NCBI GenBank assembly: GCA_021772535.1
Contig: JAJFLV010000199.1
Coordinates: forward strand, 1 to 42,599
DNA from: Opitutales bacterium
GTDB taxonomy: Bacteria > Verrucomicrobiota > Verrucomicrobiia > Opitutales > UBA2987
Length of the DNA stretch: 42,599 bases
Reading direction: 5' to 3'
Shown here in pieces: positions 1 to 42,599 of this stretch (the first letter of the stretch is position 1; every line of letters begins with the position of its first letter). The notes beneath the pieces were generated by a model. That model was not told where the DNA came from, ran no database searches, and was given only the letters and a program-made list of their open reading frames with translations. Made by a program: the position numbers and the translations under genes.

Positions 1-321
1 ATGCCGAAGGACGAAAACCGGTCCGTGCTCAAGGAGCCATTCAAGGCGGACACCTTAATGGAAGTCATTCAGGAGCGTTATAATCTGGGAAAGCCGAAAC
101 CTGAGAAAGTCATCATGGAGAACTGGAAACATATCATGGGACCGGAAAATGCCCACCGCACCTGCCCGACAAAAATCATTGGTAAACGGCGCCTGTTGGT
201 CGCGGTGGCCAATGCAACTCTGCGGCAGGAGCTCTCTTTCCACCGCCATATGATTCTCAACCGAATTCGCCGCTTGCCTGGTTGCGAGGGGATTAAAGAG
301 CTGACCTTCACAACGGGATAG
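1..321 (+). CDS. DUF721 / DciA-like protein
   Basis: This 106-residue protein matches the DUF721 pattern: a central W-x-x-I-M-G block near residue 42, then a segment with His and Pro (HRTCPTKI), then a hydrophobic strand of the type LLVAVANATLRQEL and a final short helix. DUF721 includes DciA, the helicase operator that recruits DnaB in bacteria lacking DnaC/DnaI; that role is known for the family and only inferred here. The window begins exactly at this ATG, so an upstream in-frame start cannot be excluded. It lies upstream of rpsO and pnp on the same strand, separated from rpsO by about 320 bases, so co-transcription is not obvious. The fold assignment is fairly secure; the name DciA is less so. 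Confidence 0.8.
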   Translation: MPKDENRSVLKEPFKADTLMEVIQERYNLGKPKPEKVIMENWKHIMGPENAHRTCPTKIIGKRRLLVAVANATLRQELSFHRHMILNRIRRLPGCEGIKELTFTTG

Positions 322-343
322 CCGAAAGGAAGCGAAAATACGA

Positions 344-360
344 AAGCCGTGTTCCGGCTT
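344..360 (+). other. Short hairpin after DUF721 gene
   Basis: AAGCCG (344-349) and CGGCTT (355-360) form a perfect six-pair stem with a five-base loop, 22 bases past the stop codon. No run of T follows, so it is at best a weak terminator or a 3'-end stabilising hairpin. Confidence 0.3.
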
Positions 361-570
361 CAGGATGGGGCAATGATTTTAGCCTCCGCAAACGAATTCT
401 ATATTTCGCATCTTTTCAACCCGACTTCCGGCAATTTGTAGAAAGACCATAATAATTTGCTTGCCAAGAAGGTCTGGTAGGCCATTTTCTTGCCCTTCGC
501 GTTGAGAAGAGTTCCTCACCAGGGGCTTTTCCGCGGCTTGTCCGGCTGATTTATCAAGCCTGATGAAACG

Positions 571-595
571 GTGGTTCCGGCTCCGGCTGGACCAC
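571..595 (+). promoter_or_regulatory. Hairpin in rpsO leader
   Basis: GTGGTTCC (571-578) can pair with GGACCAC (589-595), with one bulged T and a ten-base C/G-rich loop, ending about 50 bases before the rpsO start. S15 is known to repress its own translation by binding structured leaders in several bacteria, so an autoregulatory site is possible. No specific S15 recognition motif was established here. Confidence 0.3.
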
Positions 596-644
596 GGATA
601 CGGACCAATCCAAATCCCCTCAAGCCGTGAACAGGAAAAGGAAA

Positions 645-914
645 ATGACAACAGCAACTATAGTAAAAAAACCGATTATAAAGGACTATCGAAAGCACGA
701 TAATGACACGGGATCATGCGAGGTTCAAATTGCCTTGCTCACCGCAAGGGTGAACCATTTGACGCAACACCTGCGCACCCATCGCAAAGATTTCCACTCA
801 CGCCGCGGCCTCATCGGTATGACTAGCCGCCGCAGAAAGCTGCTCGACTACGTAAAAAAGCACGACCTCGAAAAATACAACGAACTTCTTAAACGCCTCA
901 ATTTACGCCGCTAA
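645..914 (+). CDS. rpsO: 30S ribosomal protein S15
   Basis: The 89-residue product has the whole S15 pattern: an early DTGSCEVQIA segment, a LTxHLRTHRKDFHSRRGL stretch with the conserved rRNA-binding His/Lys/Arg residues, and the C-terminal RRRKLLDYVKK helix. S15 binds 16S rRNA early in 30S assembly and bridges to 23S rRNA. An ATG 18 bases upstream (627) is in frame, but 645 was chosen because it gives the normal family length of 89 residues and follows a purine-rich AGGAAAAGGAAA ribosome-binding region. It precedes pnp by about 250 bases, the classic rpsO-pnp order seen in many bacteria. Confidence 0.97.
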   Translation: MTTATIVKKPIIKDYRKHDNDTGSCEVQIALLTARVNHLTQHLRTHRKDFHSRRGLIGMTSRRRKLLDYVKKHDLEKYNELLKRLNLRR

Positions 915-978
915 AGGCAGACTCTATTCAAGTCGTCCGGGGGCAGCTTCTCATCCAGTTTTCCGAGGCTCGGCAAGG

Positions 979-996
979 TCCGAGATTCAACTCGGA
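979..996 (+). other. Hairpin between rpsO and pnp
   Basis: TCCGAG (979-984) and CTCGGA (991-996) form a perfect stem with a six-base loop (ATTCAA), in the 254-base spacer between rpsO and pnp. In enterobacteria this spacer carries an RNase III-sensitive stem used in pnp autoregulation. Here the position is similar but the hairpin is short, so that role is only a possibility. No T-tract follows it. Confidence 0.35.
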
Positions 997-1168
997 TGGA
1001 TTTTGCGCCGAGCCATTCGAAGCATTATCACCGTTATTACGGCCAAATGCGATTTTGGATCGGTCTCAAGAACGGTTGAGCGCCACATCGGTTTAGGATG
1101 AAACCTGTCCACACCCGCCCAGGGACTCTTTATTTATCCAGGGGCAGTATAGCATAACAGAAAAAGTA

Positions 1169-3487
1169 ATGATTAAACAAAAATACTCAGTAACTGTCGA
1201 AGATCTAGGAATCACCATTGAAACGGGCACTATCGCCAAACAAGCCGGCGGGGCCGTCACCATAAGCGTTGGGGAGACGGTTCTCTTTGTCGCTGCCACA
1301 GCTGCCAACAGCGTCCGCCCGGGCCAGGATTATTTCCCGCTCGGAGTGGATTACAGAGAAAAATTTTCTGCCGCTGGGAGATTTCCCGGTGGATACTTTA
1401 AACGCGAAGGGCGCCCCTCCGAGCGCGAAATCCTTACCTCTCGGCTTTGTGATCGCCCACTGCGGCCACTTTTTCCCAAAGGTTTTATGAATGAGGTTCA
1501 GGTTATCGGCCTGCTTATGTCCGCCGATCTGGTCAACGATCCAGACGTCCATATGATCAATGGCGCCTCTGCCGCATTGCTGATTTCCGATATTCCTTGG
1601 AACGGTCCTGTTGGTTGTGTCCGTATCGGCCAAATTGATGGAGAATTTATCGCCAATCCCACTAACGAGCAGCAATTCGCCTCCGACCTTGATCTCATAT
1701 ACGTGGGCAATGCCAAAGAAATGATGATGATCGAGGGCAGCGCAGAGCAAATTTCGGAAGATCGCTTTATTGAAGCTCTTGATTTTGCCCAGCAACAGGT
1801 GGAAAAAATCATCAAGTCTCAAATCGAACTGGCCGAAATGTGCGGCAAACCGAAGAAGGAATTCGAACTCTACAATTGCCAGCCCGATTTTCTGGAGCGT
1901 GTTCGCCAGGAGGTGGGAGAACGACTCAACGAAGCCGTTTTTCAATCCGATAAGCTACAGCGGGAGGCTGCGGTTGATGCGGTCAAAGATAGTGTGGAGG
2001 AAAAGCTCCTGGAAGAGATCGGAGAGGAGGACTACGATTCGGACCAGCTTCGCATGGCATTTGAGATTCTGCAGGAGGAAGTATTTCGCAGCAATATCCT
2101 CAACGAAGGTCGACGGGTGGATGAGCGCTCCGGCGAAGATTTGAGAGAGATTACATGCCAGACGGGTGTTTTGCCCCGTGTGCATGGCTCGGCCCTTTTC
2201 CAGAGAGGGGAGACCCAAACCATTGTTGTGGGAACACTCGGTACCAGCAGGGACACTCAGGATATGGACGGTCTGACAGGTGGAGCGCGCTCCAAATCAT
2301 TTATCCTGCACTACAATTTCCCCCCTTATTCGGTCGGTGAAACGGGACGCTTCTTTGGCCCAGGTCGTCGCGAAATCGGGCACGGAGCCCTGGCCGAACG
2401 TTCCCTTTTGCCGATCCTTCCTTCGGAGGACGATTTTCCGTATTCAGTTCGTTTGATTTCCGAAATCATGGAATCCAATGGCTCAAGTTCAATGGCTTCG
2501 GTTTGCGGCGGATGCCTGGCCTTGATGGATGCCGGTGTGCCCATAACGGACATGGTGGCGGGCATATCGGTCGGTCTCGTCAGTGATACTAATGATTCCG
2601 GCGAAATTGAAAAGTATGTCCTATTGACGGACATTATTGGCTCCGAGGACCATTTCGGTGACATGGACTTTAAAATTAGCGGCACCCGAAATGGGATTAC
2701 CGGTTTTCAACTGGACCTAAAAATTTCGGGCATACCGTCCGAAATCGCCAAGGAGGCGATTCACCGCAACCGTGAGGTCCGCATGAAAATCCTAGACATT
2801 ATGGCGGAGGAAATCTCCCAGCCGCGCAAAGAGCTGAAGGAACACGCACCCCGCATCCACCAGATCATGATCGACCCGGAAAAGATCGGTGCGCTCATCG
2901 GTCCGGGCGGAAAAAATATTCGCCGGATCACCGAAATTAGCGGCGCCCAAATCGATATCGACGACGACAACAGTGGCAAGGTGCTTATCTTTGCGACCAG
3001 CGGAGAATCCATGAAACGCGCAGTGGAGGAAGTTGAGCTCTCCACCGGCGATATTGAAGTGGGTAAAATTTACAACGGCATCGTCCGGGGGACCAAGGAA
3101 TTCGGTTGTTTTGTGGAATGCCTGCCTGGCAAGGAAGGATTGGTCCATATATCCGAACTGGCCGATTTTCGGGTCCAGAATGTCGAGGATGTCTGCAAAG
3201 TAGGTGACGAAATGTGGGTCAAATGCATCGAAGTGGATGACCGGGGCCGAGTGCGCCTGAGCCGCCGCATTGCCATGGCGGAACGTGAAGCTATTGAAAA
3301 GGGTGAACCGATTCCAGTCTTTGAGCTGCCTCAACGCAGAGAAAGCCGCCCTCCCAGACGCGATGATCGCGGCCCCCGCGATGGTGGCAGAGGCGGGCGC
3401 GAGGGCGGCAGAGGCGGACCGCGTCATGGAGGAGGTGGCGACCGCAGCCGGGGCCGTGGAGACGACAGGGGCCAACGGCGTTCTTGA
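1169..3487 (+). CDS. pnp: Polyribonucleotide nucleotidyltransferase (PNPase)
   Basis: The 772-residue protein shows the full PNPase order. A first RNase PH-like domain (about 10-145) precedes a helical linker. The catalytic second RNase PH domain (about 310-550) contains the [17 protein letters not shown] phosphate/RNA-binding segment. A KH domain follows with the GPGGKNI loop near residue 578, then an S1 domain (about 635-705) starting [11 protein letters not shown]. PNPase degrades RNA phosphorolytically from the 3' end and, with RNase E, forms part of degradosomes in many bacteria. The last 55 residues are an Arg/Gly-rich tail with repeated RGG-like groups, longer than in E. coli. The chosen ATG gives the usual PNPase N-terminus, although the ribosome-binding site is poor. 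Confidence 0.98.
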
Positions 3488-3586
3488 GAAAATCGTTGAA
3501 CTGAGGGCACCGCATAGTCGGATTCAAACCAACCTTTTTTTAGGCTGCAAAAGGGGTCGGTTCTTCGTAGTTGGGAAGCGGAGGGC

Positions 3587-3599
3587 TATTACGGTAATA
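3587..3599. promoter_or_regulatory. Small palindrome before surE
   Basis: TATTAC-G-GTAATA is a perfect 13-base palindrome lying just upstream of the surE ribosome-binding site (AGGGTGG, about 3603-3609). It could be an operator or a small RNA hairpin. Its size is close to what chance can produce in AT-rich spacer. Confidence 0.2.
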
Positions 3600-3612
3600 A
3601 ATAGGGTGGATA

Positions 3613-4377
3613 ATGACCAAACCAAAAGCATTGCTTACCAATGACGATGGTATTTCTTGTCGCTTTCTCCATGTCTTGGCTGAAGCTTTAAGCGATTCTT
3701 TCGAGTTGAGCGTGGTAGCTCCCATAGAAGAAAAAAGCTGGACGAGCAAAGCAATGAGCCGCCTCGGGAAGGTAGAGGTTAAGGAATTTGAAGGGTTGGC
3801 CTGCCCGGCTTGGTCCGTAGGAGGAACCCCGGCAGATTGCATCAACCTAGCCTTGGGCAATCTTCTGCCGGAAAAACCGGATATTGTTATTTCGGGAATT
3901 AACATCGGGCTTAATACCACCCTGCCCATGATCCTTTCATCTGGCACCGTGGCGGGCGCTTTGGAAGGAGCCTGCTGGGGACTGCCGGCCTTGGCTTCCT
4001 CCCTGGCGGTTCCTGACGACCTTTACCAGGAATTGAAAAAGAACGGCGGTCTGATGGATGCCGATAGAGAGGATTCCTTGCGCTACGCTGCCGAATGTTC
4101 AACCAGAATGGCGAAAGATCTGCTCAATTCTCCATCGGAGGATTTTGCAGTGCATAACGTCAATTTTCCCCTTCCGGTGACACCGCAAACACCGGTCGAA
4201 AAGACGGCGCCAGCCCCCAACCGAATCGGTAGCCTTTACCGGGAAACCAATAAGGGAATTTATAAATTCCGGTTTCAACACGGTCCTCTGAAAGGGACTG
4301 AAACCCTTTTGAGTGATTGGGATTGTCTGAAAATGCGCCGGATCAGCTATTCTGTTCTTCGTTTCGCCAATTTGTGA
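3613..4377 (+). CDS. surE: 5'/3'-nucleotidase SurE
   Basis: The 254-residue protein has the SurE hallmarks: the N-terminal metal-binding LLTNDDGI motif, a Ser in the following loop (EEKSW), the GGTPADCINLAL segment, the SGINIGLN motif with the metal-ligand Asn, and SSGTVAGALEG. SurE enzymes are metal-dependent phosphatases acting on nucleoside monophosphates and sometimes exopolyphosphate, in the cytoplasm. The C-terminal third is divergent but the length is usual. An AGGGTGG ribosome-binding site sits about three bases before ATG. The gene starts about 125 bases after pnp and may share its transcript. Confidence 0.93.
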   Translation: MTKPKALLTNDDGISCRFLHVLAEALSDSFELSVVAPIEEKSWTSKAMSRLGKVEVKEFEGLACPAWSVGGTPADCINLALGNLLPEKPDIVISGINIGLNTTLPMILSSGTVAGALEGACWGLPALASSLAVPDDLYQELKKNGGLMDADREDSLRYAAECSTRMAKDLLNSPSEDFAVHNVNFPLPVTPQTPVEKTAPAPNRIGSLYRETNKGIYKFRFQHGPLKGTETLLSDWDCLKMRRISYSVLRFANL

Positions 4378-4441
4378 GGCCGAAGATTGAATAAGATCCT
4401 GACATAAGGCTTGATTTTGCTAGCTGAAAAACCTATTCCCA

Positions 4442-7400
4442 ATGCCCATGGATCCACCCTTCTTACGCCTAGGCTCCCTGATCGGCCTTTTCACCGCAAT
4501 TGCCCTTTCCGCCATCTTAATCGGCCAGGAAGAGGAAATCCTTAAGAAAGCTCCGACCGAACAGGATTGGATCGGCTGGTGGATCGCCCATCAACCCGAC
4601 GGCGATATCCTCTACGTAAATGTTAAAACGCAAAACAGAGCCTCCAGTTTTTTTTCCGGTGAAGGAAGCAACCAGATTGACAAAGGAGAGTGGATATTCG
4701 AGGGGAATCGGATCGTTTTAAATTGGGAAAACGGTTATAAAGATATTCTGGTTCTTACCGCCGGCCAGTATTTATATTACTCCTTTCCCCCAGATGCCAC
4801 ACCGGATGTTGCCAGCGGCGGGGGCATCATGGCTCGCAGATTGCAAAAAGAGCGCATTGGCAGCCTTCAAGTGGAAGGCGGCGTCGAAGTATCGACATCG
4901 GCCACTTCTGAGGGGAATATTCCAAGACCCCCCAACAGAAGCGAATACGTCGGTTTCTGGGAGGAAGTATCGAGTCGGGGCGATCCATCATTCTTGTTTA
5001 TGAAACGAGGAGGAAAAGCCGCCAGAGCTACTCCTGGGCGCCGCAACACAGATGTAGTAACGGGAAACTGGATGATTGACGGGGAAAACGCTTATATCGT
5101 TTGGGATGGCGGGAGCAGGGATCTCATCACCAAAACCGAGGACGGCTATACCCTTCGTGGATCGGTTGGCAGTGGACGTGAAATCAATACCCGATTTAAA
5201 AGGGCGGATGCCTCCACCACGAGGGATTATTTCAATCTTTCCGACGGTCCCGCCGCCACAGCAGAGGATTTTATAGGTTACTGGTCAATGAAAGATCAGC
5301 AAGGGGGCACTTACTACATTGAGGTCGGCCACTGGAGCCAGGCTACCCGGCATATCGAAACCGAGGAGAATCGCATCAGCAAAGAATCGGGTCGCTGGAC
5401 AATGCTAAGTAACGGTGTTCATATCACCTGGGAGGACGGTACCCAAGACACCCTGCGGATCACTCCTCAGGGGATCAAGGTGTCCACCTTTTCTCCAGGA
5501 GCGCCCATCACCGGAATTCCGTTGAGCGAAATACCTGCCGAACTTACTGCAACTGAAAGTTTTGAGGAATTTGAAGACCAGGTGGCAGAAAAATTGCGGG
5601 GAAAAAGAAGGGTCGAGCTAGCGCAAAAGAAAGCGGTCGAAGAAGCCAAACGCAAAGCCGAAGAGGTAGCTAAGCGTAAAATAGAAGAAGAAGCCCGTGC
5701 CCGCACGCTGGCAGAAGCCCGGCGCCAGGCAGAGGAAGAAGCACGCCGAAGGGCCGAAGATGATGCCCGCATCAAGGCACGCGAACTGGCTCAGCAAAAA
5801 GACGCCGCAGAAAAGGAAAGATTAGCTGAGGAAAGGGCCAGGCGAAAAGCCGAGGAACTGGAGCGCAAACGTGCCTTGGTCGAAGAAAAACGTAAAGCAA
5901 AGGAAGAAGCTCAGCGAAAGGCCGAAGAGGAAGCGCGGAGGCTGGCCGAACTTGAAACTCAGCGCAAAGCTGAGGAAGAGGCCCGGAAGCTGGCCGAATT
6001 AAAGGCTCAACGCAAAGCCGAAGAAGAAGCACGGCGGATGGCTGAACTGGAAGTTCAGCGAAAGGCTGAAGAAGAAGCACGGCGGACGGCGGAACTAGAA
6101 GCTCAGAGAAAGGCTGAAGAAGAAGCACGGCGGATGGCGGAACTAGAAGCTCAACGTAAAGCAGAAGAAGAAGCACGACGACTGGCCGAGTTGGAAGCTC
6201 AGCGCAAGGCAGAGGAGGAGGCTAGGCGACTGGCCGAGCTGGAAGCTCAGCGTAAAACAGAAGAGGAAGCACGCAGCCTGGCGGAGTTGGAAGCTCAGCG
6301 CAAAGCGGAAGAGAAAACCCGGCGTTTGGCTGAACTGGAAGCGCAGCGCAAGGCAGAGGAGGAAGCTAGGCGCTTGGCCGAAATGAGTATTCAGGAAAAA
6401 GCCAAAGAAGAAGCGCGGCGGCTGGCCGAATTAGAGGCTCAACGCAAAGCCGAGCAAGAAGTGCGGCGGTTGGCGGAGTTGGAAGCTCAACGTAAAGCGG
6501 AAGAGGAAGCACGGCGCTTGGCCGAATTGGAAGCGCAGCGAAAGGCCGAGCAAGAAGCGCGGCGGTTGGCGGAGTTGGAAGCTCAACGCGAAGCGGAGCA
6601 AGAAGCCCGGCGTTTGGCCGAACTGGAAGCGCAACGTAAAGCGGAAGAAAAAGCCCGGCAGTTGGCGGAAGCCGAGGTTCGCAAACAGCCCCAGCCATCG
6701 GCGCCAGGTCATTTACCCGTCATACCTGCCACCCCTAAGGTTGTCGGTAGCCGGATATCTGCTGGAGCAGAAATTTGGCAGGTGCAGGACACAGATGGAG
6801 ACCCCTTTAAAATCGTATTGAACCCAGACGGAACAGCATTGAGCACCTGGGCGAAAAGTCTGGCTGGCCGAAAAGGCCAGAAAGGTGTGTGGAAGCAGGT
6901 TAAATCGGGCACGCAAATCGATTGGAGCGAAGGTGGAACCTACGTAATCGCTTCAACGAAAAAAGGTTACAAACTAAGGGCTTACTCCTCCAGCAACACC
7001 AAAGGCACCACTGGCCGCCCTGTTTCAGATGCTGAAAAGACCGATGCCTCCTCGGTAGTGTTGTGGGATGTGGTCTTCGAAGACGCGTTTGATGGACCCA
7101 CCATCGACGAAACAAAGTGGAACACACGGCTTCCATGGACTCAAATCATCAATAATGAGCAGGGCGGCTACAGTCCTGAAAATGCCAGTATCGTTGATGG
7201 CCATCTGGTTCTGACCGCAGCCGATGATTCCATCACTTATGGAGGGGAGGAACTCGACTATACCACCGGGGCCATTAATACCTACAATAATTTCGAACAG
7301 GCCTACGGGTATTTTGAAATTCGGGCCAAAGTGCCGGAGGGCCGTGGTTTATGGCCCGCTTTCTGGTTATTCACTCGAAACGGACCGCCCGAAATCGACG

Positions 7401-7738
7401 TTCTCGATGTTCTCAGCGGTGAGCCGGACAAGGCCCACTTTAACTCCATTTACCTTGAGCCGGGCGGAGGCACAGGCAAGCAAAGCGCCTCTCACAAAGG
7501 AATCGATTTTTCACGATCTTTCCGCACTGTGGGGATGGAATGGTCGCCCAGTGGAATTATTTACTATATCGAAGGTAAAGAGGTGGCCCGCTTTACGGAT
7601 CACATCCCCGACCAACCCATGTTCCTCGTAGCCAGCTTGGCCGTGGGTGGTGACTGGCCCGGCCCAGTCAGTGGCTGGACGGCCTTCCCGGCACGAATGG
7701 AGATCGATTTTATCCGTGTTTACAAACGCCGTCTCTGA
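4442..7738 (+). CDS. Secreted repeat-helix protein with C-terminal GH16 domain
   Basis: The product has 1098 residues. An N-terminal hydrophobic segment (about 8-28) looks like a signal peptide or anchor. Three small W/G-rich beta domains follow (about 42-117, 163-245, 275-355), each with an aromatic-G-W start, a G-x-W strand and an I-x-W-x-x-G-x-x-D strand. A Lys/Glu/Arg/Ala-rich helix spans about 372-750, including sixteen 16-residue repeats at 493-748. A fourth copy of the small domain lies at about 762-845. A GH16 laminarinase-like domain occupies 875-1097, with GLWPAFWLF and the active-site strand EIDVLD at 984-989. GH16 enzymes cleave beta-1,3/1,4-glucans or galactans outside the cell. 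The third acidic residue of the strand, normally Glu (acid/base), is Asp989 here, so activity is uncertain. The helix probably acts as a long spacer. No polysaccharide-utilisation genes are adjacent. Confidence 0.88.
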   Translation: MPMDPPFLRLGSLIGLFTAIALSAILIGQEEEILKKAPTEQDWIGWWIAHQPDGDILYVNVKTQNRASSFFSGEGSNQIDKGEWIFEGNRIVLNWENGYKDILVLTAGQYLYYSFPPDATPDVASGGGIMARRLQKERIGSLQVEGGVEVSTSATSEGNIPRPPNRSEYVGFWEEVSSRGDPSFLFMKRGGKAARATPGRRNTDVVTGNWMIDGENAYIVWDGGSRDLITKTEDGYTLRGSVGSGREINTRFKRADASTTRDYFNLSDGPAATAEDFIGYWSMKDQQGGTYYIEVGHWSQATRHIETEENRISKESGRWTMLSNGVHITWEDGTQDTLRITPQGIKVSTFSPGAPITGIPLSEIPAELTATESFEEFEDQVAEKLRGKRRVELAQKKAVEEAKRKAEEVAKRKIEEEARARTLAEARRQAEEEARRRAEDDARIKARELAQQKDAAEKERLAEERARRKAEELERKRALVEEKRKAKEEAQRKAEEEARRLAELETQRKAEEEARKLAELKAQRKAEEEARRMAELEVQRKAEEEARRTAELEAQRKAEEEARRMAELEAQRKAEEEARRLAELEAQRKAEEEARRLAELEAQRKTEEEARSLAELEAQRKAEEKTRRLAELEAQRKAEEEARRLAEMSIQEKAKEEARRLAELEAQRKAEQEVRRLAELEAQRKAEEEARRLAELEAQRKAEQEARRLAELEAQREAEQEARRLAELEAQRKAEEKARQLAEAEVRKQPQPSAPGHLPVIPATPKVVGSRISAGAEIWQVQDTDGDPFKIVLNPDGTALSTWAKSLAGRKGQKGVWKQVKSGTQIDWSEGGTYVIASTKKGYKLRAYSSSNTKGTTGRPVSDAEKTDASSVVLWDVVFEDAFDGPTIDETKWNTRLPWTQIINNEQGGYSPENASIVDGHLVLTAADDSITYGGEELDYTTGAINTYNNFEQAYGYFEIRAKVPEGRGLWPAFWLFTRNGPPEIDVLDVLSGEPDKAHFNSIYLEPGGGTGKQSASHKGIDFSRSFRTVGMEWSPSGIIYYIEGKEVARFTDHIPDQPMFLVASLAVGGDWPGPVSGWTAFPARMEIDFIRVYKRRL
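5918..6685 (+). repeat. Sixteen tandem 48-bp coding repeats
   Basis: Sixteen in-frame units of 48 bases encode variants of KAEEEARRLAELEAQR. The array begins at codon 493 and ends at codon 748 of the GH16 protein. Units 6 and 7 are identical at protein level. Units 1-5 carry scattered changes at the ninth residue (Leu/Met/Thr), and unit 10 is the most divergent. Synonymous differences between units show this is not a very recent expansion, though local unit exchange is likely. The encoded i to i+4 Glu/Lys/Arg pattern is typical of a stable single alpha helix. Confidence 0.93.
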
Positions 7739-7780
7739 TTTTCAGATATTATTTCGACCGTCTCCTGATAGATTCTATTT

Positions 7781-9184
7781 TCAATTAGCCACCGAACAGG
7801 GGAGCATGGCGGCATCCCGCATCCCGTGAATGATTTTTTTATTGGCGGGGCAAAAAGTGCAAAGAATTCCGCAAAGCTGCGGCCCACTTTGGTCCACAAA
7901 ATAATAGGGGCTTAAGCGGACCCGGCCTTCCTGTTCCTGTAACTTTCCATCTGAATTGTAAACAGGATGGCGCAATCGCTCAGGCTTGTGATAATCCTGT
8001 AGAACATAGAGGCTTTGCGGACTGGATCGCAAGGCCTCTTCGATTCCCTGCTGCCATTCGCGGCGAGGGATATCACTACCCAACAAGACACTGCGCGCTC
8101 CCCAGGCGTTTTCGTGAAACCCGCTTAATTTCAAAATTAAATTTCGCTCCTTCTGGGAAGCCTCGCCAAGTTGCTCCCATTTCCAGATCGGTCGTCCACC
8201 GATACTGGGAGCATCCAAAACGGCGCTGGGCGGCAATTCCACACGGTCCATTATCCAGGAACGCGGGATCAGCTTGCGGAGGAGTTTGAAAGCCCTGGAG
8301 GAAAGGTTCTCCCGCCAGAAATCCTCAAGCAAATGGTGGTGAAAAAGTGAAAGACCCATTTTCTCTTCCTGAAACGGCCGCATGGGAGGTGTTACCACAA
8401 CCTCGGAATCCTCCCAGGCATCCATGATGTATTTGGCCACGGGTACATTGGACAGGTCGAACAGCTCCCAAAAGCGGTAAACGATATCAATCTGCTCCGG
8501 GTTGCCGTCGATCGATGCGCATAATGCGCTCCCCAACGGCATGACTTCCGAAGGATGAAAACAGTAAACCCGCTTCCCCATCTGGCGCAATTGTGCGGCC
8601 AGCCATTCCATCTCGGGCTGGTAGGTTTGAGCCTCGTCGCTAACCAATATGGCGATCAGCGGTAAGGATTTTTCAGGAGCCATTTCGGCCAGAACCCGAT
8701 AGAAGGAATGGATCATAAGGTCGCCTTCCCCCACCAGATTGGTACAGGTTTCGCCGTAAAGCCGGTTGATGAATGCGGTCAGACCAATTCCTCCGGGAAC
8801 ACTGTCAATTTCAGTCAAGGCAAAACCCTTTTCCGTTATCAACAGGTCGGGCCGAATGATCCGGGGGGATTCTCCTCTCAACCGCTTCGAGCGCGAATGC
8901 TTGATCAAGGCCGGCGGTTTCCCGCGATCAAGGTAATCCGCCACCCAGGGCGCTGTCAGTGGCTTATTCCTTAGAAGGTTTTTGTTCTCGGCCGAACGAT
9001 AGTAGAGCAGTTCCATGGCGCGGTAAAACTCATGGCAGGCTCTTCCGATGTCCTCAATTTGGCGGAGTTGGGCAGGAGTCAAGGGCCAGGGTTGGGAAGA
9101 TATCTGCCAGGTCTTGTCCTCAAACAATGGCTGCTGGCGAAAAGCCTCCCGAATATTCTCAAACCCTAGCGCTTTGGCTTCCAT
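7781..9184 (-). CDS. Conserved ATP-grasp-like protein of unknown function
   Basis: The product is a 467-residue soluble protein without signal peptide or clear membrane segment. A stretch near residues 108-135 (RPDLLITEKGFALTEIDSVPGG) is reminiscent of the E-x-D/N-x-x-P-G-G strand-loop seen in ATP-grasp and circularly permuted ATP-grasp ligases. A later block (LILKLSGFHENAWGARSVLLG) could supply the ATP-binding Lys, and LYVLQDYHKP a further strand. A carboxylate-amine ligase function is therefore possible but not shown. The gene starts eight bases after the prfB stop on the same strand and is almost certainly co-transcribed with it. The start has no good ribosome-binding site, consistent with translational coupling. 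Confidence 0.7.
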   Translation of the reverse strand: MEAKALGFENIREAFRQQPLFEDKTWQISSQPWPLTPAQLRQIEDIGRACHEFYRAMELLYYRSAENKNLLRNKPLTAPWVADYLDRGKPPALIKHSRSKRLRGESPRIIRPDLLITEKGFALTEIDSVPGGIGLTAFINRLYGETCTNLVGEGDLMIHSFYRVLAEMAPEKSLPLIAILVSDEAQTYQPEMEWLAAQLRQMGKRVYCFHPSEVMPLGSALCASIDGNPEQIDIVYRFWELFDLSNVPVAKYIMDAWEDSEVVVTPPMRPFQEEKMGLSLFHHHLLEDFWRENLSSRAFKLLRKLIPRSWIMDRVELPPSAVLDAPSIGGRPIWKWEQLGEASQKERNLILKLSGFHENAWGARSVLLGSDIPRREWQQGIEEALRSSPQSLYVLQDYHKPERLRHPVYNSDGKLQEQEGRVRLSPYYFVDQSGPQLCGILCTFCPANKKIIHGMRDAAMLPCSVAN

Positions 9185-9192
9185 GGAGAAAA

Positions 9193-10336
9193 TTAATCGT
9201 CAATGCGAATATCCTTGTTTCTGGCTGACGGACCGCCTGCCCGCAGCCAGGCGTGAATAAACAAATCGATGTTGCCATCCATAACCTGCTGAATATTGGA
9301 GGTGTCGGCGCCGGTGCGAAGATCCTTAGCCATCTGGTAAGGCTGGAAGACATAACTGCGAATCTGGTTGCCCCATCCGATCTGGTTTTTTTCACCGTAA
9401 AATTTTTCCATCTCAGCTCGTTTCTCATCTTCCATTTTTTCGTAAATACGGGACTTCAGGACCTTCATGGCGGTGGCCTTGTTCTTATGCTGGGAACGTT
9501 CGTTCTGGCAGGCTACCACGATCCCGCTGGGCAGATGGGTTAGCCGCACGGCCGAATCAGTCTTATTGACATGCTGACCGCCTTTGCCACTGGAACGATA
9601 GGTGTCCACCCGGATATCATCTTCGTTCAGGTCGATGTCGATTTCGCCCTCGATCTCGGCAATCACGTCGACCGCGGCGAAGGAGGTGTGTCGCTTTTTA
9701 TTCGAGTCGAAAGGGCTGATTCTGACCAACCGGTGCACCCCGCGTTCCGCCTTGGCGTAACCATAGGCGTTTTGACCGGAAATCAGGAGGGTGGCCCGGC
9801 TCACACCGGCCTCCTCCCCGGGCAGGATGTCTTGCACCTCGGCTGTGAAACCGCGCCGTTCCGCCCATCGTCCATACATTCGCAGGAGCATATCGGCCCA
9901 ATCGCAGGATTCAGTTCCGCCGGCGCCGGCATGGATGCTGAGGATGGCATTGCAGGAATCATGTGGGCCGGATAAAAAGGATTCAACTTCCAGCAGGTCG
10001 ATCTCCTCTTCCATTGTCCTAGTCATGGAGGTGATTTCTGCTTCGTAATCGGCCGAATCTCCGTTTGATGACTCTGCCACAAGCTCGCACATCAGCTGAA
10101 GCTCATCCACCTTTTCCCTGAAGCCGACGATTTTGCCGAGTGAACTTTTCAAACGGCTTACGGTGGTGGCTGTCTTCTGGGCAACGGCTTTGTTGTCCCA
10201 AAAACCTTGCTGCCCCATCTGTTCTTCCAGACGGCTGATTTCTTTTTTCTTGTTATCGACGTCAAAGAAACCTCCAGAGGTAACCTGCACGTTTGGTAAT
10301 CTCTTCGACCTTGGCTCGTATTTCAGGATCCAGCAT
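9193..10336 (-). CDS. prfB: Peptide chain release factor 2, programmed +1 frameshift
   Basis: Release factor 2 recognises UGA and UAA and triggers peptide release on the ribosome. The body shows the RF2 codon-recognition region ([15 protein letters not shown]) and the catalytic GKGGQHVNK motif. The true start is the ATG at 10336-10334: 24 codons run to CTT (10267-10265), followed by an in-frame TGA (10264-10262). Skipping one base (10264) continues as GAC GTC GAT into the long frame ending at 9193, giving 380 residues. The peptide before the shift ([20 protein letters not shown]) resembles the normal RF2 N-terminus. A GGAGG lies at 10275-10271, one codon before CTT, the spacing used in E. coli. 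An in-frame ATG at 10290 in the downstream frame is an artefact of that frame. The ATP-grasp-like gene follows immediately. Confidence 0.97.
10261..10276 (-). promoter_or_regulatory. prfB recoding site (SD-like GGAGG + CTT TGA C)
   Basis: Reading the minus strand, TGG AGG TTT CTT TGA C shows the three known elements of the RF2 autoregulatory frameshift: an internal Shine-Dalgarno-like GGAGG, a slippery CTT codon, and a UGA stop followed by C, which is a poor termination context. Low RF2 activity lets the ribosome slip +1 and make more RF2. Confidence 0.95.
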
Positions 10337-10432
10337 GATGACTATGTAGTGTGAAGATTCAGATAGATTGACAAGACTTATGGAAAAATAATTTGAAATA
10401 AAAAGGCAGAATTCAGGAGAGGAGGGGAATAC

Positions 10433-11524
10433 TTAAATGGCAGCTTTGAAATCTTCCAGGTTCCATGCGGGTGTGCCGCATTGGCCGGCGATCTCATCAA
10501 ATGCCTCAATCTCGGCTTTGGTCAAGAGGAGTCCTCCATTCTTCCCGCTCCTGGCGGCTCCATCGGCTTCAGGCTGGCCGGGCAGCAGGCAGTTCTCGTT
10601 GCCGTGGCCGAGAATATCCTCAATAACGGCTTTGACGTTTTCCTTTTGCTCACGCCCTTGGGCAAAGGCTCCCGCGCTGAGGGCGTCGGGATGAATAACC
10701 TGAAAAAAGAAACAGGTGGAATTCTTTTCGCCCTCCTCGTGAGAACGCCCGCGGATTGTCGGCAAAGATCCTCCAATCAGGCCGGCCATCAGCTCATTCA
10801 ATAAGGCCAGACCATACCCTTTGTGCCCGCCGAAAGGAAGAAGCCCGGTCGCCTTCGAAGCATCGGTGGTAGGATTGCCCTCGGAATCGATGGCGGCATT
10901 CGGAGGCAAAGGAACATTTTCCCGGGCAAACTGCTGCACACGTCCCATGGAGACAACCGAGGTGGCCCAGTCGATTACGATGGGAAATCCGACAGCTTCC
11001 GTTGTGGGGAGACCCCAACTATGAGGATTGGTGCCCAAAGTAAGCCCACTGCCCTTGAACGGAACCACTTCGGCCAGTGCCGACGTGCAGTTCGTGTAGG
11101 CGATGTACCCTTCCTTGGCCGCCTCCATAACATAGCCCCCGCCCCATAAATAGTGAAAAGCATTGTCTACGCTGACCATGCCCACCCCATATTGATCGGC
11201 CAGTTTCTTACAAGTGTCCATTGCCTCATAAGCCACCGCCTGGCCCATCTTGCGGTTTGCGTTCCAGACCTGGCTGGCCTCGAACCGGGAAGGAACGACC
11301 TCGATTGAGGCGGCTGGCCGGCATCCTCCCGCACCGCTGCCGAACAGTTCATCCAGATGCAAGGCCTTGAGGGCATTATGCGTGCGTATTCCGTGCCAGG
11401 TCGCGTTTGACGCCATGCGAGCACCGCAAGCGGATTCCTCGGGTGTGAATCCTCGCTGCTGATAGGCAGTTTCAACCAGGCTATCATGCATTTCCAGCGG
11501 AACTACGTGAAATCGTTCGGACAT
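10433..11524 (-). CDS. Malate/L-lactate/ureidoglycolate dehydrogenase family (Ldh2)
   Basis: This 363-residue protein belongs to the Ldh2/Mdh2 NAD(P)-dependent oxidoreductases, which are unrelated in fold to ordinary lactate and malate dehydrogenases. Family marks are an early G-x-x-x-HG(I)RTHN motif near residue 45, a central TNC-x-x-ALAEVVPFKG segment followed by GTNPHSWGLPT, and the GGHKGYGLALLNELMAGLIGG glycine-rich helix late in the protein. These enzymes reduce 2-oxo acids or oxidise 2-hydroxy acids in the cytoplasm. The substrate cannot be fixed from the sequence. The gene stands alone on its strand, facing away from the first sigma-factor gene across a 183-base spacer. Confidence 0.9.
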   Translation of the reverse strand: MSERFHVVPLEMHDSLVETAYQQRGFTPEESACGARMASNATWHGIRTHNALKALHLDELFGSGAGGCRPAASIEVVPSRFEASQVWNANRKMGQAVAYEAMDTCKKLADQYGVGMVSVDNAFHYLWGGGYVMEAAKEGYIAYTNCTSALAEVVPFKGSGLTLGTNPHSWGLPTTEAVGFPIVIDWATSVVSMGRVQQFARENVPLPPNAAIDSEGNPTTDASKATGLLPFGGHKGYGLALLNELMAGLIGGSLPTIRGRSHEEGEKNSTCFFFQVIHPDALSAGAFAQGREQKENVKAVIEDILGHGNENCLLPGQPEADGAARSGKNGGLLLTKAEIEAFDEIAGQCGTPAWNLEDFKAAI

Positions 11525-11610
11525 AGGTTTAATTAAAGTAATCTAAATATCATGGTTTACCTGGCTGAAAACGGTTAAAGAAAGAGAGGTTCGATCACTA
11601 TTCAATAATT

Positions 11611-11640
11611 ATCTGTGTTTATCCATGTAAACCGCGGTTG
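11611..11640. repeat. Possible dispersed intergenic repeat fragment
   Basis: The spacer between the Ldh2 gene and the sigma gene carries a stretch of three related 10-base steps (ATCTGTGTTT, ATCCATGTAA, ACCGCGGTTG) that includes the perfect palindrome AACCGCGGTT at 11630-11639 and a GTTTA/TAAAC pair. From memory it resembles ATCTGTGT..ATCTGTGGTT-like intergenic repeats of environmental bacteria. I see no second copy in the window. Confidence 0.35.
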
Positions 11641-11707
11641 AAAGATAGGAAAATAATTTATCCATGCATTTAGCGGTAATTTAAAAATTTTACGAACTTT
11701 TAGACAG

Positions 11708-12271
11708 ATGATCCGGTCTGTGGCGCTTAATGTGATGAAAAATGTCACCCAAAGAATGGATTTTGCGGATAACCACCCGAATTGGAAAAACTGGTTTGCT
11801 ACTTATGGGCCGCGGCTCCTCCTTTTTGCCCGTCACCAAACAAAATCTTTATCCGATGCAGAAGATGTTCTCCAGGAAGCAATTGTGCGGGTCTGGAAAA
11901 ACCGCCAAGAAGGAGACAATCCAAACACCTCAGCTATTTTTAAAGCGATTCGCTATGCCGCCTTGGACCTGGGAAGAAGGGACTCCCGGAGGAGAGTCCG
12001 TGAGCGGCGAGTCGTTGAAGAAGAAGGTGAACAATCCAAGTGGTTCGCTGAGCCATGCCCATTAGAGGAAAAGGAGCGAAACAACACCCTGCAAGATGCC
12101 ATGAAAAATTTACCGCTGGAACAAAGGGAAGTAGTCGTCCTCAAAATTTGGGGAGAACTGACCTTCGATGAAATTGGCAAGACGCTGAATATTTCACCCA
12201 ACACGGCCGCCTCGCGTTATCGATACGGGCTGGGCGCCTTGAAAAAAATTTTAACACCGGCAACTTTTTGA
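11708..12271 (+). CDS. ECF-type sigma-70 family RNA polymerase sigma factor
   Basis: The 187-residue protein has sigma region 2 (about 36-66, with LSDAEDVLQEAIVRVWKN) and region 4 (about 138-183, with LPLEQREVVVLKIWGELTFDEIGKTL followed by NTAASRYRYGL), the two-domain layout of ECF sigma factors. It directs RNA polymerase to alternative promoters. The stop codon overlaps the ATG of the next gene by one base (TGATG), showing translational coupling to a probable membrane anti-sigma factor. In-frame Met codons at residues 10 and 17 are alternative starts; none has a strong ribosome-binding site. The signal sensed is unknown. Confidence 0.92.
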   Translation: MIRSVALNVMKNVTQRMDFADNHPNWKNWFATYGPRLLLFARHQTKSLSDAEDVLQEAIVRVWKNRQEGDNPNTSAIFKAIRYAALDLGRRDSRRRVRERRVVEEEGEQSKWFAEPCPLEEKERNNTLQDAMKNLPLEQREVVVLKIWGELTFDEIGKTLNISPNTAASRYRYGLGALKKILTPATF

Positions 12272-12780
12272 TGAAAGAATTTGAAGACATTGAACAAGAA
12301 CTGAGAAAACTCCGCCCGGTTCCGCCTGCGGAAGGTCTGCAAGTCCGCATTGAAAAGAGTTTGGGCGCAGACGCCGACAAAGACACAAATAAGCAACCTG
12401 GTAGAATCGGTTCACCCGTCATTACTTTACGCTGGGCAATTCCCCTGGGTCTGGCAGCGGCTCTCGCTATTGCCGCTTTTGTGAGTCTTCCGAAAAATAC
12501 TCCCGTAGCGGAACCAAAGGAAACAACTGTGCTTAACAGAGACCATTCGGCTCCGGTGGAACCTTCTGCCCCTGCCCGATTCGTCCCGGTGAAGGCTCGC
12601 CATGTGCTCATGAATGCGCAGGAAGAGGGCATTTTCTATATCGATGACCATATTCCGGCACGTAGAATGCGCTACCGGTTCGTCGATTCCTACACCTGGG
12701 AAAACTCCAGCGACGGCTCCTCCCTGCGGGTGGCCTTGCCGCGGGAGGAAGTCTTACTCATACGGCTGGATACTTATTAA
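12271..12780 (+). CDS. Single-pass membrane protein, probable anti-sigma factor
   Basis: The 169-residue protein begins with a charged cytoplasmic segment of about 50 residues, then a single membrane span (AIPLGLAAALAIAAFVSL, about 50-69), then a periplasmic part with a conserved-looking tail (DDHIPARRMRYRFVDSYTWEN). Its overlap with the sigma-factor stop and its topology argue for an anti-sigma factor that holds the sigma at the membrane. There is no zinc-type HxxxCxxC motif, so it is not a ZAS-class protein. A TTG three bases upstream is in frame, but the ATG inside the TGATG overlap is the natural start. Confidence 0.72.
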   Translation: MKEFEDIEQELRKLRPVPPAEGLQVRIEKSLGADADKDTNKQPGRIGSPVITLRWAIPLGLAAALAIAAFVSLPKNTPVAEPKETTVLNRDHSAPVEPSAPARFVPVKARHVLMNAQEEGIFYIDDHIPARRMRYRFVDSYTWENSSDGSSLRVALPREEVLLIRLDTY

Positions 12781-12828
12781 GTTCCTTTCAACCATTATCA
12801 AAAAACAAACTGAAAAAAACATAAGATT

Positions 12829-13866
12829 ATGAAAAATCTAAATCGAATCAAAGAAATCCTTCTAACCCTATTTATTGGGGTGTCAGTTGCCGCCATTAAT
12901 TTAAATGGCCAGGATTATTCACGAGCCCAGGCAATCCAGTCGGGACACGGCATCTCGCCCGCCCACAGAATTGTTGGGCCAGACCACGATATGATGTTTA
13001 ATGTCCACAATGAAGACAGTGGGCCGGTGACTTTTCTCGGCGTCCATGCCAATCCGGTCGATCCGACGTTGAGCGTCCAGCTTGGCTTGCCGGAACACAT
13101 GGGATTGGCTATCCGATACGTCGTTCCCGAAAGTCCGGCTGAAAAGGCGGGCCTCAAGCCGCATGACATCTTGAGAATGATGGACGACCAGATACTGATC
13201 CACCCCTTTCAATTGCGTGTGCTGGTGCGCGCCCATGAAGAAGGGGACGAGGTAGCCTACACGGTATTGCGAGAAGGCAAAGAAATTCAGGTCAAAGTTG
13301 AATTGATTAAAAAAGAACCCGCCAAGTATGAAAAATTCAAAAAGATGGGCCAGTGGTTTCAAAAACCGGGCCATCCAGGGGAGCCATTTGGATTCAACCT
13401 GGATGAGGATTCCTCTTTCGGCCTGAACTTTGATTACCTGGACGAAGACATGGATATCCTGGTGGAGAATGCCGCCCGCGTCGGTGAAAATGTTGAAGAA
13501 ATACTACGCAATGCATTTAATCACACATCAGAGGTGACGGATCACGTAATCAATTCATTGAGCGGCCACAGTACTATCCTCAAAATGCAGGAAAAGGAGA
13601 TTATTCTCCAGGACGAAAATGGCTCGCTCCGTTTGACCGTTAATAACGGCAGCAAGTATTTGGTAGTGACCGACAAAGAGGAAAACACCCTTTTCGACGG
13701 GCCGGTCAATACGGAGGAGGAACGCAGTAAAATACCCACCAACATTCTTCCCAAGCTCCAGAAGCTGGAATCCGAAAACAACTTTGAATTTGATTCCGAT
13801 GAAAAGTTTGAGCCTGGCGACATTGAAATAACGCCAATTTCCACCGGCATAGGCGTATCTGCTTAA
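12829..13866 (+). CDS. Secreted PDZ-domain protein
   Basis: The 345-residue protein starts with a signal peptide (about 1-27, ending near LNG/QDY). A PDZ domain spans roughly 68-165, with FLGVHA, the ligand-groove region HMGLAIRYVVPESPAEKAGLKPHDIL and YTVLREGKEIQVKVEL. The remaining 180 residues are acidic and have no recognisable domain; in particular there is no trypsin-like or metalloprotease motif, so it is not a DegP/RseP-type protease. It lies 48 bases after the anti-sigma gene on the same strand. In known systems PDZ domains often sense misfolded outer-membrane proteins, so this could be the sensor arm of the sigma module; that is inference. Confidence 0.82.
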   Translation: MKNLNRIKEILLTLFIGVSVAAINLNGQDYSRAQAIQSGHGISPAHRIVGPDHDMMFNVHNEDSGPVTFLGVHANPVDPTLSVQLGLPEHMGLAIRYVVPESPAEKAGLKPHDILRMMDDQILIHPFQLRVLVRAHEEGDEVAYTVLREGKEIQVKVELIKKEPAKYEKFKKMGQWFQKPGHPGEPFGFNLDEDSSFGLNFDYLDEDMDILVENAARVGENVEEILRNAFNHTSEVTDHVINSLSGHSTILKMQEKEIILQDENGSLRLTVNNGSKYLVVTDKEENTLFDGPVNTEEERSKIPTNILPKLQKLESENNFEFDSDEKFEPGDIEITPISTGIGVSA

Positions 13867-13871
13867 ACACC

Positions 13872-13903
13872 TCACACTCCTGAGACTGTTGGGGGTGATT
13901 TTT
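13872..13903 (+). terminator. Probable intrinsic terminator after PDZ gene
   Basis: TCAC-A-CTCC (13872-13880) pairs with GGGGG-TGA (13891-13898), with one bulge and a G-T pair, followed by TTTTT (13899-13903). It starts six bases after the PDZ gene stop, between convergent genes. Confidence 0.5.
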
Positions 13904-13939
13904 CGCGGCGTAAGACGGCTTCCAGGAGGTTTTTGGACA

Positions 13940-14305
13940 TCAGGCTAGGGTGATCATCACCCGGTCCTCTTTTAACTCAATGGGGTAAGTTTTAGCCCGT
14001 CCCTGGCCTGATTCGGCCAAGGTGCGGCCATTGTTCAAATCAAATTCCCAGCCATGCCAGGGACAAATGAGGATTTCGCCTATCTGATCCAATACGATTT
14101 CATCACCCGGAAGACATCGTCTGGGTGAACCGCTCACTTTTCCGGTGGAAAGAAAGGCTCCCTGATGAGGACATATATCGCGAATGGCAAAGAATGTATT
14201 TTCTTTCCGAACAATGACAATCGGCCTGCCCTCAATCGTCATCGGATAGGTTCGGCCCGATTTAAAATCGTTGACCGAACCAACGTCATGCACTCTGGAT
14301 ACCAT
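13940..14305 (-). CDS. Rieske [2Fe-2S] ferredoxin-type protein
   Basis: The 121-residue protein has both Rieske ligand boxes: CPHQG (Cys45, His47) and CPWHGWEF (Cys81, His84), with the usual spacing and no membrane anchor. Small soluble Rieske proteins serve as ferredoxins for oxygenases or as nitrite reductase small subunits. The start at 14305 is preferred over an ATG at 14320 because GGAAGAG lies four bases before it. The gene overlaps the end of the upstream amidohydrolase by 20 bases, so the two are translated together and probably work in one catabolic step. No oxygenase large subunit is in the window. Confidence 0.9.
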
Positions 14306-15341
14306 AAAACTCTTCCGCATTTTCGCTCATGATCTTCCGGCGCAATGCAGGCGGCACACAGGATGGCAGGACCCGGTCGGGAGCGTCGAAGTCCCAATGG
14401 GGATAATCGGTCGCAAACATGAGAAAATCCTCCTTTCCGATCATCTCGAAAATCTGCAGCAAATAATTGGGGTCGGGCGGCTCTTCCATGGGTTGGGTGG
14501 TAGCGCGAAAGTGCTCCTTAATGTAATCGCTGGGCGGCTTCTTCAACCAGGGCACCTCACTGCGTAAACCACGGTAATTTTTGTCCAGACGCCACATGAG
14601 AGCCGGAATCCAGGCAAATCCGCCCTCGATCAAAACGACCTTGGTTTGCGGTATCTTTTCAAAGACACCCTCACAGACCAAGCTGGTGACATGCGTTTCA
14701 AAGGCCTGAGTCATGGCAGCGTGGTCTTCGATGTAGTAGGAAGGCCATCCGCATGGAGTAATGGGGTTCCCCAGGGCAATCCCGCCGAAGTGAATCCCCA
14801 CCGGCAATCCGTGATCGGCGGCGGCTTGAAAGACGGGCAGGAATTCCCGCCTGCCATAGGGGGCTCGGGAACGTGCCAGCAGGAGCACCTGAACGAAACG
14901 CGAATCACTGGCCATTCGCCGGATCTCTTGCGCCGAGGCCTCTGCATCGTCCATATTGACAACTATGCTACCGCGCCATCGCTGGTCGGCATCGAGCCAG
15001 ACCGAGGCCATCCAGTCATTGGTTGCCCGCATGAGGGCATTGGCCAAATCGAGGTTTTGCACCAATGATATTCCAACCAGAGGGTTGAGGATGGCGGCAT
15101 CAATTTTCCAAAGATCAAGGAGCTGCTCCCTGGCGAAATCCGGATCTGTCCCGGGCTCTTTTCCATCCGGTGTCCAGGCATCGCGACGGGCGGCCCTTTC
15201 GTAAACTTTGGGATAAATGGAAACCCCCGGCACGGGCATACCGGATTGGCGAATGTAAGCCTGCCACCGCGATGAGAGAAAAGGAAAGAAATCCTCCATG
15301 GAGGCGGGATAATTATGGACATCGGTATCGATGAGGGTCAT
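14286..15341 (-). CDS. Amidohydrolase-2 family metal-dependent hydrolase/decarboxylase
   Basis: The product has 351 residues from the preferred start. It begins with the IDTDVHNYP metal-binding strand and later has VGIHFGG (metal His), a conserved [15 protein letters not shown] block, and [14 protein letters not shown] with the catalytic Asp near the end. This is the TIM-barrel amidohydrolase-2 family (ACMSD and resorcylate decarboxylase relatives), which decarboxylates or hydrolyses aromatic and related acids. The open frame extends upstream to 15470, with a Met at 15401, but the metal strand normally lies within the first few residues, and AAAAAGG precedes 15341. The substrate is unknown; coupling to a Rieske protein suggests ring-compound metabolism. 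Confidence 0.87.
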
Positions 15342-15694
15342 GGCCGTGCCTTTTTCAGCGGAATTCGTTTGAGCAGCGGTGGATAAATTCGAAACAGTCA
15401 TGATTGATGAACGGAAAACAGAGTAAAACGCCGAAAGAGATGATGAAGAATGCCCACCTGACGCTGTCAAGGCTAAACAAGATCACGGCACCATGCCGAT
15501 GCGCTACTTGCAAGCCCGCTACTCACAGTATTCCGATCGGGTTTGCCATGGGATTTGATTCCAAAAATGGTTGACACTTTTAACGCCGGGCAAGTACTTG
15601 CCTTTGTGAGTTGAATTCCAATTAAACGAGGTTAGATTTAAATGATGGAGGGCGAAACCCTTCTTTTTTTTAACCTTGGATATCCAAAGATACA
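15342..15694. other. Divergent spacer between amidohydrolase and acs
   Basis: About 350 bases lie between the preferred amidohydrolase start and acs. The first part could encode an N-terminal extension of the amidohydrolase (up to 15470). The rest holds a probable acs promoter with a palindrome (15571-15602, listed separately) and a T-rich tract at about 15662-15671. I see no independent gene. Confidence 0.45.
15571..15602 (+). promoter_or_regulatory. Candidate acs promoter with 14-base palindrome
   Basis: A consensus -35 box TTGACA lies at 15571-15576. The region where a -10 box would fall is covered by the perfect palindrome GGCAAGTACTTGCC (15589-15602). The -10 itself is poor (GTACTT at 17-base spacing), as expected for an activated or repressed promoter. 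The acs start is about 90 bases downstream. Confidence 0.45.
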
Positions 15695-17680
15695 ATGACT
15701 GAGGAAAACAAAACCATCTCTTCACTTATGAACGAAAGGAGGACGTTTCCTCCTCCTTCCAACATTACCGAAAAAGCGCATATTCAATCCCAGGAGCAAT
15801 ATCTGGAGATGTATAATCGCTCGGTTCGAGATCCAGAAGGATTCTGGATGGAACAGGCTGAAAGCCTTTCCTGGTTTAAAAAACCGACCAAGGCTCGTCA
15901 ACAGGTTTGGAACAGCCGGGAACGTCACATTGAACACACCTGGTTTGCCGATGGTGAGTTGAACGTCTCCCACAACTGCCTGGACCGCCATCTGGGAACG
16001 CCCACAGCCGATAAAGCAGCCATTATTTGGCAGGGAGAACCGGAAGAAGAAAGCCGCCATATTACATACCGGGAATTACATCAAGAAGTCTGCAAATTCG
16101 CCAATGTCCTCAAGTCCCTCAATGTGGAAAGAGGAGACCGGGTCTGCATCTACCTGCCCATGATCCCGGAACTTCCGGTGGCCATGCTGGCCTGTGCCCG
16201 CATCGGGGCCATCCACTCGGTGGTCTTTGGGGGGTTCAGCGCCGATGCCCTGCGCGGGCGGATCAATGACTCCGATTGCAAGCTGCTCATCACAGCCAAT
16301 GTCTCATTGCGGGCGGGCAAGCATATTCACCTCAAGGATATCTCAGACGAAGCTCTCGAGGACACACCATCCATTGAAAAAGTGGTCATGGTGGAACGGA
16401 ATAAGGAAACTTGTAAATTCGTCGAAGGCCGTGATTTATGGTATCACGACCTAATGGCCGATGCCTCCGATCAATGCGAGGCCGCTTCTCTTAACGCAGA
16501 GGATAAGCTGTTCATTCTCTATACCTCCGGATCGACCGGTAAACCTAAAGGTGTCGTCCATACCTCTGCGGGCTACCTGCTGTTTGCCTCCCTGACTCAT
16601 AAATACATATTCGATTTGCATGAGGATGATATTTATTGGTGCACCGCCGATATCGGTTGGGTCACCGGGCACAGCTATATCGTTTACGGACCACTGGCCA
16701 ATGGCGCCACCTCCCTCATGTTCGAGGGAGTGCCCACCTATCCCGATGCGGGCCGTTTCTGGCAAATCGTGGAAAAATACAAGGTCAGTATTTTCTACAC
16801 TGCGCCTACCGCCATACGGGCCCTCATCCGGCTGGGTGACGACTGGCCGGCCAAATCCAACCTGGATTCCCTGAGAATTCTGGGAACGGTGGGTGAGCCG
16901 ATCAACCCTGAGGCATGGATATGGTATAACGAACAGATTGGCAAAGGCCGCTGCCCCATTGTCGATACCTGGTGGCAAACCGAAACCGGGGGCATCCTCA
17001 TTTCGCCTTTACCAGGGGCACATATCTTAAAACCAGGCAGCGCCTGCCGCCCATTTTTCGGTGTCGAGCCAGCTATTCTGCGAGACGACGGAACCGAGTG
17101 TAGAACCAACGAGGGCGGCAAGCTGGTGATCAAGAACTCCTGGCCGGGATTGATGCGGACCAACTGGGGTGATCACGATCGTTTTATCGATACCTATTTC
17201 ACCCTCTACAACGATGTCTACACGACCGGAGACGGCTGCCGCAGGGACGAGGACGGGGATTACTGGCTGATGGGCCGTATCGACGATGTGGTCAATGTTT
17301 CCGGCCACCGGATAGGAACAGCAGAAGTGGAAAGCGCCTTGGTCAGCCATGCGAAAGTAGCCGAGGCTGCGGTGGCGCCCATGCCCCACGATATCAAAGG
17401 TCAGGGCCTTTATGCCTATGTTACTCTCGTAGAGGGAGTTGAGGAAGAAGAGGATCTGAAAAAGGAGCTTGTCCTGCATGTGCGCAAGGAAATCGGTCCC
17501 ATCGCCGCTCCGGACAAGATTCAGTTTTCATCTTCCCTTCCCAAAACACGTTCAGGGAAAATAATGAGACGAATTCTTCGGAAAATTGCTGAAGGCGTGG
17601 TTGACAGCGAGTCTTTGGGCGACATATCGACCCTGGCAGATCCGTCAACTGTCAATCAACTGGTCGAGGGCCGACAATAA
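15695..17680 (+). CDS. acs: Acetyl-CoA synthetase
   Basis: The 661-residue enzyme makes acetyl-CoA from acetate, ATP and CoA through acetyl-AMP. It carries the AMP-binding core [15 protein letters not shown], the WWQTETGG motif that shapes the acetate pocket, the hinge region [20 protein letters not shown], and the C-terminal [11 protein letters not shown] motif whose Lys622 is the residue acetylated for control in other bacteria. Length matches the family (about 650). The start at 15695 leaves the usual N-terminal tail, although its ribosome-binding site is weak. queA follows within about 16 bases. A palindrome in the promoter region suggests transcriptional control. Confidence 0.97.
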
Positions 17681-17696
17681 CAGGCAGGCCCGGGAT

Positions 17697-18764
17697 TTGG
17701 ACACCAAGCTGCTGGACTTCGATCTGCCGGATGAGTGCATTGCGCAAGTCCCGGCAAAACAACGCGATCAATCGCGCCTGCTGCTGGTAGATCGTCAAAG
17801 CGGTCGACTGGAGCACCATATTTTTCGCGAATTGCCCGGTCTGCTGCCCTCCGGCAGCCGCTTGTTTCGTAATAACGTCAGAGTCATCAAAGCCCGCCTG
17901 CGTGGCAATCGCCCGACTGGAGGAGAGGTGGAATGCCTGCTCCTCCACCCGGCCAACTCGCTGGACCAGTGGTGGTGCCTGCTCAAGCCAGGGCGCAGAC
18001 TGAAGCCGGGATCCACCTTCGGATTGGATGGCAAGTATTCGGCCAAAGTCCTCGCCAAGTCGGAATCCGGCCAATACCGAGTCGAATTCTATCCCCTTGC
18101 TGCTGCAAGTATTTTGGAATTAACCCGACTAATGGGAGAGATGCCCCTACCGCCCTATATTCGCCGAAATGTTCCTGACCTGGAAGATTCCGAACGCTAC
18201 CAGACCATTTACGCTCATCCCGAAAAAGAAACAGCAGCGGCGGCGCCTACCGCCGGACTCCACTTCAGCCCCGAGTTGATCGAACAACTGGAACGGGAAG
18301 GAGTTCCCTTTTACGACCTTACCCTGAACATCGGACTGGATACCTTTCAACCCGTGCAAAGCGAAAAAGTTGAAGACCATCCCATCCACAAAGAGAATTA
18401 TGAAATTCCGGAATCTACTTCAAATGCGCTCCTTCCCTATCCAGACGGAGTCAGGATTGCTATCGGGACTACCTCGGCCAGGGCCATGGAACACTGGTGG
18501 ATCAATCGCCAGACGATTCAAAAAACGGAGGGAACTTTCCAAGCCGAAGCCGATCTGTTAATATTTCCACCCTATCGATTTAACGTCACAGACGCTCTTC
18601 TGACAAATTTTCACCTGCCCCGCTCAACTCTTCTTTGTCTGGTTTCCGCCTTTCTCACCCCGGGGGAGACATGGGGAATAAATTGGTTGAAAGCCATATA
18701 CGGCGAAGCTATTAAGTCAGAATACCGGTTTTTTAGCTATGGGGATGCGATGCTAATTCTATGA
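17697..18764 (+). CDS. queA: S-adenosylmethionine:tRNA ribosyltransferase-isomerase
   Basis: QueA transfers and isomerises the ribosyl part of SAM onto preQ1 in tRNA, giving epoxyqueuosine. Family marks are the N-terminal LLDFDLPDE(CIAQ) segment, ETAAAAPTAGLHFS, IGTTSARAMEH, and the C-terminal DALLTNFHLPRSTLLCLVSAF block. The frame is open well back into acs and has no ATG near the expected N-terminus; TTG at 17697 gives 355 residues and the normal QueA beginning. It lies 16 bases after the acs stop, so the two are probably co-transcribed. Other queuosine genes are not in the window. Confidence 0.94.
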   Translation: MDTKLLDFDLPDECIAQVPAKQRDQSRLLLVDRQSGRLEHHIFRELPGLLPSGSRLFRNNVRVIKARLRGNRPTGGEVECLLLHPANSLDQWWCLLKPGRRLKPGSTFGLDGKYSAKVLAKSESGQYRVEFYPLAAASILELTRLMGEMPLPPYIRRNVPDLEDSERYQTIYAHPEKETAAAAPTAGLHFSPELIEQLEREGVPFYDLTLNIGLDTFQPVQSEKVEDHPIHKENYEIPESTSNALLPYPDGVRIAIGTTSARAMEHWWINRQTIQKTEGTFQAEADLLIFPPYRFNVTDALLTNFHLPRSTLLCLVSAFLTPGETWGINWLKAIYGEAIKSEYRFFSYGDAMLIL

Positions 18765-18827
18765 TCGTCCGATCGATTTTTCTCTTTTTTAAATCAGGAT
18801 AATTTTCACTGGGAATAAAGTCTAAAA

Positions 18828-19391
18828 ATGGATTCTCCTAATCAGGTAAACGAGCAATTGGATTTTAACGATCTGGTGAAAAATTACTATACGCCACTAT
18901 TCCGGTTTGCCTACAGTTTGGCCGGAAACGAGGAAGATGCCTGCGACCTCACCCAGCAGGTATTCTACATTTGGGCTAGAAAGGGATCATCCCTGCGGGA
19001 TACTTCCAAGGTCAAATCGTGGCTTTTTACTACGCTCTATCGTGAATTTTTAAGAGTACGGCGACGGGGCAGCAATATGATCTCCTACGAACCGGAGCTT
19101 CTGGAAACGGAAATGCCCCCGGTAACGCCGGATTATGTTGCCGCGTTGGATGCAGCCGGGGCCGTCGAATCATTGGCCGAAGTGGATGAAATTTACCGGG
19201 TGCCCATCTCTTTATTCTATTTGGAGGACTTATCCTACAAAGAGATTGCGGCGGCTTTGGAACTTCCCATCGGCACGGTTATGTCGCGCCTGTCCCGAGG
19301 CAAAGCTCAATTAAAGGAAATTCTGTTGAGGAAAGAAAAAGGAACCCACCCTGCCGCCCGAAGGGATGAATCGGGCGGTTACAAAGATTAA
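18828..19391 (+). CDS. ECF-type sigma-70 family sigma factor (second)
   Basis: The 187-residue protein has region 2 (about 20-50, with LFRFAYSLAGNEEDACDLTQQVFYIWARK) and region 4 (about 124-165, with ISLFYLEDLSYKEIAAAL followed by GTVMSRLSRGKAQL). It differs clearly from the first sigma in the window, so it belongs to another ECF group. A membrane anti-sigma-like gene begins 11 bases after its stop, and a series of secreted redox proteins follows on the same strand. The sigma may control these genes; that is inferred from position only. Confidence 0.93.
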   Translation: MDSPNQVNEQLDFNDLVKNYYTPLFRFAYSLAGNEEDACDLTQQVFYIWARKGSSLRDTSKVKSWLFTTLYREFLRVRRRGSNMISYEPELLETEMPPVTPDYVAALDAAGAVESLAEVDEIYRVPISLFYLEDLSYKEIAAALELPIGTVMSRLSRGKAQLKEILLRKEKGTHPAARRDESGGYKD

Positions 19392-19402
19392 CAAGTAGTT
19401 CA

Positions 19403-20182
19403 ATGGAAAAACACGAAGCCAAACAAATACTGCAAGCCTACCGAACCGACCTTTCCGAAATCGACGATCCGAAGGTCGGGGAAGCCCTTCGAATGGCAAA
19501 GGAAAATCCGGAATTAAACGCCTATTTGGACCAGGAACAGGCCTTTGATCGCGCCTTTACACAAAAGTTGAAGGAAATCGAGCCACCGGCCGGTCTACTG
19601 GAGCGCATCCTGGAAAGTGCTCCCTCCGAAGTAGAAGCAATGCCGAGGCAAGGGAAACCCGCTAAAATCATCTGGTGGAAAAATCCGGTTGTCTGGTCTG
19701 CCGCTGCGTGCGTGCTGGCCCTTATCGCCCTGGCAGCGGTTTTCACACAAAACAGAGCTCCCTCCACCAACGAATCCGATTGGGTTGTAATGAACAATTT
19801 CGCCCAGGCCGCCGCCCAGCACTCACCGACTATCCACCAAATGGATTTTCAGCACAGCGACGTCTCCCTGATCGGCGCCTACCTGGACAGAAACAACTCC
19901 CCTCGTCCCCACAGCCTTCCGGATAATATGAGTCAGTTGTTAGGAATGGGTTGTGTCACCTACACATGGGAAAACAACCCGGTGGGTGTCATCTGTCTGA
20001 AAGGCGAAAAGGTTTATAATTTGTACGTAACCCACAGGGGAGGGCTGGCCATCGAACGAAGCCAGTCCAGCCCGTATTACAAGCAATTCGGAGAATATTC
20101 CACCGCCCTCTGGACCAAGGACAACCTGATTTATGTCCTCACAGTGGAGGGCCAGCCGGAAGATTTGAGCCCTCTTCTGTAG
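19403..20182 (+). CDS. Single-pass membrane protein, probable anti-sigma factor
   Basis: The 259-residue protein has an acidic cytoplasmic part of about 95 residues with ELNAYLDQEQAFDRAFTQKL, a pattern often seen in sigma-linked regulators. A membrane span lies at about 97-114 (VWSAAACVLALIALAAVF). A periplasmic domain of about 140 residues follows, with the pattern LGMGCVTYTWENNPVGVICLKG and a final strand ALWTKDNLIYVLTVEG. The periplasmic part resembles the heme/metal-free sensor domains of DUF3379-like anti-sigma proteins, a loose comparison. No zinc-binding anti-sigma motif is present. It is the natural partner of the sigma factor 11 bases upstream. Confidence 0.75.
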   Translation: MEKHEAKQILQAYRTDLSEIDDPKVGEALRMAKENPELNAYLDQEQAFDRAFTQKLKEIEPPAGLLERILESAPSEVEAMPRQGKPAKIIWWKNPVVWSAAACVLALIALAAVFTQNRAPSTNESDWVVMNNFAQAAAQHSPTIHQMDFQHSDVSLIGAYLDRNNSPRPHSLPDNMSQLLGMGCVTYTWENNPVGVICLKGEKVYNLYVTHRGGLAIERSQSSPYYKQFGEYSTALWTKDNLIYVLTVEGQPEDLSPLL

Positions 20183-20228
20183 AGCAAAAGGAATCCTTCG
20201 GCGAACCACCTGAAATCATACCACAACT

Positions 20229-20654
20229 ATGGCAAAAAACACTTTCCTTTATTCGCTCCTGAGCCTAGCGCTAATGCTGGGATTAGGGTTCATGGTGGCG
20301 GAACCAAACAGATTATTAGGAGAGGATACTCCAGCTCCCTGGGTTGCTGATCCATCAGCCAAAGATTTGGTTAATCCGGTCGAAAGTTCCAAAAAATCAA
20401 TCTCCAAGGGTGAGAAAATATTCAAATTGCGGTGCGTGGTATGTCATGGCCCCAAAGGCGAGGGAAACGGCCCCGGCAGCAAAGCGCTCAATCCGAAACC
20501 GGCCAATCTCGGTTCCGAGAGAGTACAAGCCCAGGTTGATGGTGAAATTTTCTGGAAAATTTCCGAAGGAAGGGTGCCAATGATCACCTGGAAATTGATC
20601 ATTCCAGAGGAAGATCGCTGGCACTTGGTAAATTTTGTGCGAACCTTGAAATAA
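20229..20654 (+). CDS. Secreted c-type cytochrome (single heme)
   Basis: The 141-residue protein has an N-terminal signal or anchor segment (about 7-24), a linker, and a class I cytochrome c domain with the heme site CVVCH (Cys69, Cys72, His73) preceded by KGEKIFKLR, a GPKGEGNGPGSKAL loop, and a probable distal Met118 in the motif GRVPMITWK. The final helix WHLVNFVRTL is typical. It carries electrons in the periplasm. It lies 46 bases after the anti-sigma gene and 60 bases before a second heme protein, so the three are likely one transcriptional block. Confidence 0.93.
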   Translation: MAKNTFLYSLLSLALMLGLGFMVAEPNRLLGEDTPAPWVADPSAKDLVNPVESSKKSISKGEKIFKLRCVVCHGPKGEGNGPGSKALNPKPANLGSERVQAQVDGEIFWKISEGRVPMITWKLIIPEEDRWHLVNFVRTLK

Positions 20655-20714
20655 ATCCTGGGTTCTGTATCTCGAATTAGAACCAGAGCCTAGAAAACAT
20701 TAAAAAATAACGGG

Positions 20715-21251
20715 ATGAATCTAAAAAAACTTATATCACTTTTATCAATCGTATTGGCAACTGCCGCCTTTTCCGTCGCCCAGGCACAAGCACAAAGCTT
20801 TCCCAATTTACCCTGGGATGGCTACCATAACTGGTATCACGTGACACACGCCGGACCGAACACTGGCGACCCAACCGGTTTCGTGGAAAAAAAGCATGGG
20901 GGAGAAAAGGGCTATCGAGAAATTTACATCAACTCAGTTGGTGAAGCGACCAACAAGATGGAAAAGCCCTTTCCCTATCCCACAGGGACCGTGGTTGTCA
21001 AGGAGACCTACAGCAATAAAGCAGCCTGGGAAAATAAAAAGAAACCGGTGCTGACCGTTATGATCAAATTGCCCAAGGGTTCTTCCCCCACTTCCAATGA
21101 CTGGGAATTTTATATGGGGGGCAACGGCAAGAAAAAGGGTCGCGGTATCGACACAAAATGGGGAAAATTTTGTACCGATTGTCATATATTTGCGGCAGGC
21201 ACGGACTTCCTTTTCATCAACTCCGACTTCCTCGCCAACGAAAATAAGTAA
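20715..21251 (+). CDS. Cytochrome P460-like heme protein
   Basis: The 178-residue secreted protein has a signal peptide ending near AQA-QSF (about 25-28) and one C-terminal heme motif FCTDCH (Cys153, Cys156, His157) followed by AAGTDFLFI. The central strands PYPTGTVVVKETY and the late CxxCH position match the cytochrome P460 family, beta-rich heme proteins; characterised members oxidise hydroxylamine or bind NO, others have no known role. The Lys that cross-links the heme in true P460 could be one of several Lys residues at 101-113, but I cannot identify it. Context with a cytochrome c suggests an electron partner. Confidence 0.8.
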   Translation: MNLKKLISLLSIVLATAAFSVAQAQAQSFPNLPWDGYHNWYHVTHAGPNTGDPTGFVEKKHGGEKGYREIYINSVGEATNKMEKPFPYPTGTVVVKETYSNKAAWENKKKPVLTVMIKLPKGSSPTSNDWEFYMGGNGKKKGRGIDTKWGKFCTDCHIFAAGTDFLFINSDFLANENK

Positions 21252-21288
21252 GCTTCCAAGAGGCTGCTGCCCGCTAATACCCAGGGCA

Positions 21289-21326
21289 TTGACAAAAAAT
21301 CAGATTTAGGGAGAATATCTATATTC
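21289..21326 (+). promoter_or_regulatory. Candidate yceI promoter overlapped by palindrome
   Basis: TTGACA (21289-21294), a 16-base spacer and GAGAAT (21311-21316, four of six to consensus) form a plausible sigma-70-type promoter. The inverted repeat GAATAT-CT-ATATTC (21313-21326) overlaps the -10 box and start point and could be a repressor site. The YceI start is about 85 bases downstream. Confidence 0.45.
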
Positions 21327-21333
21327 CCCGCAG

Positions 21334-21356
21334 TCGTGAGTGATTCCCATTCACGA
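21334..21356 (+). promoter_or_regulatory. Hairpin in yceI leader
   Basis: TCGTGAGTG (21334-21342) pairs with CATTCACGA (21348-21356), nine pairs including one G-T, with a five-base loop. AAAAGGAGAG follows. If the promoter just upstream is right, the hairpin sits at the 5' end of the transcript, where it could stabilise mRNA. It could also serve as a DNA operator. Confidence 0.35.
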
Positions 21357-21409
21357 AAAGGAGAGCTCGCGCACCGGGAACTCATAATCCTGAACTGAAC
21401 CTTAATTCT

Positions 21410-21991
21410 ATGAAAATATCCATGTCCCTCGTTTTCGCCACCGGTATCTTTTGGGCCGGTGTGACTCACGCCGCCGTCGAAACCTATACAATTGATAATG
21501 CCCATTCCAGTATCTCTTTTAGTGTGCGCCATTTCTTCAGCCCTGTTCCGGGGAATTTTTCGGATTTTGAAGGAACAATCCTCTACGATCCCGAAAATCC
21601 CGCCAACAACAGCGCGGAAGTGGTCATCAATGTGCGCAGCGTCGATACCAATAGTGCCAAACGGGACGGCCATCTTCTATCGGGAGACTTTTTTAATGCC
21701 GATACTCATCCAACGATGACTTTTAAAAGCTCAAGATGGGAGTCCACGGGTGAGAACAAATTTAAAGTAACCGGCGATCTCGCTATCCTTGAAACCACTA
21801 AATCGGTCGTTCTGGATGTAACATTGATGGGGTCAGGTGAAGTCGGCAGTCCCGCCAAACCCAAATTTATAAGCGGTTGGACGGCCGCCACTTCACTCAA
21901 ACGCACCGACTTCGGAATTGATTACGGCCCTACTACCATCATCGGCGAAGATGTCCTGATCGAGATAACAGTGGAGGCGATCCGGCAGTAA
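21410..21991 (+). CDS. YceI family secreted protein
   Basis: The 193-residue protein has a signal peptide (about 1-22, THA-AVE) and the YceI lipocalin-like pattern: YTIDNAHSSISFSVRHFF at the mature N-terminus, F-x-x-FEG, a VNVRSVDTNSAKRDGHLLSGDFFNADTHPTMTF core, and a final TDFGIDYG segment. YceI proteins bind long isoprenoid chains such as polyprenols or quinones and are often stress- or acid-induced. It follows two secreted heme proteins, which would fit a quinone- or redox-linked envelope role, but this is inference. It may have its own promoter in the 158-base spacer upstream. Confidence 0.93.
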   Translation: MKISMSLVFATGIFWAGVTHAAVETYTIDNAHSSISFSVRHFFSPVPGNFSDFEGTILYDPENPANNSAEVVINVRSVDTNSAKRDGHLLSGDFFNADTHPTMTFKSSRWESTGENKFKVTGDLAILETTKSVVLDVTLMGSGEVGSPAKPKFISGWTAATSLKRTDFGIDYGPTTIIGEDVLIEITVEAIRQ

Positions 21992-22011
21992 AAAAATGCG
22001 TTAGGGCGAAT

Positions 22012-23391
22012 ATGACCACCACCACGGGAGAAAAAAGAACCCGTGCATTCGCTACTTCCACAGGCGGGAAGAATATTCTGCTGCACAGCGCCGGATTGGT
22101 TTCGACGGGGTTTTATGTGTGTCTGGCCCTGTTCTCCAAGCAGGAAACTCCGGTCGATTTAACAGCCTTTTACAGCCTTTTGGGAGGGGCATGGGTCCTG
22201 TTGCTCGGGTTGCTTTTTTATTATTTCAAAACTGGAGCGCTTCCCCAAACCAGGACGATTCTGGTTTGGGCTATCATCTTCCGCCTGGCCGGTTTGGCGG
22301 CTGAGCCCGTTTACGAGGACGATTATTTCAGGTTTCTCTGGGATGGATGGGTTTTCGCGGAAACCGGCAACCCCTACGGAATTCCTCCCATGGAATACTT
22401 CTCCCAAACGGGTATTCCAAAGAAAATCGGTTATGCTCTGGAGCGTCTCAACAATCCCGACGCACCCACCATCTACGGCCCCGTGCTACAGGGACTCTTT
22501 ATCCTCAGCTATTGGGCTGCGCCGGGTAATTTGTTCGTGTTGAAACTATTCTTTCTATTGTTCGACATCTCTCTGTTGGCCCTCATGGCACGTTTTTGCA
22601 CAGGAAGAAACCTGCTTTTTTACGCATGGTGTCCTCTTCTTGTTTTTGAAATCTCCTTCAACGCACACCCGGATATTGTGGGAGCCGTGCTGCTCACTGC
22701 GGCATTTTTCTGCCGGAAAAAAGAGCGATTTTCCTGGGCAATCGCTCTCTGTGCCGCGGCCGCATCGGTAAAGATCTTCGCGTTGATCGCCCTGCCTTTT
22801 TTATCAACCAGAGGTTCTCGATTGAAGGATGCCGCAGTATTTTTGTTCACCTTTGGATTCCTCCACCTCCCGTTTCTGGTTCAAGGCAGCGCCGCTGAAT
22901 TTGAAGGGCTCGTGGTGTTCGGTAAATTCTGGGAATTTAACTCGGCCCTTTTCGGCGTTTTTGGACTTTTTTTGAGACCTGAATTAGCAAGGCCAACCTG
23001 CCTTCTAATCTTCGCCGCTTTACTCGTAACCTTGTGGCGTCGCTGGCAAAAGAGCGAAAATACGGCTATGCCACTGGACACTGTATTTGGCCTCTTCTTT
23101 CTCTGTTCCCCCGTTATCAACCCCTGGTATTTGCTCTGGCTGGTTCCCTTTGCGGCCATGAGACTGCGTTTTTGGTCTATCGCAGCCTTAATTGCGGTGA
23201 GCCTAAGTTACATTACGGGGATAAACCTGGGTGATTCCGCCTTGGGCAATTTCGAACATCCCCTATGGTTAAGACCCGTCGAATTCGGGATTGTTATCCT
23301 GGGTCTCGGTCTGGATGCGGTCCAGCGCCACTCTCCCATCAAAGCTAGGATTTTAAGGGATAAACGTAGCGAACATCCAAATAATATTTGA
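22012..23391 (+). CDS. Multi-pass GT-C type glycosyltransferase-like membrane protein
   Basis: The 459-residue protein has about eleven hydrophobic spans. After the second or third span lies an acidic, aromatic loop (YEDDYFRFLWDGWVFAETGNPYG), and another loop has NPWYLLW near the C-terminus; both are typical of GT-C enzymes using polyprenyl-phosphate sugars (GT87/PIG-M-like mannosyltransferases). The acidic pair would be catalytic on the periplasmic side. The substrate is unknown. AGGGCGA precedes the ATG, 20 bases after the YceI stop. Its last 47 bases overlap the end of the convergent small secreted protein gene. Confidence 0.82.
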   Translation: MTTTTGEKRTRAFATSTGGKNILLHSAGLVSTGFYVCLALFSKQETPVDLTAFYSLLGGAWVLLLGLLFYYFKTGALPQTRTILVWAIIFRLAGLAAEPVYEDDYFRFLWDGWVFAETGNPYGIPPMEYFSQTGIPKKIGYALERLNNPDAPTIYGPVLQGLFILSYWAAPGNLFVLKLFFLLFDISLLALMARFCTGRNLLFYAWCPLLVFEISFNAHPDIVGAVLLTAAFFCRKKERFSWAIALCAAAASVKIFALIALPFLSTRGSRLKDAAVFLFTFGFLHLPFLVQGSAAEFEGLVVFGKFWEFNSALFGVFGLFLRPELARPTCLLIFAALLVTLWRRWQKSENTAMPLDTVFGLFFLCSPVINPWYLLWLVPFAAMRLRFWSIAALIAVSLSYITGINLGDSALGNFEHPLWLRPVEFGIVILGLGLDAVQRHSPIKARILRDKRSEHPNNI

Positions 23392-23740
23392 GGGACCAGA
23401 ATTGCATGTTGTTCAGTTTTCCGGCCAACCTCTTCACGTCAAAACCCTTTGCCACCTCTTCCGGAAGTCCACTTTTAAGCCGATTGAGCAACTTTGTCTG
23501 CCTCTTAATGCGTTTTTCCGTAATTTTGTCGGAATTCAATTTGAACTTCCCTGTATAAATTTTTTGGCCCAGGTGATAACGTTCCCTGTCAACGACCATG
23601 GTTGTGCTGTCCTGCCGTTGACTTTGATATTCTGGACCTGAATGAGTCGGTTGAGGCGCGTAACTGCCGGAACCGGATACACGCATGGCGGGCAGAAGCA
23701 TTAGTGAGAAGATTATTAGTAAAGAGGCGTTTGTTTTCAT
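23345..23740 (-). CDS. Small secreted protein of unknown function
   Basis: The 131-residue product has a clear signal peptide (MKTNASLLIIFSLMLLPAMRVSG) and a basic mature part with YHLGQKIYTGKF and a final MQFWSLKYYLDVRY helix. I do not recognise a family with certainty. The spacing of an LGQKIYTGK start and a YLDxRY end recalls small class I cytochromes, but there is no CxxCH, so no heme would be attached. The frame is open upstream to 24013, but the ATG at 23740 is chosen because the signal peptide begins there. The gene overlaps the GT-C gene tail-to-tail by 47 bases and is divergent from the next glycosyltransferase. Confidence 0.65.
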   Translation of the reverse strand: MKTNASLLIIFSLMLLPAMRVSGSGSYAPQPTHSGPEYQSQRQDSTTMVVDRERYHLGQKIYTGKFKLNSDKITEKRIKRQTKLLNRLKSGLPEEVAKGFDVKRLAGKLNNMQFWSLKYYLDVRYVYPLKS

Positions 23741-23881
23741 GGAATTTCTTATTCGATTAGAGAAAGCAAAATAAGTTTTATTCCAAATTTTTAATGGTTT
23801 CCATCCATTGCCACGATAACTTGCCGTTAATCTGCTGTTTGGAATATTGTGATATATCAATCCCTCCTGGCGATAGTATCC

Positions 23882-24625
23882 ATGCAAACAGATAAAAAAA
23901 CTCAGGTTCAACATTTTCAACCAGCTCATCCCGACAACACCCTGGTTGTTATTCCTGCTTTTAATGAGGAGAAATCGATCGGGAGCGTCGTTCGAGCCCT
24001 TAAATGCCTGCATCTTGAAAACATCCAGGTGGTCGATAATGCCAGCACGGACGCGACCGCGGAAAAAGCCCGGGAAGCGGGAGCTGCCGTAATGAGTGAA
24101 CCGAGAAGGGGTTATGGAAATGCCTGCCTTAAGGGTTATAAAAGGATTTCAGAAGATATTGAATGGATTCTTTTTTGCGACGGCGATGGCAGTGACGACC
24201 TGACAATGGTGCCCGAATTTCTCCGGGTGTCCCGGGATTACTCGTTCATCCTGGGTAATCGGCGTTGGTCTCAGAAGGGACGCAAGGCGATGACCATTGC
24301 TCAGAACCTGGGTAACGGCCTTGCGGTTACCTTGATCCGTCTGGGATGGGGTTTCCGCTACAGAGACCTTGGCCCCTTGCGGCTCATCCGGCGAAAATCC
24401 CTGGAAAAAATAGACATGCGCGACCGTAATTACGGCTGGACGGTGGAGATGCAGATTCGGGCCATCGAAGAAAAGTTGTCTGTTTGCGAGCTAGAGGTTG
24501 GGTATTACCCACGTAAAGGCGGGCGTTCCAAAATATCGGGAACGGTAAGCGGCACATTGAAGGCGGGCAGCAAAATCCTCTGGACTATTCTGCGGTTTTA
24601 TCTTCGAAGTGAAAAGTCAGGTTGA
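23882..24625 (+). CDS. GT2 family glycosyltransferase (dolichyl-phosphate mannose synthase-like)
   Basis: From the ATG at 23882 the product has 247 residues. It is a GT-A fold enzyme with LVVIPAFNEEKSIGSVV near the start, VVDNASTDAT for nucleotide-sugar binding, and a metal-binding FCDGDGSDDL segment. GNRRWSQKGRKAMT and a FRYRDLGPLRLI block are typical of polyprenyl-phosphate glycosyltransferases and UDP-sugar relatives. No C-terminal membrane domain follows, so it is a soluble or peripheral enzyme. An upstream in-frame GTG (23849) would add 11 residues. It heads a (+) run with another glycosyltransferase, a flavoenzyme, a TVP38-type membrane protein and a DUF547 protein. Confidence 0.9.
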   Translation: MQTDKKTQVQHFQPAHPDNTLVVIPAFNEEKSIGSVVRALKCLHLENIQVVDNASTDATAEKAREAGAAVMSEPRRGYGNACLKGYKRISEDIEWILFCDGDGSDDLTMVPEFLRVSRDYSFILGNRRWSQKGRKAMTIAQNLGNGLAVTLIRLGWGFRYRDLGPLRLIRRKSLEKIDMRDRNYGWTVEMQIRAIEEKLSVCELEVGYYPRKGGRSKISGTVSGTLKAGSKILWTILRFYLRSEKSG

Positions 24626-24655
24626 AAATTTTGGCCTGCACATGATCTGAAGGAG

Positions 24656-25309
24656 ATGTCGGATAATCCATTAATAAGCGTCATCATTCCAACCTACAAT
24701 GAGGCGAACACTTTGCCGAGCGCCTTACTCAGCATCTCCAGCGATGCCATTGCGGTGGAGATTCTGGTTGTCGATTGCGGGAGTTCCGATGATACGGCCA
24801 AATTGGCCGAGGAGGCAGGGGCGGTTTTTCTGGTATCTCCCCTACGCCAGCGGGCAGCTCAAATGAACATGGGCACCCGGACGGCCAAAGGCGACATCCT
24901 GTTGTTTCTCCATGCTGATACCTGCTTGCCGGCTGGTGCGTTGGAAAAGGTTGCTGAAAGCATGGAAAACCCCAGAGTAGCCGGAGGAGCATTCTGCAGA
25001 CGTTTCGTCCACCCTTCCTTCTTCCTGAAATTCACCTGTCTGCTGGCCGATTGGAGGCTTCGTCTGTTCGGCTGGAGCTTTGGAGACCAGGGCATATTTG
25101 TCAGAAAATCACTCTTTCAGGAAATCGGTGGATTTCCGGAGATCGACCTTTTTGAAGATTTGGAGTTTTCCCGCCATCTGGCCGAATCGGGAAAAGTAAT
25201 CGCACTAAGCCCGCCGGTCCTCAGCTCCGGTCGCCGCTTTGGTCGCAATCCATTTCGTCGAACAATCCAGGATTTAATACTAACCTGGAAATATCTGAGA
25301 AAAACCTAA
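24656..25309 (+). CDS. GT2 glycosyltransferase, rSAM/selenodomain-associated type 2
   Basis: The 217-residue protein begins with ISVIIPTYNEANTLPSAL, has VVDCGSSDDTAKLAEEAG, the LRQRAAQMNMGTRTAKGDILLFLHADT core with the DxD-like HAD(T) segment, and ends with FEDLEFSRHLAESGK and an RRFGRNP block. This is the compact TIGR04283 glycosyltransferase group, often encoded beside radical-SAM/selenodomain proteins, TVP38 and DUF547 proteins in other genomes. No such radical-SAM gene is in the window. The ribosome-binding sequence AGGAG abuts the ATG with no spacer, which is unusual and suggests weak or coupled initiation; the previous gene ends 30 bases upstream. Confidence 0.9.
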   Translation: MSDNPLISVIIPTYNEANTLPSALLSISSDAIAVEILVVDCGSSDDTAKLAEEAGAVFLVSPLRQRAAQMNMGTRTAKGDILLFLHADTCLPAGALEKVAESMENPRVAGGAFCRRFVHPSFFLKFTCLLADWRLRLFGWSFGDQGIFVRKSLFQEIGGFPEIDLFEDLEFSRHLAESGKVIALSPPVLSSGRRFGRNPFRRTIQDLILTWKYLRKT

Positions 25310-25441
25310 CCAATACAAAAAAGAACCCTGGAATAGTCTTACATCCTCGAATCTCTCTTTTTCCATTGGGGAAAGCCTATACTGGGCTATTAACCGATCT
25401 TGTAAGGTTACCAAAAAGTACCCGTCGAATAAGAAGAAATT

Positions 25442-26941
25442 GTGAACAACAGAATGAAACCGGGAAAAGGCAAAGGGATCTACAACGTGATTGCAATCGG
25501 AGGGGGCACGGCCGGATTGATCACGACTTCAGCCATTGCCGGACTTGGTGGAAGGGCTGCCTTGATAGAAAGAAACAAAATGGGCGGCGACTGCCTGAAC
25601 TTTGGCTGCGTACCCAGCAAAGGTCTCATCTCCTCCGCCCGGGCCATTGAGAATATCCGCCATAGCGAGCGCTGGGGCCTGGAAAAACAGGAGCCTGTCT
25701 TCGATTTTAATAAAGTATTCGAACGCATGCGGGCGCGGCGTGCAATCATCGAGCTGAACGATTCCGTGCAACGATATGAAGGGTTGGGAGTCGATGTTTT
25801 TCAGGGAGAGGCCAAATTCATCTCTCCGCGTGAAGTGGAAGTGAACGGTCAGATATTGAGAGCCAGTAAAATCGTTATCACGGCGGGAAGCCGGGCCGGG
25901 GTTCCGCCCATCGAGGGAATTGACCAGGTTCCCTATTACACAAATGAAACGCTATTTGACCAATTGAATGAAAAACCGGCCAGCATGATCGTTGTTGGAG
26001 GAGGCCCCATTGGTGTAGAATTGGGTCAGGCCATCAACCGGCTTGGGGTAAAAGTTCAAATCGTGGAAGTCTTTCCCCAAATTCTCATCCGGGAAGATCC
26101 TGAGGTCAGCCAATTCATCCGTGAGCGCTTGTTAAATGAGGGGCTAGAAGTTCATACCGGGGTATTGCCCAAAAGGGTTATTCAGGAGAATGGCGGGATT
26201 CGCATGGATCTCGTTCCCTTTGAGGAAAAGGACAATCCCAGCGCCAGGACACAAATCATTAAGGCGGAGGCCCTTCTCGTAGCGGCGGGCCGCATTCCCA
26301 ACGTTGAAACTCTCAACCTGGAAGCGGCCAGGGTTAATTTCAATAAGCAAGGAATTATAGTAAACAGGAACCTGCAAACCTCCCAATCCCATATTTACGC
26401 TGCGGGTGACATCGTGGGACCTTACCAGTTCACTCACATGGCCGATCATCATGCCCGCACCGTGGTGGGCAACATTGTTAAAGGCCTCCTTCCCTTGCCT
26501 TTGCCTAAATCCAGGGTCGATTATTCGGTTGTTCCATGGGCCACTTTTACCAGCCCGGAAGTGGCCAGGGTCGGCCTCAATGAAACTGAGGCCATCAGTG
26601 AAAAGATAGCCTTCGACAAATATACACAGCCAATGGCCGAAGTGGATCGGGCCATCCTGGAATCCTCCGACGAAGGTTTTATCAAAGTTTTGACGGCCAA
26701 GGGCACGGATAAAATTCTGGGTGTGACCATCGTGGCGGAACATGCCGGGGATCTCCTGCACGAATTCGTCCTGGCAATGAAACATGGAATCGGTTTGGGA
26801 AAAATTGCCAAAACCATTCACGCCTACCCCACTTTTGCCGAAGCGGCCCGCAAACTCGGGGACAGCTATAATCGCACAAAACTGACTCCCAGGGCCAAAT
26901 CCATTTTTACCTGGCTATTCCAACGCCAGATCAATCGATAA
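25442..26941 (+). CDS. FAD-dependent pyridine nucleotide-disulfide oxidoreductase
   Basis: The 499-residue flavoenzyme has an N-terminal FAD-binding AIGGGTAGL, the redox disulfide GGDCLNFGCVPSK (Cys51, Cys56), the NAD(P)-binding VVGGGPIGVELGQ (about 182-194), the second FAD motif IYAAGDIVGP, and a C-terminal dimerisation domain with HAYPTFAEAA. It resembles lipoamide dehydrogenase and mercuric reductase, but it lacks the C-terminal Cys pair and N-terminal HMA domain of MerA, and no lipoyl-complex genes are nearby. Substrate unknown. The start is GTG (25442), with an ATG four codons later as alternative. It is followed by the TVP38-type gene after 12 bases, a pairing repeated in many bacteria. 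Confidence 0.93.
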   Translation: MNNRMKPGKGKGIYNVIAIGGGTAGLITTSAIAGLGGRAALIERNKMGGDCLNFGCVPSKGLISSARAIENIRHSERWGLEKQEPVFDFNKVFERMRARRAIIELNDSVQRYEGLGVDVFQGEAKFISPREVEVNGQILRASKIVITAGSRAGVPPIEGIDQVPYYTNETLFDQLNEKPASMIVVGGGPIGVELGQAINRLGVKVQIVEVFPQILIREDPEVSQFIRERLLNEGLEVHTGVLPKRVIQENGGIRMDLVPFEEKDNPSARTQIIKAEALLVAAGRIPNVETLNLEAARVNFNKQGIIVNRNLQTSQSHIYAAGDIVGPYQFTHMADHHARTVVGNIVKGLLPLPLPKSRVDYSVVPWATFTSPEVARVGLNETEAISEKIAFDKYTQPMAEVDRAILESSDEGFIKVLTAKGTDKILGVTIVAEHAGDLLHEFVLAMKHGIGLGKIAKTIHAYPTFAEAARKLGDSYNRTKLTPRAKSIFTWLFQRQINR

Positions 26942-26953
26942 AAAAACTCAACA

Positions 26954-27712
26954 ATGTTACCCACAATTAAAAATTATCCATCGATCAAATTTCTTGGTTT
27001 ATTTCTTCTCATCGCAACCAGCCTTTTTTGGGGAGGTGAATTGCTCGCCCAGGCGACCTCCGAAGCCGCCGTAGAGGCAACGGAACCAAATCGGGTGGAA
27101 AACTTTTACGCCTGGATCGAGGGTCTGGGCGGAGCCGGTTACATTGTTTTTGCCTTCAGCTACATCCTGGCCACGGTGTTTTTTCTGCCCGGTTCCATCC
27201 TGACCATTGGGGCGGGTCTGCTTTTCGGCGTTATCACAGGATCGATTCTAGTATCCGTCAGTTCGGTTACGGGGGCGGCCCTGGCTTTTCTGGTGGCTCG
27301 CTACCTGGCCCGGGAAAGGGTCGAAAAAAAATTTAGTAAAAATCGTAAATTTACAGCCATTGACTCGGCTATCGGCAAGGAAGGCTGGAAAATTGTTTTA
27401 CTATTAAGACTCACTCCTTTGCTGCCCTTCAATGTCAGCAATTATCTTTATGGCCTTACCTCGGTGGCATTTTGGCCTTATGTTTTGGCCAGTTGGATCG
27501 GCATGATACCGGGAACGATTTTGTATGTTTATATTGGCTCGCTGGGCAAAACGGCAGCGGAAGCGGCAACCGGCGGCGCCGACACCGGAAAACTTGTACT
27601 GAATGCGGTTGCTTTTCTAGCCACAATTGCAGTAACGGTGTATGTAACCAAGATTGCCCGAAAAGCGCTAAAAGATGCACATCTGGAAGCAGAACCGAAT
27701 TCTACCGAGTAG
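26954..27712 (+). CDS. TVP38/TMEM64 (SNARE-associated, DedA-like) membrane protein
   Basis: The 252-residue protein has an N-terminal signal-like span (about 12-33) followed by the conserved domain: FLPGSILTIGAGLLFG re-entrant segment, SVTGAALAFLVARYLAR, then LLLRLTPLLPFNVSNYLYG and a further hydrophobic ASWIGMIPGTILYVYIGS. The conserved Arg in LLRLTP and the PFN segment are typical. Known relatives (DedA, TMEM41B/VMP1) act in lipid movement or carrier recycling; the bacterial function is incompletely known. It lies 12 bases after the flavoenzyme gene, and a DUF547 gene follows after 36 bases, so all three are likely one operon. Confidence 0.93.
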   Translation: MLPTIKNYPSIKFLGLFLLIATSLFWGGELLAQATSEAAVEATEPNRVENFYAWIEGLGGAGYIVFAFSYILATVFFLPGSILTIGAGLLFGVITGSILVSVSSVTGAALAFLVARYLARERVEKKFSKNRKFTAIDSAIGKEGWKIVLLLRLTPLLPFNVSNYLYGLTSVAFWPYVLASWIGMIPGTILYVYIGSLGKTAAEAATGGADTGKLVLNAVAFLATIAVTVYVTKIARKALKDAHLEAEPNSTE

Positions 27713-27748
27713 GCCGGACTTGTTCGACCCTATCGTATCCAAATCAGG

Positions 27749-28585
27749 ATGACCGGCCTGTCTATGCGTTTCCTCTTGAAATTCCTTCTCTTAACGGGTT
27801 TCGGGGCTGGAATAACGTCCCAAGCTATTGGAGACGATTACCTGCGTCCCTCAGTTCCCTCGGGGATCGATCACTCCCGATACGAGGAACTTTTGCAGAA
27901 ATATGTAAATGCGCGAGGCATGGTCGATTATGGCCCATGGAAGGCCAGTCGTGAGGATATGAAGGCGCTGAATGGCTATCTTGAACAGTTTGCACCACCG
28001 CCTGACAGGAAAATTTCCAGGAATGAGGAGGCCGCTTCGCTAATTAATGCCTACAATGCCTTGACTATAAAATCCATACTGGAAAATTACCCGGTTGAAA
28101 GCATATTGCTGATAAACGATGTCTGGTCCAAACGGCGGCATCCGGTTGGAGGCATAAAAGTTTCTCTGGACGACATTGAAAAGGGCGCTCTTATTCCCCT
28201 CATTGGGTGGAAGGTCCACTCCGTTGTTGTCTGTGCTGCCCGTAGTTGCCCACCACTGCAAATGGCCGCCTATACGGAAGCTAATCTGGATCAAAAAATT
28301 GAAGAAGTTTACAGCATCTGGCTTTCCCGAATCGACCTCAACCGTTTCTCTTCCTCGGAAAAGCGGGCTGAAATCTCCCAAATTTTCAAATGGTATGAGA
28401 AAGACTTCGAGGCAATCGGAGGTGCCAAAAAGATCCTCGTGCGGTTTGCCCCGGACCGGCATAAACCCTTTTTATCGGAGGAAAATTTCGAGATTATCCA
28501 TACCAAATATCATTGGGGCCTCAATGATAAGGGAGGAAGAGGCAAAAATTTCGAAGGCAGCCTGTTGGACGTTATCCTGAATTGA
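27749..28585 (+). CDS. Secreted DUF547 protein
   Basis: The 278-residue protein starts with a signal peptide; either Met1 or Met6 (27764) could be used, the second giving the tidier signal sequence MRFLLKFLLLTGFG. The DUF547 domain is clear: FLINAYNALT-type block (SLINAYNALTIKSILENYP), VHSVVVCAARSCPPL with a Cys pair, SQIFKWYEKDF and a terminal YHWGLND. DUF547 function is unknown; the Cys and the papain-like fold suggested in the literature hint at hydrolase or thiol chemistry, unproven here. It ends the five-gene (+) cluster. Confidence 0.93.
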   Translation: MTGLSMRFLLKFLLLTGFGAGITSQAIGDDYLRPSVPSGIDHSRYEELLQKYVNARGMVDYGPWKASREDMKALNGYLEQFAPPPDRKISRNEEAASLINAYNALTIKSILENYPVESILLINDVWSKRRHPVGGIKVSLDDIEKGALIPLIGWKVHSVVVCAARSCPPLQMAAYTEANLDQKIEEVYSIWLSRIDLNRFSSSEKRAEISQIFKWYEKDFEAIGGAKKILVRFAPDRHKPFLSEENFEIIHTKYHWGLNDKGGRGKNFEGSLLDVILN

Positions 28586-28640
28586 ACTTGATCATTGCCT
28601 GTCGCTCGGCGGGTGTTGAAAAATCGATACTTCGATCTTA

Positions 28641-28915
28641 GAGGGCGTCTAAAAAGTCGAAATGACGATGGCGGAGATGATTTGTGACATCAGCGGCGTT
28701 GCATCAATCGATGTTTGGGCTGGAAGCCCTGACTCGGTTGATGCAACGCCGCTGATGCCTCAAAACACTCTGTCCCAAAGGGATGCGGGCGGGCATCGAA
28801 GGTCGCGGCGTTGGTTTCGCGCTCACGGGCTTGCAGCCCGCTACGTGCGAAACCGCCTTGCGCTGCTTCGATTCCGCCGCGCACCATCGCACATTTCCAC
28901 TTTTTAGACACCCTC
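28641..28915. mobile_element. 275-bp MITE-like element with TIRs and TTA target duplication
   Basis: The left end GAGGGCGTCTAAAAAGT (28641-28657) and the inverse of the right end (28899-28915), GAGGGTGTCTAAAAAGT, match at 16 of 17 bases. The match continues through GAAATG and CGATGG to about 31 bases with few differences. TTA flanks both ends (28638-28640 and 28916-28918), as expected of a target-site duplication. Inside are two hairpins. The first has perfect 20-base arms (28688-28707 and 28738-28757) enclosing GGGCT-GGA-AGCCC. The second has ATCGAAG/CTTCGAT (28795-28801, 28866-28872), GGTTTCGC/GCGAAACC (28813-28820, 28847-28854) and CGGGCT-TGC-AGCCCG (28826-28840). It encodes no transposase, so movement would need one elsewhere, perhaps an IS5-type enzyme judged by the short duplication. 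Confidence 0.85.
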
Positions 28916-29013
28916 TTATATGAGTGCCCTTATTTTTGGGTTTCTATTTTGGTCTCCCCGGCGCAGCCAGGAACTCTGCCAACGAACTTCGGTAACTGAC
29001 TCAAGTATGTTGC

Positions 29014-29092
29014 TGTAAAGCTGATGCCTCCTTCGCCGGACTGTTCTCTTCGGCACCCTGGTCACCCTGATCCCTTTTGCCGGCGCTTTACA
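29014..29092. repeat. Nested inverted repeats, function unknown
   Basis: TGTAAAGC (29014-29021) is the exact inverse of GCTTTACA (29085-29092), and CGCCGG (29054-29059) is the exact inverse of CCGGCG (29080-29085), sharing one base. The two stems cannot both be complete at once at the shared base but could form a branched fold. It may be a decayed mobile element or a structured RNA. Confidence 0.4.
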
Positions 29093-29202
29093 CGGTCGAG
29101 CAGGACTTGCGGCGCCAGGTGTTCAAATGAGCCCGAATAAAATGATGAGGAATATCGATTCGGTCTTGCCCGAAAAAAGATGCCCTCTATTATGAAAGTA
29201 TC

Positions 29203-29667
29203 ATGGTTTCGCCCGTACAAACCTACCGGTGCCAGTTTTCCACCTTGTTCCTGTGGCTTTTGGGTGTGCTCCTGTTCCTCGATATTTTACGAATGTGGAT
29301 CATCATGGAAATACCTTTCGAGCAAATTGAGTTTTTTCACAACCTGAACCTGATTGCCATGGTTTCATTTTTTAGTTCACTTCTTCTGTTCTGGACTTTG
29401 AGGAGCGAAATTAGCCCCGAGGGAATCACCAGCTACAATTCTCTCGGAGCTACCACATTTATTCCCTGGAAAAAAATCAGGGAGGCCAGCAAACGAAATA
29501 TTCTCGGCTTGGGTTATTTTCGCATTGTGGATCATGACGGGGACTGTATCTACGTTGCCAGATACCTCTCCCGGCAGCGCGAATTCGAGGCAATCGTTTC
29601 CGCAATCACGGAGAAAAACAATCCTCTGCGCCGGTGCATAGTAAGTGAGGCAAACAAAGAAGAGTAA
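29203..29667 (+). CDS. Small two-span membrane protein with PH-like tail
   Basis: The 154-residue protein has two hydrophobic spans (about 12-32 and 45-65) followed by a soluble part, EISPEGITSYNSLGATTFIPWKKIREASKRNILGLGYFRIV, whose strand pattern (a turn after a short span, then IPW-x-x-I) resembles bacterial PH-like domains of the YcxB/YdbT sort. The function is unknown. GAAAG lies a few bases before ATG. The gene stands alone between the gene-free stretch and the convergent ruvC. Confidence 0.75.
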   Translation: MVSPVQTYRCQFSTLFLWLLGVLLFLDILRMWIIMEIPFEQIEFFHNLNLIAMVSFFSSLLLFWTLRSEISPEGITSYNSLGATTFIPWKKIREASKRNILGLGYFRIVDHDGDCIYVARYLSRQREFEAIVSAITEKNNPLRRCIVSEANKEE

Positions 29668-29673
29668 TAAACT

Positions 29674-29708
29674 CCTTCACACCGTTCAGCAACCTTGCTG
29701 AGTGAAGG
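29674..29708. terminator. Hairpin between convergent genes
   Basis: CCTTCAC (29674-29680) pairs with GTGAAGG (29702-29708), and inside them CAGCAA-CC-TTGCTG (29687-29700) forms a further six-pair stem. It begins seven bases after the membrane-protein stop. There is no strong T-tract on the plus strand and only a modest one on the minus strand, so it may be a weak bidirectional terminator. Confidence 0.45.
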
Positions 29709-29771
29709 CATAAATCCTCCTCTTTGACTTTAGCCTCCCCTTAATTAATTCGCCCTGTTTTATACCGTCGT

Positions 29772-30365
29772 TTATCCTTTTTCCGATTCACGGTAGGTCA
29801 TGGCATGGCAAAGGGCAACTCCCGCGGCGTCGGCCTCGTCCGATTTAAGGGTCTCAACATGACCTAAAAGGCTTTTCACCGTCCGGGCCACCTGTATTTT
29901 GCTGGCTCGTCCATAGCCGACCACGGCCTGTTTGACCCGTAACGGGGGATACTCGAATACCGGTAGTTTCCGAATGGCCGCCGCCGCTATGGCAACTCCC
30001 CGGGCAGCTCCCAAAACTTGCGCCGTTTTCACATTTTGCACATAAATCGTCTGCTCGAGGGCAACATGATCGACCGGAAAATTTTCCAGTAAGCGGTTCA
30101 CCGCGATCGAAATTTCCGCCAGGCAATCGGGCATGGAAATCGTTGAATTTAATTTAACGGTTTGACTGAATAGGAGCTGGGCGGGGCCTTCGGAGGTGTT
30201 TTTCAACACGGCCAATCCAGTGCCGCGAAGACTCGGATCGATCCCCAAAATCGTCCCGTGGAAAGGCTTCCGGCTGATAATAGTTCCGGCCTCCGGACCC
30301 TTTGAGGAAGGCAGCTTACCCTTCAACTTGGTTGCCCATTGTGCTCTGACCGATTTTTTTGCCAT
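29772..30365 (-). CDS. ruvC: Holliday junction resolvase RuvC
   Basis: RuvC cuts four-way DNA junctions during recombination, acting with RuvAB. The four acidic catalytic residues are present: Asp43 in LGIDPSLRGTG, Glu104 in VALEQTIYVQN, and Asp176 and Asp179 in SDEADAAGVALCH. The protein has 197 residues, about 35-38 more at the N-terminus than usual, and this extension is basic (several Lys and Arg). No ATG or GTG start nearer the RNase H core is evident, only TTG codons, so the extension may be real. It is the last gene of a (-) run and begins 21 bases after the TauE/SafE stop. ruvA and ruvB are not in the window. Confidence 0.95.
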   Translation of the reverse strand: MAKKSVRAQWATKLKGKLPSSKGPEAGTIISRKPFHGTILGIDPSLRGTGLAVLKNTSEGPAQLLFSQTVKLNSTISMPDCLAEISIAVNRLLENFPVDHVALEQTIYVQNVKTAQVLGAARGVAIAAAAIRKLPVFEYPPLRVKQAVVGYGRASKIQVARTVKSLLGHVETLKSDEADAAGVALCHAMTYRESEKG

Positions 30366-30386
30366 GGTCGCGCGTTTGCCGGGATG

Positions 30387-31166
30387 TTAAAAAAGAGTCC
30401 GAAACATCGCGGAAACATTAAAAAGAAGTTCTACCCCAACCACCACAATAAAAAACCATACCAAGGTCGAGAACAGCTTTTGATTAATGTATTTTACGAA
30501 AATACGGGCAAAAACAGCCCCCATGGCAGCGACCGGAGCAAAGGCCAAGCTCAATTGAATGGAGTCCTTCGTTATTATTTCCAAATCCACCTGAAGGGGC
30601 ACCTTGACGAGATTCATGATTAAAAAGAACCAGGCTGAAGAGCCGATGAATGCCATTTTAGGCAAACCCATGGCAAGGAGGTAGAGGGCGCCGACAGGCC
30701 CCGCCCCATTAGCCGTCATAGTGGCGAACCCACCGATTATCCCCATTGAGGAAACAAACCAAATGCCATGCGGTATGCGATCTTCGCCATTTTCAAGGCG
30801 AGTCCGGGTAAGCCGATGCATTCGATAAAAATGCAATCCTGTCATGCTCAACAGTATGACGCCGATGAGCCGCCGAACCCCATCGTTGTCGATTTTTCCA
30901 AGTGCAAAATAGCCGGCCAGTATTCCCGCCAGCGCCCAGGGAATTACTTTCACGAGGGAAGGCCAATGAACGTGTCTTCGATACATGGTTACGGCAACCA
31001 GATCGGCACAGATAAGCACCGGCAGGAGGATGCCCACGGATTCCCTTGCAGGAAAGGCCAGGGCATACAAGGCGATGGTTAGATTGCCCAACCCCGGAAG
31101 TCCGCCTTTACCCAGTCCTACGAGCAAGGCACCCAGCCATCCGATTATCCATTGCCAGGTTTCCAT
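30387..31166 (-). CDS. TauE/SafE family membrane permease
   Basis: The 259-residue protein has about seven to eight spans and the family repeat: GLGKGGLPGLGNLTIAL near the N-terminus and FATMTANGAGPVGALYLLAMGLPK in the second half. The family exports or imports sulfur anions such as sulfite or sulfoacetate; the substrate here is unknown. Its ATG overlaps the recF stop by one base (TGATG), showing coupled translation. The neighbouring cysteine desulfurase hints at sulfur metabolism, though recF between them makes this loose. Confidence 0.9.
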   Translation of the reverse strand: METWQWIIGWLGALLVGLGKGGLPGLGNLTIALYALAFPARESVGILLPVLICADLVAVTMYRRHVHWPSLVKVIPWALAGILAGYFALGKIDNDGVRRLIGVILLSMTGLHFYRMHRLTRTRLENGEDRIPHGIWFVSSMGIIGGFATMTANGAGPVGALYLLAMGLPKMAFIGSSAWFFLIMNLVKVPLQVDLEIITKDSIQLSLAFAPVAAMGAVFARIFVKYINQKLFSTLVWFFIVVVGVELLFNVSAMFRTLF

Positions 31167-32268
31167 CAGGAACTTTTGATTTCCGGTAAATTGAAGAACA
31201 CGCCCTTTTCAACTCCCAGGAAAGACCAGGATTGAATGGGATCGTCCGGCGGCGGGGCCGTGCCGGTGGCAAATACCTGCAAATCCCGGGGAAGAGCACG
31301 CCAGAATCCTTCCCGCCTGGCATTATCCAGTTCCCCCAGGATGTCGTCCGCAAGAATCACCGGCTTCAAACCGGAGTGTTTACGAAACCAATCCACCTGG
31401 GCCAGTTTCAAGGCCAGAACCAGACTCCGCTGCTGCCCCTCAGAGGAAAAGGGTTGCGCTTCTCGATCACCCAAGACCAATACAAAATCATCTCGGTGAG
31501 GTCCGCTCTGGGTCGATCCATAAACGAGATCCCTGGGGCGGTTTTTTTCCAGCATGGCGAGAAATTCGTCCTCACTGCGGTAATTTGTTGATGGCTTATA
31601 GCGAAGGGATGGCTGTTCAAGCGAACCGCTGATTTCACGGTAGGCGGCTCCCATCTCATCGCACAGTGCCGCAGTCAATTGCTGACGCTTTTTCACCATA
31701 ACAGCGGCAGCAGGCGCCAACATTTTCTCAAACGAAGACAGTTCGGCCGCTCCCGGGGATGGCTTCTGCTTAAGTAAAGCATTCCTCTCCTTCAAGGAGC
31801 GATGATAATCCCGCAAAGCAGCATAGTATTCGGCGTCCATGGCCGAGAGGGATAAATCCATGAATCGTCGGCGTAAACTGGGCGATCCCCGCAGAAACTG
31901 GATGTCTTGGGAAGAAAAAACAACGGAGGGGAATTTACCCAAAAAATCTCCCAAACGTTTTACCTTTTGCCCATCCAGTGAAATTTCCTTACGGGACGGC
32001 ATTAATTCGCAGAACACTTCGGATGTTCCCTCTTTTTCATGGTCGATCAGATACCGCAGCCGGGCCGCTCCTGTTCCGAAACGAACCATATCCCCGATAT
32101 CGCGGGTGCGAAAAGAGCGCAGTGCGGTAACCAGCGAAAGCGCTTCAAGGAGATTCGATTTGCCCTGTGCATTCGCACCCAAAATGAATTCATTGGTATC
32201 CTTAAATTCCAGGGAGGCGGAGGCAATATTGCGAAAATCCTGCAGATTGAGACCCGTTATCCGCATTA
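31166..32268 (-). CDS. recF: DNA replication and repair protein RecF
   Basis: RecF is an SMC-like ATPase that helps RecO and RecR load RecA at single-strand gaps. The 366-residue protein has the Walker A GANAQGKS (about 30-37), the ABC signature SSEGQQRSLVLALKLAQV and the Walker B/D-loop VILADDILGELDNARR. Start and stop both overlap their neighbours by one base: TAATG with the cysteine desulfurase and TGATG with the permease. It is unusual for recF to sit outside the dnaA-dnaN-recF-gyrB cluster; no such genes are here. The reading frame itself ends at 31166 and begins at 32266. Confidence 0.96.
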
Positions 32269-33429
32269 AACCGAAATCACCATCGTTTCCCTGGCACTGG
32301 ATTTTGGTCTATTCAGCTCTTCCCAAACCTCGACAAAGGCAGCGTTGAGACCGTTCCAGGCTGCTGATGAGGTATCCCAGTGCCCGCTAATGCGAAGAAT
32401 CCGGTGCGCTTCTTGCGACTCGATCCCCATGGCAGCAAGCACATGGGACGGCCCTTCTGTACCCGAAGCGCAGGCTGATCCCGTCGATACGGTAAATCCG
32501 CGTTTATCCAAAAGAGAGACCCAACGGGTATTGGCGAAGCCGGGCATGACAAGGTAAACCGTATTCCATAACCGCTCATCGCTAGACCCGATTATCCGCA
32601 TTCCGGGAATCTGTTGGCAAAGAGTTTTCTCGAAGATATTTCGCCGGACTTCCTGCTCCGCTAGTGTCCGGTCAAGATTTTCATACAGATATTTGAGCGC
32701 CGCTACCATTGACCGGATACCGGGAAAATTTTCCGTCCCGGCCCGGTGACCCCTCTCATGAAGGCCGCCCAATTGAGACCTGAAGCTCGTTTCCCGTTGG
32801 TTGATAATATCGAAACCGACTCCCTTGGGACCACCGAATTTGTGAGCGCAAGCCGTTACATAATCACATTCTCCCAGGCCGTCGGAAGGCATTTTTCCCA
32901 ACCATTGGGAGGCGTCGGTATGAAAAGGCACACCCTTCTGACGGCACATTTTGAGGCACTTCCGCCAGGGTTGCAGGACGCCGGATTCGTTATTCGCAGC
33001 CATCAGGGAAACTAATACTATATCCGGGTTTTTTAATAATTTTGCCAAAACCGAGAGGTCCGAGATCCCGGAAGGCAGAACGGGAATATAATCCACTCTG
33101 TCGGGAAAAGCGGCCCGGGCCGGCTCCAATACGCTGGGATGCTCGATTGTCGAAACCACCACCCGGGCACGGGAAGAATGTTTGCCTGCCAAGTAATTAA
33201 AAACTGCGTTGTTGCCCTCGGTGGCGCCGGAGTTGAAGACAATCGCCTCCACCGGACAACCCATCAAACCGGCTAGCCACTCCCGGTCGTCATCAAACAG
33301 GTTACGAGCTCTGGCGGCAGACCGGTAAGGGCTGGAGGGGTTCTGCCAGTGATCACGGGAAGCAAGCATGTAAGCCTCCTCGGCCGCTTCCAGCAGCGGT
33401 GTGGTGGCATTATTGTCAAAATAGGGCAT
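32266..33429 (-). CDS. Cysteine desulfurase (NifS/IscS family)
   Basis: This PLP enzyme takes sulfur from cysteine to a protein persulfide for Fe-S clusters or tRNA thiolation. The 387 residues include the N-terminal FDNNATTPL, NSGATEGNN, HTDASQWLGK, the PLP Lys197 in ACAHKFGGPKGVG, and the catalytic Cys320 in STGSACASG. No IscU, SufE or tRNA thiolase lies nearby, so it cannot be assigned to IscS or NifS proper. Its stop overlaps the recF ATG by one base. A LysM lipoprotein gene ends 48 bases upstream on the same strand. Confidence 0.94.
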   Translation of the reverse strand: MPYFDNNATTPLLEAAEEAYMLASRDHWQNPSSPYRSAARARNLFDDDREWLAGLMGCPVEAIVFNSGATEGNNAVFNYLAGKHSSRARVVVSTIEHPSVLEPARAAFPDRVDYIPVLPSGISDLSVLAKLLKNPDIVLVSLMAANNESGVLQPWRKCLKMCRQKGVPFHTDASQWLGKMPSDGLGECDYVTACAHKFGGPKGVGFDIINQRETSFRSQLGGLHERGHRAGTENFPGIRSMVAALKYLYENLDRTLAEQEVRRNIFEKTLCQQIPGMRIIGSSDERLWNTVYLVMPGFANTRWVSLLDKRGFTVSTGSACASGTEGPSHVLAAMGIESQEAHRILRISGHWDTSSAAWNGLNAAFVEVWEELNRPKSSARETMVISV

Positions 33430-33477
33430 GATTTCTTACCTGATTATCGATAAAATCATAAATGGATCGATTCAACA

Positions 33478-34236
33478 TCAGGGTATTTTCAGTTCCACCC
33501 CCACCCTCAGGTCGTCCGGATTGGAAAGCTTGTCCCGATTGGCCTGAAAAATGTCCATCCACCGGTCCGGGGTGCCGTAAACCTTGGCGCTTATTCGGCT
33601 AAGATTATCACCGGGTTGAATGGTGTAAAAGGCGGGCCGCGTCTCAACATCATTGGCATCCGTGGCAGGCTGGCTGTCCCGGGCGGGTTCCGGCGAAGTA
33701 ATTGTTTCCCCAGCCGCTTCTTCCCCCTCGACAGACTCCCCTGTGGTAGTTTGCCGGTCACCGACGGCATTTAATTGTTCCCTTAGTCGCCGGTTATCCA
33801 GCTTCAACTGGTTGACCAGCTCCAGCAGATCGAGCCGGTCAATATCGTTTTCAAAGGGATGCCCTGCCAGGGTTCGGGCAAATTCCTTCTTGGCGGTATC
33901 GATCAATTGGCGAACAAATTCGGCTTGCTGCGAGTCTGGCCTCAATTCGAGATATTTTCGAAAATGGTATATGGCCGATATCGGATCCTTGATGTGGGTC
34001 AGGAATAGATTTCCCGCTTCCAGGTGGGACTCCGCCGCATCTTCTCTTTTTTCGATGACTTTCAAAAAAGCGCTCAAGGCCTCGCGGTAGTTGCCTTCGC
34101 GATTATAGCGATCTCCACGAATGAAATATTTTTCCTGTTTTTCGGATAAAACCTCCATGGAATCCCCACCGCATCCGGCAGAAACTATCAACAATGAAAT
34201 CAAAAAAAGGTAGTGGAACCACGCGAGCATCGACAA
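33478..34236 (-). CDS. LysM-domain lipoprotein
   Basis: The 252-residue protein has a signal peptide with a lipobox (VSAGC, Cys22) and a TPR-like helical part (about 33-100, YFIRGDRYNREGNYREALSAFLKVIEKRED and following). A short coiled coil (about 130-155), a Thr/Glu/Pro-rich linker and a C-terminal LysM domain (about 204-250, YTIQPGDNLSRISAKVYGTPDRWMDIFQANR) complete it. LysM binds peptidoglycan, so the protein probably tethers a membrane lipoprotein to the wall or helps division. It is first in the (-) run with the cysteine desulfurase, recF, TauE/SafE and ruvC genes and is divergent from kdsD. Confidence 0.92.
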   Translation of the reverse strand: MSMLAWFHYLFLISLLIVSAGCGGDSMEVLSEKQEKYFIRGDRYNREGNYREALSAFLKVIEKREDAAESHLEAGNLFLTHIKDPISAIYHFRKYLELRPDSQQAEFVRQLIDTAKKEFARTLAGHPFENDIDRLDLLELVNQLKLDNRRLREQLNAVGDRQTTTGESVEGEEAAGETITSPEPARDSQPATDANDVETRPAFYTIQPGDNLSRISAKVYGTPDRWMDIFQANRDKLSNPDDLRVGVELKIP

Positions 34237-34348
34237 AACCTGGAAAATAATTAATCTCTGACTTTTAAAAACACAAAGGATTTTCTATCCACAATCAATC
34301 TTTTGAGTAGGAAATACATGGAATGAAAATCGAACCGATAGTAAAAGC

Positions 34349-35338
34349 ATGAGTCTAGATGCTGAAACGCTTTTAAATAAAGCAAGAAATTGCCTCAATC
34401 TCGAAATTGCAGCCATCGGGGCCACCAGAGACAACCTGGATCAAAGTTTCATTGATGTTATCGAGGCAATCCACGATGCCATTCTGTCTGGTAAAAAACT
34501 GATTTTAACTGGAGTGGGCAAAAATGCGCCGGTCTGTCAAAAGTTGGTGGGAACCTTTTGCAGCACAGGAGTACCCGCCTGTTTTCTGGATCCCAATCAA
34601 GCCCTGCACGGCGATTTAGGGGTTTGCGCGGAAGGCGATCTCGTTTTCATCCTCAGCAACAGCGGTCAATCGGAGGAAATTCTCTCCCTCTTTCCCACTC
34701 TCAAACGCCTGGGAGTGCAAACCGTCGCAATAACCGCGGAATCCACCTCTGACCTGGCCGTCAATTCGGACCTCGTTCTCACCTACCGGGCGGAAAAGGA
34801 GGCCTGTCCCCTGAATCTTGCCCCCACGGCAAGCACATCGGCCGCGCTCGCCTTGGGAGACGCGCTGGCTATGGTTTACATCGAGGTGAGAGGGTTCGAC
34901 CGGGAGGATTTCGCCCGCCTGCATCCCGCCGGCAGCCTGGGCAAATCCCTTTTGTTGCGGGCGAGTGAAATCATGCGCTGCGGGCAGCGTTTTGCCAGCT
35001 TGCCCAAAACCGTCACTGTTCGTGAGGCCATCTTAGCCACCACCAAGGCCAAATGTGGAACCATCGCTCTTACCAACCCGGAAACCGGAGTCCTGGAAGG
35101 CGTTTTCTCCGATGGCGATCTGCGACGCTGTTCCCTCAGCGGAAAGGATTTCCTTTATTTGCCGGTTGAAAATTTCATGTCCCGAAATCCCAAGACCGTT
35201 GCCATGGATTCCCTTGCGGTGGACGTTCTTAAGATATTTGAGACCTCGAAAGTAAATGATCTCATAGTGGTCGATTCCGAAGGAAAACCGGCAGGACTGG
35301 TGGACGGACAAGACCTGCCAAAACTAAAGATCCTTTAA
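34349..35338 (+). CDS. kdsD: Arabinose-5-phosphate isomerase (KdsD/KpsF type)
   Basis: The enzyme interconverts ribulose 5-phosphate and arabinose 5-phosphate, the first step to Kdo of lipopolysaccharide. The 329-residue protein has an N-terminal SIS domain with Lys58 (GVGKN), His87 (LHGDLG), Glu110 (NSGQSEE), Glu151 (EACPLNLAPT) and His192 (LHPAG), matching the functional residues of E. coli KdsD, followed by two CBS domains (about 205-329, with FSDGDLRR). The GKSGH loop reads GKNAP, and the HPxE motif reads DPNQ, small departures that spare the catalytic residues. Other Kdo genes are not in the window. Confidence 0.94.
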   Translation: MSLDAETLLNKARNCLNLEIAAIGATRDNLDQSFIDVIEAIHDAILSGKKLILTGVGKNAPVCQKLVGTFCSTGVPACFLDPNQALHGDLGVCAEGDLVFILSNSGQSEEILSLFPTLKRLGVQTVAITAESTSDLAVNSDLVLTYRAEKEACPLNLAPTASTSAALALGDALAMVYIEVRGFDREDFARLHPAGSLGKSLLLRASEIMRCGQRFASLPKTVTVREAILATTKAKCGTIALTNPETGVLEGVFSDGDLRRCSLSGKDFLYLPVENFMSRNPKTVAMDSLAVDVLKIFETSKVNDLIVVDSEGKPAGLVDGQDLPKLKIL

Positions 35339-35353
35339 CCCGGCAACAGCGGG

Positions 35354-36331
35354 TCAAATTTGGCTTTTGTGGCGAATCCGGTCGATCCCCACGGCTAATA
35401 TTATGACCATGCCGATGATTATTTCCTGAACATGATTTTCCCAACCCATCAGTTGTGTGCCATTGCGCAAGGAGGCCATGATGAGAGCGCCGATGATGGC
35501 TCCCGTCACGCTCCCTGTGCCACCGCTCAAGCTGGCCCCGCCGATTACCACCGCGGCAATCACATCCAGCTCCAAACCGACTGCAACGGTGGGGGAGCCT
35601 TGCTGCAAACGTGAGGCCTGCATTAACCCGGCCAATCCATAAAGCAAACCGGCGCCACTGTAGAGAGCAACCTTGACATGGCGGGTGCGAATTCCGCACA
35701 GCCGGGCAGCGGCTTCGTTCGAACCAATGGCAAATATATGACGTCCGAAAACGGAAAAATTAACGATCACACCGATGATCAGGGCCATCAGAAGCGCGAT
35801 CAGCACCCCCATCGGAGGCAGCCATAGGGGCAGGTCGATGGAGTTGTTCATGGCCACGTTTACCGGACTGGCCGGGTCGAAGTTGACGGTTTGGTTTCCG
35901 GCCGCCCATTTGGCCGCCCCGCGGGCAATCCCCATCATCCCCAAGGTAACGATAAAAGGATTCATATTGAAACCTGCAATTACCACCCCATTGACCAGGC
36001 CGAACATTCCTCCACAGAGAACGGAAATTAATACCGCCAGAGGGAGTGGGAACTCCGCTTGCACTGCCAAGGCCCCGCCAACACAGGAAAAAGCAACCAC
36101 CGAACCTACGCTTAAATCGATCCCGCCGCTGGCAATTATCATCGTCATTCCGAGAGAGGCAATGGCCACAATAACCGTTTGAGTTAAGACGAATTTGAAA
36201 TTGAGAGGGGTTAAAAAACCCGGCGTTCCCGAAAACAGAAGCAGCACCAAGATCAGCCCCAGGAGGGGGCCGAATTTTTGAAGTCTGGACATCGACCCGA
36301 GCCACGTTGATTTTGAGGTTGTTTCCGCCAT
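35354..36331 (-). CDS. rbsC: Ribose-type ABC transporter permease
   Basis: The 325-residue protein has about nine or ten spans and the RbsC/AraH/XylH permease pattern: IIASGGIDLSVGSVVAFS near residues 63-82, FIVTLGMMGIARG, IFAIGSNEAAARLCGI (the contact loop with the ATPase) and AVVIGGASLSGGTGSVTG near the end. It forms the membrane channel for a periplasmic sugar-binding importer. It lies 25 bases after the ATPase gene. The actual sugar is not shown; there is no kinase or isomerase in the cluster to indicate it. Confidence 0.94.
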   Translation of the reverse strand: MAETTSKSTWLGSMSRLQKFGPLLGLILVLLLFSGTPGFLTPLNFKFVLTQTVIVAIASLGMTMIIASGGIDLSVGSVVAFSCVGGALAVQAEFPLPLAVLISVLCGGMFGLVNGVVIAGFNMNPFIVTLGMMGIARGAAKWAAGNQTVNFDPASPVNVAMNNSIDLPLWLPPMGVLIALLMALIIGVIVNFSVFGRHIFAIGSNEAAARLCGIRTRHVKVALYSGAGLLYGLAGLMQASRLQQGSPTVAVGLELDVIAAVVIGGASLSGGTGSVTGAIIGALIMASLRNGTQLMGWENHVQEIIIGMVIILAVGIDRIRHKSQI

Positions 36332-36356
36332 CTATATTTCTCCTTCGGGCAATAGA

Positions 36357-37892
36357 TTAGGAGGTTTGGCGCCCCAGAGCAGATTCGAGCAAACGGTGCT
36401 CGCTCCAATCCTCGACAGAGCGAATTTCCGTCAGTATTCCTCGCCGCATAACACCGATGGTATGGCAAACGCCAAGGAGTTCCGGGAGATAGGAACTGAC
36501 AAATATAATCGCTTTGCCCTTTGAGGCGAGTTCGTTCATGAGCCGGTAGATCTGCTCCTTGCTGCCGATGTCAATTCCGCGCGTCGGCTCGTCCAGCAAA
36601 TAAATTTCGGCATCGTGATGGAGAAGCCGTCCCAATGCGACCTTCTGCTGGTTCCCTCCAGAGAGTTCTGCCACCGGTTGGTTCTCATTGCGCGCCTTGA
36701 CCTGGAGTTTTTTGAGCCAACTGCCAGCCGAATACCGCAATTTTTGGGAATTGACGAAGCCGAACCGGCTATAGGGACGGTAGCGAGTGGCACAGAGGTT
36801 TTCCGCCAGGCTGCGGTTGAGCAATAAACCTTCATCCTTACGGTTTTCACTTAAAAACCCTATTCCATCGGCAAGACGCAGCCAGGGGGAGGAACGTGTC
36901 TTATCCTTACGGCGGACCAAAACAGCGCCTCCACCTAATGCATCGAGGCCAAATATGGCTCGCAAAGTTTCCGTGCGTCCCGCGCCAATTAATCCTGCTA
37001 TTCCGAATATCTCTCCTTTGCGCAATTGCAGGGAGACATTGCGGGGCTTCCTCACTCCAGAGACTTTTTCCAATTCCAAAACTGTTTCACCGGGAAGGTT
37101 TTCCGGTTTCGGAAAAATCTCGCTGACCTCCCGTCCAACCATCAGACGAACGATCTGTTTGAAATCGGTGGCAACCATTTCTCCTCTGCCTACCGTCTGC
37201 CCATCGCGCAAGACAGTAAAACGGTCGGCGATTTCCCGGCACTCCTCCAGAAAATGGCTGATATAAATAACACCTACCCCTTTCTCCTTAAGTTTTCGAA
37301 TGACCGCGAACAAGATTTCCACATCGCTCCGGGAAAGACTGCTGGTGGGTTCATCCATTATCATTAATCGGGCCGAACCAAGGCAGGCACGGGCAATTTC
37401 AACGATCTGTCTTTCCGCCAGGGAAAGACGATACAAGGGCGCTTCCAGGGGTAGAGTTTCGTGATGCAAGGCGGCCAATGCTTCCCGGGCGCGTTTGCGG
37501 CGCTCTGCCCGGTTCACCCATCCCCAGCGAGAGGGCTCGGCGCCAAGTAATAAGTTTTCCTCAACGCTCAGATGGAGAGCCAGGGAAAGCTCCTGGTAAA
37601 TGGTGGATATACCCATCCCCCGGGCATGGATCGGGCTTCCCGCAATGATGGGTCTGCCATCCAGCTCGATGGATCCGGAATCCATGGCATAAGTGCCACT
37701 GAGGATATTGACCAAAGTGCTTTTACCGGCTCCATTTTCCCCAATCAGAGCATGCACCTCTCCCTCCTGAATCTCCAGATCCACATTTCGCAATGCATTG
37801 GTGGCGCCGAACTGCTTGCAAATCCCGCGAACGGAGAGAAGAGGCCGTTTGGTGGGAGTCCGGGTAGAGGCGGCAGAATTTGACTCGCTCAT
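36357..37892 (-). CDS. rbsA: Ribose-type ABC transporter ATP-binding protein (two domains)
   Basis: The 511-residue protein is a tandem ABC ATPase. The first domain has Walker A GENGAGKST (51-59), signature LSLAERQIVEIARA and Walker B LMIMDEPTSSLS. The second has a degenerate Walker A GLIGAGRTE (Arg for Lys, usual in this family), signature LSGGNQQKVALGR and Walker B IYLLDEPTRGID. It powers import through RbsC. The gene lies between the binding-protein and permease genes. Confidence 0.95.
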   Translation of the reverse strand: MSESNSAASTRTPTKRPLLSVRGICKQFGATNALRNVDLEIQEGEVHALIGENGAGKSTLVNILSGTYAMDSGSIELDGRPIIAGSPIHARGMGISTIYQELSLALHLSVEENLLLGAEPSRWGWVNRAERRKRAREALAALHHETLPLEAPLYRLSLAERQIVEIARACLGSARLMIMDEPTSSLSRSDVEILFAVIRKLKEKGVGVIYISHFLEECREIADRFTVLRDGQTVGRGEMVATDFKQIVRLMVGREVSEIFPKPENLPGETVLELEKVSGVRKPRNVSLQLRKGEIFGIAGLIGAGRTETLRAIFGLDALGGGAVLVRRKDKTRSSPWLRLADGIGFLSENRKDEGLLLNRSLAENLCATRYRPYSRFGFVNSQKLRYSAGSWLKKLQVKARNENQPVAELSGGNQQKVALGRLLHHDAEIYLLDEPTRGIDIGSKEQIYRLMNELASKGKAIIFVSSYLPELLGVCHTIGVMRRGILTEIRSVEDWSEHRLLESALGRQTS

Positions 37893-37937
37893 CGGGATTA
37901 TGCCGGAAAGCGTGATACGATTTTCATCGATCAGGGA

Positions 37938-38942
37938 TCATTGCAGGTATTCCTCCAAAGCAGGATTGAGCATCTCCTGGATTTCGGTCTGCTGTATATT
38001 TTCGATTGTAACGAGACTGGCCCCTGTATCGAACTGTTTTTCTGTCACCAAGCCTTCAAGGTGATCAACCATGAGCTTTACGCCCAGGTATCCCATGCGG
38101 AAAGGGTCTTGAATAACAATTGCATTCAAATCGCCGGACAGGAGGCCGTCCACGTTTTGCTTGCCCCCGTCGAATCCTATGAACTTGACCTCCGAAGCCC
38201 TGCCGATGGAACGGAGGGCCAGCAACATGCCGTTGGTGCCGGATTCGTTTGGGGTAAAAATTCCATCGACCTCATCTCCGTAGCGCTGGAGGAGGTTTTG
38301 GGCTGCGGTGTAAGCCGTTTCCCGAGTGGGGCCGGCATACTGGTTGGAAGAGAGGACCCGAATTTCCGGAAATTTCCCAATCGCATCCAGAAAACCGGCC
38401 TCCCGGGCTTCAGTGCTGGCCGATCCCACCATAAGCCGCAACAGAATGACATTGCCCTTGCCCTCCAACAATTGGCCAAGGTGTTCCCCCGCGATTTCAC
38501 CTCCGTGAAAATTATCTGTGGCTGCATAGCTTACGTAATCATCATAATCGAGGCCAGAGTCGATGATGACGACCGGTATCCCGGCCGCACCGGCCTTTTG
38601 AACCGGCGGAATGAGGGCCTTGCGATCCAGCGGCGCGAGGATAATGCCACTGACCCTCTGTCCGATAAAATTTTCCACCACATTGATTTGCCCTGCCCGG
38701 TCATCCTCCAGCAGGGGGCCTTTCCAGATAATTTCGACCTTGGTTCCCAAAGCATTGAACTCACGCTCCGCTTTTACCGCGCCGGCATGAATGGACTTCC
38801 AGAAAACGTGGGTCGTGCCCTTGGGGATTACCGCGATTTTGTGGATCTTTTCGGAATCGCGTGAGCATTGGCACCCGGATAACAGGACCAAAGACAAAAG
38901 AAAAATGAGCGGACTTTTAATTAACCAGGAAATTGTTGGCAT
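37938..38942 (-). CDS. rbsB: Sugar-binding lipoprotein of ribose-type ABC importer
   Basis: The 334-residue protein has a lipoprotein signal (lipobox LSGC, Cys24) and a type I periplasmic-binding fold: HKIAVIPKGTTHVFWKSIHAGAVKAERE at the start, GIILAPLDRKAL, VVIIDSGLD, YAATDNFHGGEIAGEHL, and DGIFTPNESGTNGMLLAL. It captures the sugar for RbsA and RbsC. Anchoring by lipid is uncommon for Gram-negative ribose proteins but common in other groups. It heads the (-) operon and is divergent from the glycosyltransferase at 39026, with about 83 bases between starts. Confidence 0.93.
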   Translation of the reverse strand: MPTISWLIKSPLIFLLSLVLLSGCQCSRDSEKIHKIAVIPKGTTHVFWKSIHAGAVKAEREFNALGTKVEIIWKGPLLEDDRAGQINVVENFIGQRVSGIILAPLDRKALIPPVQKAGAAGIPVVIIDSGLDYDDYVSYAATDNFHGGEIAGEHLGQLLEGKGNVILLRLMVGSASTEAREAGFLDAIGKFPEIRVLSSNQYAGPTRETAYTAAQNLLQRYGDEVDGIFTPNESGTNGMLLALRSIGRASEVKFIGFDGGKQNVDGLLSGDLNAIVIQDPFRMGYLGVKLMVDHLEGLVTEKQFDTGASLVTIENIQQTEIQEMLNPALEEYLQ

Positions 38943-39025
38943 TCGAATTCTATTGGAATATGGTATGGCTGTGCTTTATGGGTCAAGGTTTAACCGAAGT
39001 CAGAAGGCACCAGAGAGAATCTAGA

Positions 39026-39811
39026 GTGAAAGAGTATCCGGAAAAACCTTCTATTTTCAACGTCCTGGGGGTCGCTGTAAGCCGCCTCAATCTGGAAACG
39101 GCCAGGGAAAAAGTCCTCCAAGCACTCTCGGACGGGGAAAAAGGCTACGTTTGCGTAACCGGTGTCCACGGTATCAGCGAAGCCCAAAAAGATCCGGCTT
39201 TTCGGAAGATTTTAAACCGTGCTTATTTGAATACTCCTGACGGAATGCCCCTGGTCTGGCTGGGCAAAAAACAATTCGGCCCAGATGTAAGCCGCGTTTA
39301 CGGACCGGACTTGATGCTCGAAATTTGCTCCGCCACCGAGCACACCCCTTACGGCCATTTCTTTTACGGGGGTGGCCCTGGAGTGGCCGAGACACTCAGT
39401 TTAAAATTAAAAGAACGCTTTCCCGGATTGAAAACAGCGGGGGTTTTTACGCCCCCGTTTCGACCTCTCAACGCAAAGGAGGAAAAAGATCTGGTGGAAT
39501 TGTTGCGGAAAAGTCGGCCGGCAATATTCTGGGTTGGTTTGAGCACACCAAAACAGGAACAATTCATGGCTGGCTACCTGGATAAACTGGAAACGACGCT
39601 AATGTTCGGAGTTGGCGCCGCCTTCGATTTTCATGCCGGACGGGTGAGGCAGGCTCCGAGATGGATCCAGCGCTCCGGTTTCGAGTGGCTATACCGCCTT
39701 TGTCTAGAACCGGGAAGACTTTGGAAAAGATATTTGAAAAATAATCCACTCTTCCTTTTTCGACTTCTATTGCAGTCGACTGGATTGATAAAATACCCTG
39801 TTGAGCGTTAA
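39026..39811 (+). CDS. WecG/TagA/CpsF family glycosyltransferase (GT26)
   Basis: The 261-residue protein has the GT26 pattern: N-terminal VLGVAVSRLNLETA, VTGVHGISEAQKDPAF, LNTPDGMPLVWLGKK, RVYGPDLML, then WVGLSTPKQEQFM and GVGAAFDFHAGRVRQAPRW. These enzymes add a sugar (for example ManNAcA or ManNAc) to a lipid-linked sugar in surface polysaccharide or teichoic acid synthesis. GTG at 39026 is the preferred start because it gives the family length; ATG at 38978 would overlap more upstream sequence. The next gene, a GDP-mannose 3,5-epimerase-like enzyme, is 43 bases downstream and may supply a nucleotide sugar for the same surface polymer. Confidence 0.93.
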   Translation: MKEYPEKPSIFNVLGVAVSRLNLETAREKVLQALSDGEKGYVCVTGVHGISEAQKDPAFRKILNRAYLNTPDGMPLVWLGKKQFGPDVSRVYGPDLMLEICSATEHTPYGHFFYGGGPGVAETLSLKLKERFPGLKTAGVFTPPFRPLNAKEEKDLVELLRKSRPAIFWVGLSTPKQEQFMAGYLDKLETTLMFGVGAAFDFHAGRVRQAPRWIQRSGFEWLYRLCLEPGRLWKRYLKNNPLFLFRLLLQSTGLIKYPVER

Positions 39812-39854
39812 TGTAGGTTTAAATTTAATAATCCCATGAAAACTTTCTCTACCA

Positions 39855-40859
39855 ATGGATAAGAAAATAGTTGTCGCCGGAGCCGGCGGATTTATAGGCG
39901 GGCATGTGGTGAATTTTCTGCGGACACGGGGACACAGGAATTTACGAGCGGTCGATATAAAACCCCCGGAACAGTGGTTTCAGCGGTTTGAGGATGTTGA
40001 AAACCTGGTTCTCAATTTGCAAAAAGAGGATGCCTGCCGAAAGGCGGCGGAAGGCGCTGAGATGGTCTATAACTTCGCCGCCGACATGGGGGGAATGGGG
40101 TTTATCGAAAACAACAAAGCCCTCTGCATGTTGAGTGTGCTGATCAACACCCACCTGCTGGAAGCCAGCCGCAAGACTTCCGTGAGGAAGTATTTTTATG
40201 CCTCATCGGCTTGCGTCTATGCCGCCGACAAGCAGAAAAGTGAAGATGTGGTACCTCTGGCCGAACCGGATGCCTACCCTGCCATGCCTGAGGATGGCTA
40301 CGGCTGGGAAAAGCTCTTCAGTGAGCGTATGTGCCGGCATTACCATGAAGATTTTGGCCTGGAAATCGCGGTGGCTAGGTTTCACAACGTTTACGGTCCC
40401 ATGGGAACTTTTGATGGAGGCCGGGAAAAAGCTCCCGCCGCAATATGTCGGAAAATAATCAACAACATTTTAAGCGACTCTCTGGAAATAGAAATTTGGG
40501 GTGACGGCAAACAGACCCGCAGTTTTACCTTTATCGAGGATTGTCTCAAAGGTATCGATTTGCTCATGAGGAGCGATATTCAGGAACCCCTCAATATCGG
40601 GAGCAGCGAACTGGTTTCCATTAACGGCTTGGTTGACATCGTTGAGTCGATTGCGGAGGTCAAGCTGCGCCGCACCTATAAATTGAATGCCCCCAAGGGC
40701 GTCAATGGCCGCAATAGTGACAACACTCTCATCAAATCCCTTTTTCAATGGGAACCATCTACAAGATTGAAAGATGGTTTGGAGACAACCTACCGCTGGA
40801 TCTATGACCAGATGGTAAATCGGCACAAGTTGGAAAGCGACAGATTTACCCGCCCCTGA
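39855..40859 (+). CDS. GDP-mannose 3,5-epimerase-like NAD-dependent epimerase
   Basis: The 334-residue SDR-family protein matches GDP-mannose 3,5-epimerase (GME). It has the NAD-binding GAGGFIG (9-15), NFAADMGGMGFI, Tyr149-x-x-x-Lys153 in YGWEKL, RFHNVYGPMGT followed by GGREKAPAA, and WGDGKQTRSFTFI. The plant enzyme's catalytic Cys (in SSAC) and Lys (in GGREK) are both present as Cys120 and Lys192, with the same 72-residue separation. GME converts GDP-mannose to GDP-L-galactose (and GDP-L-gulose), a vitamin C step in plants; in bacteria it more likely feeds surface polysaccharide. A GT26 glycosyltransferase precedes it. Confidence 0.92.
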   Translation: MDKKIVVAGAGGFIGGHVVNFLRTRGHRNLRAVDIKPPEQWFQRFEDVENLVLNLQKEDACRKAAEGAEMVYNFAADMGGMGFIENNKALCMLSVLINTHLLEASRKTSVRKYFYASSACVYAADKQKSEDVVPLAEPDAYPAMPEDGYGWEKLFSERMCRHYHEDFGLEIAVARFHNVYGPMGTFDGGREKAPAAICRKIINNILSDSLEIEIWGDGKQTRSFTFIEDCLKGIDLLMRSDIQEPLNIGSSELVSINGLVDIVESIAEVKLRRTYKLNAPKGVNGRNSDNTLIKSLFQWEPSTRLKDGLETTYRWIYDQMVNRHKLESDRFTRP

Positions 40860-40871
40860 ATTCCCTTTTAA

Positions 40872-41291
40872 TTACTCCCCCGCGAAACTGAGGACGATCT
40901 TTCGCGTATGTGAATTGGCCCGGTGTTCCCATAAAAAAACTCCCTGCCAGGTTCCTAGAGCCAGTTTGCACTTATAAAAGGGCACTACTTCGGTGGTTCG
41001 GGTGAGAGCCATTTTAATATGGCTGGGCATGTCGTCGGGACCTTCCATGGTATGGATAAAATCAGGATCGCCTTCCGGAACCAGTTTTTCCATGAATAAC
41101 TCAAGGTCACGGCGCGCCGAAGGATCGGCATTTTCCATTATCACCAGGCTGCAACTGGTGTGCCGGCAAAAAATCGTCGCAGTCCCCTCGCGCAGGCCGC
41201 TGCGGGACAGCTCTCGCTCGATCTCCGCAGTAATTTCGTAGGTCCCCTTGCCTCTTGTTCGGAGGGACAGCGAAGAAGTGACAACGGACAT
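40872..41291 (-). CDS. YjbQ family protein (secondary thiamine-phosphate synthase-like)
   Basis: The 139-residue protein has the compact YjbQ/UPF0047 pattern: a beta start, CRHTSCSLVIMENADP with the His/Cys cluster, HTMEGPDDMPSHIK, and LGTWQGVFLWEHR near the C-terminus. E. coli YjbQ has a weak thiamine-phosphate synthase activity; the normal cellular role of the family is unsettled. It lies 18 bases after fumC on the same strand and is probably co-transcribed with it; it ends convergently with the epimerase, 12 bases away. Confidence 0.9.
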   Translation of the reverse strand: MSVVTSSLSLRTRGKGTYEITAEIERELSRSGLREGTATIFCRHTSCSLVIMENADPSARRDLELFMEKLVPEGDPDFIHTMEGPDDMPSHIKMALTRTTEVVPFYKCKLALGTWQGVFLWEHRANSHTRKIVLSFAGE

Positions 41292-41309
41292 GATTGAAAA
41301 CGATACCGC

Positions 41310-42599
41310 TTATTCCTTGGGCCGAACCATCTCAAGCGGCTGCAACGCCTTGTCGAGAGTGGCTTCATCCATCAATCCCTTTTCCAGCACAACCTGGCGG
41401 AGGGTTTTATTTTCCGCAAAAGCCATTTTGGCCACTTCGGCCGCTTTGTCATAACCGATGTAGGGGTTGAGTGCAGTGACCAGCATGAGGGAGCTGTCCA
41501 CGAGTTCCCGGCAGCGTTCCCGGTTGACCTCAAGACCCTTGACACACCGATCCGCAAACACGGTCGCTCCATTGCTCAGGCAGGTGATCGATTCATGCAG
41601 GGATTGAGCAATCAATGGTATGGTTACATTCAGCTCGAAATGCCCATCCCGCCCACATAGAGAAACACAGTGGCAAAGCCCCATCGTGTAAATAGAGACT
41701 TGAACCAGCATTTCACTCATGACCGGGTTCACCTTCCCCGGCATGATGGAGGAACCCGGTTGAGTGGCGGGAAGAGTCAACTCTCCCAAGCCGGACCGTG
41801 GACCGGACCCGAGTAACCGAATGTCGTTGGCCACCTTGGTCAGACTAACGGCGATTGTATTGAAGTAACCGGCGGTTTCCACGCAATCGTCGCGGCCTCC
41901 CTGGGCCTCGAAATGATCGTCCGCCTCGCGAAAGGAGATGCCTGTGGTTTCGGAAAGAATTCGGCATACTTTTCCGGAAAATTCCGGGTGCGCGTTGATT
42001 CCGGTTCCCACCGCCGTGCCTCCAATAGCAAGTTCTCTCAAGACATCCAGCGCCTTGGCGGCTCGTTCTTTGCCCTTGCGGACCTGGGCGGCATAACCGG
42101 AAAACTCCTGCCCCAGGGTAAGGGGAGTGGCATCCATCAGGTGGGTCCGTCCGATTTTTACGATGTCTGCCCAGGCACGGGATTTTTCCTCAAGGCTTCG
42201 TGCCAGGTGGTCCAATGCTGGGATGAGCTTGTTCTTTATGGCAACAGCCAGGCTAACGTGCAATACCGTGGGTATGATATCATTGGAAGATTGTCCCATA
42301 TTGACATCGTCATTGGGATGGATTGGGTCTTTCGAACCGATCGGCTTTCCAGCTAATTGGCTGCAACGGTTGGCGATCACCTCGTTAACATTCATGTTGG
42401 AGGATGTGCCGGAGCCGGTTTGAAAAACATCAACTGGGAAATGGTCGCTGAAAAGGCCCTCGGAAATCTCCCGGCTGGCCTCTCTAATGAGATCGGCCTT
42501 TTCCTTGGTCAGGCGGTCCAATTCAAGATTGGCGCCCGCACAAGCCGATTTGACCAAACCAAGGCTGCGGATAAAATCCAATGGCATGGAATGCCCGCT
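41310..42599 (-). CDS. fumC: Class II fumarate hydratase, 5' end outside window
   Basis: FumC interconverts fumarate and malate in the citric acid cycle and needs no Fe-S cluster. The visible 429 residues include FQTGSGTSSNMNVNEVIANR, GRTHLMDATPLTLGQEFSGY with the catalytic His, TAVGTGINAH, and the superfamily signature GSSIMPGKVNP with the catalytic Ser. The reading frame continues past the right edge (…SGHS before the first Met at 42587), and the N-terminal 25-35 residues expected of the family are missing. So the gene is truncated by the window and not by mutation. Close relatives in this superfamily (aspartase) are less likely given the sequence around the signature. Confidence 0.94.
   Translation of the reverse strand, partial: SGHSMPLDFIRSLGLVKSACAGANLELDRLTKEKADLIREASREISEGLFSDHFPVDVFQTGSGTSSNMNVNEVIANRCSQLAGKPIGSKDPIHPNDDVNMGQSSNDIIPTVLHVSLAVAIKNKLIPALDHLARSLEEKSRAWADIVKIGRTHLMDATPLTLGQEFSGYAAQVRKGKERAAKALDVLRELAIGGTAVGTGINAHPEFSGKVCRILSETTGISFREADDHFEAQGGRDDCVETAGYFNTIAVSLTKVANDIRLLGSGPRSGLGELTLPATQPGSSIMPGKVNPVMSEMLVQVSIYTMGLCHCVSLCGRDGHFELNVTIPLIAQSLHESITCLSNGATVFADRCVKGLEVNRERCRELVDSSLMLVTALNPYIGYDKAAEVAKMAFAENKTLRQVVLEKGLMDEATLDKALQPLEMVRPKE

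Follow-up and report, generated by a model that had tools for sequence, protein, structure and literature searches.

An earlier note, made from the letters of one stretch of Opitutales DNA (42,599 nucleotides, hereafter the window), had picked out a 275-bp MITE-like element with two elaborate hairpins, and the locus raises the question of what this element is, which enzyme moves it and what its folded interior is for. Taken together, the comparisons described here suggest, with a probability that we put at roughly three in four, that it is an IS5-driven MITE whose loss leaves 9-nt scars and whose interior occurs order-wide by swapping its ends.

A multicopy miniature element between two TTA triplets

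We found the element where it had been described, at 28641-28915 (275 bp), between one TTA at 28638-28640 and a second at 28916-28918. Its left terminal inverted repeat, GAGGGCGTCTAAAAAGTCGAAATG, lies at 28641-28664 on the forward strand, and the right one, which reads inward as GAGGGTGTCTAAAAAGTGGAAATG, at 28892-28915 on the reverse strand; a repeat search of the window bore out the inverted ends as two arms of 30 nt (28635-28664 and 28892-28921) that are 87% complementary. The claim that the element has no coding capacity likewise held, in that it contains only chance-sized open reading frames, the longest of which (81 aa, 28662-28907) is matched by no Pfam family. A search for other copies, which the note had proposed, returned ~30 additional full or partial copies within this genome (BLASTN, 83-97% identical). 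Many lie at the ends of contigs, where repeats that break an assembly are expected, and two congener genomes carry copies as well. In 8 of the 10 full copies in the window genome the same TNA (TTA, TAA or TGA) flanks both sides, and on this comparison the two TTA triplets are a target-site duplication. With that many copies and such matching triplets the element is not a chance pattern; being shorter than 500 bp, non-coding, multicopy and bounded by terminal inverted repeats and a target-site duplication, it is a non-autonomous miniature transposon (MITE). Plasmids gave no match to it and viral contigs no exact match to its two-box pattern (see below), and in the openly readable literature we found no description of the element or of Opitutales MITEs.

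The ends are those of an IS5-family insertion sequence

Comparison across the order shows, at the level of sequence, that the ends of the window element, GAGGGYGTCTAAAAAGT, and its TNA duplication are also those of an IS5-family insertion sequence (IS; NF033580) from another Opitutales family. This partner IS was found through a PF01609 search in other Opitutales, followed by reading of ends and transposase: its protein belongs to the IS5 family (NF033580), with PF13340 in ORF A and PF01609 in ORF B, its right end lies 44 bp past the transposase domain at three loci (L285, L300 and L301), and its left end lies 68 bp upstream of the start codon at two others (L254 and L278). The transposase gene sharing these ends, proposed earlier as a check, can thus be pointed to, but it comes from that other family and not from the window genome. 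The window's own genome, fragmented into 272 contigs, yielded no IS with these ends (type A of the end types set out below), and in its genus no transposase was enclosed by a type-A end pair, the nine PF01609 loci there giving only one type-B end (L110). That end, GAACCTATCTCAAATT, adjoins an IS5_3 transposase gene fragment at a contig start in the window's own genome, and types A and B are the only ones to which a transposase has been matched. From the shared ends we infer that the IS5 transposase of the partner IS moves the window element. Within the genus, L094-L097 and L110 reveal a second subfamily, with a related interior and type-B ends, together with the transposase gene fragment just described.

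Searched across 373 Opitutales genomes with at most one mismatch, the type-A terminal repeat occurs in 15, G116 alone having 84 sites, and it also bounds other small elements of 123-161 bp, whose TNA triplets mostly match. A separate 161-bp MITE family with type-A ends is represented by L300:431-591 (G116) and its relatives L255, L256 and L279, and the L300 copy lies within its presumed partner IS. When this filled site (GGACACC-TTA-element-TTA-GGGCTGG) is compared with L285 (GGACACC-TTA-GGGCTGG, a single TTA), the two are a direct filled/empty pair, for the sister MITE rather than for the window element. An empty site with a single TTA, of the kind that the note had proposed to look for, therefore exists in exact form for this sister MITE, whereas at the window locus genome G001 keeps the neighbouring genes, without the element between them, around a junction that cannot be aligned base by base. 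The same is seen more widely in the congeners, in which coding flanks align at ~80% and intergenic junctions are unalignable, at the window copy and at the solo sites described next. At L080, ~1555-1585 (G000:C272), two type-A end fragments adjoin (TTAGACGCCCTCTAAGAGGGCGTCTTA).

Solo 9-nt sites as candidate loss scars

Counts of the solo-site pattern show that the outermost 9 nt of the left end, GAGGGCGTC (28641-28649, forward strand), also occur by themselves between two TNA triplets. The 12-mer TNAGAGGGYGTC has 80 sites in the genome with TNA next in 73 of them, some of these sites being ends of full elements, where the TAA belongs to the repeat; reversing the 15-mer pattern, as a control, yielded zero matches. 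In end types A and B a TNA directly follows the outermost 9 nt, inside the element, and only sites with unrelated flanks were counted as clean solos, those continuing like the repeat being left aside. Across the genus there are 37 clean TNA-GAGGGYGTC-TNA sites; in 30 of them the two TNAs are identical (TAA/TAA 22, TTA/TTA 7, TCA/TCA 1) and in 7 they differ, and a Fisher test on the TTA/TAA table gives p = 0.0008. Mosaic scars of mixed sequence, which would sometimes be expected if two 9-nt overhangs annealed, are few and close to background.

The fixed 9-nt length and the matching triplets fit the loss of an element of which 9 nt, the outermost at one end, stay in place, and judged from this pattern the solo sites are probably 9-bp loss scars, with excision as their presumed cause. 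They resemble the footprints of Tc1/mariner excision in that a few outermost nucleotides of one end stay between duplicated target bases; however, those footprints are 2-3 nt long, whereas the solos here are 9 nt long, derive from IS5-type ends and are rarely mosaic. In the simplest model of such a scar, one strand would be cut 9 nt inside the end, beside the second, internal TNA, and then rejoined. Alternatively, the solos could owe nothing to the transposase and stem from slippage during replication, or from recombination, between the TAA inside the end and a flanking TAA. Microhomology with the internal TAA would favour the observed 22 TAA/TAA over 7 TTA/TTA solos, and the rarity of mosaics agrees with it, but the 8 of 37 solos that are TTA/TTA or TCA/TCA lack a full TAA match; we consider slippage an unlikely source of the solos as a whole, and for the TAA/TAA class it remains a rival.

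A conserved two-hairpin interior

Between its ends the element carries two hairpins, a smaller one between them and two conserved boxes. Arm A, the first long hairpin, spans 28678-28767 with its tip, GGGCTggaAGCCC, at ~28717-28729, and was returned by the repeat search as an internal inverted repeat (28678-28711 / 28734-28767). Folding and subfamily comparison place a mini-hairpin, GTCCC-AAA-GGGAT, at 28772-28784, near the symmetry centre of the element, and arm B follows at 28813-28854, its tip CGGGCTTGCAGCCCG at 28826-28840. Arm B is framed by box 1 (TCGCGGCGTT, 28803-28812) and box 2 (GCCTTGCGCTGC, 28855-28866), both on the forward strand, which in the subfamily alignment keep a mean identity of 94% and 95%, respectively, the hairpin between them having 53% identity with its pairing retained. 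The two hairpins of shared core that the note had described are real: the covariance model of arm B matches arm A on the opposite strand in several elements, relatives of the window copy included, so that one hairpin unit is present twice, as arm A and, inverted, as arm B, on the two sides of the mini-hairpin. In the predicted fold of the family consensus, a terminal stem, arm A, the mini-hairpin and arm B form on either strand (~-169 and -175 kcal/mol).

A covariance-model search located this interior in 27 of the 373 Opitutales genomes, which belong to 14 genera and ~10 families, within elements of ~270 bp. Among 56 aligned units, pairing holds in 91% of pair cells, both sides have changed in 296 cells where shuffling would give 81, and covariation scores 0.62 vs at most 0.11 when slid. 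For foldback MITEs such as QMITE2 of Coxiella burnetii, a review (PMC10969869) likewise describes whole elements predicted as one very stable fold; here, in contrast, the fold is backed by order-wide covariation, and the likeness is drawn at the level of the fold. Rfam returned only sub-threshold matches for the window region (E up to 1) and, for loci of other subfamilies, no match at gathering score. Matches to the box-2 pattern in named genomes outside Opitutales extend for ~20-37 bases only and are not elements. An integron attC site, raised by the bulged and sequence-poor hairpin, was dropped, since by eye we take the attC boxes to be missing from the interior. Two variants stand apart: copies L012 and L014 (G000:C49 and C157) are without 14 bases in arm A and 27 bases of the arm B tip, losses that resemble deletion of hairpins, and L246:1501-1558 (G007) differs from the two-armed elements in having one hairpin unit, set within a near-perfect palindrome of far greater length (GGTGTAAGGGGGGCTGTTTCGGCTT...).

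As to the earlier suggestion of two REP-like units carried in one transposon, the two inverted hairpin units stood and their identity as REPs is conjectural. Read on the minus strand, GTAG precedes the tip hairpin on its 5' side in some subfamilies, that of the window copy among them, and is absent or altered in many, so the conserved tag of a REPIN or GTAG REP is not found across subfamilies; moreover, unlike REPINs, the interior lies between DDE-type terminal repeats accompanied by a target duplication, which leaves a likeness in architecture only. The interior might still be a captured REPIN-like element, that is, two inverted REP hairpins once moved by a RAYT (IS200/IS605-type) and now placed between IS5-type ends. 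The paired inverted units and the partial tag speak for such a capture, as does the report that Opitutus terrae is rich in GTAG repeats (PMC3733652), but the unconserved tag and the position of the conserved boxes at the hairpin bases speak against it, and we regard it as improbable.

A perfect 20-base stem had also been noted, and it is present in the window copy without being a trait of the family, whose consensus stem has an internal loop where the window copy pairs perfectly. The left side of arm A (28688-28707, forward strand; GACATCAGCGGCGTTGCATCAATCG vs the family's GACATTCAGCAAGGCGCATCAATCG) is the exact reverse complement, over 20 bases, of the copy's own right side (28738-28757, forward strand), which agrees with the family consensus; the differences from the consensus are clustered in the left side, and one of the conserved boxes in arm A was overwritten by the same change. 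A single template switch accounts for these clustered differences, and the perfect stem, which is private to the window copy, looks like an imperfect family stem corrected by template switching. This is a known type of mutation that is proposed to create and maintain hairpins (PMC8794818, PMC7202029). Such a private stem calls for caution, because some of the family covariation could likewise be mutational, arising partly from template switching rather than from selection; the near-invariant boxes are not accounted for in this way.

One interior under several end types

Across Opitutales at least five terminal-repeat types surround the interior: type A (GAGGGCGTCTAAAAAGT), type B (above), type C (GAGCA- with a varied inner part), type D (TACCAAATTT-like) and type E (GGGCGTGTCTTTAAAT). 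In trees of the interior, type-B interiors do not form one clade (AU p = 0.00025), nor do type-C interiors (p = 0.023), the value for type D being 0.22; these results are to be read with care, because the trees, built on 116 columns of a model-fitted alignment (A2), are weak in their deep branches, and because the interiors were already in hand when the end types were given their names.

MITEs are commonly viewed as stripped-down copies of a single IS, to which they are bound and for which their interior is irrelevant. The window element shares with IS5-mobilised bacterial MITEs its length below 300 bp, lack of coding content, IS5-family (NF033580) ends, TNA duplication and multiple copies, features that are known for an IS5-family MITE; it is set apart by one structured interior under several end types order-wide, whereas IS5-mobilised MITEs are usually tied to one IS and here the interior spans ~10 families and at least five end types. 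IS-derived MITEs as such are described in the review cited above (PMC10969869). That the element is a MITE of the usual kind, derived by deletion from a single IS5-family IS, with a passive filler interior, young copies and relatives acquired by horizontal transfer, is already disfavoured and very doubtful: its ends, duplications, copy number and same-genome copies 83-97% alike would suit this, but the interior occurs in ~10 families with 53% identity in the hairpins, pairing in 91% of pair cells and 94% identity in the boxes, lies under at least five end types, and by eye is unlike the internal part of the partner IS.

Proposed mechanism and meaning

In the IS5-driven reading that we prefer, an IS5-family transposase (NF033580, IS5_3 type) encoded by an IS with the same ends would recognise GAGGGYGTCTAAAAAGT and insert the element at TNA, duplicating the triplet, and when the element is lost, 9 nt from the very edge of one end would often stay behind, enclosed by the two TNA copies. 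Across the order, the interior, two inverted hairpin units and a mini-hairpin, would be retained on account of its fold and its two boxes and be combined with different IS5-like ends by lineage, such that one chassis could serve different transposases. It would most likely help the element itself to spread, acting as a folded single strand of DNA or RNA, and our guess is that a host or transposition protein may bind the folded interior through the boxes. Only tentatively do we go further, to a selected structured module that persists across the order by swapping ends and riding different IS5-type transposases, that needs its hairpins and boxes for spread, whether as folded single-strand DNA or RNA, and whose chemistry leaves fixed 9-nt scars.

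The window copy illustrates that a template switch can make an imperfect stem perfect, and hence that covariation should be read as selection with care. If the fixed 9-nt solos are scars, past losses could be counted from them, and they would hint at how IS5-type transposases cleave strands. Finally, the interior outlives its ends: the same covarying two-hairpin module is found with different end sets by family, and this asks what purpose the interior serves.
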